64,000 nt of DNA from Chiua virens (taxonomy: Eukaryota; Basidiomycota; Agaricomycetes; Boletales; Boletaceae). A program made the translations under genes and the position numbers. Below the pieces are notes generated by a model that saw only the letters and a list, made by a program, of their open reading frames with translations, was not told the DNA's origin and ran no database searches. Where the stretch lies: the NCBI GenBank assembly GCA_019787685.1, contig JAHNUO010000007.1:806001-870000 (forward strand), written 5' to 3'. This document shows, in pieces, positions 1 through 64,000 of this stretch (positions within the stretch are counted from its first letter, which is position 1; every line of letters starts with the position of its first letter).

Positions 1-172
1 CCGTGTTCCGCAGAGATGCTGTCAACGCTTTCGTTTTCTGTTGTTTTTGATGATTTAGGTAGTTTATCCTCTTGCTTAGGAGGTTTTTCCGAGTATTTGA
101 AATCGAAATTTAAAGAAACAGTGTTTTCATAATATTTAGGAAGGGTGGTGCGAACATGAGATCCCAGTTTAC

Positions 173-1348
173 TCAGTTCGCCTTGCCTTTTCCCTTCTTT
201 TCGGTTTCATACTTGTCGTAATAATATGCTTGTACTTCTTCAGGGTTCATTCCTCGGATGGCTGCGGAGGGGTCCTTTTCCGGGACTGAAGAGATTGAAG
301 CTTTAGGGGCTTCTTTTTGTGAAGTGGATCTTGCTTTTCAAGATTTCCCACATGTGGCTTTGTGGTTGCCAGTGTAATATTTGCAATCAGGGCATTGCAC
401 TTTGGGTCTGGGACACTCTCTTGGGATATGTCCTATTTCTCCGCAGTTGAAGCATTTATTTTTGGACCTGTTTTGTCCTGCTGCCCTTACTTGCTTGCCG
501 GTGAACCAGCCATCTTTGTCTTGTTTGTATGTTACTGCCCCTATGTCCATTGCATTGGAATCCTTGGATTTCCAGTTCCTTCCTCCTCGGACGTAATTGA
601 TTGACTCGAAGGAGTTACCTGCCGTGCGAATTGCAGCGAGGTATTTGGTAACCGCTTGGTTGCGGTTGGAAATGAAGGAGGGGTGTTTGGAATTTGTGTA
701 GATTGGATCATTCGGATCTTGCCGTTGTCCATCTTTGAAGATTTGGAATATTATGCTTCTGGCAGTGTTTGTTTCCAGAAGCCTTATGGCATGTGTGGGA
801 TCAATCTGGGCTTGTTGCCACAGGTTTTCCCAGCGGACTATGAAGTCTTCAACCCTCATGTTACCCTGTTTAAGGTTTTCCAATTGGGTTTGAGCCCAGT
901 CTACTTTGTTGTTTTGTCGGAACATTCCTTCTATGTCCACGACCAATTGTGCCCATGTGAGCTTAGATCCTTGTGCCAATCTTGTTTCGGCAAATTGGGA
1001 GCTTTTAGCCCCTTTTAGGTGTGAGAGTACCGCCAGTACTGCATGGTGAGAATCAGGGGCAATTGCCCTCTGATTGATGTCAAGCCATCCTTTCATCTTT
1101 GCCCACCATTCTTTGAATTTGGTTTGATCTCCGTCATAGAGACCGGGGTCTGCGAATATTTCGACTTTAGATGAAGTAGCTGCTGGTGCAGCTGTGGATG
1201 AGTTTATTTTGTTTTCTAACGTAGCGACTACATTGGTGAGTTCTTGGACCAGCCAAGCTGAAGCCGTGAGACGATCTCCATCGCTCAACAATTGATTGTT
1301 GAGATCTTTTAGGGCAGTAGGGTAGGTGTATCCTGACATGTTTACCAA
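173..1348 (-). pseudogene. gag of Gypsy-2 with CCHC zinc knuckle; in-frame TGA near the C-terminus
   Basis: Structural polyprotein of the retrotransposon, which packages the RNA. Residues about 60-240 look like the retrotransposon gag domain (YDGDQTKFKEWWAKMKGW, then LENLKQGNMRVEDFIVRWEN). The knuckle CFNCGEIGHIPRECP lies near residue 300 and a second cysteine pair follows (CPDCKYYTGNHKATC). A TGA at 338-340 ends the 336-aa frame, but the same frame stays open for another 54 codons to a second stop at 173-175, after which the adjacent frame is open to the edge. The first TGA is therefore probably a mutation (CGA to TGA) rather than the natural end. Confidence 0.8.
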
Positions 1349-1602
1349 GCATCAGTTGCAGGTTCTGGTGCTCCCCAAGCATTAGTGGTGGCTGTTCCGT
1401 ATTCTTCATAGGGTGAGAATAAACCAAAGGTGACTGCGAAGGAATAGTCTCATCGTTTGATAGAGACGTAGATTGGGCGTTGCGATTCTTGTACCTTGTT
1501 TGTAAGGTAGAATGCAATATAGCCGAAAAAGTAGGTAGTAAGAGTACAGGAGATGATGAGTGTGATTGTGACGAGTTCCCAAGACATATAAGAATTTCCT
1601 AT

Positions 1603-2202
1603 TTAGAGGTAACGGGAAGGGATCCTAAGAGTGTTTCTAGGATGTAAGGTAGGGAAGTCGTGGTTATCATACTGTGAATAGGGACGGATGCGAGAAGGGA
1701 GCAGGTTAGCTTTGTAGTGCCTGAGTATTCTTTTCCTTTCTATCTCTGTCCTAGCGTTTCTCCTTTCTATCTCATGAGGTGGGAGCCAATCGTTAGGGTC
1801 TCCTAAACTTTCCTCAGAGGGCTCTCGTAATGGAGCAGGTGGGAATGGTGAAGGTTCTCTTTCAGGAAGGGGTGCGGGAAAGTATTCGTGCTTTACCTCA
1901 ACTTCCTCTGTTGGATACCTGAGCTCCGGGCTGTCGGACCGGGTTGACTCTCTTTCTGATGAGTAGTCGGATAGGGACGCGGTGTCTCCTATGAAGTGGC
2001 CTAGTAAGGCGTGGAAAATCTCTGTATCTGTCCTGTCCTCGAGATCAAGGTCCTCTAAGGCAACTACCTCGGCGAGGTAGGTGGCGTCAAGTACGTAAGG
2101 TGAGTCTTCTAGACCCGGGAATGCTTCTTGAGCAGCGGTGACAATGGAGAGAGGGAGGGAAGTCACTATTTTTGTGGTCTCAGTAAAGAGGACAATGAGC
2201 AA
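1603..2202 (-). CDS. hypothetical leader ORF of Gypsy-2 (199 aa)
   Basis: An open frame between the LTR and gag. The protein is acidic in its middle (runs of E, D and S) and rich in proline near residues 110-140, with a basic C-terminal third. I do not recognise a domain. Its position suggests either a separate leader ORF or an upstream part of gag. The true start is uncertain, because the first residues overlap the likely primer-binding region. Confidence is low that it is translated. Confidence 0.35.
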   Translation of the reverse strand: MLIVLFTETTKIVTSLPLSIVTAAQEAFPGLEDSPYVLDATYLAEVVALEDLDLEDRTDTEIFHALLGHFIGDTASLSDYSSERESTRSDSPELRYPTEEVEVKHEYFPAPLPEREPSPFPPAPLREPSEESLGDPNDWLPPHEIERRNARTEIERKRILRHYKANLLPSRIRPYSQYDNHDFPTLHPRNTLRIPSRYL

Positions 2203-2393
2203 CGAGTGCGCTATTGACTTCTGCGCTATGTGGACCTTTGGTCTCGAGTGGCTTTTGAAGAGGATAAAATCTTCTGTTCAAAGGTTGCGACTTACTCTGT
2301 GCGCTTGTTCCTTGTTTAGTGGTAAGACGGCTACGACGAGGTCGAGGGAGTTGACAGTAGTTTCGACAGCGAAGAAAAGCAACAAAGTTCTAA

Positions 2394-2825
2394 TGAAACA
2401 ACCTAGAACAATACTAGACTGTTAAAGTGTAGTGGTTGAGATGAGAGGGGGTTCAGTCCAGTGAAGAGGTGAAAACTCCAAGAGAACTTTGTTAGAGCTC
2501 TCTGGCTGAAATTCATGGGGTTTATATACTACATGGATGTCGGAGTTCTAATCTGAGTATGAACTACGTAGATAAGCATAATGTGTCCTATTGGATGATA
2601 AGGTGTGAATAGATATGAGTCATAGATAAGAGCATAGCCTTGCACTGCTTGTGATGAGTCAGTGATAAGGGAAATGAAATAGATAAGGGCATGAGGTGAT
2701 GGATGCTGTGTTATTGTGGCAGCCAATCAGATATGATCTTTAGGACAGCCTTGACATGAGGCGTGTATCTTTAGAATAAGTTGAACGTTGGAGTTGTTAA
2801 CGGAGGAAAAGTTGGTATCGTAACA
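2394..2825 (-). repeat. 5' LTR of Gypsy-2 (432 bp)
   Basis: On the plus strand it starts TGAAACAACCTAGAAC and ends CGTAACA, so it has the TG..CA ends of an LTR. It shares its ends and internal stretches (for example TTTATATACTA) with the LTRs at 14509-15151 and 17775-18417 and its ends with the solo LTR at 5994-6601. The four belong to one broad family. It carries transcription signals in principle, but I could not assign a promoter. Confidence 0.75.
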
Positions 2826-5800
2826 CGGCTTTTCCCACTTTCTTTACGACCTTAAAGGTCCGTATCTTTGATCATCGAGCTTCTTAGAAGGTTGCTCGGT
2901 TCGGATGTTTGTTGCTTCTAGAAGGACCAGATCGTCTTTCTGGTACTCTTTCAAAGGTCGTGCCGATCGATCGTAGAACCTTTTCATATCTTCTTTCGCA
3001 TGGGCTAATGCGAACGAAGCTACTTCTCTCAACCTCTTCATTTTGTCAATGAACTCCGTGGCGGTCTGATTGCAGATTGGCTTTGGTTCTTTGACAAAGA
3101 TGGAGGGGGAGTGACCGTAGTTCAACAGGAATGGAGTGTATCCTGTAGAAGACGTGGTCGCGTTGTTATGAGCGAATTCTGCCATTGCGAGCCATTCCGT
3201 CCAGTTGGTTTGTCTGTGATTTACATACAACCAGAGATATTGCTCAATTTTGGCGTTTATTTGCTCTGTTTGTCCGTTGGTCTGAGGGTGATAAGCCGTC
3301 GACGGGTTTCCTTCGATAGAAAGGCATTTGTAGAACTCTCTCATGAATGATGAGACAAAGTTCGATCCACGATCAGAGATCACTTTCTTTGGAGTGCCGT
3401 GGAGTTTGAAAACATGTTCCACGAAGATTTTGGCAACTCCCATTGCGGTGATATCTGTGTTAATCGGGAATAATCTGACCATCTTGGAAAATCGATCTAC
3501 TATGACTAGGATGCCGTTTCATCCATTAGATTCCGGTAGAGGGCCTATTATGTCCACCAATATCATGTGCCATGGATGACTTGGTACGTCATGAGGGTTC
3601 AGTGGCGTCTTAGAACCCAAATGCGATACCTTTGTCTTCTGGCATCGATCACAGCCTTTTACGTATTTCTCAATGTCTTTATACATCAAGGACCACCAGT
3701 ACTTTGCCTTGAGAAGGTCTTTCGTTCTTTTGATTCTGGGATGTCTGGCAAGGGGATGATCATGATTGTCTTTGATCAATTGTTCCCTCGATTTCTCTGG
3801 AATGTAGACTTTATCTTTCCAAAGGATCTGCCCATCTTTCTCAAACCAGAATTCTTCTTTTGCTTTTGCTTTCTTGATTATTTCTGGTTCGTAATCGAAG
3901 GTCATTTCCCTTACAAAGGGCTTCTCGGCAAGGAGGACAACATTTTTATTGTCGTTATCCCCCTTCTTGTGGTCTGGTCTTCTGGATAGGGGATCAGCAG
4001 GGTTTGACTTCCCAGGTTGGTGCACGATGGTGAAGTGGTAGAGTTGAAGTATCTCTGACCACCTTGCCTGTTGGCGGGATAAGTCCTGCGGTTTTCTAAA
4101 GAACTCAAGGTTCTTGTGATCCGTCCATATCTCGAAGGGTTCTTTTGCATCAATGAGGTGATGCCTCCATTCCTTTAGTGCGAAGATGATGGCTAACATT
4201 TCTAGATCCGCTGTGTGATAGTTTCTTTTGGCAGCATTTAAGGATTTTGAAATGAAAGCAACGGGGTGGAAGATATTATCTTCTTGCTTCTGTGAAAGGA
4301 TGGCACCTATGCCTTCTTGTGATGCATCTGTCTCTACTCGGAATAGGCCGTCTGGAGATGGAACAGCAAGTGCAGGCCTGGTCGTAATCGCTTCTTTCAG
4401 CGATTCGAAGGCAATCTGACATTGCTCGGTCCACTTCCATTCATTCTTTTCTGAAGTGAGAGCATTTAATGGTTTCGCTATCACGGCGAAATTCTTTACG
4501 AAGTGGCGATAGAAGTTAAGGAATCCGAGGAAACCTCTCATTTCTGTTCTGTTGGTTGGTTGTGGCCAACTTCGTACGCCATCGACTTTAGCGGGGTCCA
4601 TTTTGACCTCTTGGTGCGATACGATCAACCCGAGGTATTCAACTTCTTTTACGTTGAAGTCACATTTCGAGTGTTTCAGGTACAACTTGTGCTCTCGAAG
4701 TTGCTGAAGTACCTGTTGCACTACTTTCTCATGCTCCTCTAGGGTTTTCGTAAAGATGATGATGTCATCCATATATATCAACATGTGTCCTTGATTGATC
4801 AGATCACGGAAGATAGAGTTCATCATCGTTTGAAAGGTCGCTGGGGAATTGGTCAACCCAAAGAACATAACAAGCGGTTCAAACAGCCCTTTATTGGTGC
4901 GGAAGGCTGCTTTCCACTCATCTCCCTCTTTCATTCGAATATTGTTATAACCCCACCTAATATCGAGTTTGGTGAAGTAATTCGAATCTTGGAGCTTATC
5001 AATTAACTCCAAGATTAAAGGAAGCGGATATCTGTTCTTTACGGTGATAGCATTAACCTTTCGGTAATCTTGCACCGGTCTTAACCTGCCATCTTTCTTC
5101 TTGATGAAGATGAAAGGGGAAGCGAACTGTGACATGGAAGGTCTTATTTTTCCAGTGGTCAAGTTTTCTTCGAGGAATTTATCAAGTTCCTCTTGTTCGG
5201 CAGGGGAGAGATTGTAAATCTTTCCATCGATCTTGTGGTCACCTGGAATCAGCTCAATTGCGTGATCCCAAGGGCGTCTTGGTGGTAACTCATCATTGAT
5301 CTTTGGTTTGAATACATCTCGGAATTTGTGATACGTCTCTGGCATGGTCTCTTCGAATGTACGAGGATAGTGCGCTTGCTTATGTTTAATGTCCATTTCT
5401 TGCGCAACTGTCATTTTTGATTTGGCGTCAACCGCCAATTCTGCTCCATACTGGTCGATGTTAACCGCAAAGATGCGATCACCCTCCTTCCAAGCTCAAG
5501 TACACTCCAGGTACTCGTCTTCTTCTATATCAATCAATCCAGGGATATCATGATCTTGGCATGGGAAGTCTATTGTGTTTGCTTTCCAATCTATCATTGG
5601 ATTGTGCTTCTTTAGCCAATCATAACCCAAATAAATTGGGTTGGTGCTGAGATCTGTCACTGCCAGATCGATCTTTTCCTTGTGATCTCCAATTTCCATG
5701 AAGATCGTGACAAAACTACTAATGCCTCCGGATGTATTCATCGTGCTGTCAGCATTGTAGACGGGAATTGTTCGAGGAAGATCTTGTTTAGGGATCTTAT

Positions 5801-5993
5801 ACTTTTGCACATACTTCGTATTGATAGAAGATCCTGTGCATCCTGAGTCTACCAGGGCATCCACTAGTAGATGCAAACCATCCATCGTTTTAATCTTGGC
5901 TTTGACATCTAGTTGTCTAACCAAAGATCTCGTCAATCTCCTGATAAACTTAGGTTTCTGCTGCAACTCTTTAATGGTGATCATTGCAGCTTC
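2826..5993 (-). pseudogene. pol of Gypsy-1: protease, reverse transcriptase, RNase H, integrase (truncated)
   Basis: A single frame from 5993 to about 2850 with two in-frame TGA stops (5496-5498 and 3519-3521). Protease: LVDALVDSGCTGSSIN near 5860. Reverse transcriptase: QDYRKVNAITVKNRYPLP, then the catalytic YMDD (IYMDDIIIF near 4760). RNase H: FRVETDASQEGIGAILSQ and WTDHKNLEFF. Integrase: a zinc-binding region (DNHDHPLARH..CDRCQ), catalytic-core stretches VDIIGPLPESNG, ISDRGSNFVSSF and YHPQTNGQTEQIN. The C-terminus ends at KKLDDQRYGP, where a one-base shift moves the continuing sequence into another frame, and Gypsy-2 cuts it before any chromodomain. Both stops fit C-to-T decay. Confidence 0.9.
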
Positions 5994-6601
5994 TGAAACA
6001 ACCAAACCTTTACAGGCTTAAGTTATTTGCTGGAAGGACAATGAAAGCGAGTCTGTGTGACTAGAGAGGCTTGGGGAAACTCCAGAAGGACAAGACTGGT
6101 CCTTCAGTGAGTTGGGGATGTCCCTTTTATACTATTCTACTGTTTGTACAAGTGTAAACTAAATCTACAGATATGCTATGCTATGGGACAAGGGTTTGAA
6201 TGGGTATAGGGTATATGGATCTAGAATACATAGCCATAGAATGTAATTGCATCATAGACATGAGGGAGAATGGATATGAGGGTAGGCATGAGGTGAGCAT
6301 GTGTAGAATGGAATGACATACTATGAGTCTGGAGGGTGTCTGAGGGCTTGTATGGTCTAGGCTGGTCAAGGGTTAGTGGTTCTAGACCATAGCAAGGCAT
6401 GGGTCAATGTATTTCAATCATATATCACTTTGTATTTGCTAAGTGTTCAGTTCCGGAGTTTCCGAGAGCGTGGGAATTTCGGAAACTCCGGAAACTCGGA
6501 AGGAATGGAATGCTTATAGCAAGCTCAAATGCAAAGGGAAAAATATGGAAAAATAGGCAAAAAATAGAGGGATTAGGATAGTATATTGTGTGATTGTAAC
6601 A
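5994..6601. repeat. solo LTR (608 bp) with GCTTC target duplication, inside Gypsy-1 pol
   Basis: Starts TGAAACAACC and ends GATTGTAACA, the same ends as the other LTRs of this family. GCTTC stands on both sides (5989-5993 and 6602-6606). There is no coding sequence inside, so it is the recombination remnant of a full element. Near its right part (6452-6500) it holds a 14-bp inverted repeat (TCCGGAGTTTCCGA). Removal joins the pol frame across it: ..EMNKEA then AMITIKEL.. . Orientation cannot be told from the sequence alone. Confidence 0.9.
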
Positions 6602-7101
6602 GCTTCCTTGTTCATTTCCTTTATTTCATCAATTAATTGTCGTGTAACTTCCGGTTTACACGATTCATGTATAAATGTCATTAAGTGCTTTTCAGCACGT
6701 TCTGGTTTATCTATGCACATGTTTCTGATCCATTTTATTGACCATGGATCAACCATGTTTAGCCATGACGGACGACCAGACGCTTCAGCCTCTTGAGGTG
6801 CTGCCTCACGTCTTCCTTTTTGTTCAGGCTTTGGGGGAGCATTAAGTGCTACAACCTCCTTCTCCTGAATTCGCTTTCCTTTCTTTTCAGGTAACGGATG
6901 ATCTCTTTTCAAGATCATTTTGATAATTGGTGTTCTTTCGTTTTTATTGCAGACCTCATTAGACTTGTCGTTTTCAATAGATAATATTTCGAAGCGATTT
7001 TTGTGACAAGTATCTAATTTAGGAATCGGAGAAGCTACAGGTCTAGCTACTGCTTCTCTACGGGAAAATCCTTTTCTAAGTCTGCAATCTTGGAAACAAA
7101 T
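6602..7101 (-). pseudogene. N-terminal part of Gypsy-1 pol (linker before the protease)
   Basis: The frame is open from 7101 to the solo LTR and is in the -1 frame relative to gag, overlapping the last about 55 bases of gag, which ends at TAG 7047-7049. This is the usual gag-pol arrangement of Ty3 elements. The protein is charged and lacks a recognised fold (RDHPLPEKKGKRIQEKE near 6900). It continues into the protease part after the solo LTR is removed. I found no canonical slippery heptamer in the overlap. Confidence 0.6.
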
Positions 7102-7431
7102 TCATCTTGCGAGTAGTACGATATCGTTTGCCCCCTAATCACCAGCTCCTGGGCTTGCCTTGGGCGTCGCATGCCAATATGCTTTTGGCAGGGCCAAGGG
7201 TCGCCACACATGAAGCATTTTCCCTCTGTGCAGGCCTTTCCGATGTCCATCGGGGCTCCCTGTCCTCTGAAGGTACCGGTCGCGTTTGGGTGCGGGGCAG
7301 GCTGAGCTGAGCTCGAAGCGGCCGCCGGCTTTGCTGGAGCGGTGGTTTGATGGGCTGGTTGCCAGGGCTGATAATGGCGATACCCTGACGCCCTCTCACC
7401 CTTTCTGTTCTCAATCTCCTTCAGGGTTATA

Positions 7432-7647
7432 CAGTGACTCCAAAAACCGTTCCAATAACTAACCCCAAACCGGGGCGCAAAGCGCCCCGCAATCACCCGT
7501 GGGAATCATACCTCACTTTGGTGAGACCAAACAAAGTACAAATTCTTGGCTACAAATTGGTCCCTTGGTCATGTGATTTGACTCATGGGCTGTGGAGATA
7601 TGCCTATTTTAAATCAGGATTACCATTGGAACAGTTTTTGGACTTTT
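7432..7647. repeat. left 216-bp terminal inverted repeat of the Tc1 element (partner 8816-9031)
   Basis: Each repeat runs from CAGTGACTCC to GGACTTTT and the partner is its inverse with only a few mismatches. Both contain the palindromic GGGGCGCAAAGCGCCCC, a hairpin within the repeat. Repeats this long are unusual for Tc1 elements, where tens of bases are more common, but are known in some subfamilies. They would hold the transposase binding sites. Confidence 0.9.
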
Positions 7648-7673
7648 GATACTGAGAGGGTATTTGGTATATA

Positions 7674-8679
7674 TCAGTACTTGGTGTATCCTCCTTTGGC
7701 CTTAACCACAGCCTGTACCCTCCTTGGCATGCTTTCAATCAACTTCTGACACTCCTCAACTGGTATTCCCTCCCATACCTCCTGAATCCTCTCCCATAAC
7801 TCCAAAATTCCATTAGGGGGGTGTTCATACTCTGCCAGCCTTCTCTTGAGGTAACTCCAGAGATGTTCAATGGTATTGAGGTCAGGGGACTGTGCAGGCC
7901 ACACCATGGTCTCAAAATCCTGCTCTTCCAACCACTCCTTTACCTTTCTACAGGTGTGCTTGGGGTCATTGTCTTGCTGAAAGATGATGTCAGGTGGATC
8001 AAGACCATAATACTGCAGAGTATTCAGCAGATCATCCTTCAAAATCTGAAGGTAAAGGTCCCCATCCATCCTACCATCAATCTTAGCAGCATAGCCAAGT
8101 CATACACCCCCATACCATCACAGATCCTCCTCCAAATTTCACAGTTCCTTGTACTAGCCTGTCACTGAGGCCCTCACCTGGCTTTTTCCATACCCACTTG
8201 CGCCCATCTGACCCTAGGCGATTGATTTTGGTCTCATCAGACCATATGACCCTCTTCCAGTCCTCTATAGTCCAATCCTTGTGAGCAATAGCAAAGTCCA
8301 AGCGAGCCTTGCGATGTTTAGCAGAAAGTAAAGGATGTTTGGACTTGACTACAGCCTTCAACCCAGATTTTTTCAGGTGGTGATGAATGGTGTTAGGGTG
8401 GAGAGGCTGGTTAATGACATTGGAGAGTGCTTTGGTCACCTGGACAGCATTCTCTGCCTTGTGAGAAGAGATGAGATGGATAGCATGGCGAATATTGGTA
8501 GGGGAAAGCTTGGGTGGACGATCCCCAACAGACTTTTGGAGGTCAGAACGCTCCTTGGAACGAAGTCTGGAGATGGTAGCAAGGCCCACACCAGTGCTAG
8601 ATGCAATGGAGCGAATGGAATGACCAGAATCAAGCTGAGCGAGAATGGTATTCTTTTGAGTAGTAAAGAGAGATCACAT
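7674..8679 (-). pseudogene. Tc1-type transposase (DD34E), disabled
   Basis: Cut-and-paste transposase. The N-terminal helix-turn-helix part reads TTQKNTILAQLDSGHSIRSI and GVGLATISRLRSKE. The catalytic triad is in VIWSDETKINRLGSDG, then QQDNDPKHTCRKVKEWLEEQ, then SPDLNTIEHLWSYLKRRL. The ATG at 8679 is followed at once by TGA (8674-8676), probably once CGA. Around 8083-8090 a small deletion in the stretch after SVMVWGCMTW shifts the frame, so the catalytic half (8069-7674) is out of register with the first half. Confidence 0.9.
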
Positions 8680-9954
8680 GATGATAGTGGTAAAGAGTAA
8701 AGAGGCGTGTGAATGTTTTAAAACTCAGATGACATGGTTACATGTATATCTTTGTTTGTAGCACCAAACAACAGCAAATAACCTCTTACAATATTGAGAT
8801 CCTATATCTCATATTAAAAGTCCAAAAACTGTTCCAATGGTAATCCTGATTTAAAATAGGCATATCTCCACAGCCCTTGAGCCAAATCACATGACCCAGA
8901 GACCAATTTGTAGCCAAGAATTTGTACTTTGTTTGGTCTCACCAAAGTGAGGTATGATTCCCATGGGTGATTGCGGGGCGCTTTGCGCCCCGGTTTGGGG
9001 TTAGTTATTGGAACGGTTTTTGGAGTCACTGTATCCACAGCAACCAAAGCGGATTCCCATTTGCTGAACGTGGGATCTTCATCCATAAGAAGTTGGAAGT
9101 TCGATCTTTCAACCAGCTCGACGACCTCGTTCCTGATGCCCTTCCTGGCAATCGAGATCAGCTGACGAGTGTGGGTCTTGACATCCCATTTCGCCTCCAT
9201 GACAAGGTGGCGCATTCTGACGAAGTAATCTTCAACTGCTTCCTTCTTCGACAGGTCCTGCTTCAAGGCCTGAAGCTTTTCTTCAGCCTGACGGACGATG
9301 TTCGCTGGTTGGAACACAGCGACAATCTTGCTCTCGAACTGTCGGTATGTGTCACGGTCCAGCCCTTCCTGTTCGACATAAAAGTCGGCGAAGCGGCCCG
9401 CAGGGTTGTTCCCTTTCATGTACGACAGGACGATAATGATCTTTTCTCGGGAACTCAGCTCTATGCCGAAACCTTTGAAATAGATCTTTACAGTTCGATA
9501 CCATTGTACGAACTTTTCCTTGTTGCCATCAAAGGGCTCAGGCTTCACGGCAATCGACTTTTCTAGAGAACATGAAGGTTCCCTGAAAGGATCCACTGCC
9601 CCTCTACCTTCGGGCTGTTTCTCTTTCCAGACGAAGTTATCAGGATTCAACCGATCTTCTTCGTCAGCTGTTTCGTAATAGGGGATTGGCAGGGGATTAA
9701 TTTCTCCTTTCATAAATCCCTGGTGCCACATCCAGTAAAGCAGGAGGAAATCCTGCATGTCTCTCGCTACTGCTCCCAGGCGAAGAGGCTGGGGCAGGGG
9801 GATCTTTGGGGTTGATGTATCCATTTCAAGCTCCCCAACATTTACAACCAGCTGGGGAACAGGCGCGTGGATAGTTGCGGTATGAGAAGGCGCGTGACTG
9901 GTGGGTCTGGAATATGGAGAGATCGGATCGATGTGGGACATGTTTATCTACCAC

Positions 9955-10991
9955 CTGATCTAGGCTCGGTGTGATAGGAGTTCTTGGTCCAGGACAACGA
10001 GTTTGAGCCTTTCGAAGGAGACTCGGCTGGAATTTTTGGTGATGCAGGTGTACTGAACTAGAAGACCGGGGAAGGCCTCGAATTCGACTAGCTCGCGATG
10101 AGGTATGGTAGGACGGGGATTAAGGCGCGTGAGAAGACAGCAACGCCTAGGAAGTGAAAACGGAATCTTGCTTTAACCGTGCTAAGACGGTGGAGGTGTG
10201 AAAAGCTGGCAGCTGCGATATCTCAACAACCACTGCCGGGGAGGAACCGGGGTACACTCTTTACTCAAAGAGGAGGGCGATAACTGTATCCCTTCTACAG
10301 TGAACATTATCGATGCATTCTACATAGCAGCCTCTAGTGCTCTGCTAATATGCCCCATAGTGCACTATCAGGAAAGCAACTTTATCCAATTTTAAACCCG
10401 GACTAAGGTTATGCACAGCACGAAAGCTGCGTCTATCGTAATGTCCGGTGATATGCCGGGGAGATACTGATCTCCTGCAGTGGGCAATCAAACAGAGAAA
10501 CGAGCTGGACGACAAAGGGACTTCCGGGGTCGGAGGTATGGGCGAGTGCGATAGGCGGTAAGGGAAGCGGTACAGGATTTGCCAAGCAGAGCGGCCAGAA
10601 GGGGATAGAATTGAGTTGAGGTTCGAATGTTGATGGATCTACCGAAGTCGAAGTGACCTCGAATAGGCAAAGAAGATGATGGAGGTGGAGAAGAGGAAGT
10701 GTCTGGGGATGAAGTATCCAGGGACAGAAGAAGTCTTGAAATAATGTGAGAAACTTATAAAAAGCAGTCCCAATATCAGAAGCGAAGTGCTAACAATTTC
10801 AAGACTAAGGAAACGATACAGAAAACTACGCTACTTATATACGTTTGAGACTACGAGCATGGACCAACTAAATATAACGGGAATTCCTATAGAAAGGAAT
10901 TATTGGGAAAGGGTATGACATCAGTATGTCGCAATCGTTCGTGAACATTCCATGCTATTCTACGAAATGTATAAGCAATGACGTGTGATCA
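9955..10991 (-). repeat. probable 5' LTR of Gypsy-1 (1037 bp)
   Basis: On the plus strand it starts TGATCTAGGC and ends GTGTGATCA, so the ends are inverted TGATC/GATCA. It lies between the gag ATG and the interrupted HET-kinase gene. After the LTR (minus strand) comes GGTGGTAGATAAAC and then the gag ATG; TGGTAG may be the primer-binding site. The candidate target duplication on this side is TTCTG (10992-10996), with its partner out of view. No second copy is visible in the window, so the limits are inferred from the ends only. Confidence 0.5.
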
Positions 10992-11061
10992 TTCTGGAGG
11001 GTTCAGGATAATATGAATATGAAATGAAGAAAAGGAAATAGAATTTAGAGTTCTGACAGCA

Positions 11062-12856
11062 CCTGAATAGATTCCTCTTTCATATCGAGACTGCCTCTAT
11101 AGACATCTCCAAAACCTCCGAGCCCTAGTGTGAACAGGACATGTTCAGATCTTGTAACGTGACCAGTGAGATCACCACTGGCAGAAATTTGAAAGCCAGT
11201 CTGAACTATGTTCTTCAGCATGCCAGTGTCCACACAATTTTTGGTGTGGACTCCTTCTGATATTCTTGCTTCTTGAACTTGAAGTCTGGCTTTCACCTGA
11301 GACTCCGAGTCCCCCTTACTTACAGATTTGCCAGCCATCTTCGCTTCGCCTGACCTTTTGGGAACATTACCTCGTTCCCCAATGCCCATATTCAAGTTGG
11401 TGGTCCTGGTACAGAGTTGTTGTCGTGGAAACTGAGCGACACGCCCAGACTCCGAGTGGGTAATTGAATGGAGGGAAGGTGGAACATTGGGCAGTTGTCT
11501 CCGTGTGTCGTCAGAGGGTGACTCTCCATATCAGGCGAGCATGTCGATTTCCCGCAAGACATATCCTTGTAGTTGCAGCTCCGCATCACTCAGTCGATCC
11601 AAGCTTCCAGGGATACCCGGAACGTCACAAATCTGGACGCCATCCTCCTTCAACTCCCACTCATTGGGTGCGACTTGAAGATGCACCCAGACGTATCTTA
11701 AATGGTCTATTTCCTTGAGGTAGATGACAAGGGGACATTGTCTTTCATGCCCGTCTGGAGGTTCAAAACTACAGCGCAGAACTGCCTTCCAGACCTTTCC
11801 GACCATATGCTTTACAGGCAGGGGGATGAGGATATAGTTGTTGTCGATGGAAAAGCACGATCGATAAGTGAATTCTCTGATCCTGTCCACGTAGTTCTTG
11901 CGGAAGTCCTCTGCAGAGATTTCGTAAGATTTCACGTAATGGGATGGGGAAGATGCGAGAAGTCCTGTGGTGTTGAAGGGAGGAGTACCGTCGTCGTCGT
12001 TCCTGATAAGCCCTGAAATTGAAACTACGTCTTCCATTTTAACATTTTCAGCTGGCATGCAAGCATGGTACCAAGAAAACAGGGTTTGGTCGTCGGATTT
12101 TGTGATTATCTTGTGTTGCAGGTCTTCAAATGCGATGCCATCTATCCCGTAGATGGAGGGCATGTTTACGCCAAGTATTCCCAATAGCGAGTACGCCCTG
12201 TCTTCCACCTTGGTTGTTTGTCTCTTCGCTGCCCAACACATCTTCTGAGATATGGATATATCATGAGGAATTTTACCAGATCAAAGGATCGTATGGCTGA
12301 TTCCTGTGATTCCTGAGATGGGGGCCATCAAATCTTCCTGAGTTCCGAGGAAACGCCAATCTTTTGTAAAGAAATTGACTTTCTTTGGTGCGATCAGCTC
12401 TTGTAAGGGCCAGCCCCGTGTGAACCAATCGCTCTTGGTGAACTCGGAGAGATCGCTAACGTTGTGCAGGTAGGCATAGCAGACGTCTGATTGTTGGTAC
12501 CACTTGTGCATCAAGTTGATCACCTCAGATAGTTCTGTGCTGTTGCTCCTGTCGATGCAACAAGTATCCAACCAAACGTAGTTTATCCCATCTCGCATAG
12601 CCTGATTGCAAGTACCCTATATCTTATCGTAACCCTTGCACTTGCGTCAGCAAGTTTGCTGCAACAGTGCTTTGAAGTTACCAATGTCTGTGAATAGAAC
12701 TTCTTCCAATTCAGCGCCCCATCGATGGGACACAATGGCGTAGCGGGCAGGGTGAGATAATGCTTCCAGCTGACAGGACTTAGAATTGAGAAGACGCATG
12801 TCCCTCTGTGGAACTTTGTGGGTTCGAGACATATTGAAACGCACAACATGCGACAT
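11062..12856 (-). pseudogene. HET domain - protein kinase fusion, four in-frame stops, truncated
   Basis: One frame runs from 12856 to 11062 and is broken only by stops at 12647 (TGA), 12617 (TAG), 12281 (TGA) and 11531 (TGA). The HET (vegetative incompatibility) domain is clear: YAIVSHRWG, then YVWLDTCCIDRSNSTELSE, GWPLQELIAP and RQTTKVEDRAYSLLGILG. The C-terminal part enters a kinase N-lobe with a glycine loop (LGLGGFGDVYRGSLD) and ends at SIQ, which matches an exon end in the kinase gene at 50082. The rest of the kinase should lie beyond the Gypsy-1/Gypsy-2 stack. HET proteins trigger death of mixed cells after fusion of unlike strains; the role of the kinase part is inferred. Confidence 0.85.
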
Positions 12857-13236
12857 ACGACTTTTACCACTCCTTCAAAGAGAAGTTCTATCCGACACTG
12901 ATAGTCCTCTGATTATTGAACCCCAGGCAACTGACTAGGACAGGCTACTAATATCGTGTCAAACCTGAAGTTGGCGAGCAGTGACGATGCATGTATTGTA
13001 ACATACCTCGATTGAAATAAGAAAGACAAGTCAAGCTGAAGCGCTGAAGGGTCAGAGTCAAGGGGCAATGACGATTTACTACAGAACATGAGGTAGCACT
13101 GGCACGAGGCAGCCTGTGCCATGGTACTACACATGGCAGTACTACCGTGACCGAGAGAGGGACAGGGGTGACTTGGAGAATCATTGACGTGTATACTATG
13201 ATCAGCTCGTGATTCCGGTGATTACTCTCCAATTAA
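12857..13236. other. intergenic, presumed 5' region of the HET-kinase gene
   Basis: No gene seen. It lies between the HET start and the 3' end of the Helitron, whose target T is at 13236. If the Helitron were absent, this sequence would join whatever lies beyond the Helitron's 5' end to the right. Confidence 0.6.
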
Positions 13237-13258
13237 CTAGTTACCTTGTTTACAAGGT
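13237..13258 (-). other. Helitron 3' terminus: hairpin followed by CTAG
   Basis: On the minus strand the element ends ACCTTGTAAACAAGGT then AACTAG, and the host follows with T. The stem ACCTTGT/ACAAGGT is 7 bp with a 2-base loop. Helitrons typically end in a short hairpin a few bases before CTRR and insert between A and T. The copy of this end lies 110 bases beyond the helicase stop, a normal distance. Confidence 0.85.
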
Positions 13259-13367
13259 CATTCCCCCCCCTAATTAGTGGCTGTGAGTCCTCGAGATTTC
13301 ACCTGTGTTTTCCCTACGGGTCACATCCAATTTTTCCCAAAGTCGTATTATCACTAATCGACTAAAT

Positions 13368-14508
13368 TTAATTATGGGATTGCGACATCTTTGTCCACCA
13401 GTCTGTAGTTAATTTATCTAATCTGTTGAGTTGCTTGTCTTCCACTCGTAGGTGTTCATTGGGGTGTGTGGTAAATAGCTTTTCATCAAACTCACGCAAC
13501 AGTCGTATAGTGTCTCTGCCTCTGCTATGCGAAAGAGCAACATATGCGTTGAATGGCGTCAGTGTGCCTGTCAGAGGTGTCCCAATGTCCACTACAACAT
13601 TCTCTATTGTTTGTCCTTGAGAATGGTAGTCTGTAAATGCATACGCTGCCGTTAACAGTAATTGTCACCTTGTTATTGTTTTTTCTTTGTCTTGATGAAG
13701 TATACGAAAAGTGTGTTCCATGGGAACGAGCAGTAACACACCTTCTTCTAATCCTTGCAGCCTCTTCACCTTTGTCCGCAGCAACTTTACCAAGACGTAT
13801 GAAGGCAAGAATTCAAGCTCTACGACACCAGTGGATGATTGCAGTTGAGTGGTTTCCCATTTGTCCAAAACGATCTCTATTATTTCTCCTCGGGATCCAT
13901 TTGCAATGTCCAAATTGGTTTCGAGGTTGAACGTCACCATGACTTGCATGCCTATCGCGAGTTCCACAGTACGCGGCAATCCTGCTCTCTCTTCTTGCCT
14001 TCCTCATCCTTTTGATTTTTTGTTCACAACAGCAAATTTTTCACTCAAGGACAGAGGATGACCTCTTATGTGGTCGAATGCCTTGCAGATGAATATCGTC
14101 TGGCCATTCTTTTTTGAGATTGATCGTGTCAGTTGCTCGTTCCATTGCCGACGGACTGAGTGACGAGGTGTGACAAGAACGTGGTCTTTCCAGGGATGTG
14201 TAGTGAAATCAGTGGGGGGACAGGAAGGGTCCGTTATAACGAGACTGTGTAGCATTTCAATGTGGTGCGCCCTACAGTTTCTGTGATGAACGTGTTGTAA
14301 CAACTCTGTCCAGTCAGGATCTGTTATGCGGACTTGTTGCACCAACCGTACCGCCGTGGTAAACCTCTCATATATACTGCATCCCATCATTTCTTCTGCA
14401 GAGTCCAACGACGGGTTGCAAGGATAGTATAATGGTGTGCTTTTTTTGGAAGCAACAGGGGGAAATTGATGAAAGTCGCCAACAAGTATTACGTTGACTC
14501 CGCCAAAT
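13368..14508 (-). pseudogene. Helitron helicase, C-terminal part (PIF1 motifs III-VI)
   Basis: Continues the helicase directly after the LTR insertion (NDKPF then GGVNVILVGDFHQFPP). Motif III is GDFHQFPP; later motifs include VLVTPRHSVRRQWNEQL, the region AYAFTDYHSQGQTIENV and YVALSHSRGRDTIRLL (motif VI arginines). Stops interrupt one frame at 14004-14006 and 13665-13667, both TGA at positions where arginine is expected. The final stop is at 13368. Confidence 0.9.
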
Positions 14509-15151
14509 TGTAACAACCTAGAACAAATGTAGACTATGAGTTACTTGCGAGTGGTTGTAGTGGTCAGCATAAGGTTGAAGTGCAAGTGAGTCTGACGAGT
14601 GAGGCAAGAACTACAGAGGTGATCCATCTATGAGAGACAATGGGGGAAAACCAAAGGTGAACTTTGTTAGAGTTCCCTTGGTGCTGCATTCAAGTCTTAT
14701 ATACTAAAGGTACAATCGGAGTTACAATTGGAGTATGAATACATAGATAAGTATGAGTGTCCTGATTGGTAGATAAGGTGAGATAACATGAGGTATCTGC
14801 ATGTATGTGAGTCATAGATAAAGACATGAGGAAACAATGCTGTAACAATGCGGTATAAGCATGTTATGAGATAAGCACTGCTTTAATAATAGATATGAGT
14901 CATAGGGAATCATAGATAAGAGATAACGTGTGAATACACGTGTGTTGTGCATGGGTTATGACATCATGAGATAACACGTGTCTAATAATGAATCATAGTG
15001 AGTCATAAAGTATTGGCCAATAGGATATGATCCTGAGTATAGCCTTGGCATGAGGCAATATATGCCGTAATAGATATTGTGTATCTTGTATAGTGGATGA
15101 GAGAATGAGTAGGAAGGCGAAATGAATTATGAGTGAAACATGATTGTAACA
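14509..15151. repeat. left LTR (643 bp) of the non-autonomous element
   Basis: Starts TGTAACAACC and ends GATTGTAACA. It is almost identical to 17775-18417, which is the same length, so the insertion is young compared with the decay of the Helitron. The interior copy of its neighbouring purine-rich segment recurs at about 15587-15620 (CTACCTCCTCTCT), a second polypurine-like site. Confidence 0.9.
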
Positions 15152-17549
15152 CTACCTCCTCTCTAAACTCGTACTTCCACGGATGAGGAAATAAAGATGA
15201 AAAGATACAAAATATTTTTGGGATTGTTTTGGTGACTTATGGTGATATTGCATATGAGTGATGTCTTATTAAGATCAAAGTCATTTTCATTCTTTTGTAT
15301 TTTCCTTTTGGTAAGGTATCACATATAGAAGATGACTTATTTAGACCTTGATTTTTGAATGGATTCAAAAGCTGTTGGATAAAAGTTTGCATAGGATTTG
15401 GAATTTCTGTGAAAAGATAGGAGGAAAAGAGTTTGCTCCATGGGTGCTCTATAAAGATATCTTTATTCATCAGAATCCCTTCACATTCTTCTTCATAATT
15501 GTCCAAGATCATTCTCCTATGACTTCCTGCTGATCTTGTCCTTTTTATCATAGATCCGGTCATTTCATTCCCTACCTACTACCTCCTCTCTGTGCTTGTT
15601 CTTCCACGGACGAGCTCTTAAGATCTTTGGTTGATCCACTCTCCTGGTAAAGGGTGAGGTGGGTGGGTTTAAGATTGTGGCTCCTTTGGTTAGTTCCTAA
15701 AGGGGTGACCCGGTGTTTTATTTCATAGTATTTCATAATGTGGTTCTGCTAGTTAAAGCGACCAATGTTTTAAATAAAACTAGGTTTTGTAATTTGAAGG
15801 ATTTCGCCTATTTAGACAGTAATTTGATCCTATTATGAATCAATGTGTCATAGTGTGTGAACATTTGATCATCTTCAATTCTGGCTCTGAGATTTCTTTA
15901 AGACGGATACTGCGTATAGGTGATGGCTTATTTGAATCCTGGAATCTATATGGCTCTTGATCATTTGTGATTCTCGTTCGAAAGGGGTGCTTTATTTCAA
16001 GCGATGTAGTTTTTGCAGTGGTCATTCCGGACCATTGGTGCATAGTTGCGTAATTGATCTTTATTAGACTGATGGTGTTTCAACCGTGAGAGAGTTCTAT
16101 TGTTGGTACCATGTATAGATGACAACTTATTTGAACCGAGATACTTCTCATTTGGTATTTATTTAACCAATGAGTCATTTATATGATCATGGTTTGCGTG
16201 GTTTTAACCTTTAATGAATTATAAGGCCACTTTGATAGTTTTATGTCAATTTCGGACATATGGCATAGGGGTCGTAGTTTAAGGTCTTTGCGGACCTTAT
16301 CATAGAGGGTTGATAGTTTCGCGTCATCCCAGATGTTGGTAGTTTAGCGTCGTTCCGGACGTAAACATAGTGTTTTACGTCCTAATTTGGTTAAGCCTAT
16401 TATGACTTCTCCATGTATTGCTTTTAATGGTTTTTAAGTGATGGGAATTAGAAGCTTGGTGGCATGATGAAGATAGAACCGATTATGATTCTTCTTGTAT
16501 GTATGTTGCTTTTATAATTTTATAAGCAGTGTGAATTAGAAGCATAGAGGCTGTGAATTTGAAGCATAGAGGCTATGTGTATCGAAAACATGTGGTATGT
16601 GCGTGGTTAACCTTATTGATGAAGGGTGCCTTGTGTGAAGGGATTAATATGTTATATCCTCTTCTGGTGCGTGTGTATCAATGTACGAGGGATGGATCCG
16701 AATAGGTAAAGGTGCTGGTGTAGCGGAACGGAATGTGGATACTGCCCTGTAGACGATGTACGCGTGGAATGTGATGCTAATGGAGATCACGAAGAGTGCG
16801 AATGAGATGGATGTTTCTGCGTTCATTGAATTAGAAGCTTGGTGGCTGTAATTAGAAGCTTGGAGGCTATGATGCTTTTTGCATATAGATGACGTCTTAT
16901 TTAAAGCGTGGGTGTGGATACTGCGTATGAAACTGAGGATTTCCTATTATGGTGCTGCGTATAGAAGACGGCTTATTTGGACCAAGGAGTTTCCTATTGC
17001 GTTATGACAACTTATTTGGATCCAGGTATCTCCAAGGTTAACCCTATTGATGAGGGAGAGTTTCCTATTATGTTCTATTGCCTATTGTGGTATTGCGTTG
17101 ACGTAAAGTCGTGCCAACTTATTTAGACCAGGACTTAGAGAACGATGTCTTGTTCTTCCACTGCAACATTCTGTGACGTGCGGAAATACAAAGACGGTGA
17201 GAATTCCTTTTTTAGGGATTTTTTTTCTCGAGAGGATTGTCAATGAATCTTTTTGTTATTCTGTCGTCTCAATTAAGAGCACAGGTCTAGATCCAAAGGG
17301 TGCCTATATGCTATTGCGTATACCAGAACACGTGTTGTGTCTAGCACATCTTAGAGCAGAGGCGGGATACAATGAGAGGATAGATATCCAGTCAAAGGAA
17401 CAAAGACACTGGACGATGTTCTAGAACTCCAATCACTATTGTGGTATGACAATGCTATTGATGAGCAGAGGTCTTTCCAGTGATGGACAACGAAGGGTGC
17501 CTCATGTAATGATGAGCGACTACCGGTCGTCGAAGAAACAAAGTTCAAA

Positions 17550-18417
17550 TGTAACAACCTAGAACAAACGTAGACTATGAGTTACTTGCGAGTGGTTGTA
17601 GTGGTCAGTGTAAGGTTGAAGTGCAAGTGAGTCTGATGAGTGAGGCGAGAACTACAGAGGTGATCCGTCTATGAGAGACAATGGGGAAAAACCAAAGGTG
17701 AACTTTGTTAGAGTTCCCTTGGTGCTGCATTCAAGTCTTATATACTAAAGGTACAATCGGAGTTACAATCGGAGTGTAACAACCTAGAACAAATGTAGAC
17801 TATGAGTTACTTGTGAGTGGTTGTAGTGGTCAGTGTAAGGGTTGAATGCAAGTGAGTCTGACGAGTGAGGCAAGAACTACAGAGGTGATCCATCTATGAG
17901 AGACAATGGGGGAAAACCAAAGGTGAACTTTGTTAGAGTTCCCTTGGTGCTGCATTCAAGTCTTATATACTAAAAGTACAATCGGAGCTACAATCGGAGT
18001 ATGAATACATAGATAAGTATGAGTGTCCTGATTGGTAGATAAGGTGAGATAACATGAGGTATTTGCATGTATGTGAGTCATAGATAAAGACATGAGGAAA
18101 CAATGCTGTAACAATGCGGTATAAGCATGTTATGAGATAAGCACTGCTTTAATAATAGATATGAGTCATAGGGAATCATAGATAAGAGATAACGTGTGAA
18201 TACATGTGTGTTGTGCATGGGTTATGACATCGTGAGATAACATGTGTCTAATAATGAATCATAGTGAGTCATAAAGTATTGGCCAATAGGATATGATCCT
18301 GAGTATAGCCTTGGCATGAGGCAATATATGCCATAATAGATATTATGTATCTTGTATAGTGGATGAGAGAATGAGTAGGAAGGCGAAATGAATTATGAGT
18401 GAAACGTGATTGTAACA
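17550..18417. repeat. right LTR (17775-18417) preceded by a partial LTR copy (17550-17774)
   Basis: The first 225 bases of the LTR are present, then at GGAG a complete LTR starts again with TGTAACAACC. The flanking CAAAT matches across the whole unit, so the duplication existed at or arose after insertion within the element. It is not a nested LTR insertion, because no second duplication follows. Confidence 0.85.
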
Positions 18418-19951
18418 CAAATGGCTTGTCATTGTCCCCTTCTCCATTCAATGTTTTTGCATGGCAGATATTCCTCAACAATTGGGTGAAGAATTTGCAG
18501 CTGACCATTGATTTTTCATCAATTATCAAGTAATCTTTCCCTTTCCAAAAGCTGGCCAGCTGTTGGACGACGCGCGCCCCTGGATCGTGCCCATTCACTG
18601 CGATTCCACCGAGCACGTGGAGTGTTTTGCCATTGATTATCAATGCAGCAATTCCGGTATAAGCACCCTTCACTAGTCTGTGTTTCATTTCGTAGGATGT
18701 GAAATTTTCCATGATAGTTTGAATCATTTTAGATTTCCCGACACCTCCTTCTCCCTGAATGACCATCAACAGTTGAGGTGGTTTTCTACCCGCCAAGTTT
18801 TCGCATAAATGCCAATCCACAATGTCATATGCCCTTCGTTGTTCCAGTAACAATTGTGAGGGATCAACTGCAATGAGTTGCTCATTGTTCGGCGGTGCAT
18901 GTGTTTGAATATACTGTGTTCCCCCTTCGCTCAACATTGATGTAGTGTTCATCGGCACCGTTTCTCCCAAATCTTCCTGAATACCATCCACCTGTTCGTT
19001 CTGCAATTTCTCGATTTGATGCATACATTCCTCCATCTCCATTTGCCATTCACGAAGACGTTTTTCATCACCTCCATTAGCGAATGAAACTTTGGAAATC
19101 TCATTCATATCCGAGTCCACATCCTTCATACTGGTTTTGGTGCATGACAAATTGGTTCCAAATATGCCTTTCGATTGAGCGATCATGATGGCATCCATGG
19201 CATGTTGTTCCTCGCGGTGATTTCTTTGATTGAGTTCAAACTGTTGCAGATCCCTTTCTGTCAAGGGTATGGAGTTTTCATCCTCACAAGCCTCCATCAT
19301 TTCGTCGTCATCCATTCTGTTTATTCTTTCTCTTTCTCGTTGATTTTCGTCTTGTCCATGCTCGCCCTCTTGCTCCGTGGCTTTGCCTTTTTTCATCGCT
19401 GCCATCCAACATTCGTAGTAGTATTCCACACCTGCAATGATGTCTTTCTCTTGCAGTGTCGCTTGCATGAAAAATTGATCATATTTTTCTTCCCAACTAT
19501 CCCCGGTTGGATTAATATCTTCAATCTCTCGCCATGGAACAAGCAGTGCCAGAATGGACGCAAAGTACAAAGTTCGTCGATTAGGATCTTTTGGTGATGG
19601 TAGAAATGGTCCAACTATGCTCGGAAGAGTATTGTGTCCGTTTGGACGAATGACACAAGCAGCTGATTTGGAACGCGAGTGTTGTTTGAGATACCGGCTA
19701 CGTTTCTGAGGTCGTGGTCCTCGTTGTGCAGATGAGGTTGATGGATGCATAGACATATCCTCTACAATTTCTGTTTCCGCTCTTTGCTTTGATAGAGGTT
19801 TGTGTTCCTCGTATGTGTCGATAACAAATTGGATGAATGAATATCTCTCTAGTTCAAGCCCTCGAAAATGATAATCGTTAATTTGAGATGCTCGCATCCG
19901 GATGTGTCCTTCTGTTCCGATCTCCAAAGTGACCTTCTCCTGTACATCAAA
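18418..19951 (-). pseudogene. Helitron helicase, N-terminal part (Walker A and B)
   Basis: PIF1-family DNA helicase joined to Rep in Helitrons; it unwinds donor DNA during rolling-circle transposition. This exon starts after an intron with an acceptor near 19930 and reads through a linker rich in E, Q and R to the ATPase: LLMVIQGEGGVGKSKMIQT (Walker A) and KDYLIIDEKSMVS (Walker B). A serine/arginine-rich stretch lies near residues 70-95. The frame is open to the CAAAT duplication at 18418-18422, where the LTR element interrupts it. Confidence 0.9.
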
Positions 19952-20111
19952 TATTCAACAAGAATCGGTAATGATCCACTTTCATTTTTTTTTAACAAAA
20001 AAAAAAAGAACACTTACTGTACCTGGGTCCTCATCTTCATCTTCATCTTCGTCACCGTCATGTTGACCATCTTGGGATCCTATTTCAACATTTTCAACAT
20101 TGCGTCGCACT

Positions 20112-21862
20112 CTATATGAACATTAACCTTACAAGAAATCACAAAGTTATCTGGATACTTACATCTGAGGACACTCTCCTTTAAGTTGTGGAAAAGTACT
20201 CTCAAGTAACCTTTGAACGGACCACCAATATAACGGAACATAGTGATGTGATCGGATACAATCTCTGAATCCCATGATGTGCGACATTACTTGAGGTCCC
20301 GACAACTCCATTTCTCGGTTGATTGCTTGTTGACACCGAAAAATCAAAAGACAGTTCCGTTCCAGAATATTGGTCAGATAATCTGAATGAGATTCATGAT
20401 ATAGCAAAGCTTTCGCCATCAAAGCAGACACATTGTTGTTCTTTGACTGTTTCTTTGTGGCATATGACATTGTATACCACATAATGTCCTTCATGTCCTC
20501 CCCGTTCATAAGTAGTTTGATGTCATTATTGCAAAAAAGTGTTGTAGTAATTGCTGGACAGAAATTGTTCATAAAACCATATGATCGTTTCGGAGACCAG
20601 TTTCCATTTTCATCAACGGTTTCTTCGGCACATAAAGGCCATGGTGCGCATCATGTGCAGACAAGTTGCCCATGTGAATTATACCGTAAACATGCGGAAA
20701 CCAAACAAGAGTGAATTTGACTTGCTCGGACTACTCGACGTTCAATTTCATCCCTTTGCTCTTCCCATTCAGGTTCATCAGGATCAGGGGCTCGTGAATA
20801 TCCGATTTGCGTCTCCCGAGGTGTAGAACGTATTGTATCTTCATCAAGTCCATCCACGTGAGCTCAAACATTCATTCGAAGGAAGGTACGAATTTTGTTG
20901 AGAAATTCAGGGGTTTTCAGAAGATCACGGAGTTCATAGATATTTGGAGTGTTTCGCAACCACACGAAGCAATGTAAATGCAGTGAACCGCAACCTTGTG
21001 CCTCCACTACACCAAAGTAAGCTGTGACTTGACCAAGAACACTGACTTGACTGTCGACGCGATGCCATTCAACGCTAATACCAAAAAGAGTTGTGAAAAC
21101 GACATTGATGATGAAGAAGAAGTATTTTGCTGCAGCATACGGATCCTTGGCTATATTCGTCGCTCTTTGATGTATATCTGGCCCAATGGTCACCAGAAAT
21201 TGATCCATGTTGATCTCTTCTCCAGCGAAGACTTGTGCAATGGGATCGTGGATATCATTAGGATTAATGGTAATCCATATAGATGGACCTTGTAAAAGAA
21301 GTACAGTTCCCCATATGCAACCTCGATATTGCATACAACTGTTATCCGATCCCATGACTCGACTTGACACTGCGAAAACATGTTTGTGTAATAGCCGAAT
21401 GCGTGCATCAGTCGGAATCCTTCCTTCCCCTTCTTCTTCAGCTGTGCAATGCATATTGTCTGAAGAGATTGATCCAATGGCAAGTCTGTTCTTTTCAAAG
21501 TCCTGTCGCTGCATTTGAATACAAGTTGATGACAGTGCTTTTCGCTTTTGCTCAATTCCAAACACAAGAAATGGAAATGTATGATGTGTACGAAAGCGTT
21601 GATCGTGATATTGCATCGCCCAACGAGCATGGTCATTGAAGGAGACCGCCTGAGACCGTTTGATTTCGAAGCCACCTTCTCCGAAAGGAAATAGAACTGG
21701 GAATGAGACCGCCATGGGATTAACATCCCGTTCATTTCTTTCAATGTCAAAACCAAATTCTGATATGGCTTTTTGGCTGTGTCGCACAGCGTATGCTCCT
21801 TCTCTGCCTTCTCCTATCAAGTTCATCAACCCATACTTCATCAACTCGTTCATCTGCACTCA
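20112..21862 (-). pseudogene. Helitron Rep (HUH endonuclease) region
   Basis: Nicking and joining enzyme of the Helitron. The HUH motif is AQGCGSLHLHCFVWL (two histidines). The tyrosine motif is DIMWYTMSYATKKQSKN, with two tyrosines spaced as in Y2 Rep proteins. Other family stretches are ITINPNDIHDPIAQVFAGE and AINREMELSGPQVMSHIMG. The frame runs from 21859 to 20159 with TGA stops at 21860, 20864 and 20651. At the last, the family usually has arginine before APWPL. Short exons with a D/E run (20112-20030) connect to the helicase. Confidence 0.9.
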
Positions 21863-22092
21863 GCTCAGTTCAACGTCTGAGACTCCCAAGAATTGAAGTG
21901 GTATAACACTATCAACTTATCAAAAGACCATTGCTCATTTTCTTTTTCCAGCCATCATGATGAAACTTGAACTTACATATTTCACTCGAACTGATTGAAT
22001 TTAACTTGTCCGAGCCTTCGGTATCCATCCCTTCAGCATCAGCGTCGTCTATTTAGAATTTTCACTAACATTTATGTTCACAAACGATAACA

Positions 22093-22585
22093 CTAACCTG
22101 TCTTCATGTTTTCATCCACAGGAACATAGCCCTCACTTTCGCGAATAGCAACATGTTCATCCTCTTCATGTCGCATGACAGCTAACAATTCATCCGGTAT
22201 GTCGTCTTCTGGAAGATCTGCAAGACGTTCTAACGAGATGTTGATATCACTGTACAATGGGTTATGATGTTTCAACCATCGAAGAGCATCGTGAACTATC
22301 CATCACCGCACACGAAATGTAGATTTCAACCAATTCTTCAGCAATTTTTGCGATCCAATGTATGTGATTGCAAGTATTGATGACAAAGAGGACATGGATT
22401 GAGGCATAAGTTGACCTTGCAGCATCTTCATGACATCATTCGTGTTCATATTGTACAATGTGACGTTACCATGAATTGCTCTTTGCAATTGATTTGGTCG
22501 AACGTTACAATGCTCCTTTGGAAACAACTTGATAATGTACACCTTGGGATAATGCCTGGTGATGAGCAGTTCCTCGGGCAATGTT
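22093..22585 (-). pseudogene. Helitron N-terminal region, left side of the 24-kb insertion
   Basis: Begins abruptly with TLPEELLITRHYPKVYIIKLF at the insertion edge and continues VRPNQLQRAIHGNVTLYNMN and, after a TGA at 22303-22305, VHDALRWLKHHNPLYSDINI. These are the stretches normally found upstream of Rep in basidiomycete Helitrons. An intron follows at GTTAGT near 22088. The missing upstream half is at 46704-47602; both halves are in the same frame. Confidence 0.88.
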
Positions 22586-22628
22586 CATCACACGAATGTC
22601 AAATTTCTGATAAACCCCTTATAAATTC
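22586..22628 (+). repeat. left terminal repeat of the 24-kb element
   Basis: Reads CATCACACGAATGTC, then CTGATAAA and CCCCTTATAA. Read inward from the other end (46703 down), the order is CATCACGAGTTTGT, CTGATT, CCTTATAA. The shared blocks appear in the same order with different spacing. Further inward (22650-22685) TTATATGGGTTTGTGATATG looks like a subterminal copy. Confidence 0.6.
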
Positions 22629-23041
22629 TCATCATTAGAATAATAATAATAATGGTTTATAAATGGTTTATATGGGTTTGTGATATGCACAATGGGGATC
22701 ATTCCCTCAGGTGCAGAAGAGTGGTCTCAACATACTACCAAAGGCTGACCTTGTTAAAAGTGTAGTTTACTTGGAAGGTTCATCACAACACGTCTAGTCA
22801 GGCATGTAAGGGGGATTTATAAATATTCGTCAGCAGTAAAAATGAACTGGTGATTATTGATGTGTGTCACATTACTGGTTGTTGGGAAATGCTAATCAAC
22901 TTCTCTGGATCTCATAAATTCTTTACAATGGTTCATTTGTTGTGTGAGGAGTATAATTCTGATGGAATGTAGGGATGCTTGCAAACTAGTTAGGCTTTAG
23001 CTAGCTATGTATGCTATATCGTTCTTGCCCACATCAAGTCT

Positions 23042-23290
23042 CCTTCAACCTATTGGCGGTTGGTCTCGGAAACCGTTGTAACCGCTGAATGGCTAGCGCT
23101 GACACTTCCCTGTCATCGTGGTGTTCCCTTCAATCTATTGATAGATGGTCTTGGAAATCCCGGCAATGGCCAGATGGTTGATGTTGGCGTTTCTTTGTCA
23201 TTTGTAGCGCTCCTTGGATCTATTCACAGTTGGTCTCAGAATTGCTTGTAATAGCCAAAAAGCTAGTGTCAACATTTCTCTGTCATTGTG
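23042..23290. repeat. three degenerate tandem units of about 84 bp
   Basis: Units start near 23042, 23127 and 23211. Each has a CTATT..GGTTGGTCTC core, then TGTAA, then TTTCTCTGTCATTGTGG or close variants. They are diverged from each other. The rest of 22690-23700 holds no gene I can recognise. Confidence 0.6.
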
Positions 23291-23707
23291 GCAATGATTT
23301 CTACTCTTTGAAAAGTTCATATTGTCAGGAGTTCTTGGAAAGTGGAGGATGTTGTGACAGTGTTCAGCAGAGAAAGCAGGACTGGCAAACTTTCTGAATC
23401 CGCATATGCGTGAGGATATATCACACATTGATATAAGACAAATGATGTTTCTCATTCGATGTATGTCGCATATAATCTCGCAATCAGGGAGGTACATCTA
23501 GGAAAGCACAAAAAGGGAAAACCACTCAAATCCAGGTATGCCGGTTTCTGCTTCAATCTGTCAGCCTGGTATGCTAGTAAACCCTCGGCAGAACAAGGAA
23601 GACACAGAAGATGTCACATGTACTTTTTCCACCAAGGAACTGGTCAACCACGGCACGGCACTGACTATGTGCGACGCTTCTTGAATGAAGCGGCAACTGA
23701 GCCCGTC

Positions 23708-25314
23708 TCAACGGGCGGCTGACTGTAAGAAAGCCCCACACAACGACCGAAAACTTCCCTGGAAGACATCAGTGACTCGGAAGGTGAGGGTTATAGTCAC
23801 TTGCTTGTTCCACCACCATATGAGATCGTCAACGAATTCTTTTTCTTCCCGACCCATTACTTCGAACCATTGTACGACCATGTTGTAAAAGACAGTGAGA
23901 TTGAACAAGTTGTTGACCACTCTCCAAGCACCACAGCTTGAGAGCGCAAAGTGCAACTAAGAGGTCCATTAGCCATGATTTTGTCAAAGTGAGAGAACAT
24001 ACTTGGACAGCTATATAAGCAATGGATTGGGGAGTTACTTGCTTCATCCTGGCCAATTTCGCATTGGTCGGGCGCGTGCTTGCGTCAACACGCTGACATT
24101 TGTCCCCTGCTGCCGTGGGTGTTTCATTCTCTCCTAAATCAATAGAGGATGCCCCAGTGAATACATGCTTGTATGCCTGACCAGGTGAGGGTGACCTTGC
24201 ATAATCACTCGTATGACAGAAAATTGAAATACCTTGACTAGCAATTCACCTTTAAAAAGACCTTTGTTTGCATCATTGTGATCATACTCTCCTGCAGGGA
24301 ATAGGAAGCAAGGCCAGGAGTGGGCGGTGACGGGTACATCGGCATGCCACTGCCGGATCTTCTCTCGAACACTGGTTGAGTGAGATTAGATAGGTAGGCT
24401 TACGATCAGCTAACAGTACTTACACGATGTTATCCCAGTCATACTCAACTGGGCACAACAGACGACTGGTGGCATCATTGTAAAACCCTCGGCTAACCTT
24501 GTCCCTGGAGCGAAGTTGAGAAGAAGTAGCTGCGTTGGGGTATTCGAGCCAGGTCACCACAACACTTTTCAGGTTGTTGGTGTCGTCCACTCGAGCCCCG
24601 TCGGCTCCTGTGGTGAGCTGTACTAACATGCATTACCCGGCTGCATCTGCTGTGTTCAATCACCTACCTTGCGTAGCACTTCATGGTACAGATCGATATC
24701 TGGGTCCTGCCTGAGCCATTCCGTGAACTCAGGAATCCATTTCCCGAGTTCTTCATAACACCGATACAGTCAGTTTTGCCTTCAAATTGGGGTGAGAATA
24801 GATGAAGGCCTGGGTTTGGTGCCTACTCACTCTTGGTGTTCGGAGGCAGCTTGTGCATCCGATCTTTGAAAGTGAACTCTGGTTTTGAACGTGACCCTGG
24901 ACAGGTAAGATATTACTTACTGAACGGAGCCTGCAGTGCTGTCCATGGTCCCTCGACAACAAGCCTCCCTTATCAAGTTGTCCACGTTGTCAAACATCGT
25001 TACGAGGCACCTCAAAGTTCTTCCATGCTTATGCCAGTCGATCGCTCTGCGAGTGGAAGGCCAGACTTTGATTAGAGGCTGGAGTATGGCAAGTGATAGA
25101 CTCACACTGCGTCTGTCTTTGCCCTGCTACTGTTGGATTCTTTCAGGGCTCGGAATTCCGAGAGCAAGTCAGCGAATTCTCTTCGGATTGCTAGCATGCT
25201 GCCTGGAAGGATCAAGCCAGTGGCTAAGGCATTGGCTGCGTTGGGGTCACCTGGGTGCACAGGAGCCTGGGTAGAAGATGGAGCTTCTGGCATTAGATGA
25301 GGGCGTGTGTGCAA
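23708..25314 (-). CDS. DUF6698-like basidiomycete protein of unknown function, about 7 exons
   Basis: The start is MHTRPHLMPEAPSSTQAP at 25314. Coding blocks, separated by short introns, are: RAIDWHKHGRTLRCLV (near 25060), KWIPEFTEWLRQDPDIDLYH (near 24720), LTTGADGARVDDTNNLKSVV (24629-24423), WHADVPVTAHSWPCFLFPAG with KGLFKGELLVK (near 24300), AYKHVFTGASSIDLGENET and PQSIAYIAVQ (24190-24000), then SCGAWRVVNNLFNLTVFYN to the stop at 23708. The order of ARxDDT, CP..W, WP.FL, GL.....L and A.KH.FT.. is that of DUF6698 proteins, which are often associated with mobile elements in mushrooms. Exon borders are approximate. I found no in-frame stop. Confidence 0.6.
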
Positions 25315-26120
25315 GTCTTGCGTAGGACCGATGTGCTGATTTGAATAGCGGTTAAATTATATACCCAACTGGCAGGAGAGAAAAAAAGTGAGTAAGACCA
25401 ACCTTCAAGTTGGGTCGGAATGGCAACTTGGCCGATTTGGCTTGCTTGGCCAGGTGATCTAGCTCGCAGTAAAGGAACACAATTAAGTTCTGTCACTCGA
25501 CACAGTGCTAAAAGCACCCTGCAGTGTCCGTTGGTGTTCGAGTTGGAGTATAGATCCTCTGGGACTTACGAGTGCTGGGATTTACGAGAGGACTGAGGGT
25601 CCCAGACCAATGCATCGGTACTGCTAGCACTGCAGGCAATCCAGTCGTGTGAGGTTTGTACGATACGCCACCCAAAAAAACACTGATTCAGTGCTTACAC
25701 ACTGATCGATGAGTTGTGTGACGTATTAGCACGACGCAATACCAAAATATACAATGGATTAATACTTACGCACTCAGTGGCAACCAAAAAATGACTGAAT
25801 CAGCTCAACCGCATTGGCATACCCTGGTTGGTCAGTGTAGTCCCCATTGTCCATATGACCAAACCTTAGACGAATTAGAAGATGGGCTGGTAAGACCGCT
25901 TGCCTCGATGTTGATAATGGCACAAATTTCAGACGGGGGTGATGTGTGGGCATGGAATTCAGAAGGTCACCGTTCATTCAATCGGTGCCTACGAGTTAAT
26001 GCAGCGCCCCGACGGATCGCATGCTGGCAACTTGGTCCAAAATAGATGCGACGCCGTTGTGAGAGGCAGATGAGGCTATAAGCAGGCGAAGCAGTGGCAA
26101 TAGACTCACAAGTAGCCACC
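25315..26120. other. intergenic between two divergent genes
   Basis: Lies between the DUF6698-like gene (minus) and the F-box-like gene (plus). A 67-codon open frame on the minus strand (25977-25774) shows no recognisable domain and I do not call it. Nothing else was seen. Confidence 0.5.
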
Positions 26121-27117
26121 ATGCGTCCCCATTGCCCAATGCTTGTCCCCTTTGAGCTCCTGCGGGAGATTATCTTGTGGCTGAAGGACGAGCCCAACGT
26201 CCTCAACTATGCCCTCCTCTCGACCACCTGCTATGACTGGTAAGTATGAAAATCTTGTGTTGCAGTTGCAATGACTTACTTTGGGGAGCTGCTAGGCTTG
26301 CACCATTCATGTATCGCACAGTGGTGCTGCATGGCGAAACTCAAGCCCTTGGCTTTCTCGAGTGGCTGGAAGCTGACAAAGAGCACCGTGCAGCAAAAGT
26401 GAACAAGCTTGATGTAGGAAAAAAAGTTACAAAGCCTACACTCGCGGACATCTTGAAGTCGTGCCATGGGCTCACCTCACTGGAGATGCGGTTTGGCTAC
26501 CATCTCCACATGGATCCCAATATGGATCTTCTCTTCGAGCCTCTGAACAACCTCAAGAACCTGAGGCACATGTATATCTCCTTAGCAGCTTTCTCAGAAT
26601 GCACCGTATTTCACTTACCCAGGTTTGAGGTATTTGGCCACTTAACTCATCTGCACCTCTCACCCTTCGAGACCGCATGGAAGGGCTGTCCCATCGGCTT
26701 CGCCAACCTTGACAAGTTGATGCACCTAGCCCTGCATTTCGACATCCTTCGGTTGAAACGAGCTTGCACTCAGGCAGTGCGGGACTTCTTGCAAAAAGAG
26801 TCAACGTGGGTGGTTGTTGTTTGGATGACCAGCTTTGAACTCACATCAGTGATTGCTCGAACGCTTTCGCAGGCAGGATGCGTGGATATGCGGGTGGTCC
26901 TCTTCCATTATTGGACTAGGCAGACCTACAAAGAGGCCACAGGAGGGTTCTGGCGGTGGGCCGAGAAGGTCATGGCTTGGCGAAAAGAGAACCCAGGTAA
27001 GCCTTTTCTAAGCTGAGCAAGCGTTGGCTTGATACTCACTTGAGTACAGATGACCCACTGACAAGTCCCGAATGGGTGGAGCATCCAAGGGAGAATCTCC
27101 GCATTCACACCAAATAA
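26121..27117 (+). CDS. F-box-like protein with leucine-rich C-terminal part
   Basis: Exons 26121-26239, 26296-26996 and 27050-27117; introns are 56 and 53 nt with GTAAGT/GTAAGC donors. The N-terminus MRPHCPMLVPFELLREIILW followed by NYALLSTTCYDW is an F-box-type helix pair, and LAPFMYRTVVLHG is the usual continuation in mushroom F-box proteins. Middle and C-terminal residues show spaced leucine segments (LTSLEMRFG, LRHMYISLAAF, LTHLHLSPF, LMHLALHFD). Such proteins select substrates for SCF ubiquitin ligases through Skp1. The reading frame is intact across all exons. It is one of the few cargo genes without a disabling change. Confidence 0.75.
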
Positions 27118-27244
27118 ATTCATAGGTATCCTGTGTAATAATGATCGATCATGACAATCGATATGTATACATCAAACACTTACCTGTGTCTGATGGGCAA
27201 ACTACACTGACAGTGACTATGTGAATAGATGGCGCTTCCGGAGA

Positions 27245-27560
27245 ACCTACTTCAGCTACGTAGAATTTGAACAGGCTGGACTTGGAGCACACACCTGACA
27301 TGCGTGATCAGAACTCAACTTGAAAGTGAGTGGATGGAGAGCGCTGAGGAGACCGTAAGGATGGAATAGGAGGCACTCTGGGAGTCTTTAACCCCACTGT
27401 CACGCAAACGAGATGGAGACGGGGCGACTCGATGGACACAAAGTCCAAGAGCGTTCTGAGGGACGACGCAAAGTCAGTCCTCTGAGAAGGTCGAACCATG
27501 AGTGGCGCAAAGCCAACCCTATGGATTGTCCAAGAATCGTTAGCCTGAGGGAGATTGCTG
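27245..27560. repeat. two dispersed repeats copied elsewhere in the 24-kb element
   Basis: 27245-27360 matches 30745-30878, which includes the last codons and downstream flank of the DUF6532-like gene (shared TACCTACTTCAGCTACGTAG and CAGGCTGGACTTGGAG). 27370-27550 matches the inverse of about 38640-38840 (shared GACTTTGTGTCCATCGAG). The copies are diverged. No gene is called in 27118-27845. Confidence 0.6.
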
Positions 27561-27845
27561 ATGGCGCCAGGAACAGTGGTGCTGGCAAGCATTAAACTGG
27601 ATTATTTTAGTACTGTTACTTGAAATGTTGGGAAGACCGCGAGACGTGATGTTACTCACCTGCAGAGTCATTCCAACAGAAACAGGACAAACAGTTTTCT
27701 GGAGTGCTGTTGGACTGTGTCAATGGAGCGTCGATGGCGTGAATCAGCAGCGAGCAAGGATTGCTGTGCTCGCTGACAGTCACTCTGCACTTTAGAACTC
27801 TGCTTCCCCTTCTCCAACTCATACTGCAACAATCCGAGTGATTCC

Positions 27846-28541
27846 ATGGAACTCGTGTCTCACCCCCAAATTCAGGATCTCCCCACTCGTTTCCCCCTTT
27901 ATTCCAAGTGCCCTGGGCCATGGAAGAATCCCGCCCACAACCACCCTCATGCGATATTTTCCCAACGCCATGGCCCTTGCGATCAGTTCACTGGCGAGAA
28001 AGTGGGACCATTGGAGGTAAGTTACAGTATACCCTTTTGTCATTTAGTAATACTCATAAACCACCTGCAGGCCTTGGAAAATTTCTTGCGAGGCGTCAAT
28101 GCCTTGCCCGATAATGTGCTCTGTGGTGTTGTGTTCGAGAAGTATGCATCGGCGGAAAGGAGCCACCTACAGCTCCTCGTTGCTACCTGGGGCCTCGAAG
28201 TAGCGAAACGCAGGGTCCTTTCGCAGCAGGAAGTCCTACAGCACATTGAGGCTGTGAACATCCTGGATGGGTTAGAATTTTGCTACTGGCTCAGTCTGTA
28301 CACAGATCAAGGGCTGGAACACCTCACGGAAGATGTGTTGTTCTACAGGAATCAAATCCCACATGCAGCTCGCGAAACGGATCGCGAAGTCATGGAGCTC
28401 TCCCTGATGATAGAGCGTGCAAAGAGGCGGGAATTAAACATTGAATTTGAGGATTGCCAGGATGAGGCCAGAGTTGCTGAAGACTCCGTGCGCTTTGGTA
28501 AAGATCTAGGGATCCCGAACGGTGAGGCGACCGTGGAATGA
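27846..28541 (+). CDS. hypothetical protein, two exons
   Basis: Exon 27846-28016, a 54-nt intron (GTAAGT..CTGCAG), exon 28071-28541; about 214 aa. The C-terminal half is helical and charged (EKYASAERSHLQLLVATWG, then ELSLMIERAKRRELNIEFED) and could form a coiled coil. I do not recognise a family. The phase-0 intron and conserved charge pattern suggest a real gene. The start ATG is the first in the frame after an upstream stop. Confidence 0.5.
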   Translation: MELVSHPQIQDLPTRFPLYSKCPGPWKNPAHNHPHAIFSQRHGPCDQFTGEKVGPLEVSYSIPFCHLVILINHLQALENFLRGVNALPDNVLCGVVFEKYASAERSHLQLLVATWGLEVAKRRVLSQQEVLQHIEAVNILDGLEFCYWLSLYTDQGLEHLTEDVLFYRNQIPHAARETDREVMELSLMIERAKRRELNIEFEDCQDEARVAEDSVRFGKDLGIPNGEATVE

Positions 28542-28848
28542 GGCTGCAGGGTACCAGTCGTCGTATTTCCGGTACGTGATAATTCCTTTTGGATATTCGA
28601 ATTGCACTGACTCGTTCATCCACAGCCCTTTACATATGACAAACGATGTCCTTATGATTCTTCTCGATCTGTAGTACATATGTGATTATGTGATTATGTA
28701 CTTTGTATTTCACTCCCTTAACTTGCATTGTCAAGACCCCCCGATGCTACTAGTCACAGCATTAAGACTTCACATCGGCACATGAACATCGCGAGTAAGG
28801 GAGATAAAAGGAGGGTGCACCCATCGCCTACAGTAACTACTAGTGAGC

Positions 28849-30765
28849 ATGACTACCTGCTCTGACACCAATCGACGATGTGTAACGCTGTCAAATCCAT
28901 ACGCCTATGTGGGAGAACAATCCATCAATGCGCCTCCGACATCCCACCCTGCTCTGCAAGACCAGTCGGCGGCAGGCAATTCAGCTGGGTTATTCGCTGA
29001 TAGATTTGCGGATCCTACCATTCCGTCCAACCAATATCCCCCACCATATCCCACGAGTTAGTATCTGTTGTCAGAACAGCTCGAGTATCACACAAATCCC
29101 ACCATGATGGCATCCTCGTCTACACAGCCTTCCGATACAAGTTATCCGCCATCGTACTCTGTTATCGATCCCTCAATGCCATCCTATGGCCCTGTAGGCC
29201 AACATCCACCGGCACACACTGGCACTTCCGCTCCAGCATATCTACATGCTCCCATCCCAACATATCCCGTGGGTTACATAGCAGGCCGGCCCTCGGTATA
29301 CAATCCCATTCGAAGCCACATGTTGTGTTTGAGCAGTAGAGCCCCAGCATCGTTGCGTAGTCTCCGCGCCGATATCGCCCCCTATGTGGTACCAAGTATG
29401 TGATTCGCGCCTGCTTATGCACATGACAACCAGAATGAGGGTGTCCATCGCGAGGTCATCACTGTGGGGATATTCAATGTGAAGTTTGTTTTCTTCACAA
29501 TGAAATGAGCGCTGATTTTCCTTGCAGACCACCATGGACATACCATTCTCAACTGCGCTGTTGATGACTAACTCGGCCTCTGTGTTCAATGTGAAGATCA
29601 TTTCCTTCACAATGAAATCAGACTGACTTTCTCCTACAGACTACTGTGGACGTACCCTGCACAACTGCGCCATCGATGACTAACCCGGCCCCTGTGTTCA
29701 ATGTGAAGGTCATTTCCTTCATGATGAAATCAGACTGATTTTCTACTGCAGGGTGGGACGGATATACCCTTCTTGGTGATGTGGCAACATCAACTAACCT
29801 GGCTGGGCCAGCCCCCATGTCCAACGTGAACCTATTTTCCTTCACGGTGAAATCAGGCTGATTTTCTACTGCAGCCGGAGATAGAACCAACACTGATCCC
29901 TTCAGATCCATCCCAAGCACAACCATCAGCGGCCTCGACAGCGCCGCCGACACCTAGCCTGGCCCCTACTCCTGCCGAAGTCGAACGGATTACTGTACGA
30001 GCCAGAGAGAAGATCAAGAGCATGGTCATGTGCACAAAGTGGTCCATCTCACAAGAGAATTGTCTAGACACACTGCGGAGTGCAGCTGCGGAAATCATGG
30101 GTAAGTGAAAGACAATTCATAAGCACACCTTTAACAAGCATTTCAGGAAACTCCAACCATGCGAACCCTGGGCTGTACGAAAAGAATGCAGCAGGTATTT
30201 CGGGGGTCACAACTGCAACAAGAAAGCTGTTCAAGGACGCTGCTCGCGGGTTGATCCATGAGGCTTACAGCCTCCGACCAGCAGTTAAAGGCTCCAACCC
30301 CCTGGTGGAGGTGGAAGCCAAGCAATCTCTCATCCCACAGCTACTGGAGAACGATCGGTTGCTGCATACCTTGAATTCAGTGAGTTTTCCAGTGCGTTTT
30401 GCATTTACAATGCTCAACCTACTTGATTTATATAGGATGGTACGGTCGCCGGAATGTTCGAGCATCCGGCGCTTGCTTCCATTGCCCTAAACACAGTATG
30501 GATAGGAAACTTATGAAGATATCTAGAAAACACACCCAAAGGCTTCGCTCATATGATCGCACGTTGTACAAGTGCGATCTACTCTGCTCTGTTGGAGCAT
30601 CGCACTGGACGGTTCGAACCTGTTGGGTTCTCGGCTGTGAGTGCACAGCAGGTTTATGAGCGTACATTTAATTCTCTCACTTGCGATTTCGAGGCACAGC
30701 TTCTTGCTCTACGAGAGGATATCATCTGTTGTGGCGATACTCTTGTACCTACTTCAGCTACGTAG
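28849..30765 (+). pseudogene. DUF6532-like protein with disordered N-terminus and tandem exon-intron modules; three in-frame stops
   Basis: The N-terminal part is rich in S, P, T and Y (PSYSVIDPSMPSYGPVGQHP). The C-terminal domain begins AEVERITVRAREKIKSMV and continues KLFKDAARGLIHEAYSLRP, GMFEHPALASIALNTVW and LLEHRTGRFEPVGFS, the pattern of DUF6532. Introns lie at about 30101-30146 and 30379-30435. The middle holds four equal 49-nt introns (29479-29874). One frame runs throughout, except for TAG at 29059, TGA at 29401 and TGA at 30514, plus a shift in the third repeat exon. DUF6532 has no known function; it is common in mushroom repeats. Confidence 0.65.
29479..29874 (+). repeat. tandem exon-intron modules: four 49-nt introns, 63-nt exons
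   Basis: Introns at 29479-29527, 29591-29639, 29703-29751 and 29826-29874 are all 49 nt, start GTGAAG or GTGAAC, contain CTGAC/CTGAT 10-13 nt before the end and finish in TACAG or TGCAG. The two complete exons between them (29528-29590, 29640-29702) are 63 nt each, phase 0, and encode related 21-residue blocks ending in VFN. The third (29752-29825) is 74 nt and shifts the frame. Confidence 0.8.
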
Positions 30766-31037
30766 ATATATCGAATTTGAGATCATTTGCTCAGGCTGGA
30801 CTTGGAGCACACACATGACATGCGTGATTAGAACCCAACTTGAAACTGAGCAGATGGAGACCACTAAGACCACAAGGATGAAGGGGGGGGACTCCACTCC
30901 GGGGTCACTGAGCCGGGGTTCGGGTACAAATTTCATGTTGGGCGATGTATACGCGATCTCACCACTGGTATCGCAGGCGATGACTTTCGCATCAAGGGCT
31001 TTGAGAGTGGCTGGTTGAATGGTCAGCTATTGCACAT

Positions 31038-33576
31038 AACCGCAGTAAGTATCTCTACTCTCTTGCCACTCAGTGGGAAGATGCCCTTTCTAATAATGAT
31101 AATAGCAGAACTGACCACTTCAAAGCAGCTGGAGCCAATTGAATGGGCCCTGATTTGTACCATAACCTCATTTGATGCTTTGTCACACATCTCAAGAGTT
31201 TGAAGGAGGCAAGGGTTTTCTCCTTTCTTTGACGGTGTTATCCTAACCTTGTAGACAATCACAGCAATCGGACACTGTACAAGACGAGGCGCTCCTGCGG
31301 TATTATGCCGCAGAGTGGGATAGGTATACGACGGGAGCAAACTACATCAACCGATCGTTCACCTATCTCAATCATCATTGGGTGAAATGGGAGCGGGTCG
31401 AAGGTCGAAAGGGAGTCTACCCCGTTTATACGGTGCGTCACACGCCTCTTTTCACTTGTTCTATGCGAGTGTGATTAACCTGAATTCGTGCAGCTTGCGC
31501 TCATTCAATGGAAGTCCAACTTCTTCCTTCACATCCAGAGCAAGAACGGGAAGCTGGCCAGTGCTATTCTTCGACTCATTGAACACCAATGGAACGGTGA
31601 GAGCATCGATCAAGGGCTTGTCAAGAAAGTCGTCGACTCCTTTGTCTCCCTTGGCTTGGATGAAAGCGATATCAACAAAGCCTCCCTCGATGTCTACAAG
31701 AAACACTTGGCAACACCCTTCCTTGAGGCGACTGAGAAATACTATCAGCAAGAATCAGAAGCATTCCTCGCCGAGAGCAGTGTCTCTGACTACCTGAAGA
31801 AAGCGGAAGAGCGGCTCAGAGAGGAGGAGGGTCATGTTGATCGTTATCTCAGCACAGAGACCCGAAAACAGCTCGTCAGCAAATGCGAGCACGGTCCTTA
31901 TTCGACAACACTCGGAGCTAATGTGGGAAAGTTTCCAAAACCTACTCGATTTTGATAAAGATGAGGACCTGCAACGAATGTATGCGTTGTTGTCTCAGAT
32001 TCCGGAGGGGTTGGAGCTGTCGAGGAAGAAGTTCGAAGAACACGTCAAGAAGGCCGGGTTGACAGCAGTGTCGAAGTTGGTGGGAGAGGCTTCGGAAGGA
32101 GCCGACGGTCTGGATCCCAAGGCATACGTCGATGCCTTATTGGAGGTGCATTGCAAGAACTCAGAGACGGTGACTCAAAGCTTCAGGGGAGAAGCCGGAT
32201 TTGTTGCCAGTCTGGACAAGGCTTGCAGGGAGTCTGTTAACCGGAATGCAGCGACCAGGCCGTCAACAACGAAATCGCCAGAATTGCTAGCCAAGCATGC
32301 TGATATGTTACTAAGAAAGAACAACAAGATGGTGGAGGAAGAAGATTTGGAGGGTGCTCTCAACCGTGTGGTAAGTTTGAACCTTATTACCTTTTCTCAC
32401 TCATTGATGCGTGCTGTAGATGATCCTTTTCAAGTACGTCGAGGACAAGGATGTCTTCCAAACGTTTTACACCACCAAGCTGTCGAAATGATTCATCCAT
32501 GGTGTGTCGGCCTCGGACGAGAGCGTGGCCAGCATGATTTCCAAGTTGAAGGAGGCATGCGGTTTCGAATACACCAAGAAACTGCAATGCATGTTTACTG
32601 GTACGTTCGGGATTGCCACCTTTTGTTGAGCTAGTGGTAATGTAGAGTGAACAGACATGAGCCTGAGCAAAGATCTGACGGATCAATTCAAAGAGCGGAT
32701 GCAGCAGAACCATGATGATATGGACATCAACTTCAGCATCATGGTGCTCGGCACTAACTTCTGGCCCCTGAATGCCCCTAACAACGACTTTATCATACCG
32801 CCCGAGATCCTTCCCACATACGACCGGTTCTCCAAGTACTACCAAACGAAGCATTCAGGGAGGAAGCTTACCTGGCCATGGAACTACTTGAAGAACAAGC
32901 TTTGGATGAACTACTTGAACCAGAAATACATTCTGATGACGAGTTCGTACCAGATGGCGGTATTGTTGCAGTACAACAACCACAACACGCTTTCGCTGGA
33001 AGAGCTTCAGACGGCGACTGTGATCAGCAAGGACATTTTGGTCCAAGTGCTGTCGCTCCTTGTCAAGGCCAAGATCCTCGTCAATGAAGAGACAGATCAG
33101 TATGATCTGAACCCTAGTATGACTACTCATATTTGTCTTTCAGATGGCTGACTTGTATGTAGACTTCAAGTCCGAGAAGATTCGCGTGAATCTCAACCAG
33201 CCAATCAAGACCGAAGTGAAGGCGGAGTCATCTGAAGTTCTTAAAACTGTCGACGAAGACCGAAAATACGTGACCCAAGCTACCATCGTTCGGTAAGTCC
33301 CTGTATTTGTTGTCGGGTGAATCGCTATTTATGTGCCATCCAGTATCATGAAGGCGCGCAAGACGATGAAGAATCAACCATTGATACAGGAGGTTATCTC
33401 ACAAATCTCGCAGAGGTTTGCACCCAAGATCCCTGACATCAAGAAGGTGTGTTTAGGTAGGACGGATGTTGCATGTCAAGCTCATGTGGACAATGACAGG
33501 CGATTGACACACTCCTTGAAAAGAGTACATTGAACGGGTGGATGGTACGAGGGACACGTTCGTGTACGTTGCATAA
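31038..33576 (+). pseudogene. CUL1: cullin-1 (SCF scaffold) pseudogene, left copy
   Basis: Cullins scaffold SCF ubiquitin ligases. Visible stretches in order: YINRSFTYLNHHWVKWERVE, LALIQWKSNFFLHIQSKNG, ESIDQGLVKKVVDSFVSLG, MSLSKDLTDQFKERMQQNHD, FSIMVLGTNFWPLNAP, YQMAVLLQYNNHNTLSLEEL, and the neddylation-domain part DRKYVTQATIVRIMKARKTM with APKIPDIKK. It is disabled by TGA at 31173 and 32489 (arginine expected in KLSK-x-IHG) and by one missing base in the last exon, where the next frame would give EYIERVDGTRDTF and the stop at 33576. The N-terminal exons are absent. A left-arm-only TGA is near 31137. Confidence 0.92.
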
Positions 33577-33675
33577 AGAGCCTTGAACGATGCCAATATT
33601 AAAGTTAAATTGTTCCTCTTGTATTCTAGTAAAGAGAGTGTAGTAATATACTATACACGACACTACACCTTCCCA
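31038..33675 (+). repeat. left arm of a 2638-bp inverted duplication (right arm 35541-38178)
   Basis: The two arms have the same length to the base and only scattered single differences (for example TTGAATG here against TTTAATG in the other arm near 31137). A position x in this arm pairs with 69216 minus x. The spacer (33676-35540) holds RTT109 and a third cullin fragment. Left of this arm, 30911-31037 matches the inverse of 39062-39186, so the original duplication reached the neighbouring gene and about 880 bases were then lost from this side. Confidence 0.95.
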
Positions 33676-33709
33676 CGTGTCCAGCCTGAGAGCACCATAC
33701 TAATCACAC

Positions 33710-33895
33710 GGACTTGAAGTCTACATACGAGTCAGCCATCCAAAAGACAAATATGAGTAGTCATACTAGGGTTCAGATCATACTGATCCATCTCTTCATT
33801 GACGAGAATCTTGGCCTTGGCAAGGAGCGACAGCACTTGGACCAAAATGTCCTTGCTGATCGCAGTTGCCATCTGAAGCTCTTCCAGCGAAAGGT
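33710..33895 (-). repeat. third, partial cullin fragment
   Basis: Matches 36044-36228 in the same orientation with more differences than the arms show between themselves (for example LLAKAKILVNEEMDQ against LLVKAKILVNEETDQ). It covers one exon and its flanking intron. It is fused directly to the 3' end of the RTT109 fragment, so an open frame (34483-33773) runs across the join and is chimeric. Confidence 0.85.
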
Positions 33896-35528
33896 CATGG
33901 CTCCCGCGATGCATTCCTGATGAAATGACATGCGCTCCCAAAACTCCTCCACCGACACCTTTTTCAGCGCCTTGCTCGTCTGTTCCATCTTCGTACTGCT
34001 ACCCTCCTTCCCACTCTCCCCCTCTTGCTCCACCTTGGCAGTAGTGCGATGAGTGCGGGGTCGCTTCCGCTCCGGAGACTTGATCCCTTCTGCACCCATC
34101 ATGTACACAATCTTGTCCAAAAACCGCGCCTTGGGGTCATCATCAAACCACGGGATCACATGTCCAATGTGTGCAGGCTTCTCCTCGCTCCTGATCGGGA
34201 CACATGGCAGCGGCATGTCCATCTGTCTATATGGATGCCCATACGACCACGACCACAACGCCGCGCATGGACTCGACGTGGACACATACACGCGGTCCAT
34301 TGCATGACATGCCTTGAGCTCGCCAAGACCTGGAAGGAGATAGAACAATCGGATGTGAGGGATTGCGTGTCCCGCGCTGATGGCACGTGCTAACACGTCC
34401 TCGGCCACCATGCTGAGCTGGCGCTTCCACCACGTGCACAGTTTGACGTCCATTAGTGGACGTTTGCCCGGGTACTCTGCCAAATTGGGGAAGAGGTTTT
34501 GGTTTTGGGCGCGTTGAAGGTAATAAATCCCGGCTGAAGTGCAATACTCAGGGGGATTGAAAGAAATAGAAAGAGGGTGAAGGAATGCGATTCCGTTCGA
34601 CCCAGGGACAACACTGAGTTGGTGAACGACAAATAATGGTTTTTGAGTAGTCCGAGATGAATCCGGGGCGAATCTGGATTAAAACAGATAGAAAAACAGA
34701 CACGGCAGTCCGATCCGGATCGAGAAAATACGAGGAGAGCGAGAGAAAACAAATGTCGACCAAAAACGATGTGAGACAGATGCACACGGGCAAAAGCTAC
34801 TGTATTTTGTCAATACAGTGAATTTATAGTCCTCGGGAATACCCTCAGACTTGTCCTAAGTAAGGATAATAATAAAAAAAGAAGGTTTTCATACGGTATA
34901 AAGTTCGAGAGGCACCCGAATGTCCCTGCAAGGGCTGTGTGACATGGTCTAGCCAATGCTAAGTATGAATAAGGAGCATCAAAAATAAAATAAAAGAGTC
35001 CGAGACAAAACAGGCACAGATACAGCAATCCGGATGAGTTTGCCCAATCAGACAGATCGGGATCAGGATCAGGTGATGACGGGGTGCAGAAACGTGCTAT
35101 GTGAGCACAGGGAATACCTATTCCCTACAGCGTGCAAAGAGGTGCACCCACAGATGGGCGACGGAGAGCGGTTGGGTGGTCGGATCGATGTAGTAGCTTA
35201 GCAGGGCACGCACGAGCGCCAGGGTGGGCGACAGGGATTTTGCCTGACCTGTCGAATTGACTTTGGAGATGTACAAAATGGCGCTGGACGTGGAGGGTAT
35301 GTGGTAGAGGAATGCCTTAATGGCAGACACGAAAACGCGGGGCGAGTCTGGGTTGGGCTGTTCAGATAAAAGAACGAGGATCTGCTGGAGATATGTCTTG
35401 GGGCGTGGTGCTGCGTACGGGTACAAGTTGGAGTGCTTTCTGGATGACGATACAAGGACATGGATGTGGAATTCGCGAGCACCTGGCAGGTTTGCCAGTC
35501 CTTGTAACAATGCATCGTGTAGGTTCAT
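33896..35528 (-). pseudogene. RTT109: RTT109-type histone H3 acetyltransferase, split by a solo LTR and truncated at the C-terminus
   Basis: Rtt109 acetylates histone H3 (K56, K9) during DNA replication. N-terminal part 35528-35130: LLQGLANLPGAREFHIHVLV, VSAIKAFLYHIPSTSSAILY and ISKVNSTGQ, then WVHLFAR. After the LTR: LFPNLAEYPGKRPLMDVKLC, TWWKRQL, HVIPWFDDDPKARFLDKIV and the C-terminal EEFWERMSFHQECIAGAMTF. LTR removal gives an open join (HLFARAQNQNLFPN). The gene then runs into the cullin fragment at about 33895. I saw no other stop, so this copy broke later than the cullin. Confidence 0.85.
34515..35129. repeat. solo LTR, 615 bp, GCGT target duplication
   Basis: Starts TGAAGGTAAT and ends CCCTACA; GCGT on both sides (34511-34514, 35130-35133). 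It is the same length as, and highly similar to, the copy at 40998-41612. The 4-bp duplication sets this family apart from the 5-bp family on the left of the window. Confidence 0.9.
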
Positions 35529-35540
35529 GCTCTAGCCGCA

Positions 35541-38178
35541 TGGGAAGGCGTAGTGTCGTGTATAGTATATTACTACACTCTCTTTACTAGAATACAAGAG
35601 GAACAATTTAACTTTAATATTGGCATCGTTCAAGGCTCTTTATGCAACGTACACGAACGTGTCCCTCGTACCATCCACCCGTTCAATGTACTCTTTTCAA
35701 GGAGTGTGTCAATCGCCTGTCATTGTCCACATGAGCTTGACATGCAACATCCGTCCTACCTAAACACACCTTCTTGATGTCAGGGATCTTGGGTGCAAAC
35801 CTCTGCGAGATTTGTGAGATAACCTCCTGTATCAATGGTTGATTCTTCATCGTCTTGCGCGCCTTCATGATACTGGATGGCACATAAATAGCGATTCACC
35901 CGACAACAAATACAGGGACTTACCGAACGATGGTAGCTTGGATCACGTATTTTCGGTCTTCGTCGACAGTTTTAAGAACTTCAGATGACTCCGCCTTCAC
36001 TTCGGTCTTGATTGGCTGGTTGAGATTCACGCGAATCTTCTCGGACTTGAAGTCTACATACAAGTCAGCCATCTGAAAGACAAATATGAGTAGTCATACT
36101 AGGGTTCAGATCATACTGATCTGTCTCTTCATTGACGAGGATCTTGGCCTTGACAAGGAGCGACAGCACTTGGACCAAAATGTCCTTGCTGATCACAGTC
36201 GCCGTCTGAAGCTCTTCCAGCGAAAGCGTGTTGTGGTTGTTGTACTGCAACAATACCGCCATCTGGTACGAACTCGTCATCAGAATGTATTTCTGGTTCA
36301 AGTAGTTCATCCAAAGCTTGTTCTTCAAGTAGTTCCATGGCCAGGTAAGCTTCCTCCCTGAATGCTTCGTTTGGTAGTACTTGGAGAACCGGTCGTATGT
36401 GGGAAGGATCTCGGGCGGTATGATAAAGTCGTTGTTAGGGGCATTCAGGGGCCAGAAGTTAGTGCCGAGCACCATGATGCTGAAGTTGATGTCCATATCA
36501 TCATGGTTCTGCTGCATCCGCTCTTTGAATTGATCCGTCAGATCTTTGCTCAGGCTCATGTCTGTTCACTCTACATTACCACTAGCTCAACAAAAGGTGG
36601 CAATCCCGAACGTACCAGTAAACATGCATTGCAGTTTCTTGGTGTATTCGAAACCGCATGCCTCCTTCAACTTGGAAATCATGCTGGCCACGCTCTCGTC
36701 CGAGGCCGACACACCATGGATGAATCATTTCGACAGCTTGGTGGTGTAAAACGTTTGGAAGACATCCTTGTCCTCGACGTACTTGAAAAGGATCATCTAC
36801 AGCACGCATCAATGAGTGAGAAAAGGTAATAAGGTTCAAACTTACCACACGGTTGAGAGCACCCTCCAAATCTTCTTCCTCCACCATCTTGTTGTTCTTT
36901 CTTAGTAACATATCAGCATGCTTGGCTAGCAATTCTGGCGATTTCGTTGTTGACGGCCTGGTCGCTGCATTCCGGTTAACAGACTCCCTGCAAGCCTTGT
37001 CCAGACTGGCAACAAATCCGGCTTCTCCCCTGAAGCTTTGAGTCACCGTCTCTGAGTTCTTGCAATGCACCTCCAATAAGGCATCGACGTATGCCTTGGG
37101 ATCCAGACCGTCGGCTCCTTCCGAAGCCTCTCCCACCAACTTCGACACTGCTGTCAACCCGGCCTTCTTGACGTGTTCTTCGAACTTCTTCCTCGACAGC
37201 TCCAACCCCTCCGGAATCTGAGACAACAACGCATACATTCGTTGCAGGTCCTCATCTTTATCAAAATCGAGTAGGTTTTGGAAACTTTCCCACATTAGCT
37301 CCGAGTGTTGTCGAATAAGGACCGTGCTCGCATTTGCTGACGAGCTGTTTTCGGGTCTCTGTGCTGAGATAACGATCAACATGACCCTCCTCCTCTCTGA
37401 GCCGCTCTTCCGCTTTCTTCAGGTAGTCAGAGACACTGCTCTCGGCGAGGAATGCTTCTGATTCTTGCTGATAGTATTTCTCAGTCGCCTCAAGGAAGGG
37501 TGTTGCCAAGTGTTTCTTGTAGACATCGAGGGAGGCTTTGTTGATATCGCTTTCATCCAAGCCAAGGGAGACAAAGGAGTCGACGACTTTCTTGACAAGC
37601 CCTTGATCGATGCTCTCACCGTTCCATTGGTGTTCAATGAGTCGAAGAATAGCACTGGCCAGCTTCCCGTTCTTGCTCTGGATGTGAAGGAAGAAGTTGG
37701 ACTTCCATTGAATGAGCGCAAGCTGCACGAATTCAGGTTAATCACACTCGCATAGAACAAGTGAAAAGAGGCGTGTGACGCACCGTATAAACGGGGTAGA
37801 CTCCCTTTCGACCTTCGACCCGCTCCCATTTCACCCAATGATGATTGAGATAGGTGAACGATCGGTTGATGTAGTTTGCTCCCGTCGTATACCTATCCCA
37901 CTCTGCGGCATAATACCGCAGGAGCGCCTCGTCTTGTACAGTGTCCGATTGCTGTGATTGTCTACAAGGTTAGGATAACACCGTCAAAGAAAGGAGAAAA
38001 CCCTTGCCTCCTTCAAACTCTTGAGATGTGTGACAAAGCATCAAATGAGGTTATGGTACAAATCAGGGCCCATTAAATTGGCTCCAGCTGCTTTGAAGTG
38101 GTCAGTTCTGCTATTATCGTTATTAGAAAGGGCATCTTCCCACTGAGTGGCAAGAGAGTAGAGATACTCACTGCGGTT
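35541..38178 (-). repeat. right arm of the 2638-bp inverted duplication
   Basis: Inverse partner of 31038-33675; see that entry. The inner border is TGGGAAGGCG at 35541, facing CTTCCCA at 33675. A transcript crossing both arms would fold into a very long hairpin. Confidence 0.95.
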
Positions 38179-38255
38179 CCCAGTACCCACTGTGTTAGTT
38201 CGATGACTGCTTCGCTGATCCATTTCACCTTGACATCGATCGCGAGCACATCCAC
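35640..38255 (-). pseudogene. CUL1: cullin-1 pseudogene, right copy
   Basis: Same content as the left copy, including the shared TGA in KLSK-x-IHG (about 36727) and the missing base in the last exon, so both lesions predate the duplication. It extends about 80 bases further at the 5' side (LAIDVKVKWISEAVIELTQW), which does not look like a normal cullin N-terminus and may be foreign sequence. The block AAGANLMGPDLYHNLI near 38080 is cullin and is followed by TGA. The first cullin exons are missing here too. Confidence 0.9.
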
Positions 38256-38986
38256 AGCAAACTGGGCAGACGCATTGGTGAGGGCATTGGCATTGGCACA
38301 GAGCTGTTCACCATGTTGGAGTGCATTCTTGGATTGCTTCGAAGTACAAAGGAAACGAGATCGATCATTGAGCCAGTGTCGGATTTGGCATGGTGGCGAT
38401 GCACGTGGGACTGTGGCTCAGACTGGAGACGTGGACCGTGGTTTTTTCACACAAAGTACAAAGGAAACACAGACAAACAGTGCCAAACTGATCAAATATT
38501 ACGACCATCCAACCTCAATCGGGGCTGTATACTATACTTCAAGTTATCATTGCCAGTCAACTGCGACTCCGAGCACAGCCCGCAAGCCACGACACGGATG
38601 GATGCGCCCCCACTTCAAGTTATCCCCTCACCAGAGTTGGCTTTGCGCCGCTCGAGACGCGATTGAGTTGGCTTTGTGCCACTCCATCTGCTCCTTCCCT
38701 CAGAGACCGACTTTGCGTCGTCTCCGAAGACGCTCTTGGACTTTGTGTCCATCGAGTTGCCCCGTCGCCTCCGCGGTTCGCACAACAGTGGGATTGAAGA
38801 CCTGTGGAACGCTTGGCTTGTCCCTTCTCCCCTCACCCATCTGCTTCCATCCCCACCTTGCAAAGATCATAGCCATCTCCACCTCAGGCTCCAAATCCGC
38901 CCCCAGTAATCTCCTTTGAGTACTTTCGGTGCGTCTCCATCCTACGTTGTTGTATCTCACTCACTGCAGCATTAATTTATCCAGTC
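38256..38986. other. non-coding stretch with a dispersed repeat
   Basis: 38640-38840 is the inverse partner of 27370-27550. A 273-codon open frame crosses the area (38098-38919) but contains antisense cullin and repeat sequence, and I do not call it a gene. The region is absent from the left side of the inverted duplication. Confidence 0.5.
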
Positions 38987-41878
38987 ATGGTCACTGCGCT
39001 TTCCCACTTCAAAGTACAATCCCGCTCCAATGACAGTAAGTAGTCTTGTCGGCACCCTCTAATGTGCAATAGCTGACCATTCAACCAGCCACTCTCAAAG
39101 CCCTTGATGCGAAAGTCATCACCTGCGATACCAGTGGTGAGATCGCGTATACGTCGCCCAACATGAAATTTGTACCCGAACCCTGGCTCGGTGACAAACC
39201 TCTTCATGCGAGAGCTGATGGACGCTTTGGCCCTGCGGATTGTTTTCAGTGGCCACAAGAATGGTGCCGGGAGTACGAATACGCTGTCTGTATTCCCCGC
39301 AAGGAACATCACAAGCACCCCAATCCAATCGCACCCGCCTGGTACACCCCTGTTGAACCTGACTTCAAACCTCTTCCGTCCTCCCCAGTTGCAATCGGAA
39401 AGCTCAAAGCTGATAAGGTGGCCACGATCTGTAGTCTATATACCATTGCCAAAAAGCGCTATGAGAGTTGGAAGAAGACACGGGTCGATAAAGTTGACAT
39501 TGCTGGCAAGATGGTTCAGAGCCTCCAGCACACGTGCACCATCCTGGAATCCCACCCCCTTCTGTACCGTGACCTCGTTGCATATGTTGCTCAAGCCCAA
39601 CGATATTTCCTCAACATCTACACCTTCCTTGACTTCTGTGGAGTCGTCCTTCCTCGCCGTTCCTTCCCCGATTTCTTCCCCCACCAGCTGCGTGAAGACT
39701 GGATGGGGTGTTTCACCTCAGATATGAGTCTCTGCAATGAACTCTATCAAGCTGGGGTGCCCGTGTGGCTTACACGATCATCATTTACCATCACTGAGCA
39801 AATGATCGTCGAGAAGCTCACAGTGTATATGTTCCTGTTGCACATTGTCTGTGCAGAATTCCGGGAATCCGGCCAGAAGGTGAACCCTTTCGAGACCATC
39901 TACCAAGGTCCTGGTGGTTTCAATCGACATTTCTCTACTCGGAAGTATTACAAAGGAACTCCCCCGTCTACTATCCCTGCCAACATAACGGATCAGCAGA
40001 TAACCTCGCAGATTGGTAGAGCGAAGAGGCAAGGCCAGTCGAGACAAGCAAGGGAGAAGGTGCAACAAGGTCCCTCGCAGGGTGTGTTGATCAATGGCGG
40101 TTCGCTATCAGTCATACTAAACTACATTCTATAGCGAACAGGTCTGCCCCTCGGATGTACGATCAGGATAGAGTCCCCAATGCCCCACAAAAGCAAGGTC
40201 CTCCGCAGGGTGAGTGATTCAGCTTCTGTAGTTAATGGCACTTGCTAACTTTGTATAGCTGGTGGCACTGCGCGTCAGTCACGGGACAAGTGGAAAAACT
40301 TCAATGCTCCAGAAATGCCGTCCACCCTACTAGTCTGGGAGCAAGCACTCAAGTGTATCAATAAGGAATCACTGACGACCAAGAGAGCCGAGGTCGATAC
40401 GGGATATCGAGTGCCAGAACCAGCCCTGTTTCTCAACACCAAATCCCCTGAACGGCGCAAGCTTTACCTGACTAATTGGCTGGCCCTTTGGGGGTGCTGG
40501 CTCAAATGGCTCGGGGAGGACCCTCCCTTGCGGTACCCTTCTCCACAACTGTGGCGTGACTTCCTCAGCAGCTTGTCTGCCCGTGAAGACCCAACCCCCA
40601 GCAGTGCCAAGAGCTCCGCTGTCAGTGGAGGCAGTACCCTACCCAACGCGAGGGCCAAGAGATCCATGGAGTCCCGCAAGGCAGCCCTTCTCGAGATCTT
40701 CTGTGAAGCGAGCAGCCTTGCTCAAGGAGGCTCGTGGGCTCCGAAGGAAAAGGTCGACTGGTTTGGCCAAACCTTTTCTCTCGAGTCTCTAGCTGACCCA
40801 CCTGTTCCCTTTGTGTGTGCTGTACTCTGGGAGCTGTATGAAGTAGGGTTTCGTCATGAGTTGATCGCTCTCGATTATGTGATCGTACCCGACAAGTGGA
40901 AGAAATTCCGTCACGAGCGATTAAACATGATCTGTTGCATCTTCCCGGGAACGCAAGGTACCACCAGGTGGTTGGACACACTGCCCCTCAAGGCCGGTGA
41001 AGGTAATGAATCCCGGCTGTAGTGCAATACTCAGGGGGATTGAAAGAAATAGAAAGAGGGTGAAGGAATGCGATTCCGTTCGACCCAGGGACAACACTGA
41101 GTTGATGAACGACAAATAATGGTTTTTGAGTAGTCTGAGATGAATCTGGGGCGAATCCGGATTAAAACGGATAGAAAAGCGGACGCGGCAGTCCGATCCG
41201 GATCGAGAAAATACAAGGAGAGCAAGAGAAAATGAAGTTGACCGAAAACAATGTGAGACAGATGCACATGGGCAAAAGCTCCTGTATTTTTGTCAATACA
41301 GTGAATTTATAGTCCTCGGGAATACCCTCAGACTTGTCCTAAGTAAGGATAATGATAAAAGAAGAAGGTTTTCATACGGTATAAAGTTCAAGAGGCACCC
41401 AAATGTCCCTGCAAGGGCTGCATGACATGGTCTAGCCAATGCTAAGTACGAATAAGGAGCATCAAACAAAAAATAAAAGAGTCCGAGGCAAAACGGGTGT
41501 GGATACAGCAATCCAGATGAGTTCACACAAGCAGACAGATCAGGATCGGGATTGGGTGACGACAGGGTGCAGAAACGTGCTATGTGAGCACAGGGAATAC
41601 CTATTCCCTACACCGGTACAATGGGCTTCACCAATGCAGATGAAGACAACATTGCCGCTCTGACAGGCTTTTGCGTCATGCTGAATACATGGCCGGATGC
41701 TCCGCCAGCGCTCGGGGATTTTGTTTTAGCATACCGTTCGGCAGAAGACCCTCAGAGGGTGAAGGCAACTGCTATCATGCATCAGGCTTGTGCTTTCTAC
41801 GTCCAGTGTTTCTACAATTTCTTTGGCCATCCGCCCTTGCTTCCTCATGCTTTCCCCTTCGAGTATCTCAATAAATAG
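38987..41878 (+). pseudogene. unrecognised large protein, four exons, split by a solo LTR
   Basis: Exons 38987-39035, 39089 to about 40081, a short one near 40137-40209, and 40259-41878 with a 615-bp LTR inside. All joins keep the frame, and deleting the LTR plus CCGG joins DTLPLKAG to TMGFTNADEDNI. Notable parts: FVPEPWLGDKPLHARADGRF, WCREYEYAVCIPRKEH, DFCGVVLPRRSFPDFFP and a C-terminal CFYNFFGHPPLLPH. There are no membrane segments and I do not know the family; similar proteins seem common near mushroom transposons, which is an impression only. Without the LTR it would be intact. Confidence 0.65.
40998..41612. repeat. solo LTR, 615 bp, CCGG target duplication
   Basis: Starts TGAAGGTAAT and ends CCCTACA; CCGG at 40994-40997 and 41613-41616. 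It is the second copy of the family at 34515-35129, in the same orientation, and again sits in the middle of a coding exon. Confidence 0.9.
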
Positions 41879-42064
41879 CTCTTTCTTTCTCTCTTTTTCG
41901 TACCTGCTTCAGTATTACCTTTTTTTTTGTCAGTTGGACTACACAATTTGGCTAGGACTATAATAGCACTGGTTTGCTAATCAGATCGCCATTTAAGTTG
42001 TGATCTACTTCTGCAGTCCGCCAAGACTTCCAACTACTAGCTGATCCCCAGGAAACCACGTGGC

Positions 42065-45000
42065 ATGCCACCCAAAGGTACGAAAATATAAAACACTCCC
42101 TCGTGCATCGCAACTAATAAATGTGCCAGAGGCCTGCCCTTCATCTTTTTCCTGCCCCCCGCCCAGGCGGACCATGCAGAATCGAGCTACATCCGGCCTC
42201 TCATCTCTCAAACTCTTTGTATTGCTTTTAGCTCTTGTGATACTCACCATCATGTTTAGGTGCGGTCATCCATGCACAGGCACATTCCCTTCCCCGAAAT
42301 CCCTCAATCAACACTGGTCCTCTTGCCGAATTCATCAAACTCACCAGCGTCAATGCATCGAGAGATTAGGCCAGACTTTGGCCTTACCTGCAAAACGACC
42401 ATGGTCAATTTCTGAGGTAAGACCTTGAAGGGCAGCCCTGATTTTCAGCTAATGAGCAATCATGCTGATAGGCCCTTGGACCCCTGGACCCCCCTCTCCT
42501 CCCTACTAACCATGCATCGTCTGAAAGTGGTTCACTGGAAACCAGCTATTCCACCGTTGCCAATCTACAACCCCTTTCCTCCAACGACACCCCCATCATT
42601 GCTACTACCCAGGCATCAAGTGACAATCCCACACCTGCCATGAGCCCTCCTGCCATTGACATTGTACAACCCGCTCCTTCCAACAAGCCTCTTGTGCCAT
42701 GCATCCATCTCCTGCCACCGAGGTATCATGACCATCTCCCTGAGCCTCCCATGTCTGCCCATGCCCCACCTGCTGCACCCTTGACAATTCGCTGTGTATT
42801 CCTACACATTTTCGACTCCTTCCGCACCCATTTCAATGCATTCGGTATCGCTAGAGAATATCGCCATCACCCGTCTCATGACCCAGATTCATTCATCTCC
42901 TCAGATGAACTCTCCAAGAATTCATCCACCTCACAACCAAGCCTCCCATTCGCAAAGCCAAACGATCATCCCCCGCCTTGGCCATGGGCCAACATGACCA
43001 TTTGGCACCTTATGAAGTGGGTATTGACAGGAAGCCGCTCCAAATCAGCTCCCGAGATAAACCGACTGGTACAAGATGTTCTTCAGGCCCCAGACTTCAG
43101 TACTGAGGACTTGCGAGGTTTCGATGCACAGGCCCAAACAGCCCGGTTGGATGCTGCGGCAAAGCAACTCCCCTCTGGTGATCCCATAGGTCAGGACAAA
43201 TGGAAGCGCACTAATGTGGAGATTCTCATTCCCTCCAAGGAGAGTAACAAGACGTGCAGTGGCCAGCCGTTTTCTATTGATGGATTCTACTACTGGCCCA
43301 TCATGGACGTGATTCGCACTGTGTTCGCCGAGAGATCCTCGCGAGCCTTCCATTTGACACCATTCAAAAAGGTAAGGCAACGCCCTACTGTTGGACTGTG
43401 TACTCACATCGTCCTGCAAAAGGTATGGAAGTCTCTGATTACAGGTGAAGAACAACAAATATACGACGAGCTTTACACATCCGATGCCTGGCATAAAGCT
43501 CATGACGATATCATGAAGCAACGAAGAACAGATAATTGCAAGCTCGAGAGGGTGGTTGCAGGGCTTATGTTGTGGTCGGATTTGACACGACTAGCGCAAT
43601 TCAGACATGTGTCGGCGTGGCCAGTTTACCTTTTCTTCGGCAATGCCTCCAAGTATGAATGGGCAACACCCGAGGGAGGAGCCTGCCATCCCATTGCATT
43701 TATCCCACCAGTATGACACGATGAGTGAGATCCAGAACTATTTGACTTACCCACAGCCTTGCTAGCTGCCCGAGATGCTCCAAAAGCTTATATCCACCAT
43801 TTCCACGAAGAAGCACAACCAGGATCTACTAGCCCATTGCAAACGGGAACTTATACATGCCATCTGGAGGATCCTATTGGACGCATCCTTTGTGGACGCC
43901 TACCGGAACGGAGTAAAGATCAAATGTTTTGATGGTGTCACACGCAGGGTGTATCCACGGATATTCACATATTCAGCCGATTACCCCAAAAAGTTGGTCC
44001 TCGGTTGACCACAAAGTAAGCTCAACTGATCTATTGTCAGAGTTTTACTGGCAACAATTAGGGACAAAGGCATTTGCCCGTGTCCCCACTGTTTAATTCC
44101 GAAGACGAACTTCCACATGCTAGGATTTCTGACCGACATCTTGGCAAGATTGTCCCATGCGCGTGAACATTGCATGCCAACCATTTTGGCGGCACACCGA
44201 CTCATCTACGACCTTGGAAAGCCATTGAAGAGTCTCTTTGTGGAGAACCTCCTCAAAGCAAAATCACTTGTGCCAACGGTGGTGAGAACATGATCCTCAA
44301 TAGCCTTTGCCCATGCTCACCTGACATCTAGAATGCATTCACTGAACAACTTTCTGACCAGGGCTTCGACATCTTCTCTGTGCTCACCATGGACGTGTTG
44401 CACGAGTTTGAACTAGGTATCCTGAAGGCTACCCTGAAACATCTAATCAGAATTCTCTATGCCATATCTCCCCTTCATGTGGCCGTTCTCAATGAACGGT
44501 AAATATGCTTTTTGTTGTCCACGTACCGACCAATGATTCTTTGCTCAGGTTTGCCAAGGTTCTACCTTTTGGACAGACAGGAATCCGATGTTTTCCGGAG
44601 AACGTGGCAGAAACAAGCCTGCGACCTGCATGGTTTTTCGAGGACGTATTACAGGTGAGGCCTTTGTAGTTTTATTTGTAGAAATCACCATAACTTCTTC
44701 ACAGTGTGCCATGCCAACATTCGAATCTTTGCTCCCCCCCGGTCACGATGATCAAGTCCAGACACTCCTCTTCCGACTCGCTGAGTGGCACGCGCTGGCG
44801 AAGCTCCGTCTTCATTCGGAAGATACACTTTTACTCCTTTGCCAGGTGTTGCGTCAGATGGCCAAGCAGTTACGCAAGTTCAAGGAAAGTACATGTTGTG
44901 AGTTCAGCACCTCAGAACTTCCCCAAGAGGCAGCCCAAAGGCAGAGAAGGGAGGTTGCAGGGGTGAAAACGGGAACTCGCCAGAAGCCGTCGCGCTCAGG

Positions 45001-46445
45001 AAGCTTACCGGTCTCTTTTAACTTGAATACATACAAGATTCACACTTTAGGAGACTACGAAATGATGATTCGGTCATACAGGACTACCGATTCATACAAC
45101 ACCCAAGTGGTAAGTAACATCAACTACATTGTGCGGCCACGACTGACCACGATGATGCACACATAAGGGTGAACGAGCACACAAGTTAATCAAGAGATAT
45201 TACAGCCAGTCCAACAAAAAAAACATAGAAGAACAGTTTGCGAAGCAAGAGAGGCGGGATACTCTCTTGAGACGACAGCTAAATGTAACGACTGCAGACC
45301 TGGAGGCGGTGGACAGTTTTCTGAACCTGCACCACTCTATGGTGAGCTCTCCTGGCCAGAACAACATCGTCAATCTCGTCCAACTCCTCCATGATCATCG
45401 CAAGGATCCGGCTGTGAAAGTACGTCCAATCTTCTCAGGCAATGGGCAAGGACACATCATTGACGCAGATGACAGGCCAATTTTATGCAGTCCTTAAGAG
45501 ACCATTTGCTTAGCAGGCTTTTTGGCCTCGATTTCGACGGCGATGAACGCTCTTTCACTGAGACGCAGCACCGATCGTTACGCCTCATCAACCTCGGGGC
45601 CGTCATCAATTCCAAACTCTTTCGCGTCAACTATACTACTTATGATATACGCTGGGACTACGACACGGTTCAATGTGGAGCCAGAGGCGTGGTGATGACC
45701 TCATCCAGGGATGAGGAGCACCCATTCTGGTATGCACATGTAATTCGCGCGTTCAACATACCCGTGCTATTTGCTGCAGATGGTGTCAACTTTGCTCAGG
45801 AGAGGATGGAGGTGCTGTGGGTTCGTTGGCTCGGTATAGATCAAGATTATAAATGGGGGTTCAAAGAAGCACGTTTACCCAAGGTAGGATTTGTGCCAGA
45901 TCAGCCTGGTCATCTGCCCTTTGGCTTCTTGGATCCATCGCTGGTCATTCGTGGTTGCCACTTGATACCAGCTTTCGTGGAGCAGCGTACCAGCGAATTG
46001 CTACAATGCGGCACATCGTTGGCCAGACTCCTGGGTGAAACGGATGACTGGGCTGCATTCTACGTCAACATGTGAGCATGCTTACGTTTACCATAGCCCC
46101 ACTCCTCAATCAGCCTTCAGTTTTGCAGACCAAGACATGTTCGCCCGGTTTTCTGGTGTAGGAGTGGGACACCTGGCTGTGCAATTGGGTGGTCGCATAC
46201 CAGCTCTGGTCATCGAGCCCCAGGACGAAATGGAAGTGGAAGGACCCACCTACGAACACGATGATATTGATGATGTGCCTGAAGGTGACGGTGAGACACC
46301 TGATCTCGCATGTGGTGAACCCGAGGGCGAGGTTCATTACATGGATGTCGGAGATGATGAGCAGGAAGATGATGCTGATGACGATGACGATGGTGGCACA
46401 AGCGACTGTAGTAGTGTCAGCGACAGTGAGGAAGTAGGATATTAA
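42065..46445 (+). CDS. Plavaka-type (CACTA-like) transposase, many exons
   Basis: DNA transposase. The N-terminal zinc finger is near 42262-42350 (CGHPCTGTFPSPKSLNQHW, later C and H). The core shows HLMKWVLTGSRSKSAPEINR, LTRLAQFRHVSAWPVYLFFG followed by NASKYEW, HCKRELIHAIWRILLDASFV, DGVTRRVYPRIFTYSADYPK, then CPCPHCLIP and DVLHEFELGILKATLKHLIR. The C-terminal part includes ERMEVLWVRWLGIDQDYKWG and a very acidic tail (45 residues rich in D and E) ending at 46445. The order and motifs match Plavaka transposases. The N-terminal start and some small introns are uncertain. No clear stop was seen in the core. It probably drives the 24-kb element, since its end lies 258 bases from the right terminus. 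Confidence 0.82.
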
Positions 46446-46659
46446 TATATGAGAACTGTCAATGATTCTTAGGCGACCATTAGGAACCCATTATCAGAAA
46501 TTCAGCCCACTAGCAGATACATACCAGTACATAATCCCTTATAATGGGCTTGTCAGACCGAAATCACACAGCGTTTCATGTAGATTCTTTGCGCAGTAAT
46601 ATAAAGTTGGAATGGGAATATATGAGTATATAAGGGGCTGACATGCTGTAAAAAAATTG

Positions 46660-46703
46660 CAATTTGTATAAGACATTATAAGGAATCAGACAAACTCGTG
46701 ATG
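46660..46703 (-). repeat. right terminal repeat of the 24-kb element
   Basis: Inverse partner of 22586-22628. Related subterminal blocks lie at 46530-46570 (CTTATAATGGGCTTGTCAGA and AATCACAC) and near 46630 (TATATAAGGGGCTGACATG). Subterminal repeats of this kind are common in CACTA-like elements. The duplicated target is TT at 22584-22585 and 46704-46705. Confidence 0.55.
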
Positions 46704-47602
46704 TTAACATTGCCAATTCTTGAGGTACTTGTCCGACCCACATCCTATTGGCAAGTGCATATTTGGGTAAACGATTGCTTGACAATGCACGTAAGCATTC
46801 CATGCATGTCCAGTCTTCTGCATCATCTCCCTTTGACCGCAAATTTTCTTCATACAAGAGCATTCCTCTCCATAAATGTTGCTCGGGATGAACCACAGTT
46901 GGTGTAAGGTGTTTTTTGATGTACGGAATCTGTAGGATTCGTTTATATTGACCTTTAAATTATCGTCAACTACTGATACCTTTGTCTGCCAGTGGTTATT
47001 ATTTGTACTAATACTCACAGTCTTTCTCCATCATCTCCCAGCCACAAACAATGCAAACCTGCATGGTAAGCACTGCATTTGAAGTTGCTTGTTGAAAAGC
47101 TCGAAAACTATTCTTGACTTCCTCCTCAGTTGGTACTTCAAAATAATCTTGCACATTACGACTACACCTTCAACATAACACTCATGCTTTTGAGCCACAT
47201 AGATTTATATCAAACTGACCTCAATGATTCATTCACTTCTTCCGGGCCATTTAGATCGACCTCTTCTGTGTGGTCCCGAGTATACACCTTACATTGCCAT
47301 TGCCTTTGCTTAGCTGCTTGAGCCCGCCATCTTTCCAATACATTTGTTCTCAAGCCCTGCGCCTTCCTTTCTCTTGCTTCGTGAACTTGTTCAAGAACTT
47401 CATTTGATTGGGATTGCAGCCTGTTAACGATACCATCCCATGAAATTCTTTCCAGTTCCTTGTCAAAGAGACCAATTGGCAATATCCCCTCCAATTCTCG
47501 TTTTGTGAGATCACCGACAAGTTCTCTGCGAGAAAGCTGCTGATGTGACATGTGTGCCAGTGAGCAATTGTCCATTACTCTTTCATTACTTTTTCTCAAC
47601 AA
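46704..47602 (-). pseudogene. Helitron N-terminal region, right side of the 24-kb insertion
   Basis: Minus-strand exons: 47602-47210 (basic and glutamine-rich, ERERKAQGLRTNVLERWRAQ region), a small exon near 47050 with CIVCGWEMMEKD, and 46896-46704 with DDAEDWTCMECLRALSSNRL and NRMWVGQVPQELAMLT, where the element interrupts it. The cysteine pairs resemble the zinc-binding start of Helitron RepHel proteins. The frame matches 22585-22303 once the insert is removed. Confidence 0.8.
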
Positions 47603-48111
47603 AATATCCTTCCTTCCAGATCAATTTCATATCACTTCAATCTGACCCATGACTCGACTAAAATAAACCTCATGATCTTAATAATTCTGATCTTGGAATT
47701 GGCGCAAGTCACCTACCGCTATCTTTGAACCTTAAACTCGTAACGTGCTTGGCCGACAGTCACTGGCACGTTAAACCTACTTGTACCTTCGATACAATTA
47801 ACTGCAATTAAACCATCCCAGACTCGGAGTTGTTCTCTGCCCTCAACCTCAAACTGAATCACATTCCTTCTGTGCTTGATGTCACTACTTTATGTTCTAT
47901 GATGTGGTATTCTTTCTTTTTCATTCATTAAAAAACCTGTTGATGTGCTTTGCGCTCACTACTAATATTAAGGACCTCAACCTATATTTGTCAACCTCTC
48001 TCCAACAACTAAAGGTTAGAGGACTTAATTCTACTTGGAACTTCTTTCGTACATTTGCATCACAGCTGACTGTCGATTTCCGACTCAGTGTCATTTCCCT
48101 GCTCTTGCACC
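47603..48111. other. non-coding; may contain the Helitron 5' end
   Basis: AT-rich, with no gene. It lies between the minus-strand Helitron ORF and a plus-strand gene. The Helitron 5' TC terminus is expected here or further right, but nothing in the sequence marks it. Confidence 0.4.
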
Positions 48112-49269
48112 ATGACCCAGCGAAAACAGCGAGTACAAGAAACAGCCCCCCCTTCTGAACCATCAACTACCAGACAATCTACTCCCCCTGCAAAGAGACG
48201 TACTTCTATTATGACTACTGCCGAAATTCACAAAAATGTCAAGAACACCACACTTGGACTTTATGTTGGCACTCCTGGTCTACCATCGACAGCAAACTTT
48301 TTCCCTTGTGGTTCTCTAGGAGACATACTCATTTCCACAACCACTCACAATGAAATCATACTACGAGGAGCATTCCAAATTAGTCGCAATGAGTTCTTTC
48401 TCCAGCCTGATGGCTGTTATCGAGACACCAATATCTTTGGCTCAGAATTCACAGACGTGAGACTCAGCTGCAAGCTTCTCATTCCTCACCATGAAGAATT
48501 CCAATTCATGTCGAAGGATCTTGACTTGATCGTGAAAAATGTCAAAGGGTTTGAGGCTCTCATCAAAAGGGGTCATGATGACACTTTCATGTCTGCAATA
48601 CAGACATCTGGTGGTGTCGGAGCCATCAAAATGATACACAGACTATTCACGGTAATTGATCCCTACAGTCCTGATTCATGAAACGCTCCAGAATGTCTGA
48701 CTTTGCTTTCTTCACCTTCCTGAACAGAAAATTGACGATGACGAGAATGCAAATTCGAATGTTGATGAACACCATGACAAAGCAACAGAGCAAGCTGGTG
48801 AACACTTATGAATTAGACATCCACATCTGTCACTGATTGACATACACAGATTTGCTCGGATCTGAATTCAGCCCCTCGAATTGGCCTGTTGATCCAAAAA
48901 AACAAAGAACACCTCAAGGAAATTATTGACGGTAAAAAACACATTCTTAACCCCCTTCCTGTTTACGATATCGACCATACGCCCCTTCCTCCTTCACGGT
49001 ACATGAAATTATCTGGTGCTATTGTCCTCGCTTCATTAGCATTTGCACACCACCATGTCAAGTCAAGCAAACATCATGTCTTTAACGCCGTATGCCGTGA
49101 ACTTTTAGTCTTACGTGGCATGGATGATCTTCCTTCAAGCCCTCACAAGAAACGACGATTTGGCTATGGACCTTTGTTGGAACCTAACGTAGAAAATGAT
49201 GTCAAGTCCCAACCAATTGCATCCACCTCTTCCAAAAGTACGTTAATATTCACATCTATTAATCACTGA
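48112..49269 (+). CDS. hypothetical protein, about three exons
   Basis: Start ATG at 48112 (MTQRKQRVQETAPPSEPSTT, a disordered basic start). Residues about 45-180 look globular (GLYVGTPGLPSTANFFPCGS, FQISRNEFFLQPDGCYRDTN). An acidic exon follows (IDDDENANSNVDEHHDK), then a last exon with NPLPVYDIDHTPLPPSRYMK and a basic nuclear-signal-like HKKRRFG. The last two exons join in different frames by one base, so a splice site is misplaced or the copy is damaged. It may be a passenger ORF of the Helitron or a host gene, depending on where the Helitron ends. Confidence 0.45.
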
Positions 49270-50081
49270 TTTAACAATCACACAACTTCACAAGCTCTTG
49301 ACTGACGGACATTATCACCATATGGAAACTCAAGTCACCCAGATGTAACGACCAAATCTTCACATTTTGTAATGTATCTTATGTACACTTGGCGTGGTTC
49401 TCGACCATGTTTTTGTCACTTATCTGAGCTCGTCACCTTGTCAGCAGTTGTCGTATATTTAATTTTGTCTATGCCCTACTGATTCGCTCGACAGTGGTAC
49501 TTTGTGTCCCCTTTGATATAACTTATATTATTCCCTGCCTCCAATATGGAATTTCCTATGAAACCTTCACATCTCAACATGAGCACGCTAATATGGAAAC
49601 AAGGTTTCTGCCGGCAAAGCGCGGCACTCACCAAGTACTAGTAGACACTGGCAGATCTTCGCTTCAACTTGAAGTTTGGCGGGTACCATTTTTGCTCATA
49701 TGAGCCGAATGTGTGATTGGCAGATAATAAATATTAATAGGTATTTTGATTGAGAATGTTTACTGTTTACTGTTCATTTTACTACATGTAGGTGCTCCAG
49801 GAAGCGTGTTCGCCATGAGGGACCGCCGCCCAGGCTGGGCGTCTCCCGTCATCCTCAATAACTCCCATCCGAAAAATAAGCGGTGCAAGTCTTGCCTTGG
49901 AAAATGTCCTCAGGCTGGTTCAAAGACCATCTCTCGAAGGTGTTTTCGCCAATCACGATGGAAATTGATTGCCACTAACGAGGCATGTCACGCGCGGTTG
50001 TGATTTATTCGATTCATCTTCTAGGTCACTGGAAAGGCAAAACCTTCAGGGTCGACCATTCGCCGAGCGCCTTCCACTGGC
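49270..50081. other. intergenic, no gene called
   Basis: Several short open frames without recognisable domains. It probably includes the 5' region of the GTPase-kinase gene. Nothing else was seen. Confidence 0.4.
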
Positions 50082-51960
50082 ATGGCTGCCGGAGCTAATT
50101 CGCAGTTATCTACGACGCGAACACAAACGCTTTACTGTGCGCCAGTGGCTCGCTCCCGATCCTTCACAGGCCTCCCTACCAGTGCAACTGAGACTCCAGG
50201 TAATACGCGGGCAAAAGTCTGCGCTCGAGTGCGACTGATGAACGCTTCGCTCAGCGTGCACGCCATCTCATCAACATGGACGGCTGGATAACCTACCATG
50301 CTCTCCCAACAACCAAACGATCAATGTCATACTTTTTGGTGACGCAGGCGTCGGGAAAAGTGCAGTCATCAACCTCATTGCGCAGCGTGAAGTGGCGAAA
50401 GTCTCGACAGATGCTCAGCCCTGCACGCTACAAACAAACTGCTATGAGATTGCTTTCGATGAGATCAACTTCAGAATATTCGACACCGTCGGTCTTGATG
50501 CAACTCGAATCTCAAGCGATAACTATGTGAAAACTCTCATAAAAGGTTTCAAACTCATCACCGACTTGGCTGCTGCTGGCGGAGTCCATCTCCTGGTGTT
50601 TGTCATGCGCAAAGGCAGAATAACGGCGACGATGCAAAGCAATTACTTACTGTTTAGAGAAGCTGTTTGCCAGGCAAAGGTACCTACAGTACTCGTTATC
50701 ACTCATCTTGAAGAGGAGGTACAAATGGAAGACTGGTGGATCAGGAACAAGCACGGCATTGAATCCTACGATATCAGGAGTGACGGCCATGCATGCGTTA
50801 CCACGGTCTCCGATTATACCCCTGGCACAGATCTCAAATATACAGAGTCCCAAAGGATCATTCGTGAACTTTTGAAGGACCGTTGCCGCAAAGGCGAAGG
50901 ATTTCTTCCTGAAGTCCATTCTTGGATTACTCGTCTTGGGAAAGGGTTGCGACTCTTCATGAAGGGGAAGCGGAACACAAAGAGAGCGGATGTGATGAGG
51001 GTGTTGATGGATAATTGCAAGCTGGACCAAATCACGGCGAGGAAGCTCGCAGACAGGATGGAACTTCAAAACCTATGTGAAGATGGAGGAGATCAGCAGG
51101 ACAGAAACGACGAGGGTGGAGTGGAGACAGATGCTGAGCTTCGAAGGGATACGCTGATGAGTGACATTCGGTCCCAGTTTCCTCACGATCTCACCGGTCG
51201 TGTCAGAAGATCTGATAGTTTTCCATTCGCGTCGGGAAGCTGCGGAGATATCTATAGAGGTATTTTCACCCTACATGAGAAATCAATTCAGGTATGTGAC
51301 AACATGTTTTCGATGCGGGAAGCTGAACGGGTGTAGGTTGCAATCAAAACATGCAGGGTGTACTTGCAGTATGACGAGCACCTGGAGAATGGGAAGAAGG
51401 TGTGTGTTGGCCCAGAAGTCATGCATGAGTTTGTCCTGTTAACTACAAACAGCGATTTCGCAGAGAGATTGCTGTATGGGTGACTCTGGAGCACCCGAAC
51501 GTTTTGCCATTACTGGGTATCATTAGGGACCCCAATTTAAACCCTGAGATACCTGCTATGGTATGTCCGTGGGTCGAGAATGGCACATTGTCATTATACC
51601 TCGAGAGAAATAAGGAGTTGATCATCTCAAAAAGACTTGGCTTGGTGAGTACTCCAAGTCAGCATTCACGATTCAAGAGTTGTTGAATATGTTGTTTCAG
51701 GTTAATGACATAGCCCACGGTTTACAATACTGTAGGTCAGATTCCTACAGCTCTCACGTGTCTAATAGGAGATATTCTGTTTTAAAGTGCATTCCAAGCA
51801 AATTGTCCATGGCGATCTATCAGGTGTATGTAATTGTTCTGCCAGGCTGCTACCCGCTCACTTTCTAAAATGAGTAGTCAAATGTACTTGTCCGTGCAGA
51901 TGGAAGCGCTTGCATTGCCGACTTTGGGTTGTCCACCTTGTTGACACGTATAGGGGGTTC
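50082..51960 (+). pseudogene. AIG1/GIMAP-like GTPase fused to a protein kinase; kinase C-lobe incomplete
   Basis: Exons 50082-50199, 50255-51291, 51337-51399, 51453 to about 51643, 51701-51731, 51788-51823 and a last one near 51890. The GTPase has P-loop LFGDAGVGKSAVINLIA, G3 FRIFDTVGLDATR and VLVITHLEEE at the G4 position (no NKxD). The kinase follows about residue 340: ASGSCGDIYRGIF (glycine loop), VAIKTCRVYLQ (lysine), EHPNVLPLLGI, catalytic HSKQIVHGDLSG and ADGSACIADFGLS (DFG). Between the last two a one-base mismatch breaks the frame, and after DFGLSTL the domain ends early. The kinase start matches that of the HET-kinase at 11062, so the two are paralogues with different N-terminal modules. 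Confidence 0.8.
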
Positions 51961-52074
51961 GACATTCTCCCTGCGGGATGAGAACCTAAAGCTGGAGAAG
52001 AGAGTGAAATGACCGAGGGACAGGTGCATGAAGGTGTCGCAATAATCAAGGCGTTCTGAGGTATCTCTTTTCTT

Positions 52075-52593
52075 CGACTCAGCGATTTGGATCAGCGTAC
52101 TCACTGTCGTCTCGAGGCTTTGCAGGCTGACATAGCCCGATAGAAAGGGTTGACAGTCCAGGAGCTCCTGCAAGAATAGGACCTACGGACGAATGACGAA
52201 CTTCGTACGAAAGCTGCGCAAGTTCCTGAGCTTGTGGATCTTTGTGGCCGTATAATGGCGGAAACCAAATCCCTCGAAGCTGAGACATTGAAACATGGCT
52301 GGGCGCAACAACGCAGCGTCTTCCAACGAAACTATTTGTATCGCAGGATCCTCTTCAGAACGAGAGGAAATCTCTTGAGTCTAAGCTCCGTCGGCTCTGA
52401 ACACCCACATTTTCCAGCGAATATCATCATGCGGCAATGTTGTTCCCCAACGCTTTCTGCTACATCGGCTGAATCGGTTCTACCGCCACGGAGGTTCGCT
52501 GCCGAAAATATCAAGTTTCTTCCGTCGATCTTGGTCGTTTTGGCTTCCCTGGTTACTTTGTTTCTGCAATCAAAGAACCGCATGAAACCCTGA
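52075..52593 (+). pseudogene. coiled-coil fragment with C-terminal membrane segment, two in-frame TAG
   Basis: One frame from 52075 to 52593 with TAG at 52141 and 52177 (glutamine would fit). It reads SDLDQRTHCRLEALQADIAR, then DELRTKAAQVPELVDLCGRI and KHGWAQQRSVFQRNYLYRRI, and ends with a hydrophobic FLPSILVVLASLVTLFLQSK followed by a short polar tail. It could be the C-terminal part of the preceding kinase gene or a separate tail-anchored protein. I do not recognise the family. Confidence 0.45.
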
Positions 52594-53295
52594 TATAGGC
52601 ACAATCGTCGTACTGAGCATCATGTCTCCTTGTCTCCTTGTCTCATTCCATTGCTGCGCCATGGGCCAATCTGAAGATCGTCATTGGTCATTTAGTTGAA
52701 TGAGGCTACCCAGAGTACCTTCTCCCAGATCTCAGCTAACGCCAGAAACGCCGAGTATGCTGGGGTAACAATGAAGTTCATGCTTCGGTTCGTGAGACAA
52801 TCATCTTATTGATAGTCGTGTATCTACTCTGCATACTGTGTCTACAAATCGCGTGACCGATCTTGTGGGACAAATCAGCCGTGAGGAGAGCTACAACAAC
52901 ACAAAGGGCGTAGGAGGGACAGGTAAGCAAAACGGCTGCTATTATACACTGACGAGACGACGAGAAAAAGTGCCAATGGATAAAAAAGAAAACAGTGTAC
53001 ACCTGGTGAGACGGCGATGAGAATGCTGGAAGGAAAAACCAACCCGTGTCCCTGTAATCAATCTCGGCAGGCTGGGTGGAGAAATAGGAAAGGAGATGGT
53101 GACCTTGACGAGGGCGAGGCGCAGGAGTTATCTAGCTCGACTGATTAGCTTTGTGTAAACAAATTTAAACTCGATAACACAAACTCGGATGGGTTGTTGT
53201 GGGTTGTTGATACACGCTCTAACGAGCAATCCGAGTTGCAGGCGCTCTTAACGCCATTCCTATCCATCAAGCCACCCGCTTCAATTCTTACTATC
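52594..53295. other. intergenic, presumed promoter region of the micro-exon GTPase gene
   Basis: No gene seen. Short pyrimidine tracts occur, but I cannot point to a defined TATA box or initiator. Confidence 0.4.
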
Positions 53296-56200
53296 ATGCA
53301 GATCGACGATATCAGACAGAAATTTGGGCAGTTCCGAATCCTTGTCATCGGACGGGCCAACGCTGGGAAGACGACACTTCTCAAGCAAATCTGTAATTCG
53401 AAGGAGAATCCAGAGATCTATGACGGAGCAGGGAAAAAGGTATGTTTGTATGCCAACCTGGGATTTCTGATCTCACAGGTGGACTGATGGCCTGTGATCA
53501 GGTCGATCTGGCACAGATCGAAGAGTCTGCGGAGGTGAATACCAGGTTTAGACATCAACCCTCGTTATCACGATCTCACATGTCCCAAGCGGGGAGAACA
53601 CAATATCGAGAATGAGATGGTCTTTCAAAGTAACCCCGGTTTTGTCTTCCATGACTCCCGTGGGTTTGAAGCCGGTAGTGTCGACGAGTTTAACAAGATG
53701 AAGGACTTTGTCGCCGAGCGAGCTAAGATGACATTCCTCAAGAAGCGTGTCCACGCTATATGGTAAACACAGATCCATTTATGACGTGCTAACCACAACT
53801 GTTGTTGTATAGGTACTGTATCCCGATGGATCAGATACACCGCGCTATCTTGACCGCGGAGGAAAAGTTTTTTGATGAATGTGAAACAGGAAATGGTAGG
53901 CTTTTCTTAAATGTCCATTCATTGTTTTATTTTTATTGTACTTTCGGGACAGTACCTGTTGTGGTTCTGTTCACAAAATGTGATGCATTGCGAGTGTTGG
54001 CAGTGGCTGCATTGACAGCCGAGGACAAGAAACTACCTGAGCAGGAAAGACTTGCCAAGGTGAAGGAAGTCGAGGAAAGCATGGTAAAGAATAGTACAAT
54101 TTGGGAAAGATTGCAAAAAAGGAAAAATCCCCCAAAAGTGTATGCTGAAGTCAAAGGTCTGTATGAAACTGGGGTTGATATACAGGTATCTCACTATGTG
54201 AATTTTTTGCAGATATGCAGAAATCCAATGAAGGATGCAGGATTGTGCTAGAAAAGACTGCAGCTGCTTTGAATGATGAAAGTTTGGAGATGCTGTTTGT
54301 GACCACACAAAATGCAAACATCATGCTTTGTGTGAAATATGCTGTTGACAGGTATGTGACCCTTTATTAATGTTCAGGATTGTTTAGTGAATTACACATG
54401 ATATATGTCATAGAACCTTGGTGCCATTCATTGGTGGCAAATTGTCTCCAGTAGGAAGATTTGATCAGAAAGAGCAAGAGTCCTTGATGAGAAGAATGGG
54501 TATATGGTTCCCACATGTCAATGTAAGAAAGTGTGGAATTTCTATATGGATGTGAAGTGCTTACAAATATTGGCAGGTAAGAAATGTGATCAAATTGAGA
54601 AATGAAGAGGTTTTGATACATGTCCATTGGTGTTATGTCTGCTCCCATGTTCTCTCATTCATAGGCTGTAAGTGGTCTGACTGTTCTTGGAGGTCTCAGA
54701 GTGATTCTGATCCATGTCCATGTCTGCTCCCACCATGTTCTCTCATTCATAGGATGTAAGTGGTCTGACTGTTCTTGGAGGTCTCAGAGTGATTCTGATC
54801 CATGTCCATGTCTGCTCCCACCATGTTCTCTCATTCATAGGGAGTAAGTGGTCTGACTGTTCCTGGAGGTCTCAGAGTGATTCTGATCCATGTCCATGTC
54901 TGCTCCCACCATGTTCTCTCATTCATAGCTTGTAAGTGGTCTGACTGTTCCTGGAGGTCTCAGAGTGATTCTGATCCATGTCCATGTCTGCTCCCACCAT
55001 GTTCTCTCATTCATAGTATGTAAGTGGTCTGACTGTTCTTGGAGGTCTCAGAGTGATTCTGATCCATGTCCATGTCTGCTCCCACCATGTTCTCTCATTC
55101 ATAGCAAGTAAGTGGTCTGACTGTTCTTGGAGGTCTCAGAGTGATTCTGATCCATGTCCATGTCTGCTCCCACCATGTTCTCTCATTCATAGTATGTAAG
55201 TGGTCTGACTGTTCTTGGAGGTCTCAGAGTGATTCTGATCCATGTCCATGTCTGCTCCCACCATGTTCTCTCATTCATAGGCTGTAAGTGGTCTGACTGT
55301 TCTTGGAGGTCTCAGAGTGATTCTGATCCATGTCCATGTCTGCTCCCACCATGTTCTCTCATTCATAGTATGTAAGTGGTCTGACTGTTCCTGGAGGTCT
55401 CAGAGTGATTCTGATCCATGTCCATGTCTGCTCCCACCATGTTCTCTCATTCATAGCAAGTAAGTGGTCTGACTGTTCCTGGAGGTCTCAGAGTGATTCT
55501 GATCCATGTCCATGTCTGCTCCCACCATGTTCTCTCATTCATAGGATGTAAGTGGTCTGACTGTTCTTGGAGGTCTCAGAGTGATTCTGATCCATGTCCA
55601 TGTCTGCTCCCACCATGTTCTCTCATTCATAGGATGTAAGTGGTCTGACTGTTCTTGGAGGTCTCAGAGTGATTCTGATCCATGTCCATGTCTGCTCCCA
55701 CCATGTTCTCTCATTCACAGATTGTAAGTGGTCTGACTGTTCTTGGAGGTCTCAGAGTGATTCTGATCCATGTCCACGTCTGCTCCCACCATGTTCTCTC
55801 ATTCATAGGATGTAAGTGGTCTGACTGTTCTTGGAGGTCTCAGAGTGATTCTGATCCATGTCCATGTCTGCTCCCACCATGTTCTCTCATTCATAGGCTG
55901 TAAGTGGTCTGACTGTTCTTGGAGGTCTCAGAGTGATTCTGATCCATGTCCATGTCTGCTCCCACCATGTTCTCTCATTCATAGGAAGTAAGTGGTCTGA
56001 CTGTTCTTGGAGGTCTCAGAGTGATTCTGATCCATGTCCATGTCTGCTCCCACCATGTTCTCTCATTCATAGTATGTAAGTGGTCTGACTGTTCCTGGAG
56101 GTCTCAGAGTGATTCTGATCCATGTCCATGTCTGCTCCCACCATGTTCTCTCATTCATAGCAAGTAAGTGGTCTGACTGTTCCTGGAGGTCTCAGAGTGA

Positions 56201-59081
56201 TTCTGATCCATGTCCATGTCTGCTCCCACCATGTTCTCTCATTCATAGGATGTAAGTGGTCTGACTGTTCTTGGAGGTCTCAGAGTGATTCTGATCCATG
56301 TCCATGTCTGCTCCCACCATGTTCTCTCATTCATAGGATGTAAGTGGTCTGACTGTTCTTGGAGGTCTCAGAGTGATTCTGATCCATGTCCATGTCTGCT
56401 CCCACCATGTTCTCTCATTCACAGATTGTAAGTGGTCTGACTGTTCTTGGAGGTCTCAGAGTGATTCTGATCCATGTCCATGTCTGCTCCCACCATGTTC
56501 TCTCATTCATAGGAAGTAAGTGGTCTGACTGTTCCTGGAGGTCTCAGAGTGATTCTGATCCATGTCCATGTCTGCTCCCACCATGTTCTCTCATTCATAG
56601 ATTGTAAGTGGTCTGACTGTTCTTGGAGGTCTCAGAGTGATTCTGATCCATGTCCATGTCTGCTCTCACCATGTTCTCTCATTCATAGGCTGTAAGTGGT
56701 CTGACTGTTCTTGGAGGTCTCAGAGTGATTCTGATCCATGTCCATGTCTGCTCCCACCATGTTCTCTCATTCATAGGATGTAAGTGGTCTGACTGTTCTT
56801 GGAGGTCTCAGAGTGATTCTGATCCATGTCCATGTCTTCTTCCACCATGTTCTCTCATTCATAGCATGTAAGTGGTCTGACTGTTCTTGGAGGTCTCAGA
56901 GTGATTCTGATCCATGTCCATGTCTGCTCCCACCATGTTCTCTCATTCATAGCTTGTAAGTGGTCTGACTGTTCCTGGAGGTCTCAGAGTGATTCTGATC
57001 CATGTCCATGTCTGCTCCCACCATGTTCTGTCATTCATAGGCTGTAAGTGGTCTGACTGTTCTTGGAGGTCTCAGAGTGATTCTGATCCATGTCCATGTC
57101 TGCTCCCACCATGTTCTGTCATTCATAGGCTGTAAGTGGTCTGACTGTTCTTGGAGGTCTCAGAGTGATTCTGATCCATGTCCATGTCTGCTCCCACCAT
57201 GTTCTCTCATTCATAGCTTGTAAGTGGTCTGACTGTTCTTGGAGGTCTCAGAGTGATTCTGATCCATGTCCATGTCTGCTCCCACCATGTTCTCTCATTC
57301 ATAGATTGTAAGTGGTCTGACTGTTCTTGGAGGTCTCAGAGTGATTCTGATCCATGTCCATGTCTGCTCCCACCATGTTCTCTCATTCATAGGCTGTAAG
57401 TGGTCTGACTGTTCTTGGAGGTCTCAGAGTGATTCTGATCCATGTCCATGTCTGCTCCCACCATGTTCTCTCATTCATAGCTTGTAAGTGGTCTGACTGT
57501 TCTTGGAGGTCTCAGAGTGATTCTGATCCATGTCCATGTCTGCTCCCACCATGTTCTCTCATTCATAGTATGTAAGTGGTCTGACTGTTCTTGGAGGTCT
57601 CAGAGTGATTCTGATCCATGTCCATGTCTGCTCCCACCATGTTCTCTCATTCATAGCATGTAAGTGGTCTGACTGTTCTTGGAGATCTCAGAGTGATTCT
57701 GATCCATGTCCATGTCTGCTCCCACCATGTTCTCTCATTCATAGGATGTAAGTGGTCTGACTGTTCTTGGAGGTCTCAGAGTGATTCTGATCCATGTCCA
57801 CGTCTGCTCCCACCATGTTCTCTCATTCATAGGATGTAAGTGGTCTGACTGTTCTTGGAGGTCTCAGAGTGATTCTGATCCATGTCCATGTCTGCTCCCA
57901 CCATGTTCTCTCATTCATAGGCTGTAAGTGGTCTGACTGTTCTTGGAGGTCTCAGAGTGATTCTGATCCATGTCCATGTCTGCTCCCACCATGTTCTCTC
58001 ATTCATAGGAAGTAAGTGGTCTGACTGTTCTTGGAGGTCTCAGAGTGATTCTGATCCATGTCCATGTCTGCTCCCACCATGTTCTCTCATTCATAGTATG
58101 TAAGTGGTCTGACTGTTCTTGGAGGTCTCAGAGTGATTCTGATCCATGTCCATGTCTGCTCCCACCATGTTCTCTCATTCATAGGCTGTAAGTGGTCTGA
58201 CTGTTCTTGGAGGTCTCAGAGTGATTCTGATCCATGTCCATGTCTGCTCCCACCATGCTCTCTCATTCATAGCTTGTAAGTCTTAGTTACAAGTTATTCA
58301 ATCCATCTTGCTCCCTCTAATATCCCTCAGGATGTAAGACATCTTTGAAGCCTTGTATGCAATATCATTGAATACTCTTTTTGTGCTATCTCCATTTTCT
58401 AGAAGGTGAAACCAAATCATTCTCTTTTTTTACTTCATTTTCATCTTTATTTTGCAGGAGGTTTGTTGTACTATCTCACTTTCACCAAATCAGTGATTAA
58501 TGTCATTTCATATAGTTGCTACACTCTCCACAGGTATTTTTATTTATCAAGTTTCTTATATTTAGATTTAAATTCTCACATTATTTTACATCAGGACCAA
58601 GTTCCATATGGTGCCACAGCACACTCAACACCCTCAAAATCAATGGTATGTGCACTATTTTCATGCTAGAGCACGTTTCAAATTCCCACAATACCTTGCA
58701 CAATTCAGTTCCCATGGACCTTGAAACCATGGAAAAAAGCCCTTTTGTTGGGCATTGGTCAGTCTTGTTTGGTATCCCATTCCCACCCCTTCAATATCTG
58801 TATAGATTCTGTCATCATTATGGTGCATTCCTTCCATCTCCACCAGCAAGGCAATCCAGAATCAGTTGCAACTGCTGCCAGATTGTACAAATCATCTGGC
58901 ACATGTGCCAAAGTTCAACAAGCAGTCACTCTGCTAGCTGATCAACACAATCCCAAAGACACAGAGGGGATGACAGTGGCAATCATGGATCTGATTTCGA
59001 AGAATCTCATATGTAAGTCACACTTTTGTGCAATTGTACATGTTGATTAAACAAACTTTAGCTATGAATATCTCTGTGTGA
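53296..59081 (+). CDS. P-loop GTPase with an array of single-codon micro-exons
   Basis: Exons 53296-53439, 53502-53762, 53813-53895, 53953-54156, 54213-54351 and 54414-54522 encode the GTPase: G1 LVIGRANAGKTTLLKQI, G3 FVFHDSRGFEAG, YCIPMD, G4 VLFTKCDAL, then FVTTQNANIMLCVKYAVDR. After PHVN (phase 0) comes the array: 42 three-base exons at 54665 + 88k, then GAT 58331-58333, AAG 58403-58405, GAG 58458-58460, an 18-nt exon 58516-58533, and exons 58595-58645, 58709-59012 and 59062-59081 (stop TGA). Every splice phase fits except inside exon 2, where about ten extra bases near 53540 shift the frame (sequence error, unnoticed splice event or damage). Similar GTPases are abundant in mushrooms; the array is not known to me in any. 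Confidence 0.75.
54577..58275 (+). repeat. 88-bp tandem array: 41 near-identical 85-nt introns separated by variable triplets
   Basis: The unit is GTAAGTGGTCTGACTG ... TCTCATTCATAG (85 bases) plus three bases. Triplets start at 54665 and recur every 88 bases to 58273, 42 in all. By codon: GCT at units 1, 8, 15, 24, 28, 29, 32, 38, 41; GAT at 2, 11, 12, 14, 19, 20, 25, 36, 37; TAT at 5, 7, 9, 17, 34, 40; CTT at 4, 27, 30, 33, 42; ATT at 13, 21, 23, 31; CAA at 6, 10, 18; GAA at 16, 22, 39; CAT at 26, 35; GGA at 3. The first intron (54577-54664) is a diverged relative that keeps only the 3' part. Since 88 is not a multiple of three and stops occur in every frame, it is not a protein repeat. Confidence 0.95.
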
Positions 59082-59546
59082 AAAGTTCAGTACCTTCAAC
59101 GATGCCTCGACAGTGTACAATATTTCGGTAGAATGGAAACTGGTTGTAAATGCGAATTGTAAATCATTAAATTTCTTTTGACACATCCAATCAATGCGCG
59201 ACAGTGATGAAATTCACGATATATCCGACCACATGCATAGAAAATCAGCGTCAGCTATGATATTTGCATACTGCTAACTGATCGTGATCCAACTAACCTA
59301 CCAAAGGAACGAAAACACTAATGAATTTCAGGCAAATACAAGTGCAAGTAAACTACACCCCTTTCTCTTTCTAGGATACGGCGAGATGAGGACAGAAAAA
59401 CCTCGAGTCAAGGCACCGTGCATACGTTGACATGAAGAAAGAAAATGAAAGATAAAGAGTCCCCAGGTTCCGAAATATCAACCGCGCATCAAACGGCACG
59501 GGCATCACATCCGTCCAGATAAGAGATAGCCATTCACCGTTCACAA
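59082..59546. other. intergenic between convergent genes
   Basis: Lies between the GTPase gene stop and the stop of the minus-strand gene at 59547. No feature was recognised. Confidence 0.5.
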
Positions 59547-62206
59547 TCACATTACGCGTTCGCTGACTTGCACAGCCCGGAGCCATATCTCCCCGGGACG
59601 GCTGTTTGCGCGCGCATCAGCTCCGGCGTCACATGTAACCCCAGCACGAAATACGTACCTCTTTTCTCGTAAGATTTGCCACGCCCGTCTGTTGTCCTTC
59701 TCCTTCTCGTTCCGAATCTTGGTGGCGAGCGACTCCGCTCTGGGCGGGAAGACACCAGGTCCTTCCGACTCGAGGACAACCTTGCCATACCAGCCAGGAT
59801 CAATGTGGAATCCTTCAACATTGGGAATAGGAACCCGAACAGCGCGCGGTCGGGAGTGTGTTTGCGATTGTGTGGGCGGTACGGGCGGGCGGATAGTAAA
59901 CGTGGTCCGGTGAACCCAACGAACAACATTGTGCAACGCCCCATGAGGTCTATGGAAGGAGCGTGAGCATGCTTTGAACGCCTGTTGATTCAATACGCAC
60001 GTTTCCGTTCGAGCCCGATCCTGCAACGACTGCAAATTGGCCGCAATCTCGCGCCCCCATGGACTTACGTCAAGGTAGACGATGGGATTGCAATGGGGAT
60101 TGTGCGTCACAGAACCACCGATGCGAATGACTCAATGGAAGTACGATGGAGAGAACGCCAAGCTGTGGAAGTATGGCGACACTTCACCTACACGGGAGTA
60201 TCTATAATCCAGATCCTGCCATTCATACGTCTGAGGCTGTTCGATAATATGAATTCATGATGAAACGCACCACAAGATAGCTCCCGTCCCACATCAGCCG
60301 ACCGAGGTTCCCTTCATCCCCGACAGCAACGTCCCACACAACATCTCCCACTCGGACAAGTTCATCCCGCTTCGCTCCTTTAGGTTGCAGGTCTGGCATG
60401 GCCACGCCACGTAGGTAGTTGTGCAGGTCCTAATGAGTATGTCATTATATGTGAGCGCGCGAATTACAAGTCAAACTTGCCTTCAACGATAACTCAAGTG
60501 GCTCCGCCCATTCATATGCCCGACTATACTGAGGTATCGTTCGAGAACAAACTCACGAAGAATCCTGCTCTGGAGCAACTCCAGAACCTCCTTGTTCGCA
60601 CTGTAGAGCGCCAGCCACTCGGAGTATGACAAATACGACAGCAAGAGTCGGAAAAGATTCGTGTTGGACATGAATGTCATGATCGAGAAATATGTTGGCG
60701 GAGGTGCCAGTTCTCAAGGGGGTTCTTCCACCTGCTCGTTCTCCTGCTCTATGGATAGTTGCTTTGCGACCTCGGCAACTAGTGGTGGCGGAGCCTTTTC
60801 CAACCACAGACCCCGACGTTGTTGACGAGCAACCTTGTAATCGTCAGGGTGGTAGGGACTTTTCGGGAGCGGAAGAAGCGTGTGCGTCCAAAGTAAAGGT
60901 GTTCCAGGAGCCGGCAGCAGCGGAGTACTTGGGGACTTGGCGTGTCCATCCTCGCTACGAAAGCCATCTTCCTTGCTCGAACGCAGACTTGCAGAGGAAG
61001 TTGAACCACTTCTAGAACATGGCCGCGCCTAGGGCCTCAGCATTCTCGGGCCTCAGCATTCTCACACCTTCGGTTTTCGTGAACGGGTCATCATCTAGGA
61101 GTAAAGGATCACCCGGCTCGGGAATGGCCTTCTGGGAAGATGGCACGACCGGTTTCTGAGGGGTGGTGGGGCGTGCCTTTGTCAAGACGCGTCGGGCATG
61201 TTCAGATCCAGGATCGACCCTGAGTCCAACGGTTGGCGAATGCTCTGCGGGCAAATTGTTCTTGCTCGTCTTGTGAGTCAAAAGCGGAAGCTCGGAGGAA
61301 TAGAACATCGGGCTGATGGTTACAGTGCCCCGGGAATGCAGGTCAGAAGGAAATGACCCTCGTGGCGCGGAGGAGGCAGGGCCACTGCAACACGGGGGAG
61401 AGGAGGGCTGGAGAGATGCATATTCGACAGGCGGCGAAGGATAGACATTCTGCATGTTCGTGGGCCTCGTGGGTGGTGAAGCCAGAGGACCCTTAGCAGC
61501 AGGTTGTGGCGCAGCTGTGGCAGCAAAAATGAGGGGACCCCTGCGCAAAGGAGTGGTTTCCTGAGCGAAGCATGTCGTACAGCATTGGGGGTCACGGGTG
61601 CGTGTCAATGTGTGCTGACGTGGACGCCAAGGGGAGAGAGAAGACTGTGGTGCAAGGGTTCGGACGCGCTCAGAATAGCTGGTGGGAGGACGATATGCTC
61701 GAGAGTCGGCGTTAGAGGTCGTGAAATTACCTGATAGAGGACACGGTCAAACTCGCCTGGTTGACCGGTGAGATTGAGCTGGCAGAAGTAGATGTGCTGT
61801 ACGATCCGTTGGTCCTCCGAGTATCGTGGTTACTCGAAGAAAGACTGGAATTCGATCCGGGTTTCTGTGGCACAGTGTGAGTAGATCGTGTCCGTATGAT
61901 CGGCGGGTACTCAAAACGCGTGCACTCCTTCCGATTACATAAGCTAAGTACAATCCTGGTCGCGTTCAACAACTCACCGGTCACTTCAACAGTATCCGTG
62001 TCGTCGCTCTTTCGGAGCGCATCCTCGTCAATGCAGGAGTAGATTGGTGGCACGGACGAAGGCGGGAGAGTGGTCAGTGTGACGATTGACGGTATTCTCG
62101 AGTAGTGAGCATGTTGTTTTCGTTCTTCTAGAAGCGTGGCTGATCTTATTTCGAAGAAGTGACAACCTCTCTTAGTTGGGAGCTTGCGATTCCGTTTGAT
62201 CGCCAA
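59547..62206 (-). pseudogene. unrecognised multi-exon protein with disordered N-terminal half and an F-box-like segment
   Basis: Blocks on the minus strand: 62206-61727 (S/T-rich, disordered), 61690-61012 (P/S-rich), about 60990-60550 (LPLPKSPYHPDDYKVARQQR, then LFRLLLSYLSYSEWLALYSA and ILREFVLERYLS, an F-box-like helical segment), 60440-60280 (DELVRVGDVVWDVAVGDEGN) and 60130-59547 (CNPIVYLDVSPWGREIAANL, ending WLRAVQVSERVM). The coding character is consistent, but stops interrupt it near 61018 (TAG), 60712 (TGA) and 60129 (TGA). The exon map is approximate and I cannot name the family. Confidence 0.45.
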
Positions 62207-62213
62207 GTCTCAT

Positions 62214-63456
62214 AACGTCAGTACAACGCCGAACAACGTGGTTCAGTGGTTCGAAGCGAAGGAGAAGCAAATGACGGTACGTTACTGTATCTAGTCTTGT
62301 CGTCCCCCTTTTTGCTCAGTGCACCATGAAATCAGTTATTCTCCACTTGCAATAGAATGAAGACGACGAATACCCTTCGTTTGTTGAAACCTCCCCTACC
62401 AGCAGTCGTACGCGATTGACTTCGCCGCTCTCGGCATCACGGACCCGCGTACTCGTATCATCGCTCTCAAGATCACTGTCGTCAATTGTCACTCCTCAAC
62501 GTTGGCAGTCGAATCTTGGTATTTTTGTCAATACGACAACTCTTTCAATAGGTCCTCATTCCCTTGCGACGCCCAGCATGCCCCTCTCTTCGTTTCTCTC
62601 ACCTGTCCCCGTTCAGGGATGCCATTGTCCTTGGTAGACAGCAAAGCTATCGGCGGCGAGGGATTCTCTATTAGATTTGGACGTCCAGCGATCTTGATAG
62701 CCCCTCCGAAAGTTATTGCCGTGTGGAGACACCAGACGTTGGAGAAGCGTCACCGCTACTAAATTTAGTTCGAGGATGGGGGCTGAACGAAGAGTGTGTC
62801 ACCTATGTGCTTGAATTGATCGATTTTCTGATTTTTGGATAGGTTTTGATGACCACCCACGTGGGCAAGAAAAGGTTTCATGCCATGTTCGACACTCTGG
62901 AAACAGAGATGGGGGAGAGCAGTGACGACAAGTTGATACTCGACTACCTGAATCGTCGTCTCGCGAGTCCTGAGCCAGGCGTAGACATTGATACGAACGT
63001 CATACCCTCTCTGAAGCATAGGTGGCTTCTCTATTGTCATTGTCATTCTCCGGCCCTGCGCTCTCTCCTTCAAGTCCTGAATCGTACTCGTCCACTTCCG
63101 CTAACACGATGCACGAATCGCTTTCAATGCACGAGAGGACTACACTCTTCTGTGGTCGGGTCATGAGCACTGACGCTACCAATGGTGTTCCCTTCCATGT
63201 TACACAGGTTACATGTGCACGGAATGCCACTCAAATGATACCTATCACAAATCCGATGGGACGAACAGTACGCTTCCTGGAGTACAGTGAGGCGAGGCGA
63301 ATGAGCCAGGCAGAGAGGAACCGCTTACATATACAGCTTCGTCAAGAAGATCGTCTACCTACCACCTCCCGTACTGGCGTCGTGGGCAAGGGGAATGTTG
63401 TGCAAGTGCCCGATTTGCGTCTCATAAAGGTAGTGTTCAGCGTAACTGACAAGTGA
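62214..63456 (+). CDS. hypothetical S/T-rich protein, fragmentary gene model
   Basis: An exon ending near 62275 (TTPNNVVQWFEAKEKQMT) joins, after an intron ending TGCAATAG, to NEDDEYPSFVETSPTSSRTR and a long serine-rich stretch. Later open pieces include KKRFHAMFDTLETEMGESSD and, to 63456, RTVRFLEYSEARRMSQAERN. The middle joins are not clear. It is head to head with the preceding minus-strand gene, overlapping its first codons. No domain was recognised. Confidence 0.3.
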
Positions 63457-64000
63457 TTTAGCACTCCCTCCACAGCAGAGAAATCATGGACGTTGAGCAT
63501 CCCGAACGTCCTTCCAGACCTTCAACAAGCCAGCGTTATTGTTCAGATCAGCCAAGAACCATGCCACGAAGAAACAGCCATGGCTTTATCGCCATCTAAT
63601 TAACTAGCCAACTCTCATTGCCGCCCAGTCCCGGAGATCTTGATGCATCGTCCATTACGATATTCGGATACAAGCTCACACCACTATCCTTGATTAGACC
63701 GACTCGCCGAAGAGATGGCTTAGCGAAGTCCTTTCCTTGCTGAACGTCAAGTCCGAGGAGATTCAACAGTGCTTGAATGCGAGCTGTCTGAGGAGCGCAA
63801 AAGGTTGCAGGGCTTGAAGGTCAAGCTTGTCGTCCGACAGTCCTCGGAGCTGACAGGCCCCGTTCTCACTGCCTGAAAAGTGGAGCACGCTCGATGACCC
63901 GAGGAGCGTTGCAAGTGGGAGAATGATTCCTCGGCGTGGTAGACGCAGCACAAGGCGAAGTCCGAGGAAAGGACGAATTTCTCCTGGTGCGTGTCACCGA
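63457..64000. other. no gene called at the right edge
   Basis: Only short open frames on both strands without domain signals. A gene continuing past the edge cannot be excluded. Confidence 0.4.

Follow-up and report, generated by a model that had tools for sequence, protein, structure and literature searches.

Arrays of predicted single-codon exons between near-identical introns in a GTPase gene family of the bolete Chiua virens

Near-identical repeats that evolve in concert are known from the het-d and het-e genes (HNWD) of Podospora anserina, whose WD40 repeats are exchanged both inside a locus and from one locus to another (PMC1805685 and PMC12222747, each in part) and carry four residues per repeat that are under diversifying selection (PMC1805685, in part). 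The arrays described here resemble these genes in having near-identical tandem units within and between paralogues, hypervariable codons, putative exchange of units and varying repeat number, all in fungal nucleotide-binding proteins. The units of het-d and het-e are coding and each corresponds to a whole protein repeat, whereas the unit considered here is an intron plus one codon, and variation proceeds codon by codon. As in the het-d/het-e type, the units of the bolete arrays are kept alike both in one locus and across loci, and their diversity lies at a few codons. By analogy, het-d and het-e would be the closest counterpart in working, with the GTPase family not itself a member: three proteins of the family (P0001, P0004 and P0048), scanned against Pfam, yielded no match to NACHT, NB-ARC, WD40, ANK or TPR and returned GTPase families only.

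Other described systems share single features with these arrays. Introners and introner-like elements supply many near-identical spliceosomal introns to one genome, in hosts that include fungi (PMC9860276, PMC4457414 and PMC3879977, each in part), and are accompanied by target duplications of 3 to 9 bp or by terminal inverted repeats (PMC9860276, in part). They are dispersed over many genes, whereas the copies inspected here stand in tandem, one codon apart, within one gene family. Exons as short as a single nucleotide (Arabidopsis APC11; PMC4674806, in part) or 3 bp (Drosophila homothorax; PMC7392893, in part) can be spliced in, but these are lone exons between unrelated introns and form no arrays. 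In filamentous fungi, Trichoderma Xlr2 has a functional microexon, reportedly the first to be described (PMC11121469, in part); it is one regulated exon, again with no array. The aphid bicycle genes form a large family that evolves fast and in which small internal exons are numerous and share one phase, mainly phase 2, with an average of about 17 exons per gene (PMC9168663, in part), but they are insect genes, whereas the gene modeled here encodes a GTPase-like protein and has 45 of its 55 exons at 3 nt, in phase 0 and between near-identical introns. A search of the open-licence PMC literature found no description of arrays of single-codon exons, in agreement with an initial annotation of this DNA, which knew of no gene with such a layout. 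We rate the gene architecture as new and its mode of evolution as akin to one already known.

The window is a stretch of 64,000 nt from the genome of Chiua virens, a member of the Boletaceae in the order Boletales (GCA_019787685.1, contig JAHNUO010000007.1, plus strand), and all coordinates refer to positions within it unless a contig is named. The GTPase gene model, with hand-placed exons, occupies 53296..59050 on the plus strand and comprises 55 exons and 476 codons. Seven ordinary exons (53296..54522; 53296-53439, 53502-53534, 53590-53762, 53813-53895, 53953-54156, 54213-54351 and 54414-54522) encode the G domain and finish with WFPHVN. The first intron that follows (54523..54664, 142 nt) is not a repeat unit, and after it comes the array (54665..58275), in which 41 introns, each of 85 nt, alternate with 42 exons of three bases; the predicted peptide is ADGLYQYAYQDDIDAEYQDDIEIADHLAALIALYHDDAEYAL. 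Its first triplet lies at 54665-54667 and its last at 58273-58275. Beyond a 55-nt intron unrelated to the repeat introns (58276..58330), the model has three more 3-nt exons, also between unrelated introns (58331..58460; GAT at 58331-58333, AAG at 58403-58405 and GAG at 58458-58460), an 18-nt exon placed from splice sites and reading frame (LLHSPQ, 58516..58533), a 51-nt exon (DQVPYGATAHSTPSKSM, 58595..58645) and a last exon that encodes the conserved C-terminal part (58709..59050).

The array is regular throughout. A motif parse recovered 42 CA[TC]AG-NNN-GTAAG sites delimiting 41 units, every one exactly 88 nt long (85-nt intron plus 3 nt), and Tandem Repeats Finder (TRF) called the same array at 54645-58281 with a period of 88 and 41.3 copies. 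The initial annotation had placed an array of 42 single-codon micro-exons at 54577..58275; its triplets and its 41 introns of 85 nt stand, and its left limit moves, since 54577-54664 belongs to the first intron, which is no repeat unit. The start, length and spacing that it gave for the blocks between GTAAGT and CATAG are likewise accurate, except that CATAG ends 39 of the 41 introns and CACAG the other two. Its statement that, with splicing as drawn, over forty residues would be encoded one codon per exon holds for the 42 array triplets, to which the three additional 3-nt exons are to be added (45 in the model), and the phase 0 that it assigned to the flanking exons is borne out by the model, in which exon 54414-54522 ends in phase 0 and all subsequent junctions do the same.

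Within the first intron there is an AG/GTAAGA sequence with its junction at 54576/54577 (54575-54578), which may be a zero-length exon or a recursive splice site. By script, AG/G[TC][AG]AG is present within the first intron at 15 of the 17 loci with a recognised exon motif (absent from L039 and L041); by eye, the site is also present in L037 and L040 and not in L034. In L031 and L033, the place of this site reads TAG/CAG/GTAAG, a real 3-nt exon.

The spliced model is open for 476 codons, and every intron is GT-AG or GC-AG. The exon borders of its G domain were set after the paralogue P0001. Over its length, the model can be aligned with the 438-aa protein P0004, which comes from a JGI contig of 1,529 bases; the alignment takes in the C-terminus and the short segment after the array, which reads LDKE in the model and LDRA in P0004. 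Two of the three scanned proteins score above the 21.9-bit cut-off of Pfam PF01926 (MMR_HSR1), P0001 at 28.0 and P0048 at 23.7, with P0004 just below it at 21.8. By eye, the model protein contains GRANAGKTT, DSRG and TKCD, which we take to be the G1, G3 and G4 motifs of P-loop GTPases. These features identify the predicted N-terminal part as a P-loop GTPase of the MMR_HSR1 type. The residues of the last exon, used as a query, had 68 matches in the genome, implying a family of some tens of members.

The array in the window is one of many in this genome (48.3 Mb in 136 contigs searched). In total, 20 arrays were parsed in 20 paralogues with several intron families: that in the window, 8 reached by intron search and 11 at loci from a GTPase search. 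From the hits of the GTPase search, 13 loci were chosen by eye, and 11 of these have an array. In the remaining two, L029 (C28) and L030 (C78), no array is present in the 4 kb fetched downstream of the G-domain match, and the downstream sequences of these two loci are nearly the same by eye, perhaps through a shared insertion. The genome has at least 373 matches to the 85-nt intron of the window and at least 1188 to an 83-nt intron taken from a different array, a set that may overlap the first; among the matches listed, all arrays fetched by an intron query sit in GTPase genes. The exact pattern TTCATAG-NNN-GTAAGT occurs 1484 times in the genome, as opposed to 4 times for the reversed pattern. 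The modal intron length of an array is usually 82 to 85 nt, arrays range from about 7 to 45 codons, and the contigs that bear them are up to 3.6 Mb long.

The composition of the triplets is what coding constraint would produce. In the window array, there are nine kinds of triplet and no stop codon, and the mean pairwise difference per site is 1.0% in introns and 51.7% in triplets. The 493 triplets of the 20 arrays, a few of which are flanking 3-nt exons, fall into 31 kinds and again include no stop, when a mean of 21.4 and never fewer than 10 were expected from 2000 shuffles of bases between triplets within one array; because copied triplets are not independent, the significance of this deficit is overstated. 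Extrapolation of the shuffle rate of the 20 arrays predicts about 64 stops among the 1484 genomic copies of the motif, which contain no TAA, no TAG and 5 TGA. TAT, one base from TAA, occurs 188 times. The five TGA units lie at C2:2553691, C5:275189, C8:1529935, C11:1028466 and C11:1028638, and the genes that contain them may be broken or may skip the unit.

The edges of the units are held constant as the introns change. In a test in which units were found from intron interiors, with array limits and consensus introns taken from the motif-based parse, AG-NNN-GT/GC was recovered by script at 438 of 443 assessable boundaries; 4 more, which lay outside the trimmed stretch tested by script, were recovered by eye, one was broken, and 14 boundaries were skipped. 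Across 425 standard segments, the intron-final AG and the initial G had no changes and the T of GT had 3, with 1 to 25 at other boundary positions. Intron length departed from the array mode in 76 of 453 cases, the exon remaining at 3 nt, and in L036, where introns are 31% diverged, all parsed exons are 3 nt long. The broken unit is in L031 (C1:3497300-3501300), where it forms a 136-nt intron that preserves the frame. L031 has a short array with one degenerate unit and diverged introns, and resembles an array in decay. Constant edges amid drifting introns are what selection for splicing at every unit would predict.

Chance, or a plain satellite, is ruled out by the contrast between introns and triplets, the missing stops and the preserved boundaries. 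The initial annotation had likewise held that a satellite with splice sites at its unit edges is hard to explain by chance, and the 51.7% against 1.0% difference, the absence of stops and the recurrence of the layout at 19 other loci agree with it. The interpretation of the triplets as single-codon exons, with presumed inclusion of each, is supported at the level of sequence by the absent stops, the constraint on splice boundaries, the continuous open model and the residues present in intron-free homologues (below).

Variation among loci is distributed unevenly. Between the eight core loci, the difference is 1.6% for array introns, as opposed to 6.3% for flanking introns present in single copy; taking all loci together, the values are 5.0% and 8.3%. 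Divergence among 13 loci is 5.4% in the exon that precedes the array and about 8% in flanking introns. The lower difference of array introns suggests homogenisation between loci. Codons are diverse, and the longest codon run common to any two of the 20 arrays is 5, leaving a conserved array-encoded peptide unsupported. Most amino acids are written with a single codon throughout an intron family. Alanine and proline codons in 13 arrays are GCT/CCT (37) and never GCA/CCA, and those in the other 7 arrays are GCA/CCA (17) and never GCT/CCT. With synonymous variety so small and the codon set following the family, each codon type seems to go back to a single founding event in its intron family, followed by copying. 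Direct traces of unequal crossover or block duplication are weak: linkage between triplets and intron haplotypes was absent in 12 of 14 tests and nominal in 2, and among 9 arrays tested, only that of the window had repeated codon runs above shuffles (a run of 5, P = 0.04). The residues vary far more than the interleaved introns and synonymous variants are few, a pattern that points to cassettes recombining under diversifying selection.

The explanation that we consider probable is that the codons are spliced in as 3-nt exons, and that cassettes of intron plus codon are reshuffled through their near-identical introns, in frame and under diversifying selection. The spliceosome would remove every near-identical intron and string the 3-nt exons together, so that the GTPase domain would be followed by a stretch of roughly 7 to 45 residues, each specified by an exon of its own. 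On this view, the array would be a tandem of modular cassettes, in which unequal crossover or gene conversion inside introns could add, remove or swap whole residues; because the cassettes are in phase 0 and the introns near-identical, such exchange would never shift the frame. Rather than arising by fresh mutation, each codon type would have a single origin and would spread among units and paralogues through copying and reshuffling. Homogenised introns with codon variety maintained imply diversifying or balancing selection on the residues, and the tract probably serves this expanded family of GTPases as a rapidly evolving surface for recognition, and would be comparable in its working to the WD40 sensor repeats that are reshuffled in het-d and het-e. 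Sequence comparison supports the coding constraint, the splice-site constraint at each unit, the family-wide occurrence and the hypervariability; from these we infer that the exons are constitutively included in Chiua, that recombination reshuffles the cassettes, that selection is diversifying and that the tract functions in recognition.

The main rival explanation, which we regard as unlikely, accepts that the triplets are coding and spliced as drawn but has the introns inserted or replaced within an existing codon tract, either by an introner-like burst or by the copying of excised introns into sibling sites. Such an origin would fit L038, in which 26 introns of 83 nt are identical, the triplets are diverse and repeated codon runs are not significant (P = 0.09), as well as L032, whose modal intron has a base missing from other arrays of its family and which contains several codon types. 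Insertion would, however, need an exact phase-0 hit at every codon boundary, neither the 3- to 9-bp target duplications nor the terminal inverted repeats of introners (PMC9860276, in part) are evident by eye in the units, and codon sets track the intron family. Recombination with selection is our preference over insertion or replacement as the source of identical introns with diverse codons.

Reshuffling under selection is compatible with a further possibility, to which we assign a small likelihood, that the array is a bank of cassettes for alternative splicing, different transcripts taking up different subsets of codons so that one gene would yield many tracts. Any subset of phase-0 cassettes would remain in frame, but donors and acceptors are near-uniform and offer no visible basis for choice.

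Very unlikely is the alternative raised in the initial annotation, that splicing takes out the whole array as a single large intron spanning 54523 to 58515 or 58594, with non-coding triplets and with splice-like edges that are simply repeat edges. The direct junctions would also be in phase 0, and in some annotated Suillus models little separates the two flanks. Removal of the array as a whole leaves unexplained the open model, the near absence of stops, the AG, GT and 3-nt spacing kept at 442 of 443 boundaries (438 by script, 4 by eye) despite intron drift, and the residues found at the array position in homologues. Intron-free homologues with tracts after WFPH include P0004 (ERFEVFREFVFEFA), P0048 (ARYYYDDVRDLDVLDLLRDLDVLLLL), P0121 (33 residues), P0034, P0122 and P0126. 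Their contigs (1-2 kb) would be transcripts, judging by their long intron-free open reading frames, and the tracts are known as residues alone. P0121 and the searched region of P0048, both from Suillus-like relatives, are 75% identical with the tract included, and the two tracts barely align. The pooled array composition clearly fits two of the six homologue tracts and is near neutral for the other four. Lysine, asparagine, methionine, cysteine, tryptophan, serine and threonine make up 11 of 144 tract residues, as opposed to 27% of whole proteins. By eye, the tracts of P0019 and P0028 are of more ordinary composition.

Several annotated Suillus models, among them P0045, P0068, P0099 and P0041, have little or no tract between WFPH and the C-terminus and speak against the reading of the array as spliced single-codon exons; they could reflect gaps in prediction, real skipping or array-free genes. 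Also against this reading are the limited fit of the pooled composition, the tracts of P0019 and P0028, the five TGA units and the broken unit of L031. A WFPH-like motif was found in 61 of 126 retrieved proteins, and 45 of these 61 end within 60 residues of it, so the C-terminal halves of the family may be missing from bolete databases.

Targeted hypermutation of the triplets, again spliced as drawn, might account for their differing about 50 times more than the introns in the window array, but we think it highly improbable and disfavoured by the scarcity of synonymous triplets. Third positions in the 1484 genomic copies are C in 3 and G in 41, 29 of which are TGG; among the 493 parsed triplets, 16 end in G and none in C. 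A C before the donor GT creates a CpG, and triplets ending in C may decay, which weakens the argument from their scarcity; such CpG loss could mimic part of the signal against hypermutation. That the number or order of units is an artefact of assembly, to which near-identical repeats are open and for which short-read assemblies of het-d and het-e have proved unreliable (PMC12222747, in part), is hardly credible given 20 loci with differing triplet strings and intron families, introns 31% diverged in L036 and contigs of up to 3.6 Mb, and single unit counts could be off.

If these genes are spliced as drawn, up to about 45 consecutive one-codon exons would be joined in one gene, and the pairing of sites around exons too short to be bound from both sides becomes testable, with ordered splicing, intron definition and recursive sites as candidates. 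The introns would act as frame-safe recombination spacers, the protein being edited codon by codon, and would give each codon an adjacent non-coding control against which selection could be measured. We give about an even chance to the broadest form of this proposal, a genome-wide codon-cassette system in which at least some 1,500 single-codon exons, spread over tens of GTPase genes, serve as an interchangeable amino-acid alphabet, rewritten by intron recombination without risk to the frame, such that a fungal recognition repertoire evolves residue by residue and the spliceosome joins 40 or more consecutive 3-nt exons.

Elsewhere in the window, reading frames that by eye resemble protein kinases lie upstream of the GTPase gene (51000-52000), and two other tandem repeats occur at 17550-18000 (225 bp, 2.0 copies) and 29473-29751 (112 bp, 2.5 copies).
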